A DNA stretch of 64,000 nucleotides from Luteibacter aegosomaticola (GTDB lineage: Bacteria; Pseudomonadota; Gammaproteobacteria; Xanthomonadales; Rhodanobacteraceae): assembly GCF_023078475.1 (NCBI RefSeq), contig NZ_CP095741.1, positions 2,108,001-2,172,000 of the forward strand, given 5' to 3'. The position numbers and the translations under genes were made by a program. Positions 1-64,000 of the stretch are shown piece after piece (position 1 is the stretch's first letter; every line of letters begins with the position of its first letter). A model generated the notes under the pieces. The model was not told the DNA's origin, made no database searches, and worked only from the letters and a program-made list of their open reading frames with translations.

Positions 1-101
1 GCGATCTCGCGCAGGGTAGGCGGCAGGCCCTGGGTCTGCAGGTACTCCCGCAGGAAGTCCAGGGTCTTCTGCTGTCGCTCGGTGAGGTTCGGCGTCGTCA
101 T
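1..101 (-). CDS. lexA: LexA repressor, N-terminal part (gene runs off the left edge)
   Basis: Reading the minus strand from ATG at 101 gives MTTPNLTERQQKTLDFLREY and then a GLPPTLREI segment, the winged-helix DNA-binding start of LexA, the SOS repressor that cleaves itself when RecA is activated. Only about 33 residues are in the window, so the peptidase domain cannot be checked. A palindromic GTAC-N4-GTAC site lies immediately upstream of the start codon, and no Shine-Dalgarno sequence separates the two. Xanthomonads and pseudomonads often carry a second LexA (LexA2) with this type of operator, heading a lexA-imuA-imuB-dnaE2 mutagenesis cassette. Whether this copy is LexA2 depends on genes outside the window. 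Confidence 0.88.
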   Translation of the reverse strand, partial: MTTPNLTERQQKTLDFLREYLQTQGLPPTLREI

Positions 102-102
102 G

Positions 103-116
103 TGTACATTTGTACA
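103..116 (-). promoter_or_regulatory. Probable LexA operator (SOS box), TGTACATTTGTACA
   Basis: The site is a near-perfect palindrome, GTAC-ATTT-GTAC with flanking T and A, placed one base upstream of the lexA start codon. It resembles the GTAC-N4-GTGC operator described for LexA2-type repressors and differs from the E. coli CTG-N10-CAG box. Its position implies autoregulation. Because the operator touches the start codon, the transcript is probably leaderless or has a very short leader. The binding itself is inferred. Confidence 0.7.
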
Positions 117-298
117 GAAGGCCGGGCCGGGGTGCAAGTGGCTTGTGCGCTTACGAGGTTTCTCAGGTGAAGAAGCCTTACAAAGTCGCTGAGATTGAAG
201 GGATTTTCCTACGCAACAAAGTGGGCTGGGGCCAATCGCCTTGTGCTCGACAACGCGCAATCCTAAGGCCATCCAACGCTTAGGGAGGCCCTCGCCAT

Positions 299-595
299 AT
301 GAACTTCACGGTCCACCATGCTCCCGCATCGCCTGACTCGGCGAGCGAAATTGCACCCGATACCCCGGCCAGTCAGTATGTCGCGCTCGAAATGCGCGTC
401 AGCAGGCTTGAAACCGCTATGGAATTCATCCGGGAAGATATCCGTAACCTTCGGCTCGAGCTAAAGGATCTACGTGCGGAATTTCGCGTGGAGATTCGCG
501 AGCTACGGACCGATTTCCGGTTTCTGCTCGGCACCTTGATTACGTTTGGCCTTGGTCTGGCCGGCATGATGGCCAAGGGCTTCCACTGGATTTAA
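299..595 (+). CDS. Small coiled-coil protein with C-terminal membrane anchor, function unknown
   Basis: This 98-residue protein starts at ATG 299 behind a good ribosome-binding site (agggagg about 10 bases upstream). Residues ~25-72 are charged and heptad-like (repeated LRxEL/RTDFR patterns), typical of a coiled coil. Residues ~74-93 form one hydrophobic segment (LLGTLITFGLGLAGMMA). There are no cysteines and no catalytic motif. Such short coiled-coil, tail-anchored proteins are common in proteobacteria and usually lack an assigned function. It stands alone between lexA and the MFS gene. I do not recognise a named family. Confidence 0.7.
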   Translation: MNFTVHHAPASPDSASEIAPDTPASQYVALEMRVSRLETAMEFIREDIRNLRLELKDLRAEFRVEIRELRTDFRFLLGTLITFGLGLAGMMAKGFHWI

Positions 596-673
596 TGCAC
601 GATCCTGCATGGCTTGCACGTTTGTGCACGTTTCCGTACATTGGTGCTCATTCCCCCTCCCCATGGAATGTGC

Positions 674-1795
674 ATGAACCCCACGCGAGCCACCCGGCTG
701 ATTTTTCTTTTATCCGGCATCGGCATGGCCAGCTGGGCGCCGATGGTGCCGTACGCCAAGGCTCGCCTGGGGCTCGATGACGGCACGCTGGGCCTCATTC
801 TGCTGTGCATGGGCTGTGGCGCCGCTGCGGCCATGCCGCTGGCCGGCTTTCTTACCCATCGCTTCGGCAATCGCGATGTCATTGGTGTCAGTGGCTTGCT
901 GGTTTGCCTTGCGCTGCCGCTGCTCACCCTGGCTCCGGATGCGTGGGCACTCGCGGGCGCGCTGCTGTTCTTCGGTGCATCGCTCGGCGTGATCGACGTT
1001 TCCATGAATGCCCACGCCGTGGATGTGGAAAAGCTGCGTGGCAAGCCGATGATGTCGGGCTTCCATGGCCTCTTCAGCGTCGGTGGCCTCGTCGGTTCCG
1101 CCGGCATGGCGGCACTGCTCAAGGCGGGTGCACCGCTTACGGGGAGTGCCATCGCGGTATCGCTGGGCCTGCTCGTTATCGTGCTAACCCAGTGGAAGCA
1201 TTTCCTCGTACGTCACGAAGACGCGCACGCCGAAGCCCATGCACCGTTCCGCATGCCTGGTGGCGCCATCTTCCTGCTGGGCTTCCTGTGCATGGTGGTG
1301 TTCCTGGCCGAGGGCTCCATGCTCGACTGGAGCGCCGTGTTCCTGCGTTTCTCGCGCGGGTTCGACGCATCGTCGGCGGGCCTGGGCTACGCAGCGTTCT
1401 CCATCGCCATGGCGGTGTGCCGTCTCATGGGCGATCGCATCACCGCGCACGTCGGCCCGGTCGCCATCGTGCGCGGCGGCAGCCTGATCGCCGCGGCGGG
1501 TTTCCTTGCCGCCACGCTCATTCCGTGGGGGCCCGCGGCGTTGCTGGGTTTTGTCCTGGTCGGTATCGGCGCATCCAACATCGTGCCCGTGCTGTTCAGT
1601 GCGGCGGGCCGGCTGGGCGGCGCCTCGCCTGGTGTGGGCATCGCTATCGTCACCGCGCTGGGCTACGCCGGTATGCTCGCCGGCCCGGCAGGGATCGGCT
1701 TTGTCGCCCACCTGAGCACGCTTTCCATCGCACTGACCGGCGTTGCCGGCCTGCTCGTCGTTGTTTCCCTCTGCGCTTCCATCGCGCGTCGCTGA
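674..1795 (+). CDS. MFS transporter (YbjJ-like)
   Basis: The gene encodes a 373-residue inner-membrane carrier with about 12 hydrophobic segments. It has an early GIGMASWAPMVPYAKARLGL stretch and the loop AGFLTHRFGNRDVIG, which matches the MFS loop 2-3 signature (G-x-L-x-D/H-R-x-G-R/N). The sequence resembles YbjJ/fucose-permease-type MFS proteins whose substrate is unknown. I chose ATG 674 because the N-terminus then begins just before the first membrane helix. In-frame starts at 614 and 668 would only add an arginine/proline-rich stretch. The next gene, a HAD phosphatase, begins 15 bp downstream, so the two are probably co-transcribed. Confidence 0.85.
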   Translation: MNPTRATRLIFLLSGIGMASWAPMVPYAKARLGLDDGTLGLILLCMGCGAAAAMPLAGFLTHRFGNRDVIGVSGLLVCLALPLLTLAPDAWALAGALLFFGASLGVIDVSMNAHAVDVEKLRGKPMMSGFHGLFSVGGLVGSAGMAALLKAGAPLTGSAIAVSLGLLVIVLTQWKHFLVRHEDAHAEAHAPFRMPGGAIFLLGFLCMVVFLAEGSMLDWSAVFLRFSRGFDASSAGLGYAAFSIAMAVCRLMGDRITAHVGPVAIVRGGSLIAAAGFLAATLIPWGPAALLGFVLVGIGASNIVPVLFSAAGRLGGASPGVGIAIVTALGYAGMLAGPAGIGFVAHLSTLSIALTGVAGLLVVVSLCASIARR

Positions 1796-1810
1796 TCCGG
1801 AGCTTTCCTT

Positions 1811-2431
1811 ATGTATGCCAAGCGTGATGTGGTGATCTTCGATTTCGGTGGCGTCATCGTCGACTGGAACCCCCGCCATCTGTACCGCAAGCTGTTCGGC
1901 GATGACGAGGCGGGCATGGAGCGTTTCCTCGCCGAGGTCACCACCCCGGAATGGAATCTTCGCCAGGACGCCGGGCGCCCGTGGAAGGAGGCTGTCGCCG
2001 AACTCACGGCGGCGCATCCGAGCCAGGTCGATCTCATTACCGCGTTCCATGAACGCTGGGACGAAACCCTGAAAGGTCCGATCGACGACAGCATCACCAT
2101 CCTGCACGATCTGAAGCAGGCCGGGCATCCGCTGTACGGGCTTACCAACTGGTCGGGTGAAACCTTCCCGATCGCCCGCGCGCGCTACGATTTCTTCAAC
2201 TGGTTCGACGGCATCGTGGTTTCTGGCGACGAGGGCATGATCAAGCCGGATCCGAAGTTGTACGAAACGCTGCTCGAGCGCTACGACATCGACCCGAAGC
2301 GCGCGGTGTTCATCGATGACAACAAGGCGAACGTCGATGCGGCGGAAGCCCTCGGCATCCATGGCATCCATTTCCATTCGCCGGCGCAGTTGCGCAGCGA
2401 GCTGGTGGCGTTGGGCTTCCTGCCGAAATGA
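1811..2431 (+). CDS. HAD-family phosphatase (HAD-IA, YihX-like)
   Basis: This 206-residue cytoplasmic hydrolase has the HAD motifs in order: motif I VIFDFGGVIVDW near residue 10, motif II in LYGLTNWS, motif III lysine in MIKPDPKLYE, and motif IV FIDDNKANVDAA. The helical cap between motifs I and II fits subclass IA. YihX of E. coli is an alpha-glucose-1-phosphatase, so a sugar phosphate substrate is plausible but not shown. The stop codon overlaps the ATG of the DeoR gene by 4 bp. Phosphatase plus DeoR regulator suggests sugar phosphate metabolism. A GGAG ribosome-binding site precedes the start. Confidence 0.88.
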   Translation: MYAKRDVVIFDFGGVIVDWNPRHLYRKLFGDDEAGMERFLAEVTTPEWNLRQDAGRPWKEAVAELTAAHPSQVDLITAFHERWDETLKGPIDDSITILHDLKQAGHPLYGLTNWSGETFPIARARYDFFNWFDGIVVSGDEGMIKPDPKLYETLLERYDIDPKRAVFIDDNKANVDAAEALGIHGIHFHSPAQLRSELVALGFLPK

Positions 2432-3195
2432 ACCTGCCGGATACCACGCTGCCGCGTGAGCGCCAGCAGCTGATCCTTGAGCGCCTGCAGCGGGAGGGAA
2501 AGGTCGTGGCTGCCGATCTCGCCCAGGAGTTCAAGGTCTCGGAGGATTCGATCCGTCGCGACCTGCGTGACCTGGCCTCGCAGGGCTTATGCCGCCGTGT
2601 ATACGGTGGTGCCTTGCTGGCCCCGCACGTGGCGCCGCTGGGCGAGCGCCACAACGAACGCGTGGAACTGAAGCGCAACCTGGGTCGCGTCGCGGCATCG
2701 CTGGTGGGGGAGGGGCAGATCCTCTTCCTCGATGCCGGCTCCACCAACACGGCGCTGGCGAAGGCACTGCCGGATCATCGTGGCCTGACCGTGGTGACGA
2801 ACGCGCCTGACGTGGCGCTGGCCGTGTTGGGACGCCCGGGTTTCGATGTGGTGCTGCTCGGCGGCAAGCTCGATCCGCGCATCGGCGGCGCCATCGGTTC
2901 GCGTACCTTGCGCCAGGCGCAGGATATCCGCGCTGATTTCTGCTTTCCCGGCGTATGCGCCATCGACCCGCGTAGCGGGTTGTGGACCATCGACGAGGAA
3001 GAAACGATGTTCAAGCAGGCGATCATCGAGGCGAGCGGTGAAACCGTCGCCATCGCCACGCCCGACAAGCTGGTGGCATCGGCCACGCACCACACGGTGC
3101 CGATCACGGCGATCACCCACCTGGTGGTGCCCGCTGATACGGATCAAATGACGATCACCCGATACAAGGCCGCCGGAGTAGCCGTACACCTGTAG
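2428..3195 (+). CDS. DeoR/GlpR-family transcriptional regulator
   Basis: The 255-residue protein has an N-terminal DeoR helix-turn-helix (residues ~8-62, RQQLILERLQREGKVVAADL then SIRRDLRDLASQGLCRRVYGGA). A DeoRC sensor domain follows, with an NAGB/RpiA-like fold (FLDAGSTNTALAKAL, VVTNAPDVAL, LLGGKLDPRIGGAIG). DeoR family members are usually repressors released by phosphorylated sugars. It overlaps the upstream HAD phosphatase gene by 4 bp, so both are translated from one message. The TAG stop codon at 3193-3195 lies inside the GTAGGAGCC start of a REP element, so the C-terminus ends where the repeat begins. The effector cannot be told from the sequence. Confidence 0.88.
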   Translation: MNLPDTTLPRERQQLILERLQREGKVVAADLAQEFKVSEDSIRRDLRDLASQGLCRRVYGGALLAPHVAPLGERHNERVELKRNLGRVAASLVGEGQILFLDAGSTNTALAKALPDHRGLTVVTNAPDVALAVLGRPGFDVVLLGGKLDPRIGGAIGSRTLRQAQDIRADFCFPGVCAIDPRSGLWTIDEEETMFKQAIIEASGETVAIATPDKLVASATHHTVPITAITHLVVPADTDQMTITRYKAAGVAVHL

Positions 3196-3285
3196 GAGCC
3201 CACCCTGTGGGCGACGCCTTTCGCGGCACGGCCACAGGTCCTGTGCGTTATCGCGAAAGATGTCGCCCACAGGGTGGGCTCCTAC
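3192..3285. repeat. Inverted pair of REP elements (GTAGGAGCCCACCCTGTGGG type)
   Basis: The left end reads GTAGGAGCCCACCCTGTGGG followed by CGACGCC. The right end is its reverse complement, ending in GGGTGGGCTCCTAC. The two arms are separated by about 40 bp. The same pair occurs at 7205-7299 and 11133-11268, and single copies lie inside genes at 42830 and 50721. The left arm contributes the stop codon of the DeoR gene. The paired arms could form a long hairpin in RNA between the convergent DeoR and ppsA genes. Confidence 0.92.
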
Positions 3286-3319
3286 AAGAAGGCGCCGGCA
3301 CGGGCCGGCGCCTTGGACT

Positions 3320-5692
<2,373 letters not shown>

Positions 5693-5852
5693 AGGAAGAT
5701 CCTCACATCGGTTGGGCGGCGGGCCGCGCTGGTATAAAAACCGGCGCATTGTCGCGGTGGTATGGTCGATGCACAAGGGGTGATGCATCAATTCCCTCGT
5801 GATAATGGGGGGTGGATGGTTATGACGGCGTATTGGTCTTAAGGTGGGAGTC

Positions 5853-6695
5853 ATGGAACCAACCTCAGGGAAACGTCCGATGCGGCGCACCGTCTTCTTT
5901 ATTTCCGATTCCACCGGCATCACCGCGGAAACCATCGGTAACAGCATGCTCACCCAGTTTGACGGGGTGGAGTTCGATACCCATCGCCTGCCGTTTATCG
6001 ATAACCCGGCCAAGGCCGAGGCGGCCGCGCTGAGGATCAAGACCAAATACGCCCAAGACGGCCAGCGCCCGATCGTGGTGAACACCATGACCTCGAAGGC
6101 CCTGTGCGATATCGTCGCGGGCAGCGGGGCCCTGATGCTTGACGTGTTCGCGCCATTCATCGACCCGCTCGAGCACGAGCTGGGAGTGAAGCAATCGGGT
6201 GCCGTGAACCGCTCCCATGGCCTGGTGGATTCGGCGCGTTACGAAGCCCGCATCGAGGCGACGAACTACGCGCTGGCCCATGACGATGGCCTGGACGTGG
6301 ACTACAACCAGTCCGACGTGGTCCTGGTGGGCGTGTCCCGATCCGGCAAGACACCGACCTGCCTGTACATGGCCTTGCATTACGGTGTGTGCGCCGCCAA
6401 TTACCCCCTCACGGACGATGACCTCGACAAGCTTGAGCTGCCGATGCGCCTTCGCCCTTACCGCAGCAGGCTGTTCGGCCTGACGATCGACCCCATCCGC
6501 CTCGCCCAGATCCGTGAGCAGCGCCGTCCCGGTAGCCGCTACGCCACGCTGAAGCAGTGCCGATGGGAGCTGGAGCAGGCGGATCGCCTGATGCGCCGGG
6601 AAAACATCCCGGTCCTCAACACAACGCACACCTCGATCGAGGAAATCTCGAGCAAAATCTTCGAGTACCTCGGTATCGAGCGGCACATGTATTAG
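5853..6695 (+). CDS. ppsR: PEP synthase regulatory protein (kinase/pyrophosphorylase, DUF299)
   Basis: This 280-residue protein of the PpsR/YdiA family is a bifunctional enzyme. It inactivates PpsA by ADP-dependent threonine phosphorylation and reactivates it by phosphate-dependent release of pyrophosphate. The start of the conserved domain is [19 protein letters not shown], and the P-loop [15 protein letters not shown] lies near residue 155. I chose ATG 5853 (length close to E. coli's 277); GTG 5844 and ATG 5880 are in-frame alternatives. It is transcribed away from ppsA with 160 bp between the genes, the common arrangement for this pair. Confidence 0.93.
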
Positions 6696-6727
6696 TACGA
6701 GAACGTTTACGGAGACCGACGCGACCC

Positions 6728-7195
6728 ATGACTGCCATTCTCGAACGCCCAGCCTCGCTCATTCCGGGACGCTTCGAATTCCTGATGGGGCTGTATTCGG
6801 AGAACTACCACCGGCTCGCGCGCCTGTTCGCACCGCAGCGGCTGGCGCCGGGCGTGTACCTGTCCGATATCGACGATGGATTGAACGTGCGCCTGGAAAT
6901 CCAGGAGAAGCACCCGTACACGCTGGAGCTGGAGCTCACCTACGATTTCGTGGATGAGGCGACCGGGCAGCCGTCGCCTTCGGCGCAGCTGCGCATGTAC
7001 ACCGATGCCCATGTGGCGGAGGCCCTGCATTGCCATCCTGGCCGCAAGCTCTGGCAGGTGCTCGGCCCTTTTCCGCCGGCGGATACGGTGCTGCAGCATC
7101 GCCTGCGCATGAACGGCTTCCTCACCCGCTGGCTGGAATACCTGGCGGAGCAGGGCCATTCGATCGGAACATTGGTGAGGGTCGAAGGCACCTGA
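6728..7195 (+). CDS. DUF1249 family protein (YqiB-like)
   Basis: This 155-residue soluble protein has the DUF1249/YqiB pattern: an early NYHRLARLFAPQ stretch, then YTLELELTYDF, PSAQLRMYTDAHVAEALHC and a C-terminal FLTRWLEYLAEQGHS. No enzyme activity is established for the family. E. coli yqiB sits next to cpdA, but here the neighbour is ppsR 32 bp upstream, probably in the same transcript. I chose ATG 6728, with GGAG upstream, over an upstream frame that runs through ppsR. A REP pair begins 9 bp after the stop codon. Confidence 0.85.
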   Translation: MTAILERPASLIPGRFEFLMGLYSENYHRLARLFAPQRLAPGVYLSDIDDGLNVRLEIQEKHPYTLELELTYDFVDEATGQPSPSAQLRMYTDAHVAEALHCHPGRKLWQVLGPFPPADTVLQHRLRMNGFLTRWLEYLAEQGHSIGTLVRVEGT

Positions 7196-7204
7196 CCGCG
7201 CTCG

Positions 7205-7299
7205 GTAGGAGCCCACCCTGTGGGCGACGCCGTTCGCGATAACGCCGCAGGACCTGATGCTTTGAGGCGAAAGATGTCGCCCACAGGGTGGGCTCCTAC
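7205..7299. repeat. Inverted pair of REP elements
   Basis: The left arm GTAGGAGCCCACCCTGTGGG begins at 7205 and the reverse-complement arm ends at 7299. The middle (cgttcgcgataacgccgcag and onwards) resembles the interior of the pair at 3192-3285. It lies between the DUF1249 gene and the end of the convergent tRNA operon. Confidence 0.92.
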
Positions 7300-7320
7300 C
7301 GGAGGCGGCAAATTCCGGGC

Positions 7321-7346
7321 AAAAAAAATCCGCCATATGGCGGATT
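7321..7346 (-). terminator. Rho-independent terminator of the tRNA operon
   Basis: On the minus strand an AATCCGCC/GGCGGATT hairpin with a four-base ATAT loop is followed at once by a run of eight T residues. It begins 12 bp beyond the CCA end of tRNA-Asp, as expected for the end of the Ala-Glu-Asp transcript. Confidence 0.92.
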
Positions 7347-7358
7347 CTTTTTGGAAAG

Positions 7359-7435
7359 TGGCGGAGCGGACGGGACTCGAACCCGCGACCTCCGGCGTGA
7401 CAGGCCAGCATTCTAACCGACTGAACTACCGCTCC
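7359..7435 (-). tRNA. tRNA-Asp (GTC)
   Basis: The minus strand folds as a 77-nt tRNA with a 7-bp acceptor stem GGAGCGG/CCGCTCC, discriminator G and encoded CCA. The T loop GGTTCGAGTCC is normal, and the anticodon arm CTGGC-CTGTCAC-GCCGG gives anticodon GTC. It is the last gene of a three-tRNA operon. Confidence 0.97.
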
Positions 7436-7506
7436 ACACTAGTTTTCCAACTCTTCCAACAACTACCAACTTCTACATCCATTACACTATCCGGCAATCC
7501 GGAAAG

Positions 7507-7582
7507 TGGCGTCCCCACGGGGATTCGAACCCCGGTCGCCACCGTGAAAGGGTGATGTCCTAGGCCTCTAGACGATGGGGAC
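7507..7582 (-). tRNA. tRNA-Glu (TTC)
   Basis: The 76-nt minus-strand tRNA has acceptor GTCCCCA/TGGGGAC, encoded CCA, and T arm GGGGTTCGAATCCCC. The anticodon arm CACC-CTTTCAC-GGTG places TTC at the anticodon. It is the middle gene of the Ala-Glu-Asp operon. Confidence 0.97.
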
Positions 7583-7593
7583 GTACTAGAAGT

Positions 7594-7669
7594 TGGTGGA
7601 GCCAGCCGGGATCGAACCGGCGACCTCCTGCATGCCATGCAGGCGCTCTCCCAGCTGAGCTATGGCCCC
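7594..7669 (-). tRNA. tRNA-Ala (GGC)
   Basis: The 76-nt minus-strand tRNA has acceptor stem GGGGCCA paired with TGGCTCC (one G-T pair), encoded CCA and D arm AGCTCAGCTGGGAGAGC. The anticodon arm CCTGC-ATGGCAT-GCAGG gives GGC. It is the first gene of the operon and lies 17 bp downstream of the -10 box. Confidence 0.97.
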
Positions 7670-7685
7670 CTGCTGGAAGCCGCAA

Positions 7686-7714
7686 AGATTAGGGCCGAAC
7701 CCCGATTCCGTCAA
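7686..7714 (-). promoter_or_regulatory. Sigma-70 promoter of the tRNA-Ala/Glu/Asp operon
   Basis: On the minus strand TTGACG (7714-7709) and TAATCT (7691-7686) are separated by exactly 17 bp. They sit 17 bp before the first base of tRNA-Ala. The -35 matches five of six consensus positions and the spacing is ideal, fitting a strong stable-RNA promoter. Just downstream of -10 the sequence is TTGCGGC rather than a clear GC-rich stringent discriminator. Confidence 0.85.
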
Positions 7715-7895
7715 GCGTTCATTACAGTTTTTTTGAATTTATTTTCGACAAATTCAGAATAATGATGAATGACGCGGACTTGCGTGACATCTGGATTTCA
7801 GGGGTCTGGTCACTGTTTGACCACTGAGTAGACGCGGCGATGTTTTCGCGAGTTCGTGCGGGTTAACCTGTCAGCTCAAAATCACAGGGACAGGC

Positions 7896-9656
7896 ATGCA
7901 CGGCATCGTTTTCATCCAGGACCTGGCCACCGTGATGCTGGTCGCGGGTCTCACCACGGTGCTTTTCCAGCGCCTGCGCCAGCCGGTCGTGCTGGGCTAC
8001 ATCATCGCTGGCCTGCTGATCGGCCCGCACACGTTCCCCTTCATCTTCATCCACGACGAAGACACGATCCGCACGCTCTCCGAGCTGGGCATGATCCTGC
8101 TGCTCTTCGCGCTCGGCCTCGAGTTCAGCCTGAAGAAGCTGCGCGCCGTCGGTGGAGCCGCGCTGGTGGCCGCGTTCGCGGAAATCGTGCTGATGGTGTG
8201 GATCGGCTATGAGATTGGCCGTTTCTTTGGCTGGACCGCCATGGATTCGCTCTTCCTGGGCGCCATGCTTTCGATCTCGTCCACCACGATCATCATGAAG
8301 GCGCTGGAGGATCTGAATCTCAAGCGCGAGCGGTTCGCGCAACTGATGTTCGGGATCCTGATCGTCGAGGACCTGCTGGCCATCGTGCTGATGGCGTTGC
8401 TCACGGGTATCGCGAAGACCGGCGGCCTCGAGGCCGACCAGGCGCTGGCCGCCGTCGGCAGGCTAGGGCTTTTCATGGCGGTTTCGCTCGTCGTGGGCCT
8501 GCTGCTGGTGCCGCGCGTCGTCGACTACATCGCGAAGGTCAGCCGCAACGATGTGCTGCTGATCGCGGTGCTGGGCATCTGTTTCGGCTTCTGCCTGCTG
8601 GTGACGGAGCTGGGCTATAGCGTGGCGCTGGGCGCCTTCATGATCGGCGCGATCGTCGCTGAGTCGGAAAGCGTCGCCCGGATCGAGCGCATCATCATGC
8701 CGGTGCGCGACATGTTCAGTGCCATCTTCTTCGTGGCTATCGGCATGTTGATCGATCCAGCGCTGCTGGCGGAGTACGCATGGCCCATCACGATCGTCAC
8801 GATCGCCGTGGTCGTGGGCAAGGTGGTGACCTGCAGTTTCGGCAGTTTCGTGGCGGGCAACGACGGCCGCACCTCGTTGCGGGTTGGCATGGGCCTGGCC
8901 CAGATCGGCGAATTTTCGTTTGTCATCGCCACGCTGGGTCTCAGCCTGAAGGTAACGAGCAACTTCCTGTATCCCGTAGCGGTGGCGGTCTCGGCGATCA
9001 CCACCTTCCTGACCCCGTATCTCATCCGGCTGTCCGATCCGCTGGCCACCGGCCTGGGGCGGGCGCTGCCTGCGCGGGTCACGGGCGTGTTCGGCGCCTA
9101 TACGGAGTGGATGGGTAACCTGGGGCTGCAGGGGCAGGGCGCGATCGTCATGAAGATGATCCGGCGCCTGGTCTGGCACGTGATCATCAACATGGTCCTG
9201 GTCATCGCCGTGTTCATCATCACGGCCTTCGCCTATCGCCGCGGCTTCATGCACCTGGATCTCTTCAGCGACAACTCGGTGGTGAGGCGCAGCCTGGCCT
9301 GGTCGGCCGCGGCGCTGGTCTCGCTGCCGATGATCGTGGCGGCCTACCGTAAGGCGGGGGCGCTCGGCATGCTGCTGGCCGAGCTAAGCATTCCTGACCG
9401 GTTCGGGGCGCGAACCTATCGGATCCGTGCCGTCCTGGGCCGGATCATTCCGCTGGTGGTCATGCTGATCCTTGGCCTGCTGGTGGCGGCGCTGGCCTCG
9501 ACGATCCTGCCGCCGCGCGAGGTCGCAGCGGTGCTGATACTGATCGGCATCGGCCTGACATGGCTTCTTTGGCGCGTTTTGGTACAGGTGCACGCCCGTT
9601 TGCAGGCGGCTCTGCGGGATACTCTGGATAAGCCGGGGCAGGGTCACGAGGAGTGA
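7896..9656 (+). CDS. CPA2-family cation:proton antiporter without an RCK domain
   Basis: The 586-residue inner-membrane protein has the Na+/H+ exchanger core in its first ~380 residues (VVLGYIIAGLLIGP, ALGLEFSLKKLRAVGG, SISSTTIIMKALEDL, GILIVEDLLAIVLMALLTG). This is characteristic of KefB/KefC/YbaL-type potassium or proton antiporters. Those proteins usually end in a cytosolic TrkA-N (RCK) nucleotide-binding domain. Here residues ~420-586 instead hold about four more hydrophobic segments (MVLVIAVFIITAFAY, LAWSAAALVSLPMIVAAY, IIPLVVMLILGLLVAALAS, VLILIGIGLTWLLWRVL) and a short charged tail. Ligand gating must therefore differ from the Kef pattern. The ion is not determined. Confidence 0.87.
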   Translation: MHGIVFIQDLATVMLVAGLTTVLFQRLRQPVVLGYIIAGLLIGPHTFPFIFIHDEDTIRTLSELGMILLLFALGLEFSLKKLRAVGGAALVAAFAEIVLMVWIGYEIGRFFGWTAMDSLFLGAMLSISSTTIIMKALEDLNLKRERFAQLMFGILIVEDLLAIVLMALLTGIAKTGGLEADQALAAVGRLGLFMAVSLVVGLLLVPRVVDYIAKVSRNDVLLIAVLGICFGFCLLVTELGYSVALGAFMIGAIVAESESVARIERIIMPVRDMFSAIFFVAIGMLIDPALLAEYAWPITIVTIAVVVGKVVTCSFGSFVAGNDGRTSLRVGMGLAQIGEFSFVIATLGLSLKVTSNFLYPVAVAVSAITTFLTPYLIRLSDPLATGLGRALPARVTGVFGAYTEWMGNLGLQGQGAIVMKMIRRLVWHVIINMVLVIAVFIITAFAYRRGFMHLDLFSDNSVVRRSLAWSAAALVSLPMIVAAYRKAGALGMLLAELSIPDRFGARTYRIRAVLGRIIPLVVMLILGLLVAALASTILPPREVAAVLILIGIGLTWLLWRVLVQVHARLQAALRDTLDKPGQGHEE

Positions 9657-9681
9657 ACTGGACGAATTCACGAAAGGTCCA

Positions 9682-9709
9682 TGAACTTTTTGTATGAAAC
9701 CTTGTCTCT
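9682..9709 (+). promoter_or_regulatory. Sigma-E (RpoE/AlgU)-type promoter upstream of the FKBP gene
   Basis: TGAACTT (9682-9688) is followed 16 bp later by TCTCT (9705-9709). This is the same -35 element and spacing as the site in front of rpoE at 18134-18161, and it is close to the GAACTT-N16-TCTGA consensus. It lies about 110 bp before the start codon of the periplasmic isomerase gene. In E. coli fkpA is a known sigma-E target. Confidence 0.68.
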
Positions 9710-9818
9710 GCCCCCGTCATTGCAAGCCGGGCGCGAACCACAGCACAATGGCGATTCGCCTCCACACGGAGGTACCACGGCGGCCTCGCCGATTTTCTCC
9801 AAAGAGAGGGAGTAACGA

Positions 9819-10601
9819 ATGAAGCACTTTTTGCGTCCCACGATGATGGCCGTCGCCCTGGCGGTTTCGCTGGGTGCGGCCGCGGGCGCATCCGCCCAGG
9901 CTGCCAAGCCGGCAGCTGCCCCTGCGGGCGGCGTCGATAAGCAGAAGGCCAGCTATGTCGTGGGTTGGGACCTTGCCAGCTCGCTTCCGCCGCTCGTCGC
10001 GCGCGAAGTGGATCCGGCGACCGTCGCCAAGGCCCTGCAGGCTGCCCTGTCGGGCCAGAAGCCGACCATGACCGAGGCGGAAGCCAAGTCCACGCGTGAA
10101 GCCTTCGTGGCCCAGCTGAAGGTCAAGGCCGAAGCTGAGTACAACAAGGTTGCCACGCAGAACAAGACCGAAGGCGATGCCTTCCTGGCGAAGAACAAGT
10201 CGGCGGCTGGCGTGAAGGTCACGGCGTCGGGCCTGCAGTACACGGTCGTCCAGGCCGGTACCGGCCAGCGTCCGGGCCCGAATGATACGGTCACGATCAA
10301 CTACACCGGTACGTTCGTGAACGGCGAGAAGTTCGATTCGTCGGCTGACCACCAGCCGGCTGGTCCGGCCCAGATCCCGCTCGCCGCGGTGATCCCGGGC
10401 TTCCGCGAGGGCCTGCAGCTGATGCAGACCGGCGGTAAGTACAAGCTGTTCATTCCGTCGAACATCGCTTACGGCGCCAAGCCGGAAAACGGTTTCCCGC
10501 CGAATGCGACGATCATCTTCGACGTCGAACTGCTGAAGACCGGCCCGACCCCGGCTGGCCAGGGCCCGGGCGCTGGCGCCCCGGCTCCGGGCGGCAAGTA
10601 A
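9819..10601 (+). CDS. Exported FKBP-type peptidyl-prolyl isomerase (FkpA/Mip-like)
   Basis: The 260-residue protein starts with a signal peptide (MKHFLRPTMMAVALAVSLGA, likely cleaved near ASAQA). An FKBP N-terminal dimerisation helix region follows (~35-130, KASYVVGWDLASSL). The FKBP catalytic domain spans ~140-245 (GLQYTVVQAGTGQRPG, VTINYTGTFVNGEKFDSS, IPGFREGLQLM, YGAKPENGFPPNATIIFDVELL). It should fold proteins in the periplasm by prolyl cis-trans isomerisation. The last ~18 residues are a Gly/Pro/Ala tail. A GAGAGGGAG ribosome-binding site precedes the ATG. A sigma-E-like promoter lies upstream and a strong terminator downstream, so it is probably a single-gene unit. Confidence 0.93.
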   Translation: MKHFLRPTMMAVALAVSLGAAAGASAQAAKPAAAPAGGVDKQKASYVVGWDLASSLPPLVAREVDPATVAKALQAALSGQKPTMTEAEAKSTREAFVAQLKVKAEAEYNKVATQNKTEGDAFLAKNKSAAGVKVTASGLQYTVVQAGTGQRPGPNDTVTINYTGTFVNGEKFDSSADHQPAGPAQIPLAAVIPGFREGLQLMQTGGKYKLFIPSNIAYGAKPENGFPPNATIIFDVELLKTGPTPAGQGPGAGAPAPGGK

Positions 10602-10661
10602 GCCGCAAGCGGCTTACGCGAAACGCCAGGCGAAGCGGCAAAGCCGCAACGCCTAGCAATC

Positions 10662-10694
10662 AAAAAAGGCCGCGAGCAATCGCGGCCTTTTTTG
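10662..10694 (+). terminator. Rho-independent terminator after the FKBP gene
   Basis: AAAAAAGGCCGCGA, a CAAT loop, then TCGCGGCCTTTTTT makes a GC-rich stem with a T tract on the plus strand and an A tract on the other side. It could also work in both directions. It is 60 bp after the stop codon and marks the start of a gene-free region. Confidence 0.93.
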
Positions 10695-10706
10695 TTGCCC
10701 GCTCGA

Positions 10707-11132
10707 TACGGCTCGCCTTTGGCATCGCGTTGGGCTGGCTCGGCCTTTGGCCATCGCGTTAGCGCTCGGACGTGGTCGCAGGAGAGCCCTCGGCGCCCAC
10801 CCTCGCTGCTCAGACAGGTCCTCGTCGTTCGAAAGGGAGTGCCGCTAACGCGGCAAATGTACTTATTTGGCCTACGGCCGCGAACCGGCAGCCAGGCGGG
10901 GCTTTTCGACGAGACGTCCCTGTCTCGTCGAAAAGGAACGCACATCCATGTGCGTCCCCCCTGCGGGGCTATTCCCGCCCGACTGCCTCGCCTGCGAAAC
11001 TCGCCTCGAGGGTGGGCGCCGAGGGCTCTCCGAGGCACTGAGGGCGTGTGATGGGAGAGCCGGCAACAGGGTCGTGGCGGCCGGCCTTGTCGCCCGAGGT
11101 ACAAACCCACCGACAAACCAACGCCCACCCCC
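10707..11132 (+). repeat. Left unit of a ~965-bp imperfect palindrome; structured repeat of unknown nature
   Basis: This unit is repeated in inverted orientation at 11269-11672. Perfectly conserved blocks include 10752-10773 (matches 11608-11629), 10792-10816 (11566-11590), 10867-10889 (11496-11518) and 10999-11020 (11361-11382). Between them are hairpins at 10841-10854, 10902-10935 (14-bp perfect stem) and 10939-10954. The partner unit has hairpins at the equivalent places with different stem bases. No convincing coding frame is present: the open frames here lack ribosome sites and match no family I know. Confidence 0.85.
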
Positions 11133-11268
11133 GTAGGAGCCCACCCTGTGGGCGACGCCGTTCGCGGCAGCCTTCGGATCTTGCGGCGTCTGGCCCTTGA
11201 TCGATCGTGCCGTACGAGAGGGCCTGAGCGTTTGGGCGAAAGATGTCGCCCACAGGGTGGGCTCCTAC
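11133..11268. repeat. Inverted pair of REP elements at the centre of the palindrome
   Basis: The left arm GTAGGAGCCCACCCTGTGGG starts at 11133 and the reverse arm ends in CTCCTAC at 11268. The interior is about 80 bp, longer than in the copies at 3192 and 7205. It sits on the symmetry axis (near 11190-11200) between the two long inverted units. Confidence 0.92.
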
Positions 11269-11672
11269 GGCCGTTTGTCAGGTGTGGGGCGCCGCGAGGT
11301 CGGCCGTGTTGGTGGCGGTGGCTTTCCCACCGATCAGCCTCAGTGTGTCCGAGAGCCCTTGGCGCCCACCCTCGAGGCGAGTTGTCGGAGACGAGGCGGG
11401 CGGACGGGAACAGCCGCCGCAGGCGGGGCCGGCCATGGAGGGCCGGTCGTTTGAAACCGAGCCAGGGAAGGCGAGTTTCAAACCCCCGTCCGCACGCCGG
11501 TTCGCGGCCGTAGGCCAATCAGATACATGGCCCCGGAGGGGCATCCCTGTCGAACGTTGGAGACTTGTCTGAGCAGCGAGGGTGGGCGCCAAGGGCTCTT
11601 TCCGGAGACGTCCGAGCGCTAACGCGATGCCGAAGGCGAGCCCGCCCAGAGCGAAGCCGAAGGCGAGCCGTA
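11269..11672 (-). repeat. Right unit of the ~965-bp imperfect palindrome (inverted copy)
   Basis: This is the reverse-complement partner of 10707-11132. Its hairpins lie at 11429-11446 (CCGGCC/GGCCGG, loop ATGGAG), 11449-11483 (GTTTGAAAC/GTTTCAAAC outer stem) and 11530-11542 (GCCCC/GGGGC). Read in the same direction as the left unit, two of the loops are kept (TCCA, TCCCT) while stem bases are replaced by other complementary bases. Together with the left unit it accounts for most of the 1.18 kb without a gene between the FKBP gene and slyX. Confidence 0.85.
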
Positions 11673-11764
11673 GAGACCTGCAAGCCCACCCCGGTTTGCT
11701 CCCCGGGCGCGGGAGATTACAATCGGCGGCTGCGGCGCTTGCGCCCGTGTTCCTGAGGATTCCC

Positions 11765-11788
11765 ATGAAAAGCCCGCGCCGTGTCTGA
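11765..11788 (+). other. Possible 7-codon upstream ORF overlapping the slyX start
   Basis: ATG at 11765 follows a good GAGGA site and encodes MKSPRRV before TGA at 11786-11788, which overlaps the GTG start of slyX (11781). slyX itself has no obvious ribosome site, so its translation may depend on ribosomes ending this short frame. This is inference from arrangement only. Confidence 0.4.
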
Positions 11789-11993
11789 CGCCGACGACCG
11801 CCTGATGGAGCTCGAGGTACGCCTCGCCTTCATCGATGACACCGTAAACGGCCTCTCATCGGCGGACGCCGACATATCGCGCCGACTCGATGCGCTTGAG
11901 CGCGCCGTGCGCGAAATGCGCTCCGATCTCGCCACCATGCGCACCGGTGCCGGCGGCGACACGGCTATCGAACCGCCGCCGCCGCACTACTGA
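11781..11993 (+). CDS. slyX: SlyX family protein
   Basis: The 70-residue protein begins (M)SDADDRLMELEVRLAFIDDT and ends in the conserved PPPPHY. Between them lies a short coiled coil with heptad spacing (LEVRLAFIDDTVNGLSSADADISRRLDALERAV). Length, coiled coil and the PPHY tail are typical of SlyX, whose role is still unknown; it is named from its position beside slyD in E. coli. The start is GTG 11781. DUF2058 follows 25 bp downstream and may be co-transcribed. A 7-codon ORF with a better ribosome site overlaps the start. Confidence 0.88.
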   Translation: MSDADDRLMELEVRLAFIDDTVNGLSSADADISRRLDALERAVREMRSDLATMRTGAGGDTAIEPPPPHY

Positions 11994-12018
11994 TCCAGCT
12001 TAAAGAGCCTTATTGACC

Positions 12019-12723
12019 ATGGCAGAGTCCCTGCGTGACCAGTTGTTGAAGAGCGGCCTCGTTAAGGAGGTTCGCGAGGAGCCGCGCAAATCCGCGCCGC
12101 CGCGTCAGGGCGGCAAGGACGGCCAGCGGCCGCAAGGCGGCAATCGGTCCGGCCAGGGCGCTGGCAAGGGCGGGCAGGGCAGCCAGGGCGGTAATCGGCC
12201 TGGTCAGGGCGGCGGTGGCCGTCCCCAGGGCAACAACGGTCGGCCGCAGGGCGGTCGCCCGCACGGCGGCCAGGGCGGCAACCAGGGCAACGCACAGCGT
12301 CCGCCGCGCAAGGATGGCGAGATGGATCTGGCGAAGGCCTACGCCATGCGCGCGCAGACCGAGGCAGGTGAGCGTCGCAAGGCCGAGGCCGAGGCGGCTG
12401 AGGTAGCTCGCTTGCGCAAGGAAAAGAAGCGCAAGGTCGAGGAATTGCTTAAGGGTAAGTCACTCAACCTGGCCGAGGCTGACCTCGTTCGCCACTTTCC
12501 GTACGGCGAGAAGATCCGCCGCGTGCACGTCGATGCGAAGCAGCTTGCCGCGATCAATGCGGGTGAGCTCGGTGTCGTGCAGCAGGGTGGCCGCTATCTC
12601 GTGGTTGAGAAGGCGGTGATCGATGGCCTGCGCGAGATCGCGCCGGAGTTCATCGCGCTCATGGTCGACCCGAATGCACCGAACGAATCCGATGACGGCG
12701 TGCCCGACGATCTGATGTGGTGA
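12019..12723 (+). CDS. DUF2058 family protein (YaiL-like) with a long Gly/Gln-rich insert
   Basis: The 234-residue protein starts with the family motif MAESLRDQLLKSGLVKE and ends with the conserved domain (DLAKAYAMRAQTEAGERRKAEAEAAEVAR, then ADLVRHFPYGEKIRRVHVDAKQLAAINAGELGVVQQGGRYLVVEKAVIDGL). E. coli YaiL is 179 residues. The excess comes from residues ~30-97, a low-complexity stretch built on RPQGG/NQGG/GQGG-like repeats. It is rich in Arg, Gly, Gln and Asn, a composition seen in RNA-binding or phase-separating proteins. The family is thought to associate with nucleic acid or ribosomes, but its role is not established. Confidence 0.87.
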   Translation: MAESLRDQLLKSGLVKEVREEPRKSAPPRQGGKDGQRPQGGNRSGQGAGKGGQGSQGGNRPGQGGGGRPQGNNGRPQGGRPHGGQGGNQGNAQRPPRKDGEMDLAKAYAMRAQTEAGERRKAEAEAAEVARLRKEKKRKVEELLKGKSLNLAEADLVRHFPYGEKIRRVHVDAKQLAAINAGELGVVQQGGRYLVVEKAVIDGLREIAPEFIALMVDPNAPNESDDGVPDDLMW

Positions 12724-12733
12724 CCCGCTGACA

Positions 12734-12755
12734 TTGTAGGAGCGCGCTCCTACAA
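12734..12755. repeat. Perfect 22-bp palindrome, REP-related (TTGTAGGAGCG and its complement)
   Basis: TTGTAGGAGCG is directly joined to its reverse complement CGCTCCTACAA. The GTAGGAGCG half-site is the same as the REP-type sequences at 21004 and 49482. It lies 11 bp after the DUF2058 stop codon and may act as a transcript end structure, though no T run follows. Confidence 0.75.
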
Positions 12756-12806
12756 GAGCGGGTACAGCGCGCCGCGCAGAAGCGAGCGCCGGTGCGGCAC
12801 AGCATG

Positions 12807-12839
12807 CGGCGCGGCGCACCGAAAAAGCACGCCGCGCCG
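12807..12839. terminator. GC-rich hairpin between convergent genes, possible terminator
   Basis: CGGCGCGGCG and CGCCGCGCCG form a perfect 10-bp stem around a 13-base loop containing AAAAA. It sits 4 bp beyond the stop codon of the minus-strand beta-oxidation gene. There is no T tract after the stem, so intrinsic termination is uncertain. Confidence 0.45.
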
Positions 12840-12843
12840 TGGC

Positions 12844-14901
12844 TTACGCCGGCGGCGTGGCGAGCTCGGGGTTGTCCCAGCCTTCCTTCTTCGCGAAGCG
12901 CGCGCCGTGCTTCTGTTCCAGCTTGGCCAGGCGCTCGCGCACCACGGCTACGCCTTCGGTGCGCAGGTACTGGATGGGACCGCCGCGGAACGGGGCGAAG
13001 CCCGTGCCGAAGATGACGCCAGCGTCGAGCAGGTCGGCATCGTCGACCACACCTTCGATCAGGCACGCCACGGCCTCGTTCACCATGGGCAGGATCATGC
13101 GGTCCTGGAGATCGCCCGGCGGCACGTAGTCCGGATCGACATCCGGCTTATCCGGCTTGCCTTCCTTCCACACGTACAGGCCTTCGCCATCCTTCTTGCC
13201 GCGTTTGTTGGCGGCAAGCTTCTCTTCCAGGCCGGCCGGCACTTCCAGGCCGAGGAAGGGCGCGAGTTCCTTGCCGACCGAGGCGCACACATCGAGGCCG
13301 ACGGTGTCGGCCAGTTCGATCGGGCCCATCGGCATGCCGAACTTCTTGGCCTCACGGTCGAGCACCGGGCCCGGTACCCCTTCGTTGTAGAGGCGCATCG
13401 CTTCCATCAGGTAAGGCATGAGGATGCGGTTGACGAGGAAGCCCGGCGTGCCCTTGACCGGCACCGGCAGCTTGCCGATCGCCTTGCAGAAGGCGAGGGC
13501 GCGCTTTTCGATGGCAGGGTCGAGCTGGTCGTGGCGCACCACTTCCACCAGCGGCATCTGCGCGACCGGGTTGAAGAAGTGCAAGCCGAGGAAGCGCTGC
13601 GGCGCGCTGAGGCCCTGGCGAAGTTCGTCGAGCGGAATGGACGACGTGTTGCTCGCGAGGATCTCGTCGGACTGGAACTGCGGCTCGATGGCCGCATAGA
13701 GCGCGTGCTTGGCCTCGGGGTTCTCGTAAATAGCTTCGATGGCGAGGTCGGCGTCGGCCACGCCCTTGCCTTCGACGTCGGCGCGCAGGCGTGCGTTGGC
13801 TGCCTCGACCTTGGCCGGCGCCTTGAGCTTCTTCTCGAACATGGCCCGCGCACGCTTGATGGCCGGCTCGATGAAGCGCAGTTCGCGGTCCTGCAGGGTT
13901 ACGTCGAAGCCCTTCAGGGCCGACCAGGCGGCGATATCGCCACCCATGGTGCCGGCACCGACGACGTGGACATGCTTGATGCCGTGGTCGACGCCGCCGC
14001 CGAGGCCCTTGAGGCGCTCTTGCAGGAAGAAAATGCGGATGAGGTTGCGTGCCGTGGACGTCGTCGCAAGCTTCGCGACCGACCGGGCTTCCAGCTTGAG
14101 TCGCTGCTGAATATTGCTGCCGCCGTTCGCCCAGACATCGATCAGTGCGAAGGGCGCGGGGTAGTGCTCTTTGCGCACCTTGGCCGCGGTCTGCTTGCGC
14201 ACCATCGGGGCAAGGATCAGGCGTGCGGGCAGGGTATTCGTGGCCCAGGCCTTCGCGCGCTGCGTGAACGGGCGCGGAGAGGGTCGCTTGGCGAGGTGGC
14301 GGGCTTCGGCGAGAAGTTCATCCGGGCGGGCGACGCGATCAACCAGGCCGACGGCCTTGGCGCGGCGTGCGTTGAACGGTTTGCCGGTGAGCATGGCCGG
14401 GAGCGCATCCGGTGCGCCGATGAGGCGCGGCAGGCGAGCGCTGCCGCCCCAGCCCGGGTGGATGCCCAGCATGACTTCGGGCAGCCCGATCTTCGTGCTG
14501 TCGTCGTCGGCCGCGATGCGATAGCGGCACGCGAGCGCCAGTTCCGCGCCACCGCCCATGCATGCGCCGTGGATCGCGGCCACGGTGGGGAAGGGCAGGC
14601 GTGCCAGGGATTCGAATATGCGCTGGCCGTTCTCGATGTTCTCGAGGACGGTGCCGGTATGCGCGTATTCCACGAATTCCCGGATGTCGGCGCCCACCGC
14701 GAAGCCCGACGGCTTGGCGGAGTGGATCACCACACCCTTCGGGCCTTCGATGGCCAGGCGTTCCACCAGGGTGCCCAGTTCGTCCAGGACCTCGCGGGCG
14801 AGCGCATTGGCGCTGCTGCCCTCGCGGTCCAGGGTGAGGACGACGATGCCATCGTCGCCTTCGCTGGTCTTCCAGTGCTTGAATCGGAGTCCTTCGAACA
14901 T
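12844..14901 (-). CDS. FadB/FadJ-like enoyl-CoA hydratase / 3-hydroxyacyl-CoA dehydrogenase
   Basis: This 685-residue multifunctional beta-oxidation enzyme hydrates enoyl-CoA and oxidises 3-hydroxyacyl-CoA with NAD. The crotonase domain is residues ~1-200, with oxyanion-hole stretches SGFAVGADIREF and HGACMGGGAELALACRYRIA and LPEVMLGIHPGWGG. The Rossmann domain starts near ~315 (VVGAGTMGGDIAAWSALKGFDVTLQD), followed by HFFNPVAQMPLVEVV and a C-terminal helical domain (FGMPMGPIELADTVGLD). I chose ATG 14901 (MFEGLRFKHW). No thiolase gene is adjacent, so unlike the E. coli fadBA operon its partner lies elsewhere. Confidence 0.92.
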   Translation of the reverse strand: MFEGLRFKHWKTSEGDDGIVVLTLDREGSSANALAREVLDELGTLVERLAIEGPKGVVIHSAKPSGFAVGADIREFVEYAHTGTVLENIENGQRIFESLARLPFPTVAAIHGACMGGGAELALACRYRIAADDDSTKIGLPEVMLGIHPGWGGSARLPRLIGAPDALPAMLTGKPFNARRAKAVGLVDRVARPDELLAEARHLAKRPSPRPFTQRAKAWATNTLPARLILAPMVRKQTAAKVRKEHYPAPFALIDVWANGGSNIQQRLKLEARSVAKLATTSTARNLIRIFFLQERLKGLGGGVDHGIKHVHVVGAGTMGGDIAAWSALKGFDVTLQDRELRFIEPAIKRARAMFEKKLKAPAKVEAANARLRADVEGKGVADADLAIEAIYENPEAKHALYAAIEPQFQSDEILASNTSSIPLDELRQGLSAPQRFLGLHFFNPVAQMPLVEVVRHDQLDPAIEKRALAFCKAIGKLPVPVKGTPGFLVNRILMPYLMEAMRLYNEGVPGPVLDREAKKFGMPMGPIELADTVGLDVCASVGKELAPFLGLEVPAGLEEKLAANKRGKKDGEGLYVWKEGKPDKPDVDPDYVPPGDLQDRMILPMVNEAVACLIEGVVDDADLLDAGVIFGTGFAPFRGGPIQYLRTEGVAVVRERLAKLEQKHGARFAKKEGWDNPELATPPA

Positions 14902-15061
14902 GGCGGTCGTGCGGTGGCGAATGAGCGCATCACCATACCTTCCCATCGGGACGATTGCGAGATACCCCGCCGTATGGAGATGTGCGAAGTGACGCATGCA
15001 TCTGGCGCCGCGACCCCGGATGGCCCGATACTGCGCGTCCAGTCAAGTAGCCAGATGGCCG

Positions 15062-15544
15062 ATGCCAGTGGATCCCATCGCAGGAACGGATGTCTTCGAC
15101 CGAATCCTATCGGCCGGCGGCCCTCTCGTCGCACTCAAGGCAGACGAGCAGGCCACGCTGATCGACCAGTTTCGCCTGGTGGCCCGGCGTACCGGGCAGG
15201 CCGTGTACCTGTGGCGCGGGGGCGAGGGGCTGACCAGCCTGCGCGATGCGCAGATGCGCGTGCCGGGATGCACCCGCCTGGGTGATGCGCTCCGCTACAT
15301 CTCGCAAAGCCTGCACTTCGGTGTGTACCTGCTGGACATGCCGGCTGGCGTGCCGAGCGCGACCGATGGTGCACTTTTACGGCAACTTGCGAAGGCGCAG
15401 ACCGGGCATGTCCGCCGCGTGGTGCTGCTGGGAGCCAGCGCCAGCCTGCTGGCGACCTTCGATGACGACATCATCCGCGTGGATGCCGATCGTGGAGCGC
15501 GCGCCGTGGCGCCGCGCCTCCGCGATGGCCGCTGGGTGGTCTGA
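15062..15544 (+). CDS. Hypothetical protein coupled to a GGDEF-EAL gene
   Basis: The 160-residue protein begins MPVDPIAGTDVFDRILSAGG and has no signal peptide or membrane segment. It has alternating hydrophobic strands and helices (AVYLWRGGEG, FGVYLLDMPAG, VRRVVLLGAS) and an acidic end of FDDDIIRVDAD. I do not recognise the family. It ends 3 bp before the ATG of the c-di-GMP protein and should share its transcript. That makes a role in controlling the downstream enzyme the simplest guess. ATG 15062 was chosen; an upstream in-frame ATG at 14996 would overlap the divergent gene's leader. Confidence 0.65.
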   Translation: MPVDPIAGTDVFDRILSAGGPLVALKADEQATLIDQFRLVARRTGQAVYLWRGGEGLTSLRDAQMRVPGCTRLGDALRYISQSLHFGVYLLDMPAGVPSATDGALLRQLAKAQTGHVRRVVLLGASASLLATFDDDIIRVDADRGARAVAPRLRDGRWVV

Positions 15545-15547
15545 GGC

Positions 15548-18088
15548 ATGATGTCGATCCCTGATGCTAGTGGTGTCCTGATCTTCACGCCCCAGCGCGA
15601 TACGCGCCGGGCGGTTTTCGATGCCCTCGATACCGAAGGCGGCTTCGTCCTGCTGAGTGCACGCGATGCGTTCCAGCTCGAGGCGCTGCTCGCTGATGCG
15701 CCGCCGCTGCGGGTCGCCGTGGTGGGTGGCGATGGAAGCGACGACGTCCGCGTTGGCATGCGCGTGCTGCGCAGTTTCGCCGCTTACCGCGACATTCCCG
15801 TGGTCTATCTCGTGCCCGATGGCCCACTGGCGGTCGCGCCGGATGATGGCTCCGCCTGGCTGCGCGAAAGCGCTATCGCCGCGGAACTGGCCCAGCGCGT
15901 GCGCATGGCGGTTGCCGTGGATACCACGCCGCCAGCGGCCCCGGATCTGAAAGCGGACTTCCGCTTCGCGTTCGATGCCGGCGCCGGTTGGGTGGTCGCA
16001 GCGGCCGCCGATGGCTGCATCGTGGATGCCGGCGCCGGCATGCTCCGTCTTTGCGCGGATGATGCGCCCGTCCATGGGCGGCTTCTGCGCGATGTCTTCA
16101 GCCTGGCCGACGGAAGTGCGTGGCCGCTACCGGATGGCGACAGCCTTGCCTGCGTCCTGCACAGGGCGGATGGCGGGGATATCCCGGGCGAGATCGATGT
16201 CCGCCACCTTCTCGACGGGCAAGGCGGCCATCGCATCGCTGTCGCGTTCCGCGATATGCGCTCGGGTGATTCCGCGGCGCGTGCGTTGTCGCTGCTCTCC
16301 GTGCTCGATGCCTGTCCCAGTGATGACGAGGGGCTGGGCGAGGCGGCCGCCATGCTGGCCGATGCGCTCGATCTCGACGTGGTAGGCATCTGGTCGGCAC
16401 TGCCGGAAAGCGAAGAGGGCCCCGAGGTCATCGCGCGCATCTGGAACGGGCCCGGTCAGGTGGAGTGGGCCGAGGCGCCCAACCTGCCATTGCTGAAGCT
16501 CTGCCTCAGCGGTGAGGCACTCGTGCGCCTGGGTGATGGCCGCGCGGAAGTGCCTGCCGATCCGCTGATCGAGGCGCTGGGGCTCACCGCCTTTGTGTTC
16601 CTGCCGCTGCTCGACGAGCGGCGCAGCCCGATCGGCGCCATGCTCGCTGGCCGCCGCCGTGCGGGCAACGACGGCCGCGTTTTCGAACTGGCCCTGCGCG
16701 CCGCATCGGCGCGCTTCAGTGCCGCGCTGGAACTGCGCCGCGCGCGCGACCAGGGGCGTGAGCGTGGCCTGGTCGACACGCTGACCGGCTTGCCCAACCG
16801 CCTGCTGTTCCATGACCGTCTGGACACCACCATCCGCGAGGCGTCGCGCACGGGCGAACTGTTCGCCGTGCTGCTGGTGGATCTGGATCGTTTCAAGGGG
16901 ATCAACGAGACCCTGGGCCATGCCGTGGGTGACCAGGTGCTTTCCGCGGTGGCGCGGCGTCTCCGTGCCAGCGTGCGCGGCTCCGACACGGTGGCGCGCT
17001 ACGCCGGTGACGAATTCACGCTGGTACTGCGCCACATCATCAAGCGCGAAGATGTATTGCGCATCGCCGAGAAGATCGTGCAGGCGATGGAAGTGCCGTT
17101 GCACCTCGACGACGGTTCCGAGTTGCAGGCCACGGTGTCGGTGGGTATCGCTTTCTTCCCCGACGATGCGGTCGAGGGCGAGTTGCTGCTGCGGCACGCC
17201 GATGAGGCGATGTACGGCGCGAAGAGCCTGGGTCGCAACAACTACCAGGTGTACGCCGCCAGCGTGGACGCGGCCCAGCAACAGCAGGGTGAGCTGAAGG
17301 CGCGCCTGCGCCACGCCGAGCGCAATAACGAACTGCGCGTGTTCTACCAGCCGCAGGTCGACGCGGGCAGCGAAGATATCGTGGGTATGGAAGCGCTGGT
17401 GCGCTGGGAGCACCCCGATCTCGGGATGATCAGCCCCGGGTTCTTCATTCCGCTGGCGGAAGCCAGTGGCCTCATCGTTCCTATCGGTGAGTGGGTGCTG
17501 CGTACCGCGTGCGCCCAGGCCAAGGCCTGGCAGGACCGTTACGGCATGGGCTTGCGCCTGGGCGTGAACCTCTCCGCCGTGCAGCTCATGCAATCCAACC
17601 TCGCAGGCGTGGTGAAGCGGGCGCTGGACGATACCGGGCTTGATCCGTCGTTGCTCGAGCTGGAAGTCACCGAGAGCATCAGCGTGAAGACGGTGCCGCA
17701 CCTGGTCGAGACACTCGACGCGCTGCATGCGATGGGCTGCCGGATCGCCATCGATGATTTCGGTACGGGCGCCGCTTCGCTCGATTACCTGCGCCGCCTT
17801 CCGGCCGACCGAATCAAGATCGACCAGAGTTTCGTCCGCAACATCGGCGTCGATCCCGACGACGAGGCCATCGTTCGCGCCACGATCGACATGGCCCACC
17901 GGTTGAAGCGCGGGGTCGTGGCCGAGGGCGTCGAAGTCGAGCAGCACCTGCAGTTCCTCAAGGCCAATGGCTGCGATGAGTTGCAGGGCTATCTCTTCTG
18001 CCGCCCGCTCCCCACGCCCACCTTCGACAAGCTCCTGGCCGAGCGCGAGCGCATCGTGGCCGAAGGCATGGCCCTGACAGTCGCTTGA
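15548..18088 (+). CDS. GGDEF-EAL protein (c-di-GMP turnover) with degenerate receiver and GAF-like regions
   Basis: The 846-residue cytoplasmic protein has several domains. Residues ~1-130 are receiver-like but show VAVVGGDG where the phospho-Asp would be. A PAS-like region (~135-235) and a GAF-like region (~240-385) follow. The GGDEF domain (~407-565) has RYAGDEF in place of GGDEF and an inhibitory RxxD site (RGSD) five residues before it. The EAL domain (~580-830) has MEALVRWEHP, NLSAVQL, IDDFGTGAASLDYL, KIDQSFV and AEGVEVE. The EAL residues look complete, so phosphodiesterase activity is likely; cyclase activity with AGDEF is uncertain. Confidence 0.9.
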   Translation: MMSIPDASGVLIFTPQRDTRRAVFDALDTEGGFVLLSARDAFQLEALLADAPPLRVAVVGGDGSDDVRVGMRVLRSFAAYRDIPVVYLVPDGPLAVAPDDGSAWLRESAIAAELAQRVRMAVAVDTTPPAAPDLKADFRFAFDAGAGWVVAAAADGCIVDAGAGMLRLCADDAPVHGRLLRDVFSLADGSAWPLPDGDSLACVLHRADGGDIPGEIDVRHLLDGQGGHRIAVAFRDMRSGDSAARALSLLSVLDACPSDDEGLGEAAAMLADALDLDVVGIWSALPESEEGPEVIARIWNGPGQVEWAEAPNLPLLKLCLSGEALVRLGDGRAEVPADPLIEALGLTAFVFLPLLDERRSPIGAMLAGRRRAGNDGRVFELALRAASARFSAALELRRARDQGRERGLVDTLTGLPNRLLFHDRLDTTIREASRTGELFAVLLVDLDRFKGINETLGHAVGDQVLSAVARRLRASVRGSDTVARYAGDEFTLVLRHIIKREDVLRIAEKIVQAMEVPLHLDDGSELQATVSVGIAFFPDDAVEGELLLRHADEAMYGAKSLGRNNYQVYAASVDAAQQQQGELKARLRHAERNNELRVFYQPQVDAGSEDIVGMEALVRWEHPDLGMISPGFFIPLAEASGLIVPIGEWVLRTACAQAKAWQDRYGMGLRLGVNLSAVQLMQSNLAGVVKRALDDTGLDPSLLELEVTESISVKTVPHLVETLDALHAMGCRIAIDDFGTGAASLDYLRRLPADRIKIDQSFVRNIGVDPDDEAIVRATIDMAHRLKRGVVAEGVEVEQHLQFLKANGCDELQGYLFCRPLPTPTFDKLLAERERIVAEGMALTVA

Positions 18089-18133
18089 GGTTCACCGGCG
18101 TAACCGCATATTTTCTAGCGGAGCGTGAATGAT

Positions 18134-18161
18134 TGAACTTGCGCCCCACGGGCGGGTCTCA
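18134..18161 (+). promoter_or_regulatory. Sigma-E-type promoter of rpoE (probable autoregulation)
   Basis: TGAACTT (18134-18140), a 16-bp spacer and TCTCA (18157-18161) match the ECF sigma-E/AlgU consensus GAACTT-N16-TCTGA. The site is 44 bp upstream of the rpoE start codon, as expected for self-activation. The same element occurs before the FKBP gene at 9682-9709. Confidence 0.75.
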
Positions 18162-18205
18162 CCTGCGCCCGGACTGGACCGAATGATGTTGAGGAGACGG
18201 CCCGG

Positions 18206-18802
18206 ATGGGCGAAAACGAACTGGATCAAGCACTTGTCGAACGTGTGCAGCAAGGTGACCGGCGTGCCTTCGATTTGCTTGTCCGCAAGTATCAGCACAA
18301 GGTCGTAGCCCTGATTTCCCGCTACGTCCACGACTGGACGGAGTGCGAGGACATCGCCCAGGAGGCCTTTGTGCGCGCGTGGCGCGCGCTGGGCTCATTC
18401 CGGGGCGAAAGTGCTTTTTATACATGGCTTTACAAGATCGCCGTGAACACCGCCAAGAACCATCTGGTGGCCATGGGACGGCGACCGCCCACGGGCGATA
18501 TCGACGCCGAGGACGCGGTTTACGTGCCCGGTGCCACCCGCCTGCATGAAAGTGCCACTCCCGAACGTGAAATGATGCGGGAGCAGGTGGAACAAACGGT
18601 GTTTTCTACTGTCCAAGCCTTGCCCGAAGAACTTCGGGTCGCGATTACCCTGCGCGAGGTGGAAGGCAAGAGTTACGAGGAAATTGCCGCTGCCATGGAT
18701 TGTCCGATCGGGACAGTCCGTTCGCGTATCTTCAGGGCCCGCGAGGCCATCGATGAAAAATTGCGGCCGTTGTTGTCCGACCGCGAGGACCAGAACCCAT
18801 GA
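18206..18802 (+). CDS. rpoE: RNA polymerase sigma-E factor (RpoE/AlgU)
   Basis: The 198-residue ECF sigma factor has region 2 (AFDLLVRKYQHKVVALISRYV, then CEDIAQEAFVRAWRALGSFR and FYTWLYKIAVNTAKNHLVA) and region 4 (LPEELRVAITLREVEGKSYEEIA, then CPIGTVRSRIFRAREAI). The sequence is characteristic of the RpoE/AlgU group that governs envelope stress. It overlaps rseA by 4 bp and is followed by degP, so sensor, regulator and effector are in one unit. A GAGGAG ribosome site lies 9 bases before ATG 18206, and a matching sigma-E promoter lies upstream. Confidence 0.95.
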   Translation: MGENELDQALVERVQQGDRRAFDLLVRKYQHKVVALISRYVHDWTECEDIAQEAFVRAWRALGSFRGESAFYTWLYKIAVNTAKNHLVAMGRRPPTGDIDAEDAVYVPGATRLHESATPEREMMREQVEQTVFSTVQALPEELRVAITLREVEGKSYEEIAAAMDCPIGTVRSRIFRAREAIDEKLRPLLSDREDQNP

Positions 18803-19464
18803 GCGAAGCCAATCGGGAAATTCTCTCCGCCGGTATGGATGGAGAGCTGTCACGGGAGGAGATCCGCTTCCTGTTGCGCCGCCTCGAGGCCGATTCGGCC
18901 CTGGCGAACGCCTGGTCGCGCTACCACGCTGGCCGTGACGGCCTGCGCCGCGAGTCGCCGCCGCCGGTATCGGCAGGTTTTGCCGACCGCGTCATGGCGG
19001 CTATCGAGGCCGAGGCGCAGCAGTCCGTCGTCGCAACGACGGTTGCCCCGCGGCGCCGCTGGCTGCACTGGTCCGCCGGTGGTGCCATCGCCGCCAGCGT
19101 CGCGGTCGCCGCCCTCATGGCGTCCCAGCCAGCCGGCAACCATGGTGCGGCACCGGCGGTCGCGCACCGGGCCGATACGTCGGCGGGCGCCGAGATCGCC
19201 GACGTGTCGCCGGAACCGGCGAATGCCCCGGTGGCCCCGCAGTGGCTGAGTGGGAACGTTGCCTCGCAGTTCACCCAGAAGGCGGCTTTCGATAGCTCGA
19301 GCGACGACGCGGCGACGGCTTATCTGCCGCGTTCCACGCCTTACCAGATCCAGCGCGTACGTGCCGCCCAGGCACGCGATGCCAATCACGGCCCGTATCA
19401 GTTGCTGATGACGCGCCCGGACGGCACGCGCTACGCGCAGCCCCAGTCCGCCGCCGCGCAGTAA
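18799..19464 (+). CDS. rseA: Anti-sigma-E factor RseA/MucA
   Basis: The 221-residue single-pass membrane protein has an N-terminal sigma-binding domain, residues ~1-60 (REILSAGMDGELSREEIRFLLRRLEAD and WSRYHAGRDGLRRE). A transmembrane helix lies at ~92-112 (WLHWSAGGAIAASVAVAALMAS) and a periplasmic Ala/Pro-rich region follows. It should hold RpoE at the inner membrane until cut by DegS/RseP under envelope stress. No rseB gene follows; the next gene is the protease degP, 121 bp downstream. The periplasmic part is weakly conserved, as usual in this family. Confidence 0.92.
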   Translation: MSEANREILSAGMDGELSREEIRFLLRRLEADSALANAWSRYHAGRDGLRRESPPPVSAGFADRVMAAIEAEAQQSVVATTVAPRRRWLHWSAGGAIAASVAVAALMASQPAGNHGAAPAVAHRADTSAGAEIADVSPEPANAPVAPQWLSGNVASQFTQKAAFDSSSDDAATAYLPRSTPYQIQRVRAAQARDANHGPYQLLMTRPDGTRYAQPQSAAAQ

Positions 19465-19585
19465 GCGACGGCTTCCCGGTGCGCCGCCGTCCCAGGCGCA
19501 CCGGTCTCCCCCATCCCTTGTTATCCCACCCGTGCGGCCAAGCCGCCGCACGGGCGCCCATGCCTGAAGAAAAGGAGAAACACCC

Positions 19586-21007
19586 ATGGCATCCTGGCAC
19601 GCACGCGCGCTGATCGGTGGCACGCTCGTTATCGCGAGCGTCGGCGCGCAAGCCCAATCCCTGCCTGATTTCACGGGCATCGTCGAGAAAAACGCTCCCG
19701 CGGTGGTTCACGTGGAAGCGAAGTCATCCGGTAAGTCCGCATCGAAGGGCGCGGGCCGTGGCAGCCAGATGGCGCCCGACGACCAGGATGAGCTGCTGCG
19801 CCGCTTCTTCGGTATGCCGGGCGTCCCCATGCAGCCGCGTGAGCAGATGTCGCTCGGTTCCGGCTTCATCATTTCCGCTGATGGTTATGTGCTGACCAAT
19901 GACCATGTCGTCGATAACGCCGACGAGGTGAAGATCCGCCTGCAGGATCGGCGCACGTTCACCGCCAAAGTCGTCGGCAAGGACCCGCAGTACGACATCG
20001 CGCTCCTAAAGGTCGATGCCAGCGCGCTGCCGACCGTCACCATCGGCGATTCGCGCGGCGTTAAACGGGGCCAGTGGGCCCTCGCCATTGGCTCGCCGTT
20101 TGGCCTGGATGCCACGGTCACGCACGGCATCATCAGCGCCGTCGGCCGCAACCTCGGCAGCGCTGACCAGCCGTATACCTCGTTCATCCAGACCGATGTG
20201 CCGATCAACCGGGGCAACTCCGGTGGCCCGCTGTTCAACCTGCAGGGCCAGGTGATCGGTGTGAACTCGCAGATCTACTCCACCTCCGGTGGCTACCAGG
20301 GCCTGTCGTTCTCGATCCCCATCGATGTGGCGATGAACGTGGTCCAGCAGATCAAGGAAAAGGGCTACGTCTCGCGCGGCATGCTCGGCGTTACCGTGCA
20401 GCCGGTCGACCAGTTCGTGAAAAACCTCAACCTGCCTGACGCCAACGGTGCCCTGGTGGCCCAGGTCACCCCGGGCAGTGGCGCCGACAAGGCGGGCCTG
20501 AAGCAGGGCGATGTCATCCTGGGCTTCAACGGCACCCCGATCACCCAATCCGTCGACCTGCCGCCCCTCGTGGGCATCACCCGGCCGGGCTCCATGGCCA
20601 AGGTCGAGATCCTCCGGGATGGCAAGAAGCAGGTGGTGGACGTCAAGGTGGGTGAACTTCCCCGCGACAAGAACGCCCTGGCCGCGGCCTCGGCAGGCGC
20701 TTCAGCCGGTGGCACGGCCGCCGCGCTGGGCCTTTCCGTCGAGGATATCGATGCCCAGGCTCGGGCCGACCTCGGCCTGAAGGCGGGCGAGGGCGTGGTC
20801 ATCAGCAAGGTGACGGGCGGTGCCGCCGCAGGCGTGGGCCTGCAGTCGGGCGATGTCATCCTCATGGTGAACCAGAAGCGGGTGGGCAGCGCCAGCGCCT
20901 TCCGCGACGCGGTGAAGGGCCTGAAACAGGGCGATACGGCCATGTTGCTCGTCCGACGCGACGACGCCACCCGGTTCGTGGGTATCACCGTGCCGAGCGA
21001 CAAGTAG
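19586..21007 (+). CDS. degP: Periplasmic serine protease, DegP/DegQ/MucD type
   Basis: The 473-residue HtrA protease has a signal peptide (RALIGGTLVIASVGAQAQS). The trypsin-like domain carries His in YVLTNDHVVDNADEV, Asp in QYDIALLKVDA and Ser in NRGNSGGPLFNLQG. Two PDZ domains follow, starting near ~275 (GYVSRGMLGVTVQPV) and ~385 (LGLSVEDIDAQARADLGL). It degrades misfolded periplasmic proteins and corresponds to MucD of pseudomonads, which is likewise encoded in the algU operon. Its TAG stop (21005-21007) lies within a GTAGGAGCGCGG REP-type element. The start ATG has an AAGGAG site. Confidence 0.94.
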   Translation: MASWHARALIGGTLVIASVGAQAQSLPDFTGIVEKNAPAVVHVEAKSSGKSASKGAGRGSQMAPDDQDELLRRFFGMPGVPMQPREQMSLGSGFIISADGYVLTNDHVVDNADEVKIRLQDRRTFTAKVVGKDPQYDIALLKVDASALPTVTIGDSRGVKRGQWALAIGSPFGLDATVTHGIISAVGRNLGSADQPYTSFIQTDVPINRGNSGGPLFNLQGQVIGVNSQIYSTSGGYQGLSFSIPIDVAMNVVQQIKEKGYVSRGMLGVTVQPVDQFVKNLNLPDANGALVAQVTPGSGADKAGLKQGDVILGFNGTPITQSVDLPPLVGITRPGSMAKVEILRDGKKQVVDVKVGELPRDKNALAAASAGASAGGTAAALGLSVEDIDAQARADLGLKAGEGVVISKVTGGAAAGVGLQSGDVILMVNQKRVGSASAFRDAVKGLKQGDTAMLLVRRDDATRFVGITVPSDK

Positions 21008-21024
21008 GAGCGCGGCCGCGCCCG
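21004..21024 (+). repeat. Single REP-type element overlapping the degP stop codon
   Basis: GTAGGAGCGCGGCCGCGCCC begins at 21004. Its TAG is the in-frame stop of degP. The half-site GTAGGAGCG also occurs at 12736 and 49482. Confidence 0.7.
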
Positions 21025-21114
21025 CCATGCGATAATGCTGGATTCGCACCGGCCAAGGCGGCCGGTGCGCGTCGTTCGCGCCGCGAGCGATGGTGAACGT
21101 GACCACGGCGCTCC

Positions 21115-22905
21115 ATGGAACTCATCCGCAACTTCTCCATCATTGCCCACATCGACCACGGTAAGTCGACCCTGGCCGACCGCATCATCCAGTTGTGCGG
21201 CGGCTTGTCCGAGCGCGAAATGGAAGCGCAGGTCCTCGACAACAACCCGATCGAGCGTGAGCGTGGCATCACCATCAAGGCCCAGTCGGTGTCGTTGCCG
21301 TACAAGGCGCGCGATGGCAAGACCTACCAGCTCAACTTCATCGATACCCCCGGGCATGTCGACTTCAGCTACGAGGTGAGCCGCTCGCTCTCCGCGTGCG
21401 AAGGCGCGCTCCTCGTCGTCGATGCGGCCCAGGGTGTCGAAGCCCAGTCCGTGGCCAACTGCTACACCGCCATCGAGCAGGGCCTGGAAGTCATCCCGGT
21501 CCTCAACAAGATCGACCTGCCCACGGCCGATATCGACAAGGCCAAGGCCGAGATCGAGGCCGTCATCGGCCTGGATGCGTCCGATGCCATCCCGGTCAGC
21601 GCCAAGACCGGCCAGAACGTCATCGAAGTGCTCGAGGCCATCATCCACAAGATCCCGGCCCCGAAGCCGGGGGATACGGACAAGCTCCAGGCGCTCATCA
21701 TCGACTCGTGGTTCGATAACTACCTCGGCGTGGTGTCGCTCGTGCGCGTCATGCAGGGCGAGATCAAGCCGGGCGACAAGATCCTGGTCATGTCCACCGG
21801 CCGCACCCATCTGGTCGACGACGTCGGTGTGTTCACCCCCAAGCGCAAGAAGCTCGAAAAGCTTTCGGCGGGCGAGGTGGGCTGGATCAACGCGTCCATC
21901 AAGGATGTCCACGGCGCCCCCGTGGGCGATACGCTCACCCTCGCCGGCAAGCCGGCGGAGGAGCCGCTGCCGGGCTTCCAGACCATGCAGCCGCGCGTGT
22001 TCGCGGGCCTGTTCCCGGTCTCGGCCGATGATTACCCGGCCCTGCGCGAGGCGCTCGACAAGCTGCGCCTCAACGATGCCGCGATGTTCTTCGAGCCGGA
22101 AAGCTCCGAAGCCATGGGCTTTGGCTTCCGCTGCGGCTTCCTTGGCATGCTGCACATGGAGATCGTGCAGGAGCGCCTCGAGCGCGAGTACGACCTCGAC
22201 CTGATCACCACCGCACCCACCGTGGTGTACGAGGTGGCCAAGACCGACGGTACCGTGCTCAGCATGGATAACCCGGCCAAGCTGCCGCCGCCGCAGATGA
22301 TCGCCGAGATCCGCGAGCCGATCATCCTCGCCAACATCCTCACGCCGGCCGAATACGTCGGCAACGTCATCAAGTTGTGCGAAGAAAAGCGCGGCGTGCA
22401 GCGTTCGATCCAGTACCTGGCGACCCAGGTCCAGATCACCTATGAGCTGCCGCTGGCCGAGGTGGTCCTCGATTTCTTCGACCGCCTGAAGTCCGTGTCG
22501 CGTGGTTATGCCTCCATGGATTACCACCTCGATCGTTTCGATGCCGGCCCGTTCGTGCGCGTCGATATCCTGATCAACGGCGATCGCGTCGATGCCTTGA
22601 GCCTTATCGTGCACCGCTCGCACGCTGATCGCCGTGGCCGCGAGCTGGTCGAGCGCATGAAGGATCTGATCCCGCGCCAGCAGTTCGACGTGGCGATCCA
22701 GGCCGCGATCGGCGCCGCCGTCATTGCGCGTTCCACCGTCAAGGCATTGCGCAAGAACGTGCTGGCCAAGTGCTACGGCGGCGACGTCTCGCGCAAGAAG
22801 AAGCTTCTCGAGAAGCAGAAGGAAGGCAAGAAGCGCATGAAGCAGGTGGGCTCGGTCGAGATCCCGCAGGAGGCCTTCCTTGCCGTGCTGAAGGTGGACA
22901 AGTAA
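21115..22905 (+). CDS. lepA: Elongation factor 4 (back-translocating GTPase)
   Basis: The 596-residue translational GTPase matches LepA/EF4 over its length. G1 is [15 protein letters not shown], the switch I region is [12 protein letters not shown]3 is DTPGHVDF and G4 is NKIDLPTA. The family-specific C-terminus is [20 protein letters not shown] followed by [21 protein letters not shown]4 acts on stalled ribosomes under ionic or cold stress. It lies 107 bp after degP and about 100 bp before lepB, the common lepA-lepB order. ATG 21115 gives the standard [16 protein letters not shown] start. Confidence 0.97.
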
Positions 22906-23003
22906 GGTCCGCCCCGGCGGCATGACGTATTACCCATGGAAACCCGGCGCCGGATGCGCCGGAATGGACCCACCGGGTCCTTCACACGACTAACGGAGAT
23001 GGC

Positions 23004-23915
23004 ATGGCGGCATTCGATTTTTCGGCATTCCTGCTCGGGGTGACAGTCCTTTTCGGCGTCATCTGGCTGATTGACTGGCTGTTCCTGGCCAAGGCGCGCC
23101 GCGCCCGGGCCGAGGCCGAAGGCGCCGAGGTGGTCGAGCCGTGGCCGGTCGACTGGGCCCGGTCGCTCTTTCCGGTCATCCTGGTGGTCCTGATCCTGCG
23201 CTCGTTCGTGGCCGAACCGTTCCGGATTCCCTCCGGTTCGATGATGCCCACCCTGGACGTGGGTGATTTCATCCTGGTCAACAAGTTCACGTACGGCCTG
23301 CGCATGCCGGCCTTCAACAACAAGCTGATCGATAACGGCGAGCCGCGTCGCGGCGATGTCGTCGTGTTCCGCTTCCCGGGCTACCGTTGCCCGGATGGCA
23401 ATGGCCACATCGTGCGCAGCGGCGACCTGACCTGCCAGGACCCGAACATGCCGGTGCCTAGCGAGAACTGGATCAAGCGCGTCATCGGCGTGCCGGGCGA
23501 CCGCATCGAAACCCGTGGTAGCGAGCTCTACATCAATGGCGAGCGCGTCGCCATGGATGAGCTGGGCCCGTACAAGGGCGATGTGAAACAGCCGGAAGAC
23601 CATCTGCTGATGACCTACGGTTCCAAGCTGTACACCGAGCACCTGGGCAGCGTGAACCACACGATCGCGCTCACCCCGGCGTACAACATGCCGCAGGATA
23701 TCCCCAATGCCGTGGTCCCCTCGGAGGTGCCGAAGGGCTGCTACATCGTCATGGGCGATAACCGCATGAACAGCACCGACAGCCGCTGGTGGGGCTGCAT
23801 GCCGGAAGAGAACCTGGTCGGCAAGGCGTTCTTCGTCTGGATGGCCTGGCGCGGGTTCGATAACGGCATTAGCGGCATGTTCGACTTCTCCCGCATGGGC
23901 AAGGTCATCCATTGA
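23004..23915 (+). CDS. lepB: Signal peptidase I
   Basis: The 303-residue inner-membrane protease removes signal peptides. Two N-terminal membrane segments lie at residues ~2-30 and ~52-72. The catalytic serine box is FRIPSGSMMPTLDVGDFILVNKF, the catalytic lysine is in NWIKRVIGVPGDRIE, and box E is YIVMGDNRMNSTDSRWWG. Length is near that of E. coli LepB (324). It follows lepA and precedes DUF4845 and rnc, as in other Xanthomonadales. An ACGGAG site precedes the ATG. Confidence 0.96.
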   Translation: MAAFDFSAFLLGVTVLFGVIWLIDWLFLAKARRARAEAEGAEVVEPWPVDWARSLFPVILVVLILRSFVAEPFRIPSGSMMPTLDVGDFILVNKFTYGLRMPAFNNKLIDNGEPRRGDVVVFRFPGYRCPDGNGHIVRSGDLTCQDPNMPVPSENWIKRVIGVPGDRIETRGSELYINGERVAMDELGPYKGDVKQPEDHLLMTYGSKLYTEHLGSVNHTIALTPAYNMPQDIPNAVVPSEVPKGCYIVMGDNRMNSTDSRWWGCMPEENLVGKAFFVWMAWRGFDNGISGMFDFSRMGKVIH

Positions 23916-23926
23916 CCCGAACGGTG

Positions 23927-23947
23927 GCCCCGGTCACGTACCGGGGC
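23927..23947 (+). other. Stable hairpin between lepB and the DUF4845 gene
   Basis: GCCCCGGT and ACCGGGGC pair perfectly around a CACGT loop, 11 bp after the lepB stop. There is no T tract, so it is more likely an mRNA stability or attenuation structure than a full terminator. Confidence 0.5.
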
Positions 23948-24051
23948 GTTACGCCCGGGCCCGGACAAGGTAATCTCCGCACCGGGGCGCATCGGCGCCC
24001 CTTCGGTATCCGAATCACACAGGGGAGCCGCCCAGGCGGCGGGGTTACACT

Positions 24052-24429
24052 ATGAATTCCAGGCAGTCGGGCATCACGCTCATCGGTTTTGTCATCGTCC
24101 TCGCGGTGCTGGGCTTCTTCGGCTTCATGGCCATGAAACTGGTGCCGTCGTACATCGAGTACATGGGCGTGGTGAAGGCCATGAACCAGATGGCCACCGA
24201 GGGCGGTAACGAAGATGTGGAGCAGGCGCGCCGCCAGCTCGCCTTCAAGATGAGCTTCCAGTACGTCGATGATTCGACGATCAAGCCGAAGGACGTCACC
24301 GTGACGCGGCAGAACAACGCCCCCACGCTGAACGTGTCCTACGACAAGAAGATTCCTTTTATGTACAACATCGATTTCCTGCTTCATTTCGAGAAATCGG
24401 TGCAGCTCCGCAGCGCCAGCGCTGGGTAA
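24052..24429 (+). CDS. DUF4845 small membrane protein
   Basis: This 125-residue protein has one N-terminal membrane helix (GITLIGFVIVLAVLGFFGFMAM) and a soluble periplasmic-side domain (VPSYIEYMGVVKAMNQMATEGG, then RRQLAFKMSFQYVDD and VSYDKKIPFMYNIDFLLHFEKSV). The pattern is that of DUF4845, which is regularly found between lepB and rnc in gammaproteobacteria. Its function is unknown. The N-terminus, with SGITLIGF, resembles a pilin-like leader but lacks the conserved Glu. It is 9 bp before rnc. Confidence 0.88.
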   Translation: MNSRQSGITLIGFVIVLAVLGFFGFMAMKLVPSYIEYMGVVKAMNQMATEGGNEDVEQARRQLAFKMSFQYVDDSTIKPKDVTVTRQNNAPTLNVSYDKKIPFMYNIDFLLHFEKSVQLRSASAG

Positions 24430-24438
24430 TGAGGTTCC

Positions 24439-25092
24439 GTGGAATTCCCGCATCGTTTTCGTGATCCTGGTCTCGCGACCCTGGCGCTGACCCACCGCAG
24501 CGCCGGGCGGCCGAATAACGAGCGGATGGAGTTCCTCGGCGACGCCCTCCTGGGCGTGATGGTGGCCGAACTGCTTTACGAGGTGCACCCCAACGCCAGC
24601 GAGGGCGAGCTTTCCCGGCTTCGCTCCCAGCTGGTCAACGGGCAGGCGCTGGCCGTGATCGCTCGCGAGCTCGATCTGGGTGACCGTCTGCGGCTTGGTC
24701 CGGGGGAACTCAAGAGCGGCGGTTTCCGCCGTGAGTCCATCCTGGCCGATGCCTTCGAGGCCATGCTGGCCGCCGTTTACCTGGATGACGGCTATGATGC
24801 CTGCCGCCAGGTCGTGCGCAGGCTCTTCACATCCCGCGTGGGAGAACTGAAGCGCTCCAGCAAGGACGCCAAGACGCGCCTGCAGGAGTGGCTACAGGGC
24901 AGGGGCCTGCCGTTGCCCGTCTACGAACTGACCGACAGCTACGGCGAGGATCATGCCAAGATCTTCGACGTCAGCTGCACCATTGAAGAACCGGAAGCCA
25001 TTCGCACCGAAGGGAGCGCGGGCAGCCGGCGTGCCGCCGAGCAGGATGCGGCTGAAGCCGTGCTTCAGCGCCTGCTGGAAAAGAAACCATGA
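24439..25092 (+). CDS. rnc: Ribonuclease III
   Basis: The 217-residue double-strand-specific endoribonuclease processes rRNA and mRNA. The catalytic domain signature is [21 protein letters not shown] near residue 28, with the second acidic cluster in [18 protein letters not shown]. The dsRNA-binding domain is in the last 70 residues ([20 protein letters not shown], then [18 protein letters not shown]). The start is GTG 24439, giving (M)EFPHRF. It overlaps era by 4 bp, so the rnc-era pair is translationally coupled, as in E. coli. Confidence 0.96.
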
Positions 25093-26021
25093 ACGATACC
25101 GATTTCGAAGATAACGATACCCTCGTCGATGACGACTTCCGCTGCGGCTATGTCGCCCTGGCGGGCCGGCCCAATGTCGGCAAATCCACGCTGCTCAATG
25201 CGCTGATCGGCGTACGCCTGTCCATTGTCAGCCACCGCCCGCAGACGACCCGTCACCGCATTCTCGGCATTTCCACCAAGCCGAACGGCCAGATCCTCTA
25301 CGTGGATACCCCGGGCCTGCACCGCGGCGGCAAGCGCGCCATGAACCGCAGCCTGAACCGCGCCGCGCGCGCGGCGGTCACCGAGGTGGATCTCGCCGTG
25401 CAGGTGATCGAAGCCGGCAAGTGGACCGACGAAGACGCCGCCATGTACCAGGCGCTGTGCGAGCAGCAGGACATGCCGAAACTGCTCGCCATCAACAAGG
25501 TGGACCTGCAGAAAGACAAGACGGCCATGCTGCCGTTCGTCGCCGACCTGATGCAGAAGCATCCGTTCGACGACGTCTACTACGTCAGCGCACTCAAGTC
25601 GAAGGGCCTGGCGGGCCTGGAAAAGGGCATCCTCAAGCGCCTGCCCGAGCAGGAAGCCATTTATGGCGAAGACGAGATCACCGATCGTAGCGAGCGTTTC
25701 CTCGCTGCCGAGATGGTCCGCGAGCAGTTGATGCTGCGTCTCGACCAGGAGCTGCCGTACGCGACCACCGTCGAGATCGAAGGCTTCTCCGACCGCCCCG
25801 ATGGCGTGGCCGAAGTGCATGCCGTCATCTGGGTGGAGCGCGATGGCCAGAAGGCCATCGTGATCGGCGCCGGTGGCGCGCAGCTCAAGGCCATCGGCAC
25901 CTCGGCGCGCAAGGCCATGGAGCACATGTTCGAGCGCAAGGTATTCCTCAAGCTCTGGGTGAAGGTGCGCGAAGGCTGGGCCGACGACGAAAACCTGCTC
26001 AAGCGCTTCGGTTACGAATAA
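25089..26021 (+). CDS. era: GTPase Era, 16S rRNA/30S assembly factor
   Basis: The 310-residue protein has a GTPase domain with G1 [14 protein letters not shown], switch [13 protein letters not shown]3 DTPGLH and G4 NKVDL, followed by a C-terminal KH domain ([13 protein letters not shown], then [26 protein letters not shown]). Era helps 16S rRNA maturation and couples ribosome assembly to growth. There is an acidic N-terminal extension ([16 protein letters not shown]). It follows rnc with a 4-bp overlap and precedes recO by 21 bp. Confidence 0.96.
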
Positions 26022-26042
26022 GCGCTACCTGGCGAGCCGCGC

Positions 26043-26735
26043 ATGCGTGTCGAACAGCAACCTGCGTTCGTTCTGCACGCGCGGCCGTATCGCGAAACCT
26101 CACTGCTGGTGGAATGTCTCTCGCGTGACTACGGCCGCATCGGCGTGGTCGCGCGTGGCGTGCGCAACGAACGCGCGCGCCTGCAACGCGCGCAGCTCGA
26201 GCCCTTCCAGCGGCTTGAGTTCGATCTGCTGCTGAAGGGTGAGCTGGCCACGCTGCGTTCCGCCGAACCCGTGGGTGCGCCGCTGCGGTTAACGGGTGAC
26301 GCCGGGCTGGCCGGCCTCTATCTCAACGAGCTGGTCGTGCGTTTGACGGGCCGCCAGGATCCGAATCCTGAGTTGTTCGATCACTACGAACGTACGCTAC
26401 GGCGCATGGCCGCGGGCGAACCCCTGGGCTGGACCTTGCGCCGCTTCGAGCGCGACATGCTCGATGCGCTGGGTTACGCGTTGCAGCTCGATCTTGGCGC
26501 GCTGGACGGCGAGCCCATCACGCCATCCGCTTCCTATTTCTACGATCCCGAATCGGGCGCCATGCCCGGGCGCCCGGGTGATCCGCGTGCATTACGCGGC
26601 TCCGATCTGCTCGCGCTGGCGGCAGATACCCCGCCGGATCAGGCGGGTCTCGCCGCTTTGCGGCGGATGATGCGGCAGGTGATTACCTTCCACCTCGGTG
26701 GCGGCGAGCTGAAGGCGTGGCGGGTATTGCGGTAG
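26043..26735 (+). CDS. recO: DNA repair protein RecO
   Basis: The 230-residue protein starts with the OB-fold (QPAFVLHARPYRETSLLVEC, then YGRIGVVARGVR) and ends in the helical domain with SDLLALA and a FHLGGGELKAW motif. RecO works with RecF and RecR to load RecA on gaps coated with SSB. The zinc-binding cysteines present in some RecO proteins are absent, as in E. coli. It closes the rnc-era-recO unit and converges on the response-regulator gene, with 25 bp between stop codons. Confidence 0.93.
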   Translation: MRVEQQPAFVLHARPYRETSLLVECLSRDYGRIGVVARGVRNERARLQRAQLEPFQRLEFDLLLKGELATLRSAEPVGAPLRLTGDAGLAGLYLNELVVRLTGRQDPNPELFDHYERTLRRMAAGEPLGWTLRRFERDMLDALGYALQLDLGALDGEPITPSASYFYDPESGAMPGRPGDPRALRGSDLLALAADTPPDQAGLAALRRMMRQVITFHLGGGELKAWRVLR

Positions 26736-26760
26736 CAACCGTCCTTTCGCTTCGCGATCC

Positions 26761-27513
26761 CTACGGAGCGAGCGCTGCGATAGTCGCCTCAAGTTCCCGC
26801 CGGAACCGGTCCATCACCGCTGGCGCGGTGCCTCGTGTCTCCACGACCAATCCCTGCAACGCTTTCGCCTGCGCACCCAGCCGGGTCGCGCCGCAAAAGC
26901 CGCAGGCGGAACGAAGGCGGTGCAGCCGGTCGACCAGGCTGGCGGGATCGTGCTCCAGCTCATGCAGTTCGTTGCGCAGCTGCACCAGCTCGATGCGTAG
27001 CAGGTCACGCAGCGCCCCCAGGACATTGGCGTCGCCCGAGGCTACCAGCCCGTCTTCGTCGCTAAGCACGGCCATGCGTGGATCGACGCCGAGCGCCGCA
27101 TCCAGCGCCTGGCCGAGCGAAGCGATCTTGCACGGCTTCTCGATGGCCCCGGTAAAGCCGGCGGCCTCCAGATCGCTACGCAATAACGGCGAGATCTCGG
27201 CGCTCGTCGCAAAGGCGGGCACGCCGGCCGAGGCGGCATCGATGCTGTCCAGCAAATCGCGCCACACCTCCATGGCCCCGCCATGCGGCATGCGGCAATC
27301 GAGGATCAAAGCGTCGAATCGCGTGGCGCGAGCCTGGCGGAGCGCGTCGGCGCCGTCGACGGCGAGGGCCACGTTGTAGCCCAGGGACACCAGTGCGCCA
27401 GAGAGGAACTGCCGGGTGGACGGGTCGTCGTCGGCGACCAGCACCTTACGAAGGTGGTCGCGGTCAAGCGGGGGAGGGCGGTTCGATTCCATCCAACGTT
27501 CCATGTTGTTCAT
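26761..27513 (-). CDS. Response regulator with C-terminal Hpt domain
   Basis: In this 250-residue protein, residues ~22-140 form a receiver domain with acidic pocket VLVADDDPSTRQF, phospho-Asp in DALILDCRMPHGG and Lys in AIEKPC. Residues ~160-245 form a four-helix region whose LHRLRSACGFCGATRLGAQA matches the Hpt phosphohistidine motif (H-x-L-K/R-S/G-A). A receiver joined to Hpt, without kinase or output domain, suggests a phosphorelay shuttle. No kinase gene is adjacent. The start (MNNMERWMES) has two in-frame alternatives a few codons later. Confidence 0.83.
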   Translation of the reverse strand: MNNMERWMESNRPPPLDRDHLRKVLVADDDPSTRQFLSGALVSLGYNVALAVDGADALRQARATRFDALILDCRMPHGGAMEVWRDLLDSIDAASAGVPAFATSAEISPLLRSDLEAAGFTGAIEKPCKIASLGQALDAALGVDPRMAVLSDEDGLVASGDANVLGALRDLLRIELVQLRNELHELEHDPASLVDRLHRLRSACGFCGATRLGAQAKALQGLVVETRGTAPAVMDRFRRELEATIAALAP

Positions 27514-27537
27514 CTGAGTTTGGCAGAATGGAGCAGC

Positions 27538-29565
27538 ATGCGCCGCGTATCAACCCGCCACCTCGCATTTGTCCTCCTCGCCTGGGTCGCGATGTCCTGG
27601 GGGGCGGCTGCCCACGCGGGGCTCTCGGTGGGGGCCGATAGCCTCACGGTGCCTGGCCTTTCACTCAATGGCATGCAAGCCGATTTCGATCCCCAGGCCG
27701 ACGGAAAGGGCGTCCAGCTGCGGCTTGCCGCGAAGAAAGCCGATGTGCCTGCCATGGGTTGGCGCAAGCTTGGCCTTGCGTTGGAAGGGCAGCTGGATCG
27801 CGATGAACTGGGTCGTTGGGTCTTCGATGGCCGGGTCAAGCTTCGAGGTGCCCCCGGCGGTGCCCTCACCGATGCCGCGGTACGCATCGTGGCCGACGAA
27901 GCCGCGAACACGCTGGCGGTGACGATCACCCAGGACAAGATCCTGGCCGAAGTGGCCATGCCCATCGATCAGGTCAGCCACGCCCAGATCACCCTGAAGA
28001 ACCTCCCCAGCGGCTGGTTGCAGGGTCTGCTCTCCACGGTGTGGTCCGGCCGGCCCACGAGCGGCAAGGTCGATGCCGACCTGGCCCTCGATCTGCTCGA
28101 TACCGGCCTGCAGGCCGCCGGCCAGTTCGCGCTCGATGGCGTGGGCTTCGACAGCCCCGGGGGCAAGCTGGCCGGGCAGAAGATCAGTGGGTCGGGCCGC
28201 CTCGGCCTCGATAGCAACGCGGACGGCACCACGATCGACCTCGATGCCGCACTGCGCGCGGGCGAGTGGTTGCTTGGCCCGCTGTACGCGAATCTGCCGA
28301 ACCATGCCGTCCAGCTTTCGCTCTCCGCGCGTTCGCAGAAGGGTGCGCTTGGCATCCGCCGCCTGCGCCTGATCGATCCCGACGCGCTCCAGCTGGAAGG
28401 CGAGCTGGGCTTCAATGCGAAGGGCGATCTCGCCCAGCTCAGGCTCGATCGTTTCAACGCCCGCTTCCCGGCCGCGTACGAGCGCTATGGCAAGGGGCTC
28501 ATGCGCACCTGGGGCATCGACAACCTGAAGGCTACCGGCGAGGTCGCAGGGCATGCGGCCATCGGCGCCCAGGGGCCGACCGCCTTCGCCTTCCAGACCG
28601 AGGGCCTCGACCTCGCCATGGCGGACGGCCGCCTCGGTGTGAATGGCTTACGCGGCTCACTCGACTGGAGCGCCAGCGAAGACAGGCCGGCCACGAAACT
28701 CGGCTGGCGCAGCCTGCAGGTCTACCGCATTCCGAATGGCGCCGCCGAGGGCAACTGGCGCAGCAAGGGCGGCACGCTCTCGCTCGAGAAGCCGATGGCC
28801 ATTCCCGTGCTCGATGGCGATCTCCGCGTGCTTGGGCTGGGCTGGAAGCCGGCCGCGGCGTCCGGTGAGCGCCTGCAAACGTCGCTCGCACTGACCCAGA
28901 TCGACATGGCCGCATTCTGCCGTGCGGTCGGTTGGCCGGAGTTCGGTGGCACGCTAGGCGGGGCGGTTCCGTCGCTACGCTATGTCGATGATCGCGTCGA
29001 GCTTGGTGGTGGCCTGTCGTTGAACGTGTTTGACGGGTTCGTCGATATCACCGGCATGACCCTCACGCGGCCGTTCAGCGATGCCCCGGTGCTTGCCGGC
29101 AACATCGCCTTGCGCAACCTCGACCTCGCCAAGATGACCTCGGTTTTCGATTTCGGCAGCATCACCGGCCGCCTGCACGGTGGCATCGATGACCTGCGCC
29201 TCGTGGCCTGGCAGCCCTCGGCGTTCAAGGCCAGCCTGGTCGCCGACCAGGGTGGCCGGATCAGCCAGAAAGCCGTCAACAACCTCACCTCGGTCGGTGG
29301 CGGCGGTATCGCCGGTGGTCTGCAGGGCACGGTACTCAAGCTGTTCAAAACGTTCGGCTATCGCCGCATCGGCCTCAGCTGCACGCTGAAGGGTGATGTG
29401 TGCAGCATGGGCGGATTGGGTGCCACGAAGGATGGCTACACTATCGTCGAAGGCAGTGGCCTGCCGCGGCTTACCGTGGTCGGCCACCAGCGGGAAGTCG
29501 ATTGGCCCACCCTGGTCCGCCGCCTCCAGGCCGCGACCCAGGGCGGCGGCCCGACCATCCAGTAG
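27538..29565 (+). CDS. YdbH-like AsmA-family protein (probable intermembrane lipid transport)
   Basis: The 675-residue exported protein has a signal/anchor segment (HLAFVLLAWVAMSWGAAAHA). Long beta-strand-rich repeats such as GSGRLGLDSNADGTTIDLDA are typical of AsmA-like bridge proteins. The C-terminus has GLSCTLKGDVCSMGGL, DGYTIVEGSGLPRLTVVG and VDWPTLVRRL, which resembles the YdbH end domain. In E. coli YdbH works with YnbE and YdbL and overlaps TamB and YhdP in carrying phospholipid to the outer membrane. A DUF1318 (YdbL-type) gene follows at 26 bp, which strengthens the call. It is shorter than E. coli YdbH (879). Confidence 0.68.
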   Translation: MRRVSTRHLAFVLLAWVAMSWGAAAHAGLSVGADSLTVPGLSLNGMQADFDPQADGKGVQLRLAAKKADVPAMGWRKLGLALEGQLDRDELGRWVFDGRVKLRGAPGGALTDAAVRIVADEAANTLAVTITQDKILAEVAMPIDQVSHAQITLKNLPSGWLQGLLSTVWSGRPTSGKVDADLALDLLDTGLQAAGQFALDGVGFDSPGGKLAGQKISGSGRLGLDSNADGTTIDLDAALRAGEWLLGPLYANLPNHAVQLSLSARSQKGALGIRRLRLIDPDALQLEGELGFNAKGDLAQLRLDRFNARFPAAYERYGKGLMRTWGIDNLKATGEVAGHAAIGAQGPTAFAFQTEGLDLAMADGRLGVNGLRGSLDWSASEDRPATKLGWRSLQVYRIPNGAAEGNWRSKGGTLSLEKPMAIPVLDGDLRVLGLGWKPAAASGERLQTSLALTQIDMAAFCRAVGWPEFGGTLGGAVPSLRYVDDRVELGGGLSLNVFDGFVDITGMTLTRPFSDAPVLAGNIALRNLDLAKMTSVFDFGSITGRLHGGIDDLRLVAWQPSAFKASLVADQGGRISQKAVNNLTSVGGGGIAGGLQGTVLKLFKTFGYRRIGLSCTLKGDVCSMGGLGATKDGYTIVEGSGLPRLTVVGHQREVDWPTLVRRLQAATQGGGPTIQ

Positions 29566-29590
29566 CCGTAACATCAAAAAGGAATCAAGT

Positions 29591-30199
29591 ATGTCACGCA
29601 AACCACTGATTGGTCTGATCTTTGCTGCCGCCGTTGCTCTCGTCGGCTGCGTCACCATCAACGTCTACTTCCCCGAGGCCGCGGCCCAGAAGGCCGCCGA
29701 TCAGTTCATCGGCAACGTCCTCGACAGCAGTGGCGTCGCCCCGGCCGGCGGCGACAAGGACGCGGCACCCAAGCCCGCCCCGGGCAAGCAGCCCTCGGCC
29801 TCGTTGCTCGATCTGGTCATTCCGCAGGCGATGGCCGCCGAGAGCCCGGATATCCAGGTGCGCTCGCCGGAAACCGATGCGATCCGTGCCCGCATGAAGG
29901 CTCGCTTCAGTGGTCCGTTGAAGGGCCTGATGGATGGCGGTGCCGTCGGCTTCACCGCCAATGGCCTGGTCGCCGTCCGCGATGCCGGTTCGCTCCCGCT
30001 CGACCAGCGCTCGCAGGCGACCAACACCGTCCGTGATGAGAACAACGACCGCGACCAGCTCTACGCTGCGATCGCCAAGGCCAATGGCCACCCCGAATGG
30101 GAGCCGCAGATCCGCAAGACCTTCGCTGCAGGCTGGGTCGAGCGTGCCCCCTCGGGCTGGTATTATCAGGACGCCTCCGGCGCCTGGAAGCGCAAGTAA
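29591..30199 (+). CDS. DUF1318 (YdbL-family) lipoprotein
   Basis: The 202-residue protein begins with a lipoprotein signal (MSRKPLIGLIFAAAVALVGC, lipobox LVGC with lipidated Cys at 20), followed by VTINVYFPEAAAQKAADQFI. The C-terminal ~110 residues match DUF1318/YdbL (IRARMKARFSGPLKGLMDGGAVG, YAAIAKANGHPEWEPQI, WVERAPSGWYYQDASGAWKRK). E. coli YdbL is a non-lipidated periplasmic partner, while YnbE is the small lipoprotein. Here one protein has the lipid anchor and the YdbL domain. An Ala/Pro linker (~50-75) joins the two. An AAGGAAT site precedes the ATG. Confidence 0.82.
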   Translation: MSRKPLIGLIFAAAVALVGCVTINVYFPEAAAQKAADQFIGNVLDSSGVAPAGGDKDAAPKPAPGKQPSASLLDLVIPQAMAAESPDIQVRSPETDAIRARMKARFSGPLKGLMDGGAVGFTANGLVAVRDAGSLPLDQRSQATNTVRDENNDRDQLYAAIAKANGHPEWEPQIRKTFAAGWVERAPSGWYYQDASGAWKRK

Positions 30200-30258
30200 G
30201 GCCCATTCCGCCAGGATCGCTCGCCGCGCTGTTCAACCGCGCGGCGCCTCCCAGCCCG

Positions 30259-30292
30259 GCCCGGACCGTGATTGTCCGGGCTTTTAGTTTTT
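30259..30292 (+). terminator. Rho-independent terminator after the DUF1318 gene
   Basis: GCCCGGAC and GTCCGGGC form an 8-bp stem with a CGTGATT loop, followed by TTTTAGTTTTT. It ends 6 bp before the rlmD start codon, separating the two units. Confidence 0.88.
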
Positions 30293-30298
30293 GAGCGC

Positions 30299-31600
30299 AT
30301 GACCGACATCGAAGCCACCATCACCGACCTCAGCCACGATGGCCGGGGCGTCGCCCGTATCGATAACAAGGCCACCTTTGTCTCCGGCGCGCTCCCGGGC
30401 GAGCGGGTGTTGCTGAAGTACCGCAAGCGCCACCGTAACTATGACGATGCTGAAGTGGTATCGATCATCGAGGCCTCGCCCGATCGCGTCGAGCCGAAAT
30501 GCCGCCACTTCGGCCAGTGCAGCGGCTGCTCGCTCCAGCACATGGCTCCGGAGGCGCAGATCGCCGCCAAGCAGCGCGTGCTCGCCGAGAACTTCGAACG
30601 GATCGGCAAGGTCACGCCGGAAAGCTGGCTGGCGCCGCTCACCGATCAGCCGTGGAGCTACCGCCGCAAGGGGCGCTTCTCGGTGCGTTTCGTCAACAAG
30701 AAGGATCGCGTGCTGGTCGGGTTCCGCGAGGAATCCAACCCGCGCTTCGTCGCCGATATCGACGTGTGTGAAGTGATCCACCCGGCCATCGGCCCCAAGG
30801 TGGGCCTGCTGGCCACGCTGATCCAGACCCTCGACACCGCGCGTGACATCCCGCAGATCGAATTCGCTGCCGGTGACGACACGGTGGCCCTCGTGTTCCG
30901 CCATTTGTCACCGCTGACCGAGGGCGATCGGGCCAAGCTCACGGCGTTCGCGCAGGAGCACGGCTTTGCCATCTACCTGCAGCCGGGCAATCACAGCACC
31001 GTAGCGCCGCTGTGGCCCGAATCGCCGCGCCTGTCGTTCGCCATCGCGGCCGACAATGTCACGCTGGATTTCCTGCCGCTGGATTTCGTCCAGGTCAACG
31101 CGGGCATGAACCAGCGCATGCTGGCGCGCACGCTCGAGCTGCTCGACCTGCAGTCGACCGACAAGGTGCTCGACCTGTTCTGCGGCCTCGGCAACTTCAC
31201 CCTCCCGATCGCCCGCCATGCCGCGGAAGTCGTGGGTGTCGAAGGCGAGCATGGCCTTGTCCAGCGCGCCGCGGAAAACGCCGCTCGCAATGGCCTGGCC
31301 AATGCGAGTTTCCGCGTCGCCAACCTGTTTGAAGACCAGCGCAACGAGCCCTGGGCGAAGCAGGCCTGGGACAAGCTCCTGCTGGATCCGCCACGCGCCG
31401 GTGCCGACAAGGTCCTGGAATACCTGCCGCGCAAGGGCACCAACCGCATCGTCTACGTCTCGTGCCACCCGGGCTCGCTGGCCCGCGACGCGGGTATCCT
31501 CGTCGAGAAGCATGGCTTCCGCCTGGTCTCGGCCGGGGTGATGGATATGTTCCCGCACACCGCCCACGTGGAATCCATCGCGCTGTTCGAGCGCGACTGA
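30299..31600 (+). CDS. rlmD: 23S rRNA (uracil-1939-C5)-methyltransferase
   Basis: The 433-residue enzyme has the same length as E. coli RlmD/RumA, which methylates U1939 of 23S rRNA with S-adenosylmethionine. It has an N-terminal TRAM domain (DIEATITDLSHDGRGVARI), iron-sulfur cluster cysteines in CRHFGQCSGCSLQHM, the SAM motif VLDLFCGLGNFTLPIA, and the catalytic Cys in IVYVSCHPGSLARD. I chose ATG 30299; an upstream frame would run through the terminator. The CYTH gene follows by 13 bp. Confidence 0.96.
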   Translation: MTDIEATITDLSHDGRGVARIDNKATFVSGALPGERVLLKYRKRHRNYDDAEVVSIIEASPDRVEPKCRHFGQCSGCSLQHMAPEAQIAAKQRVLAENFERIGKVTPESWLAPLTDQPWSYRRKGRFSVRFVNKKDRVLVGFREESNPRFVADIDVCEVIHPAIGPKVGLLATLIQTLDTARDIPQIEFAAGDDTVALVFRHLSPLTEGDRAKLTAFAQEHGFAIYLQPGNHSTVAPLWPESPRLSFAIAADNVTLDFLPLDFVQVNAGMNQRMLARTLELLDLQSTDKVLDLFCGLGNFTLPIARHAAEVVGVEGEHGLVQRAAENAARNGLANASFRVANLFEDQRNEPWAKQAWDKLLLDPPRAGADKVLEYLPRKGTNRIVYVSCHPGSLARDAGILVEKHGFRLVSAGVMDMFPHTAHVESIALFERD

Positions 31601-31613
31601 GGAAGGAAGACGC

Positions 31614-32132
31614 ATGGGTATCGAAATCGAACGCAAGTTCCTGCTCGCTGGCGATGGCTGGCGCGCGCTCGTCGAGCGTAGCGAGCCCATCGCCCAGGGT
31701 TACCTGGTGGCCATGGGCGCCATCGCGGCGGGTCACGCGAAGTCCTCGGTCAGGGTGCGTATCTCGGGCGAAAAGGCCTGGCTGAACATCAAATCGGCCA
31801 CGCTCGGCATCGAGCGGCAGGAATACGAATACCCGATTCCGCTGGCCGATGCCCGGCACATGCTGGATACCCTGGCCGATGGCGTGCTCGAGAAGGTTCG
31901 CCACCATGTCATGCTCGATGGGGCACACTTCGAAATCGACGAGTTCACGGGTGCCAACCAGGGTCTGCTGGTGGCCGAGATCGAACTCGAGGCGGCCGAT
32001 GCCGCTTACCCGGTACCCAGCTGGTTGGGCGCCGAGGTGAGCGACCAGGTCCGCTACTACAACGTCAACCTGATCGATCGTCCGTTCAACACGTGGACGC
32101 CGGCCGAGCGGGAAGGGAAGGAGAACGCCTGA
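31614..32132 (+). CDS. CYTH domain protein (possible inorganic triphosphatase)
   Basis: The 172-residue protein starts MGIEIERKFLLAGDGW, which contains the ExExK signature of the CYTH tunnel fold. Further charged strands follow (SVRVRISGEKAWLNIKSAT, EIDEFTGANQGLLVAEIELE). CYTH enzymes bind triphosphate groups and a metal ion. Bacterial single-domain members like NeuTTM are tripolyphosphatases, so the same is plausible here. Its stop overlaps the nagZ ATG by one base, with a GGAAGGGAAGGAG site inside its last codons. Confidence 0.88.
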   Translation: MGIEIERKFLLAGDGWRALVERSEPIAQGYLVAMGAIAAGHAKSSVRVRISGEKAWLNIKSATLGIERQEYEYPIPLADARHMLDTLADGVLEKVRHHVMLDGAHFEIDEFTGANQGLLVAEIELEAADAAYPVPSWLGAEVSDQVRYYNVNLIDRPFNTWTPAEREGKENA

Positions 32133-33133
32133 TGCTGCTGATCGGTCTGGAAGGCAAGGTGCTGAAGCCGCATGAGCATGCCTTGCTCACCGCGCATGGC
32201 GTGGCCGGCATCATCCTTTTTTCGCGCAATTTCGAATCGCGCGAGCAGGTCACCGCGCTGATCGATGCCGCCCGCGAGATAGGTGGCGACGATCTGCTCG
32301 TCTGCGTGGATCAGGAAGGCGGCCGCGTTCAGCGCTTCCGTGACGGGTTCACCCGTCTGCCGCCGTTGCGTGCGCTGGGCAAGCTCTACGACACCGATCC
32401 GGGCGAAGCCGTGGATCGCGCCGAAGAGCACGCCTGGATCATGGCCAGCGAAATGCGCGCCATTGGCGTGGATTTCAGCTTCGCCCCGGTCGCCGATATC
32501 GATCGTGGCAGCAAGGCCATTGGCGATCGCGCGTTTCATGCCGATCCGGTGATTGCGGCCGAGCTGACCCAGGCCTATGTCCGTGGCATGCACCTGGGTG
32601 GCATGGCTGCCGTGCTCAAGCATTTCCCGGGCCATGGCTCGGTCAGCGAAGACACCCACGAATCCATCGCCGTCGATACGCGGAGCAAGGACGAGATCCT
32701 GCGCACCGACCTGCTGCCGTTTGTCGCCGGTATCGAAGCGCGTGCCGAAGCCGTCATGGCCGCGCACGTGAAGTACACCGCTGTCGACGACCAGCCCGCC
32801 GGTTATTCCCACGTGTGGATCGAGGAGATCCTGCGCGGCGAACTCGGCTTCCGCGGTTGCGTGTTCGGCGATGACATCAGCATGGCCGCAGCCGGCAGTG
32901 TCGGCGGTATCGCCGCGCGCGTGCACGCCAACCTCGACGCCGGCTGCGACCTCGTGCTGGCCTGTTTCCCCGATGTGGTTCCCGAAGCGATCGCCGCGGT
33001 CAAGGGCCGCCGGCTGCCGCCGCCCGAGCGTGTCGCGCCCCTGCGTGGCGCCATCGGGTCGACCTGGGAAGGCCTTGTCGACAATCCCCAGCGCGAGCGC
33101 TTCATTGCTCGCGTGACCGCCCTGGAGCCCTGA
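32132..33133 (+). CDS. nagZ: Beta-N-acetylhexosaminidase (cell wall recycling)
   Basis: The 333-residue cytoplasmic glycoside hydrolase family 3 enzyme removes GlcNAc from 1,6-anhydroMurNAc-peptides during peptidoglycan recycling. Recognisable parts are GVAGIILFSRNFESREQV, CVDQEGGRVQRFRDGFTRLPP and the KHFPGHGSVSEDTHE loop carrying the catalytic His. The nucleophile region is GFRGCVFGDDISM. I chose ATG 32132, which has a strong AAGGAG site. It lies between CYTH and hpt, and pseudomonads show the same nagZ-phosphorylase neighbourhood. Confidence 0.95.
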   Translation: MLLIGLEGKVLKPHEHALLTAHGVAGIILFSRNFESREQVTALIDAAREIGGDDLLVCVDQEGGRVQRFRDGFTRLPPLRALGKLYDTDPGEAVDRAEEHAWIMASEMRAIGVDFSFAPVADIDRGSKAIGDRAFHADPVIAAELTQAYVRGMHLGGMAAVLKHFPGHGSVSEDTHESIAVDTRSKDEILRTDLLPFVAGIEARAEAVMAAHVKYTAVDDQPAGYSHVWIEEILRGELGFRGCVFGDDISMAAAGSVGGIAARVHANLDAGCDLVLACFPDVVPEAIAAVKGRRLPPPERVAPLRGAIGSTWEGLVDNPQRERFIARVTALEP

Positions 33134-33140
33134 TCCGCCC

Positions 33141-33689
33141 ATGACCGCTTCCGCTTCGCTCGAGCACGCGCTCGCAAACTCCGATGTGCTGTTCACCCGT
33201 GAGCAGCTCGACACCGAGATCGCCCGCATGGGCCGCGAGATCGATACCGCGCTCGCGGGTGAGCGTCCGGTGTTCCTCACCGTGATGCACGGCGCGCTGA
33301 TCTTCGCGGGCCAGCTCGCGCTGGCCATGAAGACCGACCTCGAGTTCGATTACGTGCACGCCACCCGCTACCGCGGTGCCACCAGCGGCAGCGACCTGCA
33401 CTGGCTGCGCCGTCCGGAAGTACCGCTGAAGGATCGCACCGTGGTGCTCGTCGACGACATCCTCGATGAAGGCCACACCCTGAAGGCCGTGCGCGACGCG
33501 TGCGAAGCGATGGGCGCGAAGCGCGTGCTGCTGGCCGTGCTCTGCACCAAGCTGCACGACCGCCGCGCCGAAGGCATCCAGGCCGACTTCAACGGCGTCG
33601 ACCTGCCGGACCGTTATGTCTTCGGCTACGGCATGGATTACCACGAGCAGGCGCGCAACCTGCCGGCTATTTACGCATTGAAGGATTGA
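33141..33689 (+). CDS. hpt: Hypoxanthine phosphoribosyltransferase
   Basis: The 182-residue type I PRTase has the PRPP-binding loop VVLVDDILDEGHTLKAV, an earlier VFLTVMHGALIFAGQLA strand and a C-terminal DRYVFGYGMDYHEQARNLPAIYAL, as in HGPRT proteins. It salvages hypoxanthine (and possibly guanine) to the nucleotide. It begins 7 bp after nagZ and ends 4 bp before the phosphorylase gene. That phosphorylase can release hypoxanthine from methylthioinosine, so the two likely work in sequence. Confidence 0.92.
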   Translation: MTASASLEHALANSDVLFTREQLDTEIARMGREIDTALAGERPVFLTVMHGALIFAGQLALAMKTDLEFDYVHATRYRGATSGSDLHWLRRPEVPLKDRTVVLVDDILDEGHTLKAVRDACEAMGAKRVLLAVLCTKLHDRRAEGIQADFNGVDLPDRYVFGYGMDYHEQARNLPAIYALKD

Positions 33690-33693
33690 CCCC

Positions 33694-34434
33694 GTGAGCA
33701 TCGATCTTGCCGTTATCGGCGGCAGCGGCCTGTACGCCTTCGAAGGCCTGGAAAACCCGCAGCGCCACGCGGTGGAAACCCCGTTCGGCCCGGCCTCGGG
33801 CGATGTGGTCGTGGGCGACTTCAAGGGCAAGCGCCTGGCCTTCCTGGCCCGCCACGGCGAAAGCCACACCGTGCCGCCGCACCGTGTGAACTACCGTGCC
33901 AACCTGTGGGCCCTGCATTCGCTGGGCGCACGCAAGGTCGTGGCGGTGAATGCCGTGGGCGGTATCCGCGATGACATGGGCCCACGCGTGCTGGTGGTGC
34001 CCGACCAGGTCATCGACTACACCCATGGCCGCTACACCAGCTTCAACGATGTGGAGGGCGCTGAAGTTCGCCACATCGATTTCAGCGAGCCGTACACCGA
34101 AAGCCTGCGCCAGGCGATCCTGGTTGCCGCCCGCGCCGAAGGCCTCGCCATCATCGACGGCGGCGTCCACGGCGTGACCCAGGGCCCGCGCCTCGAAACC
34201 CGTGCGGAGATCGCCCGGATGAAGCGCGACGGCTGCGACCTGGTCGGCATGACCGGCATGCCCGAGGCTGCGCTCGCCCGCGAGCTGGACCTCGAGTTCG
34301 CCTGTCTCGCCCTGGTGGCCAACTTCGCCGCCGGCGCAGGCGACGAAGCCGAGATCAGCATCGAAGAGATCTTCGCCCATCTGGCCGCCGCCACGGCGAA
34401 CGTCGCCCCCATCCTGGGCCGCATGCTGGCCTGA
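33694..34434 (+). CDS. S-methyl-5'-thioinosine (or thioadenosine) phosphorylase
   Basis: The 246-residue PNP/MTAP-family enzyme starts (M)[18 protein letters not shown]. It contains [65 protein letters not shown] and a C-terminal helical end. The phosphate site GGSG and the MTGMPEA loop identify the family. In Pseudomonas aeruginosa the homologue next to nagZ prefers methylthioinosine, and the adjacent hpt gene supports the same here. The start is GTG 33694. Distinguishing MTIP from MTAP needs substrate-residue comparison. Confidence 0.88.
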
Positions 34435-34580
34435 CCCAGGCCGCATATGGGAAAGAGTCCCAGTTGCGCTTTGGTCTAAAACATGATGATACTTCGCACG
34501 CGCCGCGGGGGCAGGCCAAGGGGATCTGGGGAAGCCTCGCCATCCGGGTGCTTCCAGTCCATGTCCAGAGGTTTCCGCAA

Positions 34581-34787
34581 ATGCGTTTCGGTACGGTCAA
34601 GTGGTTCAACGACGCCAAGGGTTTCGGTTTTATCGCGCCCGAGGACGGTGGGGAGGACGTGTTCGTCCACTTTTCTGCGATCAACTCCAAGGGCTTCCGT
34701 AGCCTGCAGGAAGGTCAGCGCGTGAAGTTCGAAGTGACGACGGGCCCGAAGGGTGCCCAGGCGTCGGGCGTCGAAATCGCAGCCTGA
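34581..34787 (+). CDS. Cold-shock domain protein (CspA family)
   Basis: The 68-residue protein contains RNP1 [12 protein letters not shown] and RNP2 DVFVHFSAI in a single cold-shock domain, starting [12 protein letters not shown]. It binds single-stranded RNA and acts as an RNA chaperone. About 146 bp separate it from the upstream phosphorylase gene, leaving room for the long structured 5' leader that csp genes usually have. I saw only a weak promoter-like pair there (TTGCGC near 34463, GATACT near 34488). A strong terminator follows, so it is a single-gene unit. Confidence 0.95.
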
Positions 34788-34808
34788 TCGCGAGCGCTAA
34801 GCCACCGA

Positions 34809-34838
34809 AAACCCCGCGCCCGTCGCGGGGTTTTTTTT
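34809..34838 (+). terminator. Rho-independent terminator of the cold-shock gene
   Basis: AACCCCGCG, a CCCG-like loop and CGCGGGG are followed by eight T residues. It is 21 bp after the stop codon. Confidence 0.94.
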
Positions 34839-34904
34839 GTGGGCGGCGCCTACGCGCGGCCGCCGGCGGCGCTGGCTGTGCGCCGCCTCCGCCACGGGCA
34901 CGCT

Positions 34905-35309
34905 ATGCCCATGGCTACGCTCATCGAATCCCTCACCGCCATGGCGGTCTTCGCCATCGGCGCCTCCGCCTCCGCCAGCTGGGTGGCGCAATCCTCCGCT
35001 CGCTCGGCCCAGGCCGGTGCCCGGCTCAAGGCACTCGCCGTTGTCACGGACATGGAGGCGCGCCTTCGGGCGAACCCTGAAGGGGTGCGCGCAGGTGACT
35101 ATCAGTACGCGATTCCGGCACGAATTCAGTGCCGCTCCGAGGGCTGCTCATCTCGCGCCGCCGCGGGTGACGACCTGGCTCGTTTCGATGTGGCCGCAGC
35201 CCGGGCGTTCGGCCCAGAGGCCCGTGGTGGCCTGCGATGCAGCGAGGGGTGGTGCATGGTCCGGCTCCGCTGGCCGGGTGGGTGGCTCGACTGGGGCGTG
35301 GCCCGATGA
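34905..35309 (+). CDS. PilV/GspI-like prepilin lacking the usual leader glycine
   Basis: The 134-residue product has ATLIESLTAMAVFAIGASA near the start, matching the type IV prepilin pattern F-T-L-I-E with Glu at +5 and a following hydrophobic helix. The residue before A-T-L-I-E, which is Gly in nearly all prepilins, is Met, itself a possible start codon (34911). So PilD processing is doubtful. I used ATG 34905. No ribosome site is visible, and the preceding terminator leaves little leader. The C-terminal part has two cysteine pairs. It overlaps the next pilin-like gene by 4 bp. Confidence 0.6.
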   Translation: MPMATLIESLTAMAVFAIGASASASWVAQSSARSAQAGARLKALAVVTDMEARLRANPEGVRAGDYQYAIPARIQCRSEGCSSRAAAGDDLARFDVAAARAFGPEARGGLRCSEGWCMVRLRWPGGWLDWGVAR

Positions 35310-35821
35310 CCGCGCGTGGCATGACCCTTGTCGAACTCGTCGTCGGCCTGGCCCTGGCCGCGATCGTCGCCGCTGGCGCGGTCACCGGCGCCACTGCTGT
35401 CACGCTTCATGTGCGCCGGGACATCGCAGCGGCCCGGGAGGCGGCTGGGCCGGGCGACGTCCTCGACGCCATGGTGGGCGATGTGCTCGCCGATCGTTCG
35501 CCTGGCAAGGGCTGGTCGGTGTGCCGCGTGGAGCGCGGGTGCGCCGCCCATGTCGGCCAGGGTCACGGCGTCGCTCTGCTCGCCCATGGGCACGCATGGG
35601 TCATGGGCGCCGGCGGCTTGCGGGTCTGCGGCGCGGCACACTGCGAACTCGTGCTTCCCGGGGCGTCGGCGCTGCAGGTCTGGGTCGATCGCCATGATGG
35701 CGAACGCATTCGCCGGGTCGAGGGCTTCCATCCGGTCGCCGGCGCCATCCGTCACGTGGAACTCCAGCTGTGGCTAGCCGACGGAACCAGCCGGTCGCGC
35801 AGCGCGTGGGTCGCGCCATGA
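35306..35821 (+). CDS. PilW/GspJ-like prepilin
   Basis: The 171-residue protein begins MTARG-MTLVELVVGLALAAIVAAG, a normal short type IV prepilin leader with Gly at -1, Met at +1 and Glu at +5. A 20-residue hydrophobic helix and a globular part with four cysteines follow. It should be cleaved and methylated by PilD and then assemble as a minor pilin or pseudopilin. It overlaps both neighbours by 4 bp. PilE, PilY1 or secretion ATPase genes are not adjacent. Confidence 0.72.
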   Translation: MTARGMTLVELVVGLALAAIVAAGAVTGATAVTLHVRRDIAAAREAAGPGDVLDAMVGDVLADRSPGKGWSVCRVERGCAAHVGQGHGVALLAHGHAWVMGAGGLRVCGAAHCELVLPGASALQVWVDRHDGERIRRVEGFHPVAGAIRHVELQLWLADGTSRSRSAWVAP

Positions 35822-36156
35822 ACGCGGGCCGCCAGCGCGGCAGCATCCTGATCTTCGTCCTTGCCATGCTCGCGCTGCTGGCACTGGTCGGCGCGCAGGC
35901 CTCGCGTTTCGCCGATGCCCGCCAGCGCGAGGCCAACGATGCCTGGTGTCGCGAGCTGGTGCGTGCCATCCATGACGACAGTCGTGGTGGTTTTGTGCGC
36001 ATGGGCCATGCGAGTATCGGGGATGGCGCGGCTCGCGCGTCGTTTTCCGAGGGGTTCCATGGATCGCAGACGTTTCCTCCAGGGCGCGACGATTGCGTCC
36101 GGCGTAGCGCTAACCGCGCGTGGCGTAGCCAAGGCGGCGCCGACACCGGCAGCTAG
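35818..36156 (+). CDS. PilX/GspK-like short pilin protein
   Basis: The 112-residue product starts MNAGRQRG-SILIFVLAMLALLALVGAQA, resembling the N-terminus of PilX/GspK proteins (Gly at -1, no Glu at +5). Residues after ~45 have no known domain, and the length is well below the 150-200 usual for PilX. Its last ~97 bases overlap the glycosylasparaginase gene in another frame. It is therefore either a shortened protein or one whose 3' part was lost when the neighbours became fused. Coupling to the upstream pilin genes is clear (ATGA overlap). Confidence 0.5.
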   Translation: MNAGRQRGSILIFVLAMLALLALVGAQASRFADARQREANDAWCRELVRAIHDDSRGGFVRMGHASIGDGAARASFSEGFHGSQTFPPGRDDCVRRSANRAWRSQGGADTGS

Positions 36157-37084
36157 CGGCGCAGGCATGGTGCCGCGCGTCTGCTCCACGTGGGATTTCG
36201 GCGTACCGGCCAACCAGGCGGCATGGAAGGTGCTCTCCACGGGCGGCCGTTCGCTCGACGCCGTTGAGCAGGGTGTGCGTGTGCCCGAAGCCGATATGAA
36301 GAACCACAGCGTCGGCCGTGCGGGCTACCCCGATCGCGATGGCAAGGTCACGCTCGACGCCAGCATTATGGATGAGCACGGCAACTGCGGAGCGGTGGCC
36401 GCCATCGAGCACATCGCCCACCCGATTTCCGTGGCCCGTCGCGTCATGGAGCGCACGCCGCACGTGCTGCTGGTGGGCGATGGCGCGCTGCAATTCGCGC
36501 TCGAGCAGGGCTTCCCGCGCGAGGAGCTGCTCACGCCCGAAAGCCGTGAAGCATGGCAGGCCTGGCTGAAGACGGCGAAGTACAAGCCGCAGGCCAACAG
36601 CGAAGTCAAAACGTATAACGCTGGCCCGGGCGGTACGCCGGGCGATGCGTCCAATCACGACACCATCGGCATGCTGGCCATCGACGCGAAGGGAAACCTT
36701 TCCGGCGCCTGCACCACGAGCGGTATGGCGTGGAAGCTGCACGGCCGCGTGGGCGACAGCCCGATCATCGGTGCGGGCCTGTACGTCGATAACGAAGTCG
36801 GCGGCGCCACCTCCACCGGCGTGGGCGAAGAAGTGATCCGTAACGTTGGCAGCTTCCTCGTGGTGGAGCTGATGCGCCAGGGGCGTTCGCCGGAGGATGC
36901 CTGCCGCGAAGCGGTCGAGCGTATCCTGCGCCGCAAGCCCGAGGCGAAGGATCTCCAGGTGGGCTTCCTCGCCATGGACAAGAAGGGCAACGTCGGTGCG
37001 TGGGCGATCCAGAAGGGCTTCTCGTACGCCGTGTGCGATGCGAAGAAGCAGGACACGCTAATCCCCGGCAAGAGCACGTACTGA
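36059..37084 (+). CDS. Exported N4-(beta-N-acetylglucosaminyl)-L-asparaginase (Ntn hydrolase)
   Basis: The 341-residue protein has a Tat signal (MDRRRFLQGATIASGVALTA, twin Arg within RRRFLQ). The glycosylasparaginase fold follows with TWDFGVPANQAAWKVL and DEHGNCGAVAAIEHIAHP. Autocleavage should occur before Thr in SNHDTIGMLAID, with the substrate-binding stretch GDSPIIGAGLYVDNEVGGA. Such enzymes split the GlcNAc-Asn bond of glycoproteins or related amides. It starts at ATG 36059 after a GAGGGG site, inside the end of the pilin-like gene. cutC follows 2 bp later. Confidence 0.87.
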   Translation: MDRRRFLQGATIASGVALTARGVAKAAPTPAASGAGMVPRVCSTWDFGVPANQAAWKVLSTGGRSLDAVEQGVRVPEADMKNHSVGRAGYPDRDGKVTLDASIMDEHGNCGAVAAIEHIAHPISVARRVMERTPHVLLVGDGALQFALEQGFPREELLTPESREAWQAWLKTAKYKPQANSEVKTYNAGPGGTPGDASNHDTIGMLAIDAKGNLSGACTTSGMAWKLHGRVGDSPIIGAGLYVDNEVGGATSTGVGEEVIRNVGSFLVVELMRQGRSPEDACREAVERILRRKPEAKDLQVGFLAMDKKGNVGAWAIQKGFSYAVCDAKKQDTLIPGKSTY

Positions 37085-37086
37085 GC

Positions 37087-37806
37087 ATGGCGCTGCTGGA
37101 AGTCGCCGCCAACTCCGCCGCTTCGGCGTTCGCCGCGCAGGAAGGCGGCGCGGGTCGCGTGGAGTTGTGCGCCAGCCTGGACGAGGGCGGTGTCACGCCC
37201 TCGCACGGCACGCTCGTGCTGGCGCGCGAGGGACTCGAGATCCCGCTGTACGTCCTCATCCGTCCGCGTGCGGGTGATTTCGTCTATGACGACCACGAAA
37301 TCGAAGCGATGCTCGACGACATCATGCATTGCCGTGAACTCGGCTGTGATGGTGTGGTGGTCGGTGCCCTCACGCCGGAAGGTGATATCGACGTCGACGC
37401 TTGCGAGCGTTTCCTCGACGCGGCGCAAGGCATGGGCGTGACCTTCCATCGCGCGTTCGATCTTGTGGAAGATCAGGCGGCGGCGCTGGAAGTTCTGATC
37501 GAGCTGGGTTTCGAGCGGGTACTCACCTCGGGTGGGATGCCGGGTGCTGTAGCGGGCGCGGGCCGTCTGGCTCGGCTGGTCGCGCAGGCGGGTCAGCGTA
37601 TTTCGGTGATGCCCGGTGCGGGCATCGAGCCGGGCAATGTCGCGGCCTTGCGTGATCTGACCCGCGCGCGGGAGTTCCATGCCTCGGCCAAGCGGCGCTT
37701 GCCGTCGGCCATGCTGCGTGCGCCGGCCGATCCGTTGGGGATGGGCGCGGGGGAGACGCGGACGGATGTGGATACGGTACGGGCGTTGGTGGCGGCTTTG
37801 GCGTGA
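37087..37806 (+). CDS. cutC: CutC family protein (copper homeostasis)
   Basis: The 239-residue TIM-barrel protein starts MALLEVAANSAASAFAAQEG, with family motifs GRVELCASLDEGGVTPSHG, VLIRPRAGDFVYDDHE, GVVVGALTPEGDID, TFHRAFDLVED and RVLTSGGMPGA. CutC was named for copper tolerance in E. coli; the biochemical role is still unclear. It begins 2 bp after the asparaginase stop, so the two are coupled. The small exported molybdopterin-fold protein follows. Confidence 0.92.
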   Translation: MALLEVAANSAASAFAAQEGGAGRVELCASLDEGGVTPSHGTLVLAREGLEIPLYVLIRPRAGDFVYDDHEIEAMLDDIMHCRELGCDGVVVGALTPEGDIDVDACERFLDAAQGMGVTFHRAFDLVEDQAAALEVLIELGFERVLTSGGMPGAVAGAGRLARLVAQAGQRISVMPGAGIEPGNVAALRDLTRAREFHASAKRRLPSAMLRAPADPLGMGAGETRTDVDTVRALVAALA

Positions 37807-37840
37807 CGCGTGACGGAAACTGAGAGCATCGGGGGTTATC

Positions 37841-38332
37841 GTGAAGTGGATCATCGGCTTGGTGGGGTTGGTCGTCGCGGGTGGCGCGTGCGCTGCCGAT
37901 GCGGTGCATTACACGGCGCCCGGAAAGGCGGCTGTCGATCTGGTGACGTCAGCCTTGCCGCGCGTCGAAGTGAAGGCTGGCGCGCACGGTGATGCGCCCA
38001 GCGCATGGCAGGGCGTGAACCTGATCGACGTGTTGCGGGCGCAGGGTGCGCCGGTGGGCACGGCATTACGCGGGAAGGCGCTGACCGATTTCGTGCGCGT
38101 CACCGCGGCGGATGGTTACCAGGTGGTCTTCAGCCTGGCCGAGCTGGATCCGGATTTCGGCGGCCGCAAGGTGGTGCTGGTCGACAAGCACGAAGGTAAG
38201 CCGCTCGATGCGAAGGACGGCCCGTACCGCCTGGTGGTGCCGGACGATGCACGCCCGGCACGCTGGATCCATAGCGTCACGGCGATCGAGCTGGTGGAAG
38301 CCTCGACCACCGAACGCCAGCCGAAGCACTAG
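37841..38332 (+). CDS. Small exported protein with sulfite-oxidase/molybdopterin-binding-like fold
   Basis: The 163-residue protein has a signal peptide (MKWIIGLVGLVVAGGACAAD). The sequence (GVNLIDVLRAQGAP, DFVRVTAADGYQVVFSLAELDPDFGG, GPYRLVVPDDARPARWIHSVTAIEL) is the core of small molybdopterin-dependent oxidoreductase-like proteins. It lacks the cysteine that binds molybdenum in sulfite oxidase; its only Cys is in the signal peptide. A cofactor is therefore unlikely or different. The start is GTG 37841. It converges with a TonB-C-like gene, with overlapping 3' ends. Confidence 0.75.
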   Translation: MKWIIGLVGLVVAGGACAADAVHYTAPGKAAVDLVTSALPRVEVKAGAHGDAPSAWQGVNLIDVLRAQGAPVGTALRGKALTDFVRVTAADGYQVVFSLAELDPDFGGRKVVLVDKHEGKPLDAKDGPYRLVVPDDARPARWIHSVTAIELVEASTTERQPKH

Positions 38333-39180
38333 CCGTTGTCGAGCGGCGTGGTCAGCTTCAGGCCACTGTTGACCAGGTAAAGGCCGTTATCGGGAAGGGC
38401 GTCGGCACTTTTGCCGTCGTCCTTTGCCCAGGTGATCGATTCCTTCGGACCCGGTACGTAACCCTGCCACGTGCCGTAGAGGTCATCGGGCCGTTCATTG
38501 CGGTTGAGCCGGAATATGACCGGAACGCGGGTCACGTATTCCGGATCGTTCATATGCGCGCCCTTGGTGGGCAGGTTGAACGTCCAGTCCTTCGCAACGC
38601 GCGCCGCCGGTGCGGACAGTACCTTGCGCCATGCCTTCAGCTCGTTATCGGAGCCGGCGACACCGAGGTTCACCTGTTCGACGGCGACATCCGCCACCTT
38701 GCCATCGCGGCCCACGCGCAGCAGCAGGTACACCGTGCCCTGTACGCCAGCCGTCGCGGCATCGCGTGGGTATGACGGTGGCGTGCGCGAGGCGTATGTC
38801 ATCGATTCACCACCCGCGCCGTAATCGCCGAAGCTCGCGCTGGCGATGTGGATCACGTAGGTGTCGCTATCCTCCGTCGAGTGCTGCGCGACGAGGCGAA
38901 TGTTCATGTGCGCCTTCGCCGCCACGGCGTGGCCATCCTGCATGACTGGCTCGAAACGCCATTTGGGAGCAGCGCGCGCAACGAGGCCGGTGACCTCCTG
39001 CGGAATTTTCTCCTGCTTATCGAGCGTGTAGCCCGTAACGCTGCCGTCGGGCGCGACCATGATGTCGCCCGTCACCAGCATGCTGGCCTCCGCGCGCTTG
39101 CGCGCTGCGCCGGGCCCTGCCGCCAACGCCAACCCCGTCATCGCGACCGCGGCCAAACCCACTACCCACTGCTTCTTCAT
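38329..39180 (-). CDS. Exported protein with TonB C-terminal-like domain
   Basis: The 283-residue protein begins with a signal peptide (MKKQWVVGLAAVAMTGLALAAG). The second half (PPSYPRDAATAGVQGTVYLLLRVGRDGKVADVAVEQVNLG) is the TonB C-terminal fold. The first part has a weaker related repeat (SVTGYTLDKQEKIPQEV). There is no internal membrane anchor or Pro-rich spacer, so it is not a classical energy transducer and may be free in the periplasm. The stop overlaps that of the convergent molybdopterin-fold gene by 4 bp. A similar protein is encoded at 47273-47920. Confidence 0.75.
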   Translation of the reverse strand: MKKQWVVGLAAVAMTGLALAAGPGAARKRAEASMLVTGDIMVAPDGSVTGYTLDKQEKIPQEVTGLVARAAPKWRFEPVMQDGHAVAAKAHMNIRLVAQHSTEDSDTYVIHIASASFGDYGAGGESMTYASRTPPSYPRDAATAGVQGTVYLLLRVGRDGKVADVAVEQVNLGVAGSDNELKAWRKVLSAPAARVAKDWTFNLPTKGAHMNDPEYVTRVPVIFRLNRNERPDDLYGTWQGYVPGPKESITWAKDDGKSADALPDNGLYLVNSGLKLTTPLDNG

Positions 39181-39242
39181 CCGTGCCACTCCCTGCCTTG
39201 TGGTGTTGTTGAACGTTGTCCGCAAAGTATGCCATCGCTGCG

Positions 39243-39902
39243 TTATGACGTTGTTGCAACGTTCGCAGGAATGACACCTGCCGGTGTGGCGGCGTACACC
39301 TGACGACCGCTCGCGGACCGAACCTCATGCAAGCCGGTCAGCGTGCCGAACGCCGGCAGCATGCCCACCGCGCGATCGAACACAAACGCGGGCAGCCGAT
39401 GCTTGCGCCAGCCATCGCGGATGACGACGCCCGGGTGAACGTGGCCGGCGAGCACGTAGCCATCGACATGCGCGTGCGGGTGATGTACGAGCACGAAGGG
39501 CGGCATCGCGAGCCGATCCTGCTGCACTGCGATGCCTAATGAGGCGACATCAAAGTGCCGATCGTGATTTCCTGCGACAAGCGTGATGTCGACGGCGCCA
39601 TGGCGCGCACGCCATGCACGAACGTCGTCGACCCATGCGCTTCGTGCGGTTGCTGCTCCGTGGACGAGATCGCCGAGGATCACCAGCCGCTGTGCTTCGT
39701 AGGTCGCGAGCAACGCATCGAGCCGGCGCAGGTCATCGTCGGTATCGCCGCTTGGCACGGCAATACCGGCGCGACGAAAGACAGCGCCCTTGCCGAAGTG
39801 CACGTCGGACACCAGCAGGGTGCGTTGTGCGGCCCAGTACACCGCGCGCTCAGGGTGTAAGGTCAGCTGCTCGCCGGCGATGGTGACCTCGTGCGTGCTC
39901 AT
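39243..39902 (-). CDS. pdeM: Ligase-associated phosphoesterase
   Basis: The 219-residue calcineurin-like phosphoesterase has metal-binding motifs LVSDVHFGKGAVFRRAG, VILGDLVHG, LVAGNHDRHF and LAGHVHPG. This is the bacterial ligase-associated type (PdeM), thought to be a DNA endonuclease or phosphodiesterase in DNA damage repair. It is the last gene of the four-gene repair operon and overlaps the helicase stop codon by 4 bp. The start ATG 39902 gives MSTHEVTIAGEQLTLHPERA. Confidence 0.92.
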   Translation of the reverse strand: MSTHEVTIAGEQLTLHPERAVYWAAQRTLLVSDVHFGKGAVFRRAGIAVPSGDTDDDLRRLDALLATYEAQRLVILGDLVHGAATARSAWVDDVRAWRARHGAVDITLVAGNHDRHFDVASLGIAVQQDRLAMPPFVLVHHPHAHVDGYVLAGHVHPGVVIRDGWRKHRLPAFVFDRAVGMLPAFGTLTGLHEVRSASGRQVYAATPAGVIPANVATTS

Positions 39903-42340
39903 GCTGCGCCGGCCTCGAGGCTGGCGACCATGCGTTCCACGCGCGACTTCCAGTCGTCCGTGGCGATGCCGCCACGCAGGCGTTCCACCCAGAGCGGGAA
40001 GGCGAGCGGGCTGAGACGTTTGGGTTCCCGCCAGAGCAGTTGCGAACGGGCGATGCGGAGCAGGCAGGCGCGCAGGCGGGTGAAGTCGAGTTGTTGGTCG
40101 AGTACTTCGCGCTCGGCTTGCCATAACAAGGGGTGGCCCGGATCGTGCCGGCGGAGCACATCGAAGAGCAGGCCGCTGGAAGCCTGTAGCTGGCGCAGGG
40201 TCTTGGCCTGTGCGGGGTAGCCGTTGAACACGAGCCCCGCCACGCGGGCGATCTCGCGGAACTGGCGACGGGCCAGCTCGGAGAGATTCACGCTGGCGCG
40301 GATATCGGTGCGCAGCCCGGCTGGATGCAGCAGCATGCGCATCGTTTCGGCATCCAGCGGCGGCATGCGCGCGGCCGTGATCGCCAGACCATAGTCGTTC
40401 ACGGCGTAGCCGTAGTCGCCGGGCTGGATCCGGGCGAGGCGCCATGCCAGTACGGCGGCGAGTCCCTCATGGGCGAGCCGCCCGGCAAAGGGGAAAACGA
40501 ACAGGTAATCGCCTTCGCGTGTGCGGGTGCGCTCGCACAGCGTTTCGCCGAGCGCCGGCACGGCGGACTGCGTGCGCTGGATCGCGAGCAGTGGGCCGAG
40601 TGCGCGCATTTCGCGGCTGCGCGGATCGGGTTCTGCGAGTGCGTGGCGTAGTGCGTCGGAGAGTTCGCCCGACAAGGGCAGGCGCCCGCCCATCCAGCGC
40701 GGCACGCCGCCACGGCGGTTCGGTGCGGCCCGCACGTAGGCGGTCATGTCGCGGACGCGGACCAGCTCGAGGTTCCGGCCCGCGAACAGGAAGCGGTCGC
40801 CGGGCCGCAGGCGCGAGACGAAGCTTTCTTCGACGGTGCCCAGGCGTGCGCCTTTCATGTAGCGCACCTGTAGCGAGCCATCCGAGGTGATCGTGCCGAT
40901 GGATAGGCGGTGCATGCGCGCCACGCGACTGCTTTCCACGCTGTAGTGCCCGGCCGTTTCCACGAGCTTGTGGTATTCCGGATAGCTCGCCAGCGCCGTG
41001 CCGCCGGTGCAGAGGTACGCCAGCACGGCGTCGAAGCGCTCGCGCGGGAGGTGCGCGTAAGCCAGCGCGGAGGTGATTTCCGCGTAGGCCTCGTCGGCCG
41101 TGAAACCTCCCCCAAGGGCCATCGTCATCAGGTGCTGGGCAAGCACGTCCAGGCAGCCGCGCATGGGGTGGCGTGGTTCGAGGTGGCCTTCGTGCAGCGC
41201 GCGCCGCGCGGCATCTACTTCGGCCAGTTCGAGCAGGTGCGTCGGTACGCACAGGATGCGCGAAGGCATGCCTGGCTGGTGACCGCTGCGGCCGGCGCGT
41301 TGCAGCAGGCGTGCCACGCTCTTCGGGCTGCCGACCTGGATAACGCGCTCGACGCTGGAAAAGTCGACGCCGAGGTCGAGGCTCGACGTGGCAACCACGC
41401 AGCGAAGCGCGCCCACCCGCAGGCTTTCTTCCGTGGCGAAACGCAGTTTGGGATCGATGGAGCCGTGATGCAGCGCGAGTGTCTCAGGTGCTTCGGGCCA
41501 GACGGCGGCGAGCGCTTCGTGCCAGAGCTCCGCCTGCGAGCGCGTGTTGGCGAAGACCAGGCTGCTGCGCGCCTCCATCACCGCCTTGAGTACGCGCGGC
41601 AACTGGGTCAGGCCAAGGTGGCCGGCCCACGGGAAGCGTTCGCCGCCCTCGGGCAAGGCGGTCTCGATGATGGTCTGCTTCTTCGAAGTGGCGCCGACCA
41701 GCACGCCATCGCCCGCCAGTGCGTGCATCGCTTCATCGAGATTGCCCAGCGTGGCCGAAAGCCCCCAGATCCTGGCCGAGGGCTGCCACCGGCGTAGCCG
41801 TGTAATGCCAAGCTGCAGCAGCGTGCCGCGCTTGTTGCCGACCAGCTCATGCCACTCGTCGACGACCACGCCGCTCAACCGGGCGAAGCGTTCACGGGCA
41901 TCGGGGTAGCTCAGGAGTAGTGCCAGGCTTTCCGGTGTGGTGACCAGTAGCTCGCAGGCGCCACGACGCAACCGCGCGCGCTCGGCGCTGCCGCTGTCGC
42001 CCGTGCGACGCAGGACGCGCCATGGCAGTCCCATCGCTCCGACGGCCGCCGAGAGGTGTTGTGTGGTGTCGGTGGCGAGCGAGCGTAGCGGGGTGATCCA
42101 CAGCAGGCGCAGGCCGGTGCCAGGGTTCAGCACGCCATCGATCAGCGGGCCACCCGCGGCCGCAAGGGTCTTGCCGGTGCCCGTAGGTGCGTGGATGAGG
42201 CCATGGTGTCCGGCCGCCCAGTGTTTCCACGCAGCACGCTGGAACGGCGCCGGCCGGCGTCCCTGTTCGGCGAACCACGCCACCAGGCGTGCTTCAGCCC
42301 GGCGCCAGGCGGCGGAGGTCGTCGAGGCGGTCGGCATCAT
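39899..42340 (-). CDS. Ligase-associated DEXH-box helicase (Lhr-like)
   Basis: The 813-residue superfamily 2 helicase has motif I HAPTGTGKTLAAAG, motif Ia TPLRSLATD, motif II VVVDEWHELVGNKRG, motif III SATLGN, and C-terminal helicase motifs (LVFANTRSQAELW, VATSSLDLGVDF, QRAGRSGHQPG). A long Lhr-type winged-helix/C-terminal region follows. It unwinds DNA 3' to 5' in this family. Start codons ATG 42340 and ATG 42337 are adjacent, and both lie within the last 47 bp of the ligase gene. It overlaps pdeM at its end. The family co-occurs with ATP-dependent ligase in bacterial DNA repair cassettes. Confidence 0.92.
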   Translation of the reverse strand: MMPTASTTSAAWRRAEARLVAWFAEQGRRPAPFQRAAWKHWAAGHHGLIHAPTGTGKTLAAAGGPLIDGVLNPGTGLRLLWITPLRSLATDTTQHLSAAVGAMGLPWRVLRRTGDSGSAERARLRRGACELLVTTPESLALLLSYPDARERFARLSGVVVDEWHELVGNKRGTLLQLGITRLRRWQPSARIWGLSATLGNLDEAMHALAGDGVLVGATSKKQTIIETALPEGGERFPWAGHLGLTQLPRVLKAVMEARSSLVFANTRSQAELWHEALAAVWPEAPETLALHHGSIDPKLRFATEESLRVGALRCVVATSSLDLGVDFSSVERVIQVGSPKSVARLLQRAGRSGHQPGMPSRILCVPTHLLELAEVDAARRALHEGHLEPRHPMRGCLDVLAQHLMTMALGGGFTADEAYAEITSALAYAHLPRERFDAVLAYLCTGGTALASYPEYHKLVETAGHYSVESSRVARMHRLSIGTITSDGSLQVRYMKGARLGTVEESFVSRLRPGDRFLFAGRNLELVRVRDMTAYVRAAPNRRGGVPRWMGGRLPLSGELSDALRHALAEPDPRSREMRALGPLLAIQRTQSAVPALGETLCERTRTREGDYLFVFPFAGRLAHEGLAAVLAWRLARIQPGDYGYAVNDYGLAITAARMPPLDAETMRMLLHPAGLRTDIRASVNLSELARRQFREIARVAGLVFNGYPAQAKTLRQLQASSGLLFDVLRRHDPGHPLLWQAEREVLDQQLDFTRLRACLLRIARSQLLWREPKRLSPLAFPLWVERLRGGIATDDWKSRVERMVASLEAGAA

Positions 42341-43898
42341 GGATCGCGAGGTCGGTACGCCAGCGCAGGATGCGCGGAAAGCGGACGGCCACGCCGGCCT
42401 TGTGGCGGCCGGAGGCCTGGATGGCTTCAAAGGCCAGTTCAAAAACGTGGGTCGGTGTCACCGAGCGCACGGGCCCGAAGCGGTCGATGGTGTTGGCGCG
42501 GATCCAGCGGTCGAGCTTCCCGATCTCGGCATCGTCCAGCCCGGAGTAGGCCTTCGCTACCGGTACCAGCGTCTCGCCATCCCATACGCCAAAGGTGTAA
42601 TCGGTGAAGAGTCCCGAGCGCCGCCCGTGTCCCGGTTGCGCGTAAAGCAGCACGGCATCGATCGTGTACGGGTCGACCTTCCACTTCCACCAGTCCCCAC
42701 GCTTGCGCCCGACCCGGTACGGCGAATCAAGCCGCTTAATCATCAACCCTTCAGTACGCCGTTCACGCGATGCCTCGCGCACCCTGGCAAGGTCGTCCCA
42801 GCCACTCGCCTCAACACCCGGCGAAACCTGTAGGAGCCCACCCTGTGGGCGACATCTTTCGAGAAGACCCACCAGCGCCCCCCGTCGCTCCCACAATGGC
42901 AACTCACGCAAATCCTTTCCCCCAAGCTCCAGCAGGTCATACGCCATGAGCCTGACCGGCGTCCCCGCGAGCAGCTTGGGCCCCGGCTTCAACTTGCCAA
43001 TCCGCTTCTGCAACGCGGCGAACAACATCGGATGCGCTTCACCCTCGCCCCAAGCCAGGATCTCCCCATCCACGACACACCCATCCGGCAACGCCTGTGC
43101 CGCCGCCTCCAGTTCGGGAAACCGCCCATCGAGCCGTTCCTCACCGCGCGACCACAGGATCGCCTGCTCGCCGCGGCGCATGAGCTGGGCGCGGATGCCA
43201 TCCCACTTCCATTCAGCGAGCCATTCGCTGATATCGCCGAGGGCCTCCACCGGTTGCTCCAGGGGCGAGGCGAGGAAGAACGGGTAGGGGCGTTCGCCCG
43301 CGTGCTCGTCGGGCCGTTCTTCGCCGGCCAGGGCGCGGAAGGCTTCGGCCGAAGGTTTCCAGGTGCCGCTGAGCCGGTGCGCGATGAGGTCCGTCGGCAA
43401 GGCCGTCCACTGCGCGATCGCCTGCACGACGAGCCGGTGCGATACGCCGACACGCAGCGAGCCGGTGAGCAGCTTGTTCACGAGGAACACCTGGCCTGGC
43501 GAGAGGTCACGCCACCATTCGCGCAGCTGCGCCACGCGTTCGAGCGTATCGAGGCGCGCGAGCGAGGGCAGGCGTGCTTCCATCCACACGTGCAATGGCG
43601 TGTCGTCACCTTGGGCTTCGTGGTTGGGCAGCATCAGCGCGATGGTCTCGGCGAGGTCGCCCACGTGCGCGTAACTATCGTCGATAAGCCATTCGGCGAA
43701 GCCGGTCTCGGCCGCCAGCGCAGCGCGAAGTTCGGTGGAGCTGGCGGTGCGCTTCAGCTTGCCGCCGCCCAGCACGTAGATGGCCCACGCGGCGTCCTCC
43801 GCAGGTGCGCCGGCAAAATACGCCGCCATCGCGTCGCGTTTGGCCGTGGTCGAGGCCGTGCGGTCCAGTGTTTCGTAAAGGGCCGCGAAGCGCCGCAT
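42294..43898 (-). CDS. ATP-dependent DNA ligase (repair type), carrying an in-frame REP
   Basis: The 534-residue ligase has an N-terminal DNA-binding domain, the adenylation motif EWKWDGIRAQL (Lys as nucleophile) near residue 230, then SRGEERLDGRFPELE, VVDGEILAW, EGLMIKRLDSPYRVGRKRGDWWKWK and a C-terminal OB domain. It seals nicks with ATP and is separate from the essential NAD-dependent ligase. A REP element at 42830-42862 lies within the adenylation domain and is read in frame as ERCRPQGGLLQ, with no stop codon. It overlaps the exonuclease gene by one base and the helicase gene by 47. Confidence 0.93.
   Translation of the reverse strand: MRRFAALYETLDRTASTTAKRDAMAAYFAGAPAEDAAWAIYVLGGGKLKRTASSTELRAALAAETGFAEWLIDDSYAHVGDLAETIALMLPNHEAQGDDTPLHVWMEARLPSLARLDTLERVAQLREWWRDLSPGQVFLVNKLLTGSLRVGVSHRLVVQAIAQWTALPTDLIAHRLSGTWKPSAEAFRALAGEERPDEHAGERPYPFFLASPLEQPVEALGDISEWLAEWKWDGIRAQLMRRGEQAILWSRGEERLDGRFPELEAAAQALPDGCVVDGEILAWGEGEAHPMLFAALQKRIGKLKPGPKLLAGTPVRLMAYDLLELGGKDLRELPLWERRGALVGLLERCRPQGGLLQVSPGVEASGWDDLARVREASRERRTEGLMIKRLDSPYRVGRKRGDWWKWKVDPYTIDAVLLYAQPGHGRRSGLFTDYTFGVWDGETLVPVAKAYSGLDDAEIGKLDRWIRANTIDRFGPVRSVTPTHVFELAFEAIQASGRHKAGVAVRFPRILRWRTDLAIHDADRLDDLRRLAPG
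42830..42862 (+). repeat. REP element inside the DNA ligase gene
   Basis: GTAGGAGCCCACCCTGTGGG and the following CGACATCTTTCGAGA are the same as the ends of the intergenic REP pairs. On the ligase strand it encodes part of ERCRPQGGLLQVSPG and keeps the frame. Confidence 0.9.
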
Positions 43899-44917
43899 CA
43901 GTCGCCTTCCTCGCTCGCGCGCTCATCGGGCATCACGCCAAGGGAGCGCAAGGCGCGCGCATCGTGGCCGCGTTCGCGAAGGTAGCGGATCAGGGCTTCG
44001 CCATCGCCATGCGTCACGTAGATGCGCTTCGCATGCGAATCTTCAACGCTGCGGACGAGGCCCGACCAGTCGGCATGGTCGGAGACGATGAAGCCGCGAT
44101 CGTAACCGCGGCGGCGACGTGCGCCACGCACCTGCATCCAGCCGGACGCGAAGCCGGTGGAGGCTTTCGCGAATCGCTTCATCCACGGTGAGCCCGCGGC
44201 AGAGGGTGGGGCGAGGATCAGCTCGCCCGCAAAGTCCCGACCCTTAGCCGTCTCGCTTACGGCCTCCGTCGGCACCATGCGCACACCCGCTTCGCGGTAA
44301 TCCTCGACGAGGCGAACCATGGCGCCGTGGAGGTAGACCGTGCGGTCGGTGCGTGTGGCGAGTTCGGCCAGGATGCGCTGCGCCTTGCCCAGCGCGTAGC
44401 AGAACAGCACGGCAGGGATGCCGCGTGCCGCGCAGTCGGCCCACCATGCCATCAGCTCGTCGATCACCGAGGACATCGGCGGCCAGCGATAGATCGGGAG
44501 GCCGAAAGTGGATTCGGTGACGAAGACGTCGCAGGGCACCGGTTCGAACGGCGCGCAAGTCGGGTCGGGATCGCGCTTGTAATCACCGGACACCACGGCG
44601 ACCTTGCCACGCCCTTCGATGCGCACCTGAGCCGCGCCGAGCACATGGCCGGAGGGGTGGAGGCTTAGCGTGGTGTCGCCGAGGGTGAAGCGTTCGCCGT
44701 AGTCGTACGCGCGGATCGTCGCCGTCGCGCCGAGCCGTTCGCGCATAAGGCCCGCGCCCGCGCTGGCGACGTGGTACAGCGCGCTACCCGCACGCGCATG
44801 GTCGCCATGCGCATGCGTCACCACTGCCCGTGCCACGGGGAGCATCGGGTCGATGAAGAAGTCGCCCGCCGGGCAGTACAGACCCTCGGGACGCGGTAGC
44901 AGCAGGTCGCTATCCAT
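43898..44917 (-). CDS. Ligase-associated DNA exonuclease (metallo-beta-lactamase fold)
   Basis: The 339-residue enzyme of the MBL/beta-CASP type has the metal motif VVTHAHGDHARAG near residue 33, HPSGHVLGAAQVRIEG, VVSGDYKRDPDP, and SDHADWSGLV with a C-terminal YVTHGDGEALIRYL. It corresponds to the exonuclease found with bacterial ATP-dependent ligase and Lhr-like helicase. It is the first gene of the operon. Its stop codon shares a base with the ligase start (TGATG). The upstream 82 bp hold a REP-type sequence. Confidence 0.92.
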   Translation of the reverse strand: MDSDLLLPRPEGLYCPAGDFFIDPMLPVARAVVTHAHGDHARAGSALYHVASAGAGLMRERLGATATIRAYDYGERFTLGDTTLSLHPSGHVLGAAQVRIEGRGKVAVVSGDYKRDPDPTCAPFEPVPCDVFVTESTFGLPIYRWPPMSSVIDELMAWWADCAARGIPAVLFCYALGKAQRILAELATRTDRTVYLHGAMVRLVEDYREAGVRMVPTEAVSETAKGRDFAGELILAPPSAAGSPWMKRFAKASTGFASGWMQVRGARRRRGYDRGFIVSDHADWSGLVRSVEDSHAKRIYVTHGDGEALIRYLRERGHDARALRSLGVMPDERASEEGD

Positions 44918-44965
44918 GCCCTGACGCTAGGCGGTGGGGCGTCAAGGAGGTGGCAAGGGCCCCTC

Positions 44966-44987
44966 ATAGGAGCGCGCTTGCGCGCGA
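44966..44987 (+). repeat. REP-type sequence between the repair operon and the ABC exporter gene
   Basis: ATAGGAGCGCGCTTGCGCGC resembles the GTAGRAGCGCGCTTGC variant found at 50805-50824. It lies in the 82-bp gap between two minus-strand genes. Confidence 0.6.
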
Positions 44988-44999
44988 TCCGACGGTACC

Positions 45000-46763
45000 T
45001 CAGGCCACGAACTGCAGCCGCGCCAACTCAGCGTAAAGGCCGCCCTGCGCCAACAGCTCCTCATGCGTACCCTGCGCCACGATCCGCCCGGCCTCCATCA
45101 CCACGATACGATCCGCGCGCTGCACGGTCGCGAGGCGATGGGCGATCACGAGGGTGGTGCGACCCTTTTCCAGCCGCTCCAGCGCCTGCTGGATCGCCGC
45201 TTCGGATTGCGCATCCAGTGCTGAGGTGGCTTCGTCGAGCAGCAGCAGCGGCGCATCGCGCAGGATCGCCCGGGCGATGGCGATACGCTGCTTCTGGCCA
45301 CCGGAGAGGCGCACGCCGCGTTCACCGAGCGCCGCGTCGTAGCCTTCCGGCAGGGCCGAGAGGAAACCATCGGCCTCGGCCAGGCGCGCGGCCTCGCGTA
45401 CTTCGTCGTCCGAGGCATCTTCGCGGCCGAAGCGGATGTTGTTCGCCGCGCTGCCGCCAAAGATGATCGTCTCCTGTGGAACCAGCGCGATCGAGCCGCG
45501 CAGGTCGGGCAGGGCGAGCGCCTTCAGGTCCACGCCATCGAAACGGATGGCGCCCGATTTAGGATCGTAGAAGCGCAGCAGCAGGCCGAACACGGTGCTC
45601 TTGCCTGCGCCCGAAGGGCCGACGAGCGCAACGGTTTCGCCAGGCGCGATATCCAGGGTGAAATCCGAAAGCGCCGCAACGTCGGGCCGCGACGGATAAC
45701 GGAACTCCACGTGATCGAAATGCAGCGAGCCAGTGACCGGAACGGGCAGCGGCTCAGGGGCTTCGGGCGTGCGGATGACCGGCTGCTCGGCGAACAGCTC
45801 GCCGATGCGTTCCATGGCACCCGCGGCGCTGAGCACATCGCCCCAGACTTCCGACAAGCCAGCCACGGAGCCAGCCGCGAAAATGGCATAGAGCACGAAC
45901 TGGCTGAGCACGCCCGGCTCCAGCGTGCCGGCAATCACATCACGCGCGCCGCTCCACAGCACCAGGGTGATCGCGCCGAAAATCAGCACGATCACGGCGG
46001 CGGTCAGAAGCGAGCGCATGCCGATACGGCGGCGCGCGGTGGCGAGAGCCAGCGCGATAGCGTCGGCGTAGCGGCGGCTTTCGATCGGCTCGCGGTTATA
46101 CGCCTTCACCGCCTGCGCGGCATTCAGCGTTTCGTTCGCGATGGCCGCCGCATCGGCGATACGGTCCTGGCTGTGCCGGGACAGCTTCTGCACGCGTCGG
46201 CCAAAGATGAGGATGGGCAACATCACCGCCGGGATGACGAGGGCGGTCAGGCCAGCCAGATGCGGGCTCGTCCAGGCCATGGCCACGGCCGAGCCGATCA
46301 GCATCACGGCGCTTCGCAGCGCCACCGAGATACCCGAGCCCACGAGGGTCTGCACCACCTCGGTATCCGTGCCCAGGCGCGAGGTCAGCTCGCCGACGCG
46401 GGTACTCTCGTAGAAGCCCACATCCAGGCCCATGACATGGCGGTACAGCGCCGAGCGCAGGGCGGCCAGCGAGCGTTCGCCGAGCAGCGCGATGCAGTAA
46501 TAGCGGCCCGCCGTCGCCACGGCCAGCACCACCGCCACCCCGAACAGGGCAAGGAAGGTGCCGTTGATGGTCGCGACATTCGATGCCAGGAAGCCGCGAT
46601 CGATGATGTGACGCAGGGCCGGGGGCAGGGCCAGCGACGCGCCCGAGGACAGGCCGAGGAAGATCAGCCAGCCGACCACCAGGCTCTTGTGGGGCCGCAT
46701 GAAGGGCCAGAGGTTGCGCAGTGCGCTGATATTCCGTGATTTCGCCCTGCGTTCGCCGCTCAT
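45000..46763 (-). CDS. MsbA-like ABC transporter (fused permease and ATPase)
   Basis: The 587-residue exporter half-transporter has six membrane helices in residues ~25-310 and an ATPase domain with Walker A VGPSGAGKSTVFGLL, signature LSGGQKQRIAIARAILR, Walker B LLLLDEATSALD and the H-loop VIAHRLAT. It functions as a homodimer exporting lipids, lipid-linked molecules or drugs; the substrate is not clear from the sequence. It has a good GGAGG site before ATG 46763. No accessory periplasmic or outer-membrane genes are adjacent. Confidence 0.9.
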   Translation of the reverse strand: MSGERRAKSRNISALRNLWPFMRPHKSLVVGWLIFLGLSSGASLALPPALRHIIDRGFLASNVATINGTFLALFGVAVVLAVATAGRYYCIALLGERSLAALRSALYRHVMGLDVGFYESTRVGELTSRLGTDTEVVQTLVGSGISVALRSAVMLIGSAVAMAWTSPHLAGLTALVIPAVMLPILIFGRRVQKLSRHSQDRIADAAAIANETLNAAQAVKAYNREPIESRRYADAIALALATARRRIGMRSLLTAAVIVLIFGAITLVLWSGARDVIAGTLEPGVLSQFVLYAIFAAGSVAGLSEVWGDVLSAAGAMERIGELFAEQPVIRTPEAPEPLPVPVTGSLHFDHVEFRYPSRPDVAALSDFTLDIAPGETVALVGPSGAGKSTVFGLLLRFYDPKSGAIRFDGVDLKALALPDLRGSIALVPQETIIFGGSAANNIRFGREDASDDEVREAARLAEADGFLSALPEGYDAALGERGVRLSGGQKQRIAIARAILRDAPLLLLDEATSALDAQSEAAIQQALERLEKGRTTLVIAHRLATVQRADRIVVMEAGRIVAQGTHEELLAQGGLYAELARLQFVA

Positions 46764-46978
46764 TCCTGGTCCTGCCTCCGGATATTGGCTAACGGGTGGG
46801 GGTGGGCAGTGCAGTATTCAATCTGCGGGGTGGGTCGAGACGCGCGTTTGCCGAAAGAAATTACGGTTTTTCGCGTCTACTGGACGTTGATGAACGCTTG
46901 CGAAGGCATCTCGCATTTTCTATTGACTCACCGTTGCGGAAAGGCGACGTTGTCGCCCACCACACCAAGGAGAACACC

Positions 46979-47200
46979 ATGCGCACCCACATCGCCGAAG
47001 GCGCTACCCATCGCCGTCACCGACTCCTTGGCCTCCTGGTGCTGGGAGCTGCCTTCATGGCGCCGTTTGCCGCCAACGCCGATAACCACCGGCCGCCGCC
47101 GCACCACGTCACGCGCCATAAGGTCTGTAAGCCGCATCGCGTGTACGACCACCACCATCACTACCACACCGTGCAGCAGTGCCATTGGGTGAATCGCTAA
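46979..47200 (+). CDS. Small exported His-rich protein
   Basis: The 73-residue protein starts at ATG 46979 behind an AAGGAG site. A signal peptide with two Arg residues before the core (RRHRLLGLLVLGAAFMAPFAANA) ends near residue 35. The mature part of about 37 residues, NHRPPPHHVTRHKVCKPHRV and then YDHHHHYHTVQQCHWVNR, contains 12 His and 2 Cys. That composition suggests metal binding (zinc, nickel or copper) or a pH-dependent role, but no family is recognised. A strong terminator follows, so it is a single-gene unit. Confidence 0.72.
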   Translation: MRTHIAEGATHRRHRLLGLLVLGAAFMAPFAANADNHRPPPHHVTRHKVCKPHRVYDHHHHYHTVQQCHWVNR

Positions 47201-47233
47201 GCTTCGCGGCACACGCAGGTAGCGGGATAAAGC

Positions 47234-47264
47234 ATGGGCGACTGGCCTCCAGTCGCCCATTTTT
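47234..47264 (+). terminator. Rho-independent terminator between convergent genes
   Basis: ATGGGCGACTGG, a short CCT loop and CCAGTCGCCCAT are followed by TTTTTG. It lies 33 bp after the His-rich gene and 9 bp before the end of the TonB-C-like gene on the other strand. Confidence 0.9.
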
Positions 47265-47272
47265 GTGGCTCC

Positions 47273-47920
47273 TTAGGGTGACGCACCGATACCCATCGGA
47301 ATGGGCTGGCTGACGCCGCTGCCACCAAAGGTGAACGGGACCAGCATATCCGACTCGTAGAACTGGCCGCCGGCGATGCGTGTCCGATACTCCCAGCGCT
47401 CTGCTTGCTGGCGGGCCGCGCGGTCGAGGTCCTGGAAGCCGCTGCTTCGCGCGACCTTTGCTTCCGTCACCGTTGAATCGGTGCCCAGATGAACGGCCAC
47501 CGTCACCGTGCCCAGGTGGGGGTTCCCGTTCCGGCCGATGGGAAACCGCACGGGCGTTCGCCACAGGACGGTGGGTGCCGCGTCATCCATCGGTAGCTCG
47601 GGCTTCTTCTGTGCGACGCAGCGTTTCATTTCTACGTCATGGAAATTGACGTACGAGGACAACTCCGTGGCGGCGTATGCATCCTGGGTGATTTGGATGG
47701 TTTCAGCACGAGTGGCCCGGTCGTCAACCGTAGCCTTGATCTGCTTCAGGACCGAATCCAGCGGGATGCCTCTGTCACGAGCGTCGTACGCCATGGCATT
47801 GGCATGCGCACGTCCTTCGCAGTAAGTGGTGATCTGGTCGAGCGAGACCGTCGTGGCGGCGGCAGGCGCACACAGCGCCAGAGCGACCGCGAGCGCGGCG
47901 CCATTCCTTGCTGTCTTCAT
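47273..47920 (-). CDS. Exported protein with TonB C-terminal-like domain
   Basis: The 215-residue product has a signal peptide (MKTARNGAALAVALALCAPA) and a middle region with two cysteines (TTYCEGRAHANAMAYDARDRG and MKRCVAQKKPEL). The C-terminal ~90 residues (VRFPIGRNGNPHLGTVTVAVHLGTDSTVTEAKVARSSGF, then DLDRAARQQAERWEY) resemble the TonB C-terminal domain. It lacks a membrane anchor after the signal peptide, like the protein at 38329-39180. The function is unknown. I rejected a longer upstream TTG frame because it would overlap the ABC gene and skip the signal peptide. Confidence 0.72.
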   Translation of the reverse strand: MKTARNGAALAVALALCAPAAATTVSLDQITTYCEGRAHANAMAYDARDRGIPLDSVLKQIKATVDDRATRAETIQITQDAYAATELSSYVNFHDVEMKRCVAQKKPELPMDDAAPTVLWRTPVRFPIGRNGNPHLGTVTVAVHLGTDSTVTEAKVARSSGFQDLDRAARQQAERWEYRTRIAGGQFYESDMLVPFTFGGSGVSQPIPMGIGASP

Positions 47921-48071
47921 GATTTCCCCTGTGGACCCGCGAGCAGCAGGTTGCCAGTCGCGTTGCGCGAGTTTCGGAATGTGCATCTTTCGCGTCCCTT
48001 TCGCCTGCGCCAGGCAGCATGGCAGGGGCAACAAGGTTGCGCTAAGGCGCCCGCTCCATTCTGATGGCCGC

Positions 48072-48683
48072 ATGAGTCCCGCGTACTTCCAGGTCGAGCA
48101 GCTGAGCAGCCCCCGGGTGGGGCCGGTGTCGTTCGCGCTGGAAAGGGGCGAGTGCATGGCCGTCATGGGAGTGTCGGGCGCGGGGAAGACGGTTCTGCTG
48201 CGCTTGCTTGCGGATCTCGATCCAGGTGAAGGGCGGGTGGCGCTCAATGGCGCTTCGCGCGATGCCGTGCCCGCTGCGGCGTGGCGGCGGCGCGTGGCCT
48301 ATGTGCCAGCGGCGTCGGGGTGGTGGGCGCCGCGGGTTGCCGAGCATTTTGCCGCAGGCACGAACGTGGAGGCGACGCGCCTATGCACGGCCATGCGCTT
48401 GCCCGGCGACGTGCTGGAGCGGCCGGTGGCGGGGCTCTCGACCGGCGAGCGGCAACGACTGGCGCTGGTGCGTGCGCTTGTGCAGTCGCCGGCCGTGCTT
48501 CTCCTCGATGAACCCACCAGCGGCCTGGACGCGGCGACGGCGGCGGCCATGGAAGCGTGCTTGAGAGAGGCGCAGGGCCAGCAGGAGACGAGCCTCGTGC
48601 TGGTGACGCACGACCCTGCCCAGGCGGCACGCATGGCGAGCCAGCGCTACCAGCTCGAGCAAGGCAGGCTTGTTTCCGCATGA
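48072..48683 (+). CDS. ABC transporter ATP-binding protein, FetA/YbbL-like
   Basis: The 203-residue ATPase has Walker A GVSGAGKTVLLRLLADLDPGEG, signature LSTGERQRLALVRALV, Walker B AVLLLDEPTSGLD and a TLVLVTHD-type H-loop (SLVLVTHDPAQAARM). It is small and pairs with the FetB-type permease 13 bp downstream. FetAB of E. coli helps iron export under oxidative stress, and that is the likely model. ATG 48072 was chosen; an upstream frame overlaps the divergent TonB-C-like gene. Confidence 0.85.
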   Translation: MSPAYFQVEQLSSPRVGPVSFALERGECMAVMGVSGAGKTVLLRLLADLDPGEGRVALNGASRDAVPAAAWRRRVAYVPAASGWWAPRVAEHFAAGTNVEATRLCTAMRLPGDVLERPVAGLSTGERQRLALVRALVQSPAVLLLDEPTSGLDAATAAAMEACLREAQGQQETSLVLVTHDPAQAARMASQRYQLEQGRLVSA

Positions 48684-48696
48684 AGCGTGCGCGGCC

Positions 48697-49485
48697 ATGA
48701 GTACGGTGTCGTTGAACGCGCCGGATATCGCCATCGCCGCGACAGTGCTGTTGCTGGACGGCGTGCTATCCGTGGCGATGCGCCTGCAGATCCATCGCGC
48801 GCTGGCGATCGCGTCGGTGCGCATGTTGCTGCAGTTGGTGGTACTGGGCTTTGTTCTCCGCGCGGTGTTCGCACTGGATAGCGTGTGGGTTACGGGCGCG
48901 CTGGTGTGTGTGATGACCCTGGCGGCCGCGCGCGAGGCGGCGGCCCGGCCGCAAAAGCGCCTGCGCAGCGGGCACTACCTCACCAGCCTTGCCAGTGTGG
49001 CTGTGCCTGCACTGTTGACCTGCGTCTTCGCCCTCGTGGCGATGCTTCCCGCAGATGCCGGCGGCTCGCCGCGCTACGTGGTGCCCATTGCAGGCATCCT
49101 GCTGGGCAACGTGCTGAACTCGGTGAGTATCGGTATGGCGGCGGTGCTCGAGGGCGTTGCGCTGGAGGCGCCTGCCATCGAAGCCCGGCTAATGCTGGGG
49201 CACACGTTCCACGAGGCGACGGTGTCGCTGGAGCGGAACGCGGTGCGCAGGGCGATGGTGCCGCTGATCAACCAGATGAGTGCGGCGGGGATTATCACGA
49301 TGCCGGGGATCATGACGGGGCAGGTGCTTGCCGGGATGGACCCGTTGCAGGCAGCGACGTATCAGATCGTGTTGATGTTGTTGCTGGCGGGTGGTGCCGG
49401 CCTCGGTTCGATTCTCTCGGTGCGGTTCGTTCTTCGCCGCCTCACTGACGACCGCGACCGCCTGCGATTGGACCGGCTCTTGTAG
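48697..49485 (+). CDS. ABC transporter permease, FetB/YbbM-like
   Basis: The 262-residue inner-membrane protein has about seven hydrophobic helices and family motifs YVVPIAGILLGNVLNSVSIGM, ALEAPAIEARLMLGHTFHEA and MVPLINQMSAAGIITMPGIMTGQVLAGMDP. It pairs with the upstream ATPase, and by comparison with E. coli FetAB it exports iron or a related metal. Its TAG stop codon (49483-49485) is part of a GTAGGAGCGCGG REP-type element, as at degP. Confidence 0.86.
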   Translation: MSTVSLNAPDIAIAATVLLLDGVLSVAMRLQIHRALAIASVRMLLQLVVLGFVLRAVFALDSVWVTGALVCVMTLAAAREAAARPQKRLRSGHYLTSLASVAVPALLTCVFALVAMLPADAGGSPRYVVPIAGILLGNVLNSVSIGMAAVLEGVALEAPAIEARLMLGHTFHEATVSLERNAVRRAMVPLINQMSAAGIITMPGIMTGQVLAGMDPLQAATYQIVLMLLLAGGAGLGSILSVRFVLRRLTDDRDRLRLDRLL

Positions 49486-49497
49486 GAGCGCGGTAGG
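49482..49497 (+). repeat. REP-type element supplying the stop codon of the FetB-like gene
   Basis: GTAGGAGCGCGGTAGG begins at 49482; its first TAG is the in-frame stop. Confidence 0.65.
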
Positions 49498-49508
49498 TGT
49501 CGGGTATG

Positions 49509-50108
49509 TCAGGCGTCGAGAGGCTTGGGGGTGGTGCGGCCGCGGGTCGCGTCGACGAGACGGACGGTGATGGCGTTGAGTTGGTCTACTGGCGCGGAGA
49601 CGATGAGGGTGGCGCCGTCGGCGAGGAAATGTTCTTCGTCGATGGTGCCGTCGAGTTCGCGGATACGGGCGGTGACGAGTGCCAGGTCGGCGAAGTCGAC
49701 GCGCAGGGTGAGCTGTCCGGTGGCGATGATTGGTACGCGGGGCGCAAGGCGCAGGCATTCTGCGGCGCTGCCGCCGTAGGCACGCACGAGGCCACCCGCG
49801 CCGAGCTTGATGCCGCCGTACCAGCGCGTGACGACCACGGCCACGCGATCGCAGCCCTGGCCGTCGATCGCGGCGAGGATCGGGCGGCCGGCCGTACCGC
49901 CAGGTTCGCCGTCGTCGTTGAAGCGGTAGGCATCGCCGATGCGGTACGCCCAGCAGTTATGCGTGGCGCCGGGGTCGCCGACGGACTGGAAGAAAGCCAG
50001 GGCATCCGCGGGTGCCGTCACCGGCGCGGCTTGCGCGATGAACCGGCTCTTCTTGATCTCTTCCTCGTGGCGGAACGGAGCGGCGAGGGTGGCTAACGGC
50101 GTGCTCAA
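49509..50108 (-). CDS. yigZ: YigZ/IMPACT family protein
   Basis: The 199-residue protein has the UPF0029/IMPACT N-terminal domain (KKSRFIAQAAPV, HNCWAYRIGDAYRFNDDGEPGGTAGRPILAAI, VAVVVTRWYGGIKLGAGGLVRAYGG) and a C-terminal ferredoxin-like domain. The biochemical function is not established; eukaryotic IMPACT modulates translation control. The start is TTG at 50108, overlapping the stop of the upstream anti-sigma-like gene by 3 bp, so it is probably translated by coupling. It ends just after the FetB-like gene on the opposite strand. Confidence 0.88.
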   Translation of the reverse strand: MSTPLATLAAPFRHEEEIKKSRFIAQAAPVTAPADALAFFQSVGDPGATHNCWAYRIGDAYRFNDDGEPGGTAGRPILAAIDGQGCDRVAVVVTRWYGGIKLGAGGLVRAYGGSAAECLRLAPRVPIIATGQLTLRVDFADLALVTARIRELDGTIDEEHFLADGATLIVSAPVDQLNAITVRLVDATRGRTTPKPLDA

Positions 50109-51205
50109 GGTTTCAGGTCGCGGAGGTCTTGCGGTACGTCGTACGCAGGATACAGGCGGCGGAGTTCGGCGAGCTTGCGCAGCGCTTCGGCGCGGTTGCC
50201 GTTGTCCAGCAGGCGGCGGATTTCGCCGACGCGATCGTCAGGTGGCAAGCCCGTAGGTACCGGCTTTGCCGTGATCAGGCCCTGCGCCACCGGCGCTACC
50301 GGAGCGGGCTGTTGTTCGGGTGGCGCCGCCGGTGCGACCGGGGCTGGCTGCTGCTCGGGCAGCGGAGCGGGTGCCACGGGTGCCATGGGTGCCGGTTGCA
50401 CCATCGGCGCCGGCTGCACCGTGGGTGCCGCGGAGGTGACCGGTGCGTTGCTGGGCCGCGCGGCGTTGGGATTGCTGTAGATCGCGTCCGGCGGGATCGG
50501 CGTCGGTGCGCGCATGGGCTCCTGCGCCGTCTGTGCGACCGGGGCGGCTTCGATGGGCGCCGCAGCGATGTCGGCGGGCGGCGCCGGGGGCGCGGGTGGG
50601 GCGGGCGGCGCCGGTGCCGGTAACGGCATGGGTGGGCTCGGCGGCGGGGCGCTTCGCGGTGGTGCGAGTTTCTGTTGGCGTCGGAACGTGGGGTGGGACG
50701 CGTAGCCTTGGGGGGTGTCGCGAGAGGCGTCGCCCACAGGGTGGGCTCCTACGGGGGGTTTGGTGTGTTCGGCGCGGGCGTTGGAGGTTGCGTCTTCGGG
50801 GGGCGCGTGCAAGCGCGCTTCTACAGGGGCGGTGTTCGGTGCGGCGTTTGCGTCTGCCTTGGCGGCCGCGGCGGGAGCGGCGGTCGGCGTTGCGGCGTCA
50901 GTGGGTGCGGAGGGCGTGCGCTGGGCGGCGCGTTCGGCGGCCGGGTCGCGGATGGGGATGTCGCGGACGTGCAGGCCGACGCCTACCGCGAGGACGAGGA
51001 CGGCGGCGGAGCCGAGGGCGACGGGCCAGCGGGAACGGCGACGCGCGGGCGTGGCCGTGCTGCGCGTGGCGCGCTCGGCGGCGGCCAGTACGGCGGCGTC
51101 GAGCGCGGCGTCGGGCTCGGTCTTCGGCAAGCGTGCGTACAGCGCCGCGAGCTCGCGCTCGTCGGGCAGTTCGTCGTCGCTCGGTGGTGGCAGGTTCGGG
51201 TTCAT
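50105..51205 (-). CDS. Anti-sigma-factor-like membrane protein with two REP insertions
   Basis: The 366-residue protein starts MNPNLPPPSDDELPDERELA, has a predicted single membrane helix at ~63-82 (WPVALGSAAVLVLAVGVGL) and a long Ala/Pro-rich periplasmic region with PAPPAPPAPPAD and PEQQPAPVAP repeats. The last ~45 residues are a TPR-like helical pair (RRLLDNGNRAEALRKLAELRRLYPAYD). It follows an ECF sigma gene by 4 bp, so a sigma-binding role is likely but no zinc motif is present. Two REP-type elements (50721-50752, 50805-50824) are read in frame, giving PPVGAHPVGDASRD and VEARLHAP. Confidence 0.7.
   Translation of the reverse strand: MNPNLPPPSDDELPDERELAALYARLPKTEPDAALDAAVLAAAERATRSTATPARRRSRWPVALGSAAVLVLAVGVGLHVRDIPIRDPAAERAAQRTPSAPTDAATPTAAPAAAAKADANAAPNTAPVEARLHAPPEDATSNARAEHTKPPVGAHPVGDASRDTPQGYASHPTFRRQQKLAPPRSAPPPSPPMPLPAPAPPAPPAPPAPPADIAAAPIEAAPVAQTAQEPMRAPTPIPPDAIYSNPNAARPSNAPVTSAAPTVQPAPMVQPAPMAPVAPAPLPEQQPAPVAPAAPPEQQPAPVAPVAQGLITAKPVPTGLPPDDRVGEIRRLLDNGNRAEALRKLAELRRLYPAYDVPQDLRDLKP
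50721..50752 (-). repeat. REP element inside the anti-sigma-like gene
   Basis: On the minus strand it reads GTAGGAGCCCACCCTGTGGG then CGACGCCTCTCG. It is translated as VGAHPVGDASR without a stop, because the TAG falls in another frame. Confidence 0.9.
50805..50824 (-). repeat. Second REP-type element inside the anti-sigma-like gene
   Basis: GTAGAAGCGCGCTTGCACGC on the minus strand is the shorter REP variant. It lies about 50 bp upstream of the other copy in coding direction and is translated as VEARLHA. Confidence 0.75.
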
Positions 51206-51209
51206 AGGG

Positions 51210-51761
51210 TCAGGCAAACCACTGCTTGATGCGTGCCATGGCGTAGCGCAGGCGTGACTTGGCGGTCTCACGGCCGACGCCGGTGATGGCGGCGATATCC
51301 TCCAGGGAAAGTTCGTACTCCATGCGCAACACAAACGTCTCGCGCTGGTCGTCGGGCAGGCTGTCGATCGCCTGCTGCATGCGCCGGCGCGCTTCGAAAT
51401 CGGACAAGGCGTGATCGGGCTGTTCGCGCTCGGGCGCAGCCTGCATGGCGAACACCGCGTCGGCTTCATCGCTGCTCGCCAGCGGCTTCAGCTTGCGAAA
51501 GCCATCAATCGCGAGGTTGTGCGCGATCTGCAGTAGCCACGTGCTGAACTTCGCCTCGGGGCGGTAGCGGTCGCGCGCCGCGATGACGCGCGCCCACGTT
51601 TCCTGGAACAGCTCATCCGCCACGGCGCGATCCTTCGCCGTCTTCAGCAGGAACCGGTACAGCGGGCCCTTGTGCCGCGCGTACAGCACCTTGAACGCAG
51701 CCGCGTCTCCGCCCGCCCAGGCGGACATCAGCGAGGCATCGTCGGCCAGGGGAGCATCCAT
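51210..51761 (-). CDS. ECF RNA polymerase sigma factor
   Basis: The product is 183 residues from ATG 51761 (MDAPLADDASLMSAWAGGD); an in-frame ATG at 51794 would add 11. Region 2 is AFKVLYARHKGPLYRFLLKTA with VADELFQETWARVIAARDRY and FSTWLLQIAHNLAIDGFRK, and region 4 is LPDDQRETFVLRMEYELSLEDIA with GRETAKSRLRYAMARIKQWF. It is encoded upstream of and 4 bp from an anti-sigma-like gene, and downstream of a VWA-domain gene. The group cannot be named from the sequence alone, and I saw no matching promoter. Confidence 0.88.
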   Translation of the reverse strand: MDAPLADDASLMSAWAGGDAAAFKVLYARHKGPLYRFLLKTAKDRAVADELFQETWARVIAARDRYRPEAKFSTWLLQIAHNLAIDGFRKLKPLASSDEADAVFAMQAAPEREQPDHALSDFEARRRMQQAIDSLPDDQRETFVLRMEYELSLEDIAAITGVGRETAKSRLRYAMARIKQWFA

Positions 51762-51805
51762 GGCCGACGAGGTTACGGCATAAGGCGGCGTCATGGCAGC
51801 CCGGG

Positions 51806-53638
51806 TCAGCGCGTACCCGCGGCTACGGGCGTCTGCATGCCGCCTGCCAGATCGGCCAGGCGCGCCATGCTTGCGCGGTAACCACCTTCATCCTTGCCCA
51901 GTGCGCCGCGGGCGAGCGCGGCGACCTTGTCGTAGCCGAAGCCTTCGCTATGGCTGCCGCCACGCAGGTTGTCAGCGAAGGCAGCCACGGCAGCGGCGAA
52001 GCGCAGGCGTTCGCTGGCCGGCGTGACGGTTGCGGCGAGCGGCTGCTCGATCAGCTGGCTCGCACCACCGTCGGGCGCCTTGTAGCGCAGGCGCAGGAAA
52101 GCGAGTTCGTTGCCCTTCGCCGGTGACGCATCCGCGGTGCTGCCGTAACGCAGCGGGTCCACCGCGGCACCCTTCGCACCCTTCAGCGTGATTTCGTACA
52201 GCGCCGTGACATTGGCGCCCGCACCGATTTCACCCGCATCGACCGCGTCGTTGTTGAAGTCCTCGCGAGCCAGCATGCGCTTTTCGTAACCGATCAGGCG
52301 GTACTCGGCCACGACGCCCGGGTTGAACTCGACCTGGATCTTCACGTCCTTCGCGATCGTCATCAGCGTGGCCGACATCTCGTCGACGAGCACGCGGCGG
52401 CCTTCCTCGAGGCTGTCGATATAGTGGTGGCTGCCGTTACCGCAATCGGCAAGCGTTACGGCCATCTCGTCGTTGTAGTTGCCCTCGCCGAAGCCGAGCG
52501 TGGTGAGTGCGATACCGCTGCGGCGCTTGTCGGCGATACGGTCCTTAAGCTGCTGCACGCCGACGGTGCCAACATTGAAGTCGCCATCGGTGGCCAGGAT
52601 CACGCGGTTCACGCCGCCCTTGATGAAGCCTTTTGCGGCCTGCGCATAGGCCAGGTCGATACCGGCGGCGCCGTTGGTAGAACCGCCCGCGCCAAGCGCA
52701 TCGATCGCGGCATTGATCTTCGCGTGCTGGTCGCCCGGGGTGGCGGGCAATGCCACGCAGGTAGCACCGGCGTAGGTCACCAGCGAGATGCGATCCTGCG
52801 CGCGCAGCTTCGGCACGATCTGCTTCAGCGAGGCCTTGAGCAGGGGCAGTTTCGCCGGCTCGTTCATGGAGCCCGACACATCAACCAGGAACACCAGGTT
52901 CGCCGCCGGGATCTCGCTGGCAGGCACCGTGTAGCCCTGGATACCGACGAGGAGCAGCTGGCGGTTCGCGTTCCACGGCGAGGGCGAGAACTCCGTGGTC
53001 ACGCTGAAGGGGCGTGAACGATCCTTCGGTGCGGCGTAGCCGTAGTTGAAGTAGTTGATGAATTCTTCGCTGCGCACGGCATCGGCCTGCGGCAGCTGGC
53101 CTTCGTTCAACAGGTGGCGCACGTTCGTGTACGAGCCGGTGTCCACATCGATGCTGAAGGTGGAAACCGGATCGGTCGCGGCTTCGTGCACCGGGTTGGT
53201 GTCACGGTGTGCATAGCGGCTGGTATCGACCGGTTGCTGGTAAACGCCGCCGGTATATCCGACCGGCATCGGCGCCATCATCGCTTGCGGGACGGCGCGG
53301 TTCTGCGAGACGTCGGCGGGCGGCGCAGGTGGGGCCGGAGGTGCGGGTGCGGGAGCCACCGCTACTGGTGCGGCTTCTTCAATGATTCCCATCGGCGGTG
53401 CCGGCAGCGCGGGCGGTGGCGATGCGACCTTGCGCTGCGAGATGGGCATGGGGCGGCGCGGCATCGGCGCTGGCGCGTAGCCATACACCATGGGCTGCAC
53501 ATCGGTGCAGTTCGGCCCGTCGGCAGGCATGAGTGAGTGCGAGCTATGCCGCGCGGGCGGCGACTCGGCGCCAACGGTACCGGCGGCGGCCACGAGGCCA
53601 GCGAACAGCAGGGAGAGTGGGGCGCGTAACGTGGTCAT
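51806..53638 (-). CDS. VWA-domain protein, YfbK-like (DUF3520)
   Basis: The 610-residue exported protein starts with a signal peptide (TTLRAPLSLLFAGLVAAAGTVGA). A Pro/Ala-rich region follows, with PAPPAPPAPPAD shared with the anti-sigma-like protein nearby. Next comes a YfbK N-terminal part (FSIDVDTGSYTNVRHLLNEG, VRSEEFINYFNYGY) and a von Willebrand A domain near ~265 with MIDAS LVFLVDVSGSM and ILATDGDFNVG. The C-terminal DUF3520 region includes ELAFLRLRYKAPDGG. It precedes the ECF sigma gene in the same direction and may be part of that signalling unit. The function is not known. Confidence 0.85.
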   Translation of the reverse strand: MTTLRAPLSLLFAGLVAAAGTVGAESPPARHSSHSLMPADGPNCTDVQPMVYGYAPAPMPRRPMPISQRKVASPPPALPAPPMGIIEEAAPVAVAPAPAPPAPPAPPADVSQNRAVPQAMMAPMPVGYTGGVYQQPVDTSRYAHRDTNPVHEAATDPVSTFSIDVDTGSYTNVRHLLNEGQLPQADAVRSEEFINYFNYGYAAPKDRSRPFSVTTEFSPSPWNANRQLLLVGIQGYTVPASEIPAANLVFLVDVSGSMNEPAKLPLLKASLKQIVPKLRAQDRISLVTYAGATCVALPATPGDQHAKINAAIDALGAGGSTNGAAGIDLAYAQAAKGFIKGGVNRVILATDGDFNVGTVGVQQLKDRIADKRRSGIALTTLGFGEGNYNDEMAVTLADCGNGSHHYIDSLEEGRRVLVDEMSATLMTIAKDVKIQVEFNPGVVAEYRLIGYEKRMLAREDFNNDAVDAGEIGAGANVTALYEITLKGAKGAAVDPLRYGSTADASPAKGNELAFLRLRYKAPDGGASQLIEQPLAATVTPASERLRFAAAVAAFADNLRGGSHSEGFGYDKVAALARGALGKDEGGYRASMARLADLAGGMQTPVAAGTR

Positions 53639-53694
53639 CGTGCATGGCCTCCTTGGGGACATGCAGATGAAACGGGGCAACCCGGCAAACGGGG

Positions 53695-55203
53695 TTAACC
53701 AGCGCGTGCCGCAGGTTCAATCCGTGCATCGCCGAGCCCGCCAACGCGGTTACGCCCGCCGTGCTTGGCCTGGTAGAGGGCGCGGTCGGCGGCGTTCAGC
53801 AGCTCGAGCGGGCCGCTGGCCGCGCTGGGCTGGATGGCCGCCACACCGATGGTGATGGTCAGCACGCCATAAGGGCTGCGCGGGTGCGAGATGGCCTGGG
53901 CCTCGACGTGGCTGCGCAGGTCGTCCGCGAGCGCCAGGGCCTCGGGCATGCGTGTGCCCGGCGCCACCACCGCGAATTCCTCGCCGCCGAAGCGGGCCAG
54001 GAAATCACCGGCGCGCAGGCCGCGGGCCATGAGCGTGGCAGCGAGTGCACGCAGGCAGTCATCGCCGGCCAGGTGGCCGTAGCGGTCGTTGTATTCCTTG
54101 AAGTAGTCGACATCGATCATCAGCAGCGCGATCGGCTCGCGCTGGCCGGGGCGGTGCCACTCACGCAGCAGCCGCTCATCCAGGGCGCGGCGGTTGGCCA
54201 GCCCGGTCAGGCTGTCGACGAAGACCAGCCCTTCGAGCTCATCGCGGCTGCGCGACAGGCGGAACTCTTCTTCCACCAGATCGACCTGGGCCAGCGTGCC
54301 ACGCAGGCCAATGCCGACCACCGCGGCGATGGCGCCGGTGATACCGAGCGACGGGTAGCCGGGGATCACCATGAGCCCGAAGCCCAGCACGCTCATCGCG
54401 AGGAAGGTGGGGCTGGCGCTCTGCACGAAACGGATGAGGTACACGGGTGGGTGCCAGTGGCGCTGCGGCTTGCGCGAAAGTGTCGCGATGCACAGCGCCA
54501 GGAACGGCACTTCGAGCAGCGCATCCCACGGCGAGTCGCCGAAATCCGGATGCCCGCCGAGCGCGATGTAGTGGTTATAGGCGTAGCCGGAGACCGCGTA
54601 GCAGACGAAGAACGCCATGACCGCGCGGAAGAAGTAGTGGTCGTCGGCGCGGTCGGTGGCGAGGAAGCGCAACAGCGCCGCCACGGCCAGGCAGACATTT
54701 TCGAAATCGAGCATGTGCGCCACGTCCACGGCCTGCTGCGGGCCCATGGCGCCTTCCAGCGACACGATGGAGAACGTGCGCACGTAGAACAACACGCCGA
54801 GCAGCGCGGCCAGCACGAGGTCGATCGCCAGCGCCCACTTCTTGCGCGCGGCCACCGGTGCCGACGACACGGCGATGAGCACCGGCAGCACGTACAGGAT
54901 GTAGAAGAACATGCTGTCGCCGGGCGCGGGGTTGGTGTTGTCCATCACGTAGTTCTGCCGCGCGGACAGCGACATGCCGACCGTCCACAGCATCAGGCTG
55001 CCCAGCAGGAGCAGCCAGCGCTTATCGCGCGGGGTACCGGAACGGTGCCAGGCAAGCACCGTGCTGGCCATGGCCGCCACCGCCACGGCAAAGAAAAACG
55101 CGTACGAGATCGCCATGCCGCCCGCGGGCGTCACCATCAGCGCGATCGCGTGGGCCGCGACGATAGCCGCCGCGGCGATGACGAGTTTCATGGCGTGCTT
55201 CAT
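53695..55203 (-). CDS. Membrane-bound diguanylate cyclase
   Basis: The 502-residue protein has about ten hydrophobic segments in residues ~5-325 forming a membrane sensor. The C-terminal GGDEF domain (~335-490) has SLTGLANRRALDERLLRE, MIDVDYFKEYNDRYGHLAGDD and the active site ARFGGEEFAVVAPG. An RxxD inhibitory site (RAGD) lies five residues before GGEEF. The catalytic residues are complete, so synthesis of c-di-GMP with product inhibition is expected. The stimulus is not evident. It ends 56 bp before the VWA gene and could be co-transcribed. Confidence 0.9.
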   Translation of the reverse strand: MKHAMKLVIAAAAIVAAHAIALMVTPAGGMAISYAFFFAVAVAAMASTVLAWHRSGTPRDKRWLLLLGSLMLWTVGMSLSARQNYVMDNTNPAPGDSMFFYILYVLPVLIAVSSAPVAARKKWALAIDLVLAALLGVLFYVRTFSIVSLEGAMGPQQAVDVAHMLDFENVCLAVAALLRFLATDRADDHYFFRAVMAFFVCYAVSGYAYNHYIALGGHPDFGDSPWDALLEVPFLALCIATLSRKPQRHWHPPVYLIRFVQSASPTFLAMSVLGFGLMVIPGYPSLGITGAIAAVVGIGLRGTLAQVDLVEEEFRLSRSRDELEGLVFVDSLTGLANRRALDERLLREWHRPGQREPIALLMIDVDYFKEYNDRYGHLAGDDCLRALAATLMARGLRAGDFLARFGGEEFAVVAPGTRMPEALALADDLRSHVEAQAISHPRSPYGVLTITIGVAAIQPSAASGPLELLNAADRALYQAKHGGRNRVGGLGDARIEPAARAG

Positions 55204-55305
55204 CCCCCTGCCTGCAACGCTATGGTCATATCGGCGGGCGCGCCGGAAAGTTGAGCACGCCGCTCAATATCTTACGGACGCTTTCTAGACAAATGTGAAG
55301 GCGGC

Positions 55306-56022
55306 TCACGCGGCGCGGATCGCACCCTTGGCGATGACTGGGCCGGTGGGCTGGCCGGTGGGCGAGCCGCCAGCCGGTTCAACCGAGACCGCCAGGGCCG
55401 CCGTCGGCCCGAGGCGATCGACCAGGGCGCGAGGCAGGGCGAAACGTTTGCCCTGCGCCGCGGGGAAGACGCCGACCGCGATGGGCGGTGCGCCTTCGGG
55501 GATAAGCCACAGTTCGGTATCGCGCCCCGAGGCCAGGGGCTCGGGGGTGGCCGGCACCAGCAACAACTCGCCGCGCTCGGGGTCCATGGTGGCCGTCCAC
55601 GAGGCCACGCCGTCATCGCGCGCGATGGTGGAAACCATGAGCACGGCGGGCGTCGTCGCCGTCGGCGGTGCCGGAAGACCGGGGCGGGTCAGCGTGAGCA
55701 CGAGCAGGCAGGCCGCGACCGCGGTGGCACCGACGCCCAGCCAGCGCCACAGCGCCAGGCTTTCCCACAGGCCCGGCCGGGCCTGGGCACCGAGCCCCAG
55801 ACGGCTACGGATGCCCTCCCAGGCAGCCGCCGGCGGCGCCACCGCGGGCAGTTCGACGGCTAACGGGTTCAGCCATGCTTGCCATCGGCCGACGGCGGCC
55901 GCGGCTTCCGGCTGCTCGGCGACCTCGCGCGCCACGGCGGCACGCGCGTCGGCATCGAGCAGGCCGAGCACGTACTCGGCGTAGCGCAGGTGGTCTTTAT
56001 CGTTGTCGGTTGAAGTGTTCAT
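55306..56022 (-). CDS. Anti-sigma factor, RskA-like
   Basis: The 238-residue protein starts MNTSTDNDKDHLRYAEYVLGLLDADAR, the usual N-terminus of RskA-type anti-sigma domains. One membrane helix lies near residues ~97-113 (LGVGATAVAACLLVLTL). An anti-sigma K periplasmic domain follows (ASWTATMDPERGELLLVPATPEPL, TELWLIPEGAPPIAVGVF, ALAVSVEPAGGSPTGQPTG). It overlaps the sigma gene by 4 bp. The family is released by stress-driven proteolysis. Confidence 0.88.
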   Translation of the reverse strand: MNTSTDNDKDHLRYAEYVLGLLDADARAAVAREVAEQPEAAAAVGRWQAWLNPLAVELPAVAPPAAAWEGIRSRLGLGAQARPGLWESLALWRWLGVGATAVAACLLVLTLTRPGLPAPPTATTPAVLMVSTIARDDGVASWTATMDPERGELLLVPATPEPLASGRDTELWLIPEGAPPIAVGVFPAAQGKRFALPRALVDRLGPTAALAVSVEPAGGSPTGQPTGPVIAKGAIRAA

Positions 56023-56579
56023 GCGCCGAGGCAAGCCCGCAGTTGCAAAAGACCGCGACGGATCCAGCTCTTCATGGTGCCAAGCGGCACGCTGGCGCGG
56101 TCCGCCAGTTCGTTATACGTAGCGCCGCCGAAGAAAGCTTCACGGATCGAACGACGCTGTTGGGCGTCGAGTTCATCGAGGCAGGCGTGCAGCTTGCCGT
56201 AGGCCTCGCCGGCTTCCGCCTCGGCGGCCGGCCCCGGGCGCTCGTCCACGATCGCGTCCCAGGCCACATCGCTGATGTGTGCGGCCGAGGGGCGCTGGCG
56301 CAGGCGGTCGATCGCCTTGTTGCGCACGACGGTGACGAGCCAGGTGAGCGCGCTCGACAGGGAGGGATCGAAGGTTGACGCTCGCCGCCAGACGGTGACG
56401 AACGCTTCCTGCAGGATGTCGTCGGCTTCCGCGGGGTCGCCTGCCAGGCGCATGCACACACCGAAGAGGCGCGGTGACGTGGCCTTGTACAACGAAGCAA
56501 ACGCCTGCTCATCACGCGCGCCAGTGCGCCGTAGCAGGTCGTTCAGCGCATCCCGCTCAGCGGGGGAGGTAGCTGGCAT
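56019..56579 (-). CDS. ECF RNA polymerase sigma factor, SigK-like
   Basis: The 186-residue protein has region 2 (AFASLYKATSPRLFGVCMRLAGDPAEADDILQEAFVTVW, TWLVTVVRNKAIDRLRQR) and region 4 (LDAQQRRSIREAFFGGATYNELA, VPLGTMKSWIRRGLLQLRACL), typical of the sigma-K/RskA ECF pair. It is coupled to the anti-sigma gene by a 4-bp overlap and is divergent from the fatty-acid modification cluster. That cluster is a natural candidate target, though I saw no shared promoter pattern. Confidence 0.9.
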   Translation of the reverse strand: MPATSPAERDALNDLLRRTGARDEQAFASLYKATSPRLFGVCMRLAGDPAEADDILQEAFVTVWRRASTFDPSLSSALTWLVTVVRNKAIDRLRQRPSAAHISDVAWDAIVDERPGPAAEAEAGEAYGKLHACLDELDAQQRRSIREAFFGGATYNELADRASVPLGTMKSWIRRGLLQLRACLGA

Positions 56580-56610
56580 CCGTGGAATCCCTGTCGTAAA
56601 CGAGCGGGTT

Positions 56611-56626
56611 CGTGTTCTATAACACG
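56611..56626. promoter_or_regulatory. Inverted repeat CGTGTT-CTAT-AACACG in the divergent intergenic region
   Basis: This 6-bp inverted repeat with a four-base spacer lies 32 bp upstream of the sigma gene start, in the 135-bp region that also precedes the lipid cluster. It could be an operator for both directions. No binding protein is suggested by the sequence. Confidence 0.4.
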
Positions 56627-56714
56627 ATTGGCCGTCACGGAAACGCGACCGCCGCCGGGCCACCCTCGGTCCCGTACCCTTCCTGGGCGACACGCCTGCC
56701 AAAGGATTTTTCCT

Positions 56715-57455
56715 GTGACGACGAAACGCCTGGCCCTTGCGATGCTGGCCCTTGGCTTGCCGGCCGCCCATGCGGCGGAACGCTTCGCCGGCGATGCCAT
56801 GCCGCGCGGTGGCGGCCCCGTGCTGTATCGGGAGATCCATTACGTGGACGGCCCGCGGCAGGTGGTGAGCTACCAGTGCCCCGATGGCACGCCGTTCGCG
56901 CGAAAGCTGCTGCAGTCGGGCAGTGACCCGGTGCGGCCCGATATGTCCTATGAAGACGCGCGTGAAAGTTTCCATGAGAGCGTCCGCGCGGTGGGTAACC
57001 AGATCGAGATCCGGGTCAAGCGCGCGGGGGCGGCCGAAGAGGCCCGTACCATCGATGTCCCGAAGGGCGCGGTCATCGATGCGGGCTTCGATACCTATAT
57101 TCGCTCGCACTGGGATGCGCTCGATGCCGGCGTCTCGGTGCCGTACCTCGTCCCGAGCCGGTTCCGCTTCTACGACGTGAAGATCACCGGGGGCAAGACC
57201 ACCCAGGGCCAGCGTCACCTGGCGATGAAGCTGGATGCCTGGTACGCCTTTGCCGCGCCGACCATCGCCATGGCGTACGGCGCGGGCGACCACCGCATCC
57301 TGCGTTACGAGGGCAAGGGTACGGTGCGCAACGCGAGCGGCAAGAGCTCCGATGTGAGTATCGACTTCCCGCCGTCGGGCCGGACGATGGACCTGCCCGC
57401 GAGCGCCCTGGACGACGCGCTGAAGGCGCCGCTGGCGACCAAGTGTCCCAGCTGA
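56715..57455 (+). CDS. Hypothetical exported protein upstream of the lipid cluster
   Basis: The 246-residue product from GTG 56715 has a signal peptide (MTTKRLALAMLALGLPAAHA). The mature part is predicted soluble, with FAGDAMPRGGGPVLYREIHYVDG, SYQCPDGTPFARKLLQ and a region of alternating strands. Two cysteines remain, one near residue 56 and one in the C-terminal ATKCPS. I do not recognise a family. It is the first gene on the plus strand after the divergent sigma gene and ends 73 bp before the desaturase gene. A role with the lipid genes is guessed from position only. Confidence 0.62.
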   Translation: MTTKRLALAMLALGLPAAHAAERFAGDAMPRGGGPVLYREIHYVDGPRQVVSYQCPDGTPFARKLLQSGSDPVRPDMSYEDARESFHESVRAVGNQIEIRVKRAGAAEEARTIDVPKGAVIDAGFDTYIRSHWDALDAGVSVPYLVPSRFRFYDVKITGGKTTQGQRHLAMKLDAWYAFAAPTIAMAYGAGDHRILRYEGKGTVRNASGKSSDVSIDFPPSGRTMDLPASALDDALKAPLATKCPS

Positions 57456-57528
57456 GTGCCGGGGCCGTGCATCCGTTCGCGGGGTTCGCCCGTATACGTC
57501 ATGGACCATCCACGGAGCCGACCGAGCC

Positions 57529-58458
57529 ATGCGTTCCCCCCTTGCCCGGCTAAACGCACTGCGCCGCTGGTTCGATACCGCCGACGGCGCGCCAGCGGAG
57601 ACCGCGCGCGACGACCGGATCGACTGGCTGCGCGCGGCACCCTTCGTCGCGATGCACCTGGCCTGCGTGGCGGTGATCTGGACGGGTACGTCGGCGGTCG
57701 CGGTAGGCGTGGCGGTGGCGTTGTATGCGATCCGCATGTTCGCGTTGACCGGCTTCTACCACCGCTACTTCTCACATCGCACGTTCCGCACATCGCGCGC
57801 CGTGCAGTTCATCTTCGCCGTCATCGGGGCCGCCTGTGTGCAACGGGGGCCGTTGTGGTGGGCCGCGCACCATCGCCACCACCACCGTCATGCCGATACC
57901 GCGCTCGATCCGCATTCGCCGGGTGTGCATGGTTTCCTCTGGAGCCATGCGGGCTGGTTCCTTACGCCGCGCGGCTTCCGCACCCAGCTCGATCGCGTAC
58001 CGGATTTCGCGGTGTACCCGGAACTGCGCTGGCTGGATCGCTATGACACCGCCGTGCCGGTCCTGCTGGCCATCGCGCTGTTCGGGTTGGGTACCTTGTT
58101 GCAACACGTGGCGCCGGGGCTGGGCACGACGGGCTGGCAGATGCTGGTGTGGGGTTTCTTCATCTCCACCACCGTGCTGTTCCACGCCACGGTGACAATC
58201 AACTCGCTCGCGCACCGCTTTGGCCGGCGCCGGTTCAGCACCCACGACGATAGCCGTAACAACGTCTGGCTGGCGTTGCTGACCTTTGGCGAAGGCTGGC
58301 ACAACAACCATCACTTCTTCCCCGGCACGGTACGCCAGGGTTTTCGCTGGTGGGAGGTGGACCTGACCTTTTATGGCCTGTGGCTCATGGCACGGTTGGG
58401 CCTGGTGAGTGAGCTCAAGCCCGTCCCCGCCTGGGTGCGGGCGAAGATGGAGCACTAG
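57529..58458 (+). CDS. Membrane fatty-acid desaturase (delta-9 type)
   Basis: The 309-residue inner-membrane protein has the three histidine boxes of acyl-CoA/acyl-lipid desaturases: HRYFSHR, HRHHHRHAD and HNNHHF. Membrane segments surround them (VAVGVAVALYAIRMFALTGF, AVPVLLAIALFGLGTLL). The diiron site makes a cis double bond using oxygen and reduced electron carriers. It starts an overlapping or closely spaced series: COG2907 at 3 bp, then DUF1365, cfa, DUF1295 and a second Cfa-like gene. Unsaturated acyl chains are the substrate of Cfa, so the order fits one modification pathway. Confidence 0.91.
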   Translation: MRSPLARLNALRRWFDTADGAPAETARDDRIDWLRAAPFVAMHLACVAVIWTGTSAVAVGVAVALYAIRMFALTGFYHRYFSHRTFRTSRAVQFIFAVIGAACVQRGPLWWAAHHRHHHRHADTALDPHSPGVHGFLWSHAGWFLTPRGFRTQLDRVPDFAVYPELRWLDRYDTAVPVLLAIALFGLGTLLQHVAPGLGTTGWQMLVWGFFISTTVLFHATVTINSLAHRFGRRRFSTHDDSRNNVWLALLTFGEGWHNNHHFFPGTVRQGFRWWEVDLTFYGLWLMARLGLVSELKPVPAWVRAKMEH

Positions 58459-58461
58459 CGC

Positions 58462-59730
58462 ATGCGCGTCGCGGTCATCGGTTCGGGTATCGCGGGGCTG
58501 GCCTCGGCGTGGTTGCTGTCGCGTAGCCACGAGGTGACCTTGTTTGAAGCGGCGGACCGGCCGGGCGGGCACGTCGATACGCATCGGGTCACGTTGCAAG
58601 GCCACGAATACTCCGTGGACACCGGGTTCATCGTGCATAACCCCGTGCACTATCCGTTGCTCACGGCGTTGTTCGACGAACTGGAAGTGGCCACGCAGCC
58701 GACCACCATGAGCTTCGCCGTGCGCAGCGAAGCCTCCGGGCTGGAATACAACGCCACCTCGCTGAATACGCTGTTCTGCCAGCGGCGCAACCTGCTGTCG
58801 CCGCGCTTCCACGGCATGTTGCGCGATCTGTTTCGCTTCTACCGCGAGGCCCCCGCGTTGCTGGCGCTCCAGGGCGAGGGTCCAACGCTGGGTGAGTATC
58901 TCGACGAAGGCCGTTACGGTGCGATGTTCCGCGACGAGCACCTCGTACCGATGGCTTGCGCCCTGTGGTCGTCGGCCTCGGCCGGCATCCTGCGTTTCCC
59001 GGCAAAGTACCTCGTGCGCTTCATGGCCAACCACCACATGCTGCAGGTCTCCGGTCGGCCGGAGTGGCGCGTGGTCGCCGGTGGCTCCGCGCGCTACGTC
59101 GACGCGCTACGCGCCCGCTGGCAGGGGCGCGTGCGTGAATGCTTCGGCACCCCCGTGCTCTCGGTCGACCGGCACGGCGACAGGGTCGATGTCGCCACCC
59201 ATCGCGGCGTCGAACACTTCGACGAGGTGGTACTGGCATGCCACGCTGACCAGGCCCTGGCGCTGCTGGGCGATGCGCATCCGCGCGAGCGCGAGATCCT
59301 GGGCGCCATGGCATACCAGCCGAACGAAACCGTCTTGCACACCGACGCCACGTTGCTGCCGCGCTCGCGCAAGGCCTGGGCCGCGTGGAACGCGTGGGTG
59401 CCGGCCGCTCCCGGCGAGGCCTGCACGGTGAGTTACTGCATGAACCTGCTACAGGGCATCCGCTCGCCCGAGCCGTTCGTGGTGACGTTGAACCGCACGC
59501 ACGCCATCGATCCGGCGAAAGTGTTGCGTCGCCTACATTACGCCCACCCGGTGTATTCGCACGCTTCGGTGGCCGCGCAGGCGCGCCGGGCGGAGATCCA
59601 GGGGGTGCGCCGTACCTGGTTCGCTGGCGCCTACTGGGGCTGGGGTTTCCACGAGGATGGCATGCGTAGTGCCGTGGAACTGGCGGCCGACTTCGATCGT
59701 GTCGCCGTGCGGCGCGGGGTGATGGCATGA
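58462..59730 (+). CDS. FAD-dependent oxidoreductase, COG2907 (amine-oxidase fold)
   Basis: The 422-residue flavoprotein starts with the dinucleotide motif MRVAVIGSGIAGLASAWLLS and continues as VTLFEAADRPGGHVDTH. Further on are FIVHNPVHYPLLTALFDELEV and the C-terminal FAD motif YWGWGFHEDGMRSAVELA. COG2907 proteins sit with DUF1365 and Cfa genes in many proteobacteria and have been linked to modification of methylated fatty acids. The reaction catalysed here is inferred. It overlaps DUF1365 by 4 bp. Confidence 0.88.
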   Translation: MRVAVIGSGIAGLASAWLLSRSHEVTLFEAADRPGGHVDTHRVTLQGHEYSVDTGFIVHNPVHYPLLTALFDELEVATQPTTMSFAVRSEASGLEYNATSLNTLFCQRRNLLSPRFHGMLRDLFRFYREAPALLALQGEGPTLGEYLDEGRYGAMFRDEHLVPMACALWSSASAGILRFPAKYLVRFMANHHMLQVSGRPEWRVVAGGSARYVDALRARWQGRVRECFGTPVLSVDRHGDRVDVATHRGVEHFDEVVLACHADQALALLGDAHPREREILGAMAYQPNETVLHTDATLLPRSRKAWAAWNAWVPAAPGEACTVSYCMNLLQGIRSPEPFVVTLNRTHAIDPAKVLRRLHYAHPVYSHASVAAQARRAEIQGVRRTWFAGAYWGWGFHEDGMRSAVELAADFDRVAVRRGVMA

Positions 59731-60515
59731 GCGAGCGCTTCGCCAGCGCGGTGTACGAAGGCGTCGTGACCCACAGCCGGCACGCGCCGCACCCGCATGC
59801 GTTTCGCTACCGCATGGCGCAGCTGTGGTTGGATCTTGACGAGCTGGATGCGGTGTTTGAAGGGCGCTGGCTCTGGTCGTCGCGGGGGCGCAACCTCGCC
59901 GAGTTCCGCCGTGCCGATTATTTCGGATCACCCGAGGTGCCCCTCGCCGATGCCGTGCGTGACCGCGTGGCGTTGTCGCTAGGTCGCCGTCCCGCGGGGC
60001 CGGTGCGCCTGCTTACCCATCTGCGTTATGCCGGGTTTGTGTTCAACCCGGTGAGCTTTTACTACTGCTACGAGGCGGATGGGGAAACCCTGGCGGCCGT
60101 GCTTGCCGAGATCACCAACACGCCGTGGCGCGAGCGGCACGCGTATGTCGTGCCGGCTGCGGAGGGGGCGACCCATGCGGTCGACGCGCAGTTCCCGAAA
60201 ACCTTCCACGTCTCGCCCTTCATGCCGATGGATCGCACCTACCGCTGGCGCTTCACCTCGCCCGGTGAGCGGCTTGCCGTGCATATGGACGTACTGCGCG
60301 ATGGCGAGCGTGAGTTCGATGCGCACCTCGCCCTGGCACGTCTTCCGCTGTCGGCGGCATCGCTGGCGCGCGTGCTATGGCGTTACCCGCTGATGACCGC
60401 GAAGGTCGTCGGCGCGATCCATCTTGAAGCGTTGCGTCTGTGGCTAAAGCGCAATCCCGTCCACGATCATCCCGGCACCTTGCCAAAGGGTCTTCATGAG
60501 CGTCGTCGTTCCTGA
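59727..60515 (+). CDS. DUF1365 family protein
   Basis: The 262-residue protein has the DUF1365 pattern: YEGVVTHSRHAPHPHAFRYRMAQLWLDLDEL near the start, RFLTHLRYAGFVFNPVSFYYCYEADG-like middle (RLLTHLRYAGFVFNPVSFYY), NTPWRERHAYVVP and FHVSPFMPMDRTYRWRF. The biochemical role is unknown. It is always found with COG2907 and Cfa-type genes, as here: it overlaps COG2907 by 4 bp and cfa by 20 bp. Confidence 0.9.
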   Translation: MSERFASAVYEGVVTHSRHAPHPHAFRYRMAQLWLDLDELDAVFEGRWLWSSRGRNLAEFRRADYFGSPEVPLADAVRDRVALSLGRRPAGPVRLLTHLRYAGFVFNPVSFYYCYEADGETLAAVLAEITNTPWRERHAYVVPAAEGATHAVDAQFPKTFHVSPFMPMDRTYRWRFTSPGERLAVHMDVLRDGEREFDAHLALARLPLSAASLARVLWRYPLMTAKVVGAIHLEALRLWLKRNPVHDHPGTLPKGLHERRRS

Positions 60516-61731
60516 TTCCACGGCCGTCGCGGCGACGCGGGGCCTGCGTTTCCTTCGTGCGCAGTTGCTGGCGCGCATGGCTGGCATGCGCCACGGCCGC
60601 CTGGTGCTGGCCGATGCGCTGGGGCGAGTGGAGCTTGGTGAAGCCGGGCATGCCGCCGCGGTGCACGTCACGGTGAACGATCTGGCCTTCTATCGCGCCG
60701 TGGCGACGAACGGCAGCGTGGGGGCAGGGGAAGCCTTCATGGATGGCCAGTGGCGCTGCGATGATCTCGTGGGCCTCATTCGCCTGCTGGTACGCAACCG
60801 CGACCTGCTCGACGGCATGGAAGGCGGCATGGCCCGTGTCGGCGGCTGGCTGATGCAGGCGTGGGGAGCCTTGCGGCGTAATACGCGCGAGGGTAGCCGG
60901 CGCAACATCGCCGCGCATTACGACCTGGGCAATGCCTTCTTCTCGCTGTTCCTGTCGGATGACCTGATGTATTCGTCCGCGCTATGGGACGGCGAGGACG
61001 ATACGCTGGAGGCGGCCTCCCGGCGCAAGCTGGATCGCGTGTGCCAGTGGCTCGAGCTAGGCCCCGGTGACCGGGTCGTTGAGATCGGCACCGGTTGGGG
61101 CGGCTTCGCACTGCATGCGGCGCGCCACTACGGTTGCCACGTGACCACCACGACCATCTCCCGCGAACAGCATGCGCTGGCGAGCGCCCGCGTGGCGGAA
61201 GCCGGGCTGGGCGATCGCATCACGCTGCTGCTCGAGGATTACCGCGACCTGCAGGGTCAGTACGACAAGCTGGTGTCCATTGAGATGGTGGAAGCGATCG
61301 GCGCTGAATACCTCGATACCTGGTTCGCCAAGCTGGGCGCGCTGGTGCGCCCGGGTGGCCGGGCGCTGGTGCAGGCGATCACCATTGAAGACCACCGCTA
61401 CGCGCAGGCGCTGAAGGCGGTCGATTTCATCAAGCGGTACGTGTTCCCGGGCAGCTTCATCCCGTCGGTCAACGCCATGCTCGCAGCGAAGACCCGGGCG
61501 ACCGACCTGGCATTGCTGCGCCAGGAGGATTTCGGGCTGTCGTATGCGCGCACCCTGCACGCGTGGCGCGAACGTTTTCTCGCCGCGCGCGGTGAAGTGC
61601 GTGCGCAAGGCTTCGACGAACGTTTCCTGCGCTTGTGGGAGTTCTATCTGGCCTACTGCGAAGGCGGGTTCCTGGAACGCTCCATCGGCGTCTCGCACTT
61701 GTTGTTCGCCAAGCCGGGCGCGACGCCATGA
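60496..61731 (+). CDS. cfa: Cyclopropane-fatty-acyl-phospholipid synthase (Cfa family)
   Basis: The 411-residue SAM-dependent enzyme adds a methylene or methyl group to a double bond in membrane lipids. The SAM site is VVEIGTGWGGFALHAARHYG, with ISREQHALASARVAEAG, EYLDTWFAKLGALVRPGG and a C-terminal LLRQEDFGLSYARTLHAWRERF. The N-terminal lipid-binding domain has VNDLAFYRAVATNGSVGAGEAFMDGQW. Its ATG 60496 lies inside the end of DUF1365, with a 20-bp overlap. It overlaps DUF1295 by 4 bp. A second Cfa-like gene lies downstream. Confidence 0.93.
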   Translation: MSVVVPDSTAVAATRGLRFLRAQLLARMAGMRHGRLVLADALGRVELGEAGHAAAVHVTVNDLAFYRAVATNGSVGAGEAFMDGQWRCDDLVGLIRLLVRNRDLLDGMEGGMARVGGWLMQAWGALRRNTREGSRRNIAAHYDLGNAFFSLFLSDDLMYSSALWDGEDDTLEAASRRKLDRVCQWLELGPGDRVVEIGTGWGGFALHAARHYGCHVTTTTISREQHALASARVAEAGLGDRITLLLEDYRDLQGQYDKLVSIEMVEAIGAEYLDTWFAKLGALVRPGGRALVQAITIEDHRYAQALKAVDFIKRYVFPGSFIPSVNAMLAAKTRATDLALLRQEDFGLSYARTLHAWRERFLAARGEVRAQGFDERFLRLWEFYLAYCEGGFLERSIGVSHLLFAKPGATP

Positions 61732-62507
61732 GCACGCTGAACACCTTGCTCATCATCTGGCTGGCCGCCGCATGGGTGATGGCGGGTGGCTGGGCCTGGC
61801 AGCGGCGCGAGCGCAATGCAGGCATCGTGGATGCGTTATGGGCGTCGGGTTTGGCCGGTGCCGCCGTGTTCACGGCGCTGGTGGGGCAGGGCTCGGTGCC
61901 GACCCGCGTGCTGCTCGCCGTGCTTGGCGGGGCGTGGGGTTTGCGCCTGGCGCTGCATCTATGGCGCCGCGTGCGCGGCGAGCCGGAGGATGGGCGTTAC
62001 CAGCAGTTGCGTGCGCACTGGCGCGGGCACCAGGGCAAGTTCTTCGGATTCTTCCAGTTCCAGGCGTTTCTCGTCGCGCTTTGCGCCGTGCCGTTCATCG
62101 CCGTGGCGGCAAATGACGAAGGCGCCGGTGCGTGGGCGATCGCGGCCGTCGTCACCTGGTTGGTCAGCGTGGGCGGTGAAGCGCTGGCGGACCGGCAGCT
62201 CTCGCGTTTCCGGGCGGACCCCGCCCACAAGGGCAAGACCTGCCGCGAGGGCTTGTGGCGTTACTCACGCCATCCCAACTACTTCTTCGAGTGGCTGCAC
62301 TGGTTCACCTACGTGTTCCTGGCGGCGGGCTCGGCCCTGGTGTGGCTGGCGCTGGTGGGGCCGCTGTTGATGTACCTGTTCGTACGTTACGTGAGTGGCG
62401 TGCCACTCACCGAGGCGCAGGCATTGCGCTCTCGCGGCGAGGAGTACCGCCGCTACCAGCGCGATACGCCGGTGTTTTTCCCGTGGTTCCCCAAGGCAAG
62501 CTCGTGA
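61728..62507 (+). CDS. DUF1295 membrane protein (steroid-reductase-like fold)
   Basis: The 259-residue protein has about six hydrophobic segments and the DUF1295 motif GKTCREGLWRYSRHPNYFFEWLHWFTYVFLA. It has a C-terminal SGVPLTEAQALRSRGEEYRRYQRDTPVFFPWFP, as in isoprenylcysteine methyltransferase/steroid 5-alpha-reductase-like proteins. It may be an NADPH-dependent reductase acting on the modified acyl chain. It overlaps cfa by 4 bp and ends 6 bp before the second Cfa-like gene. Confidence 0.88.
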   Translation: MSTLNTLLIIWLAAAWVMAGGWAWQRRERNAGIVDALWASGLAGAAVFTALVGQGSVPTRVLLAVLGGAWGLRLALHLWRRVRGEPEDGRYQQLRAHWRGHQGKFFGFFQFQAFLVALCAVPFIAVAANDEGAGAWAIAAVVTWLVSVGGEALADRQLSRFRADPAHKGKTCREGLWRYSRHPNYFFEWLHWFTYVFLAAGSALVWLALVGPLLMYLFVRYVSGVPLTEAQALRSRGEEYRRYQRDTPVFFPWFPKASS

Positions 62508-62513
62508 GGACGC

Positions 62514-63599
62514 ATGACGACGATCGCAGATAACGCCACGTATGCCCGGGAAAATACCGCGGCCACCGGCATGCTTGGCCTCGCCGAGCGCGGCTGGTTG
62601 CCGGATGCCGTGTTGCGCATGGGCATCCGCGGCTTGTGCGCGGAACGGCTTGCGCACGAACGGCGTGGCGGCGGTGAGGTCACCGCCACGCGCTTCCATG
62701 CGTTGATCGATGAGCTGCGCCACAGCGAGGTCGCGCTGCATACCGACGCGGCCAATGGCCAGCATTACGAGCTGCCACCGGCATTCTTCACCCTCTGTCT
62801 TGGCAGCCGCCTGAAATATTCGAGTTGCTACTACCCGCGGCCGGGCATGAGCCTGGACGAGGCGGAAGAGGCGATGCTTGCGCTGTACGGTGAGCGCGCG
62901 GAGCTCGCCGATGGGCAATCGATCCTTGAGCTGGGCTGCGGCTGGGGTTCGCTCACGCTGTGGATGGCGCAGCGCTTTCCACGGGCCCGGATCACGGCGG
63001 TATCGAACTCCGCGCCGCAGCGGCGGCATATCGAGGCGCGTTGCGCGGCGTTGAACATCACCAACGTCCATGTCATCACCGCCGACGTGAACACGCTCGC
63101 CCTGCTCGAAGGGGACTTCGATCGCTGTGTGTCCGTGGAAATGTTCGAGCACATGCGCAACTACGCGACGCTGCTGGGCCGGATCAGCCACTGGTTGAAG
63201 CCGGGCGGCAAGCTGTTCGTGCATATCTTCGCCCACCGCACCCTGATGTATCCGTTCGATACCAATGGCGACAACGACTGGATGGCCCGGCACTTCTTCA
63301 CGGGCGGCCTGATGCCGGCGGCGGATACGCTGCTATGGTTCCAGGACGATCTGCGCATCGAGCGGCGCTGGCTGCTCGATGGCACGCACTACCAGCGGAC
63401 CGCGAACCACTGGCTGGCCCGGCAGGATAGCCAGCGCGACGCGGTGATGGCCGTGCTGGCCGAGGCCTACGGGTCCGCCGCAGGCCTGTGGTTCCAGCGC
63501 TGGCGCATGTTCTGGATGGCCTGCGCCGAGCTGTTTGGCTATGCCGGTGGCCAGGAGTGGCTCGTGGCGCACTATCGGTTCACCCGGCCAGTGCCGTAA
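62514..63599 (+). CDS. Second Cfa-like SAM-dependent methyltransferase
   Basis: The 361-residue protein has the Cfa-type SAM site ILELGCGWGSLTLWMAQRFP, plus LKYSSCYYPRPGMSLDEAEEAML and VEMFEHMRNYATLLGRISHWLKPGGKLFVHIFAHRTLMYPF. It is shorter than Cfa and lacks the N-terminal lipid domain in its usual form; residues ~1-70 are helical. It may methylate a different position or lipid than the first. It is the last gene of the series, followed by 156 bp before DUF427. Confidence 0.9.
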   Translation: MTTIADNATYARENTAATGMLGLAERGWLPDAVLRMGIRGLCAERLAHERRGGGEVTATRFHALIDELRHSEVALHTDAANGQHYELPPAFFTLCLGSRLKYSSCYYPRPGMSLDEAEEAMLALYGERAELADGQSILELGCGWGSLTLWMAQRFPRARITAVSNSAPQRRHIEARCAALNITNVHVITADVNTLALLEGDFDRCVSVEMFEHMRNYATLLGRISHWLKPGGKLFVHIFAHRTLMYPFDTNGDNDWMARHFFTGGLMPAADTLLWFQDDLRIERRWLLDGTHYQRTANHWLARQDSQRDAVMAVLAEAYGSAAGLWFQRWRMFWMACAELFGYAGGQEWLVAHYRFTRPVP

Positions 63600-63755
63600 A
63601 CCCCGGGGCAAAGGGGCTACGCATGGGACAGGAATGTCCAATCCTGCCATCTGTGCCTGCGAGACATTTCACCTTTTCCAGCCTGTTGGCTTGGCATGGG
63701 CGGCCGGCGGTCCCACGATCGTCTGTCTGTACCATCCGCAACGAAGGAGAGTGAC

Positions 63756-64000
63756 ATGTCCTCCCGTCCCGTCAGGATCCCCGGCCCCGACCACCCGATC
63801 ACCATCACGCCGGCCCAGGGCCGGGTGGTGGTGCGTTTTGGCGACCAGGTGATCGCCGATACACGCCATGCGCTGAGCCTGAAAGAGGCCAGCTACCCCG
63901 CGGTGCTCTACATCCCGCGTGGGGACGCCAGCATGGCCAGCCTCCGCCGCAGCGAGCACACCACCTGGTGTCCGTACAAGGGCGAGGCCTCGTATTACAG
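63756..64000 (+). CDS. DUF427 protein, N-terminal part (runs off the right edge)
   Basis: The first 81 residues (MSSRPVRIPGPDHPITITPA, then RVVVRFGDQVIADTRHALSLKEASYPAVLYIPRGD and SEHTTWCPYKGEASYY) match DUF427 proteins, small beta-strand proteins of unknown function with a conserved THCPYKG-type motif. A GAAGGAG site precedes ATG 63756. It follows the lipid cluster after 156 bp in which I see no terminator or promoter that I would claim. Confidence 0.85.
   Translation, partial: MSSRPVRIPGPDHPITITPAQGRVVVRFGDQVIADTRHALSLKEASYPAVLYIPRGDASMASLRRSEHTTWCPYKGEASYY

Follow-up and report, generated by a model that had tools for sequence, protein, structure and literature searches.

In bacteria, MITEs and REPs tend to be regarded as simple hairpins or as passengers. 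ISL3 elements are associated with A/T-rich target duplications of about 8 bp, and REPs are the DNA hairpins of the RAYT system. In TwoAYGGAY RNA (Rfam RF01731) an outer stem surrounds a tandem of hairpins, a short and then a long one, with loops of the (A)YGGA(Y) type; a published motif study proposes CsrA binding for it and describes its function as unknown as of 2014 (PMC4333381). CsrA-sequestering RNAs of the CsrB/RsmY/RsmU type carry several GGA motifs, and RsmU of Xanthomonas is described as derived from a 3' UTR (PMC7694677).

The element described here lies at positions 10707-11672 of the window, the stretch of 64,000 nucleotides of the Luteibacter aegosomaticola genome that was analysed, and resembles each of these systems in part. 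Like ISL3-family MITEs it is multi-copy, and its variants in sister species have terminal inverted repeats starting from GGTTC and concordant A/T tracts at their ends; it differs from them in its size of about 700-1000 bp, in its two structured, covarying inverted arms with a REP pair in the centre, and in that the copies in its own genome are without ISL3-like ends. With RAYT-associated REP/BIME sequences it shares the intergenic inverted pair of hairpins, and a true REP pair stands in its middle, but its arms are multi-hairpin structures of ~148 or ~250 nt. The tandem GGA-loop hairpins of TwoAYGGAY RNA are found here as an optional insert, or cassette, in the larger closed arm of a palindromic repeat, and score below the cut-off of the model. 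The GGA motifs also recall CsrB/RsmY/RsmU, which are encoded by one gene each, whereas the present element is known from DNA alone, as about twenty dispersed palindromic copies. The palindrome is probably one copy of a genus-specific, non-autonomous, MITE-like mobile repeat that keeps the structure of its arms; the alternatives weighed below are not mutually exclusive with this reading. The element is a palindromic MITE/REP-type repeat with structured arms; among the best-ranked literature matches on Luteibacter repeats and insertion sequences, MITEs, RAYTs, ISL3 and CsrA sponges, no account was recognised as describing it.

The imperfect palindrome of ~966 bp runs from an outer segment through the left arm, the REP pair and the right arm, which is in inverse orientation, to the mirrored outer segment (Table 1). 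It is made up of nested inverted repeats (10707-10742/11637-11672, 86%; 10747-10773/11608-11634, 93%; 10783-10838/11544-11599, 88%; 10857-10927/11458-11528, 75%; 10998-11061/11320-11383, 83%) around the REP pair, itself an inverted repeat of 91%. The outer segment opens with GGCTCGCCTT(T/C)GGC. A sequence-only reading had described an imperfect palindrome around a REP pair with three hairpins in each unit, and both the palindrome and the hairpins, with the stems given there, are present. The same reading had put the size of the two units at ~415 bp; their inversion holds, but the basic unit is a closed arm of ~250 nt plus flanks. The ends of the left arm form a perfect 25-bp inverted repeat (10781-10805/11007-11031) and those of the right arm a perfect 23-bp one (11352-11374/11577-11599). 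Read from the centre outward and compared with 200 dinucleotide shuffles, the left arm alone (minus strand) folds with a z-score of -12.1 and the right arm alone (plus strand) with one of -9.0. The central REP, GTAGGAGCCCACCCTGTGGGCGA, has 626 copies with up to two mismatches in the 5.09-Mb genome (319 forward and 307 reverse), and the short GTAG-headed hairpin that marks REP/RAYT sequences, where it often forms inverted pairs, is found in the central pair only. The proposal of a REP-derived composite is partly right, since the centre is a REP pair; the arms are not REP copies. That no gene explains the palindrome agrees with the absence of Pfam matches at E <= 0.01 in the four ORFs (119-349 aa) that cross it.

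Table 1. Features of the palindrome and of its upstream border, in window coordinates
Feature	Position	Strand	Basis or remark
Intrinsic terminator of the upstream FkpA-like gene, which the element adjoins	10668..10693	+	Stem GGCCGCGA/TCGCGGCC followed by T6, by eye; T-tract adjacency tested
Left outer segment, opening (TAC)GGCTCGCCTTTGGCATCGCG, inverted copy of 11608-11672	10707..10773	+	Inverted-repeat search; end common to 18 copies
Left arm (A) with 25-bp perfect closing inverted repeat	10781..11031	-	RNA-like reading from centre to outside; repeats, copies, covariation, folding
TwoAYGGAY-like double-hairpin cassette of the left arm	10897..10963	-	Rfam model match, 39.1 bits (cut-off 43)
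Left-arm long hairpin, loop with ACAGGGACGT at 10914-10923 (minus)	10902..10935	-	Inverted repeat, copy alignment, motif count
Left-arm short hairpin, loop with ACATGGATGT at 10942-10951 (minus)	10939..10954	-	Sequence, copy alignment, motif count
Central inverted pair, first REP (GTAGGAGCCCACCCTGTGGGCGA)	11131..11165	+	Inverted repeat, genome copy count
Central inverted pair, second REP	11236..11270	-	Inverted repeat, genome copy count
Right arm (B), inverted relative to A, with 23-bp perfect closing inverted repeat	11352..11599	+	RNA-like reading on plus strand; repeats, copies, covariation, folding
Right-arm short hairpin, loop CATGGAGG	11427..11448	+	Copy alignment, motif count
Right-arm long hairpin GTTTGAAAC/GTTTCAAAC, loop CAGGGAAG	11449..11483	+	Inverted repeat, copy alignment, motif count
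Outer segment on the right, repeating the left end in inverse orientation	11608..11672	-	Inverted-repeat search

With the left arm as query, 77 matches are found in the own genome, which contains 18 full composites; these can be aligned over their whole length, and their similarity stops at the same point on either side. Half elements are also present: two of them, each a right arm with REP, lie either side of a kinase-like gene, and there is one further half plus one rearranged copy. The two that flank this gene are inverted (L031:1821-3578, G000:C1:1224320-1226077), and the gene between them has a P-loop/AAA kinase-like match below the Pfam cut-off; the pair may be a palindrome with a captured cargo gene. 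Within the genus, 21 of 23 genomes (own included) have matches at E <= 0.001, up to 107 in one genome and only one to three in four of them, and inverted arm pairs recur in other Luteibacter, in complete and draft genomes alike. No arm is present at the fkpA locus in any of 22 loci from other genomes, so that the copy in the window is an insertion private to its species among those sampled; divergence among these loci is too great for the exact junction of the empty site to be recovered, and for minus-strand loci the sequence compared was that on the opposite flank of the gene. When 299 genomes drawn from the order were searched, with two candidates scored per genome, 13 matched, of which 11 belong to the genus and two others reach E of about 5e-4; the strong matches in the order are confined to the genus, and no credible match outside it came from the searches made. 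The exact 25-base core pattern (one N) occurs in at least 64 stretches of genome contigs, all of them Luteibacter among those listed and possibly with the own genome left out. In one copy (L078, G008:C1:827400-830000) a gene named from its sequence as an IS30-type transposase lies inside the hairpin region; considered as the element's own gene it was rejected, as it looks like an insertion into the hairpin, and this suggests an IS that targets the hairpin. Palindromes and repeats are hazards for assembly and some copies stand at contig ends of draft genomes, as an assembly artefact would have it, but 18 copies with different flanks in a single-contig assembly and the inverted pairs of other complete and draft genomes speak against this, as the four ORFs without Pfam match do against decayed coding sequence, and explanations of either type can practically be dismissed.

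The arms occur in two forms, which can share one composite, and mosaic arms are seen. After 11 of 263 profile matches had been dropped for want of the exact anchor CGCTGCTCAGAC, the columns of which are therefore invariant by choice, 185 distinct units were extracted. Six with fewer than 19 of 25 matches in the terminal repeat were dropped, a filter that favours paired closing stems, that is the outermost helix, and leaves the inner helices unaffected. The remaining 179 comprise 124 short arms (144-170 nt), 54 long arms (245-254 nt) and one unit of 211 nt that was set aside. The long form carries a hairpin cassette of ~110 nt in place of some 8 nt in the short form. Two types of left-arm cassette are found in the own genome, one in 5 copies (that of the window included) and the other in 13, and the stems of the two types are quite different in sequence yet complementary.

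Covariation was measured in two alignments obtained after redundancy filters, A1 with 32 of the 54 long arms and A2 with 36 of the 124 short arms. The short arms are without the inner cassette, and the unit of 170 nt that closes their list is omitted from A2. The controls were shuffles that keep the relatedness of the arms in place and slid structures, which keep it too. In A1 97.7% of cells are paired against 88.6% after shuffling, two-sided change is seen in 27 of 69 pairs (shuffle mean 17.1) and in 188 cells (57.1 shuffled), and the covariation score is 0.266, compared with 0.098 for shuffled alignments and at most 0.051 for slid structures; the measure of further pair types, one of five, was reached by 10 of 500 shuffles. 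A2 has 99.2% of cells paired (94.1% shuffled), with two-sided change in 12 of 40 pairs (4.1) and in 76 cells (16.7) and a score of 0.172, against 0.069 for shuffled alignments and at most 0.052 for slid ones. The covariation of the arm stems is secure. The sequence-only reading, which had compared left with right arm, was correct that pairing is kept while bases change, and its expectation that homologues would covary is borne out by the copies and by other Luteibacter, above both kinds of control; the effect is best shown by such a comparison of copies and species, and not only by left against right in the one copy in the window. The selection on structure that it proposed, on RNA or single-stranded DNA, is in line with the compensatory changes, which do not by themselves prove selection on RNA. 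Watson-Crick covariation could also come from template-switch correction of hairpins or from selection on DNA hairpins.

The evidence from the strands is mixed, and selection on an outward RNA rather than on DNA is favoured but not settled. The consensus of the 124 short arms folds at -72.7 kcal/mol on the strand read from centre to outside and at -41.0 kcal/mol on the other strand, and that of the 54 long arms at -111.1 and -100.9 kcal/mol, respectively. Over the union of predicted pairs in the short arms, G-U exceeds A-C on the centre-to-outside strand in 16 columns against 8, with 254 G-U and 67 A-C cells. The long arms on this strand have 11 such columns against 5, while their cells (70 G-U and 131 A-C) go against the outward strand. 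Short-arm pairs predicted on both strands comprise 3935 Watson-Crick, 12 G-U, 6 A-C and 14 others, a set whose choice in itself disfavours G-U. In a DNA-level explanation, hairpins in single-stranded or cruciform DNA would be read by a transposase or replication protein of a REP/RAYT- or IS200-like kind, covariation would be kept by intrastrand template switching or selection on DNA hairpins, and there would be no functional RNA. Pairs that are almost all Watson-Crick, a central REP pair, long arms whose fold is nearly as stable on the opposite strand, and the absence of a promoter-like site in a simple scan of the palindrome region are all consistent with this explanation. However, the GGA loop of the long hairpin is kept in all 32 long arms of A1 although its stem differs between cassette types, which correction of stems does not predict, and both the much better folding of short arms on the outward strand and the double hairpins with long closing stems of different sequence in other families of the order argue against it. 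An element acting as DNA only is thus possible but rather doubtful.

In the long arms the tandem hairpins with GGA loops lie within an outer stem, as in TwoAYGGAY; this stem (helix 2) has 89.8% of its cells paired in A1, and the loop of the short hairpin holds GGA in 28 of the 32 arms and CGA in four. The Rfam model scores best, at 40.9 bits, in four own-genome copies other than that of the window, which is below the gathering cut-off of 43. Only the five type-I copies matched, the remaining 13 of the 18 full copies giving no match at E <= 0.05, and in the whole-genome search the score is 36.3 bits. The binding consensus of CsrA/RsmA, which we take to be a loop-borne (A/U)CANGGANG(U/A), is matched over the full 10-mer by both loops in the left arm of the window. 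Such a 10-mer is found at least once in 9 of the 54 long arms, and the left arm of the window alone has two. The core CANGGANG is present on the outward strand of 48 of the 54; its mean per long arm is 1.30 outward, compared with 0.24 on the inward strand and 0.11 after mononucleotide shuffling. Enrichment of the looser motif ANGGA is only mild (1.57, 1.17 and 1.06, respectively). None of the 124 short arms has CANGGANG outward, so the part shared by both arm forms cannot serve to bind CsrA. The own genome has one CsrA gene (G000:C1:1708193-1708348). The cassette may bind CsrA/RsmA, a suggestion that is made from the motifs and is put forward tentatively, with more doubt than confidence.

Among 151 genomes of the order, 8 have TwoAYGGAY matches above the cut-off. 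Among 26 matches with enough flank, from 20 fetched loci, the closing stem exceeds the 95% level of mismatched flanks in 17, seven of which reach the maximum of that background, and nine do not exceed the level; the background was built by pairing flanks that come from different genomes (570 mismatched pairs; median 7, 95% level 13, maximum 28). TwoAYGGAY RNAs within long closing stems across the order are offered as a lead. In other families (L237, L239-L247 and L253) many of the closing stems are of ~30 bp around ~140 nt, and inverted pairs of units are seen in L237, L240, L241, L246 and L253. At three loci (L238, L250 and L254) matches lie beside hairpins of the CTTTTCTTTG/CAAAGAAAAG type, a different type of repeat in the order.

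The sequence-only reading is incomplete in that the palindrome belongs to a multi-copy, genus-specific element, variants of which in other species show terminal repeats like those of ISL3 and what seem to be duplicated targets, and in that its cassette is a double hairpin of the TwoAYGGAY/CsrA type. In dw_328, SG786 and their relatives the composites end in inverted repeats resembling GGTTC(T/A)TCGCGGATTACCGGGG that stand directly against T or A tracts, and these tracts are often part of evident terminators. The end pattern GGTTCTTCGCGNANTNNCGGGG (up to one mismatch) is found in 15 of 23 genomes of the genus, and the reversed control gives no match in any of them. One such site lies in G016, a genome without arm matches, so that the ISL3-like end is not exclusive to composites. 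With up to five mismatches allowed, 35 of 55 composites from other Luteibacter have a matching left end, 35 a right end and 25 both ends together with flanks; target duplications were looked for in L085, L086, L089 and the loci numbered L114 or higher. The tracts that flank these 25 are T/T in 10, A/A in 10, T/A in one and unclear in four, and hence concordant in 20 of the 21 that can be classified, with CTTTTTTA on both sides in L114 as an example. If each end had met the terminator of a neighbour, T/A would be expected, which makes a duplicated target the better reading of the concordant tracts. The flanks match at a mean of 5.96 of 8 positions; unrestricted shuffling of the right flanks gives 3.55, with 0 of 1000 rounds reaching the observed mean, and shuffling within tract classes gives 5.78 (p = 0.06), the latter value because the tracts resemble each other. 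Since the within-class test is weak, the case for duplication rests on the concordance of tract orientation.

The likeness of these ends to ISL3 comes from a single end of a single IS, that of G022: there the related end GGTTCATCGCTGATAACCGTGG, directly after a terminator-like T8 tract, precedes an open reading frame for an ISL3 transposase that scores 165 bits and is truncated by the locus boundary. DDE_Tnp_ISL3 matched 23 of 23 genomes, but as a core gene of the genus the transposase was rejected: the two strong matches (165 and 82 bits) are both in G022, matches elsewhere are of at most 29 bits, and in the three loci opened (L260, L261 and L271) the weak match is a protein that by its sequence resembles a fatty-acid desaturase. 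In L271 (G017) arm sequence is seen by eye just downstream of this protein. In the window's own genome no ISL3-like ends and no target duplication are found (the common substring of the two flanks is 4.50 in the 18 copies and 4.37 when flanks are mismatched), and the copies begin near GGCTCGCCTTCGGC. In 15 of the 18 copies a T tract lies no more than 30 nt from an end, in two of them at both ends, compared with 14 of 1564 background segments from the same loci; the stems ahead of these tracts are terminator-like by eye. The element is multi-copy and dispersed with no transposase inside, as is typical of a MITE (18 full copies; ORF check on the window copy). The elements of the sister species are proposed to be, or to have been, carried into T tracts at gene ends by an ISL3-type transposase supplied in trans, and the subfamily of the window may have been inserted in the same manner.

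The ISL3-like ends and concordant tracts of other species, the T-tract adjacency of the own copies, the lack of an arm at fkpA in 22 of 22 other loci and the mosaic arms and half copies are also to be expected of a selfish or neutral palindromic MITE. In that case the arms would be relics of transposition of no benefit to the host, and the adjacency to terminators would reflect a preference for such target sites where the genome is GC-rich. Compensatory change over many helices of diverged arms, however, needs selection or a mechanism of correction, and such a passenger is a serious possibility that falls somewhat short of probable. The very stable arms adjoining terminator-like tracts might also be taken for a bidirectional barrier for RNA stability or termination at gene ends, but the element lies beyond the existing terminators and the region 10560-11800 has one weak terminator-like site where 1.3 are expected by chance, which makes a barrier very unlikely.

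For the mobile repeat with conserved arm structure, the symmetry of the palindrome would mean that a transcript traversing it from either side holds one arm in the outward sense. This arm would fold as a closed multi-hairpin RNA, which the covariation supports, and its cassette would show two GGA loops that may, to judge by their motif, bind CsrA/RsmA. Expression is the weakest step of this mechanism, given the lack of a promoter-like site and the terminators between the neighbours and the element; these terminators would shield it from read-through and so count against expression. In its furthest form the proposal is that of a transposable CsrA sponge, which in either orientation and from a transcript of either side would present one double-GGA hairpin, which would reshape the CsrA regulon as it spreads to gene ends, and of which the TwoAYGGAY RNAs of the order would be the same kind; this is speculative and, as a whole, unlikely.

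A mobile palindrome with elaborate arms that are kept by compensatory change in many copies and several species is a natural data set, with which it could be asked whether selection acts on RNA or on DNA hairpins, or whether template-switch repair is at work. Should it be true that the GGA hairpins bind CsrA, TwoAYGGAY would gain a testable role and a transposable element would be tied to a global regulator.
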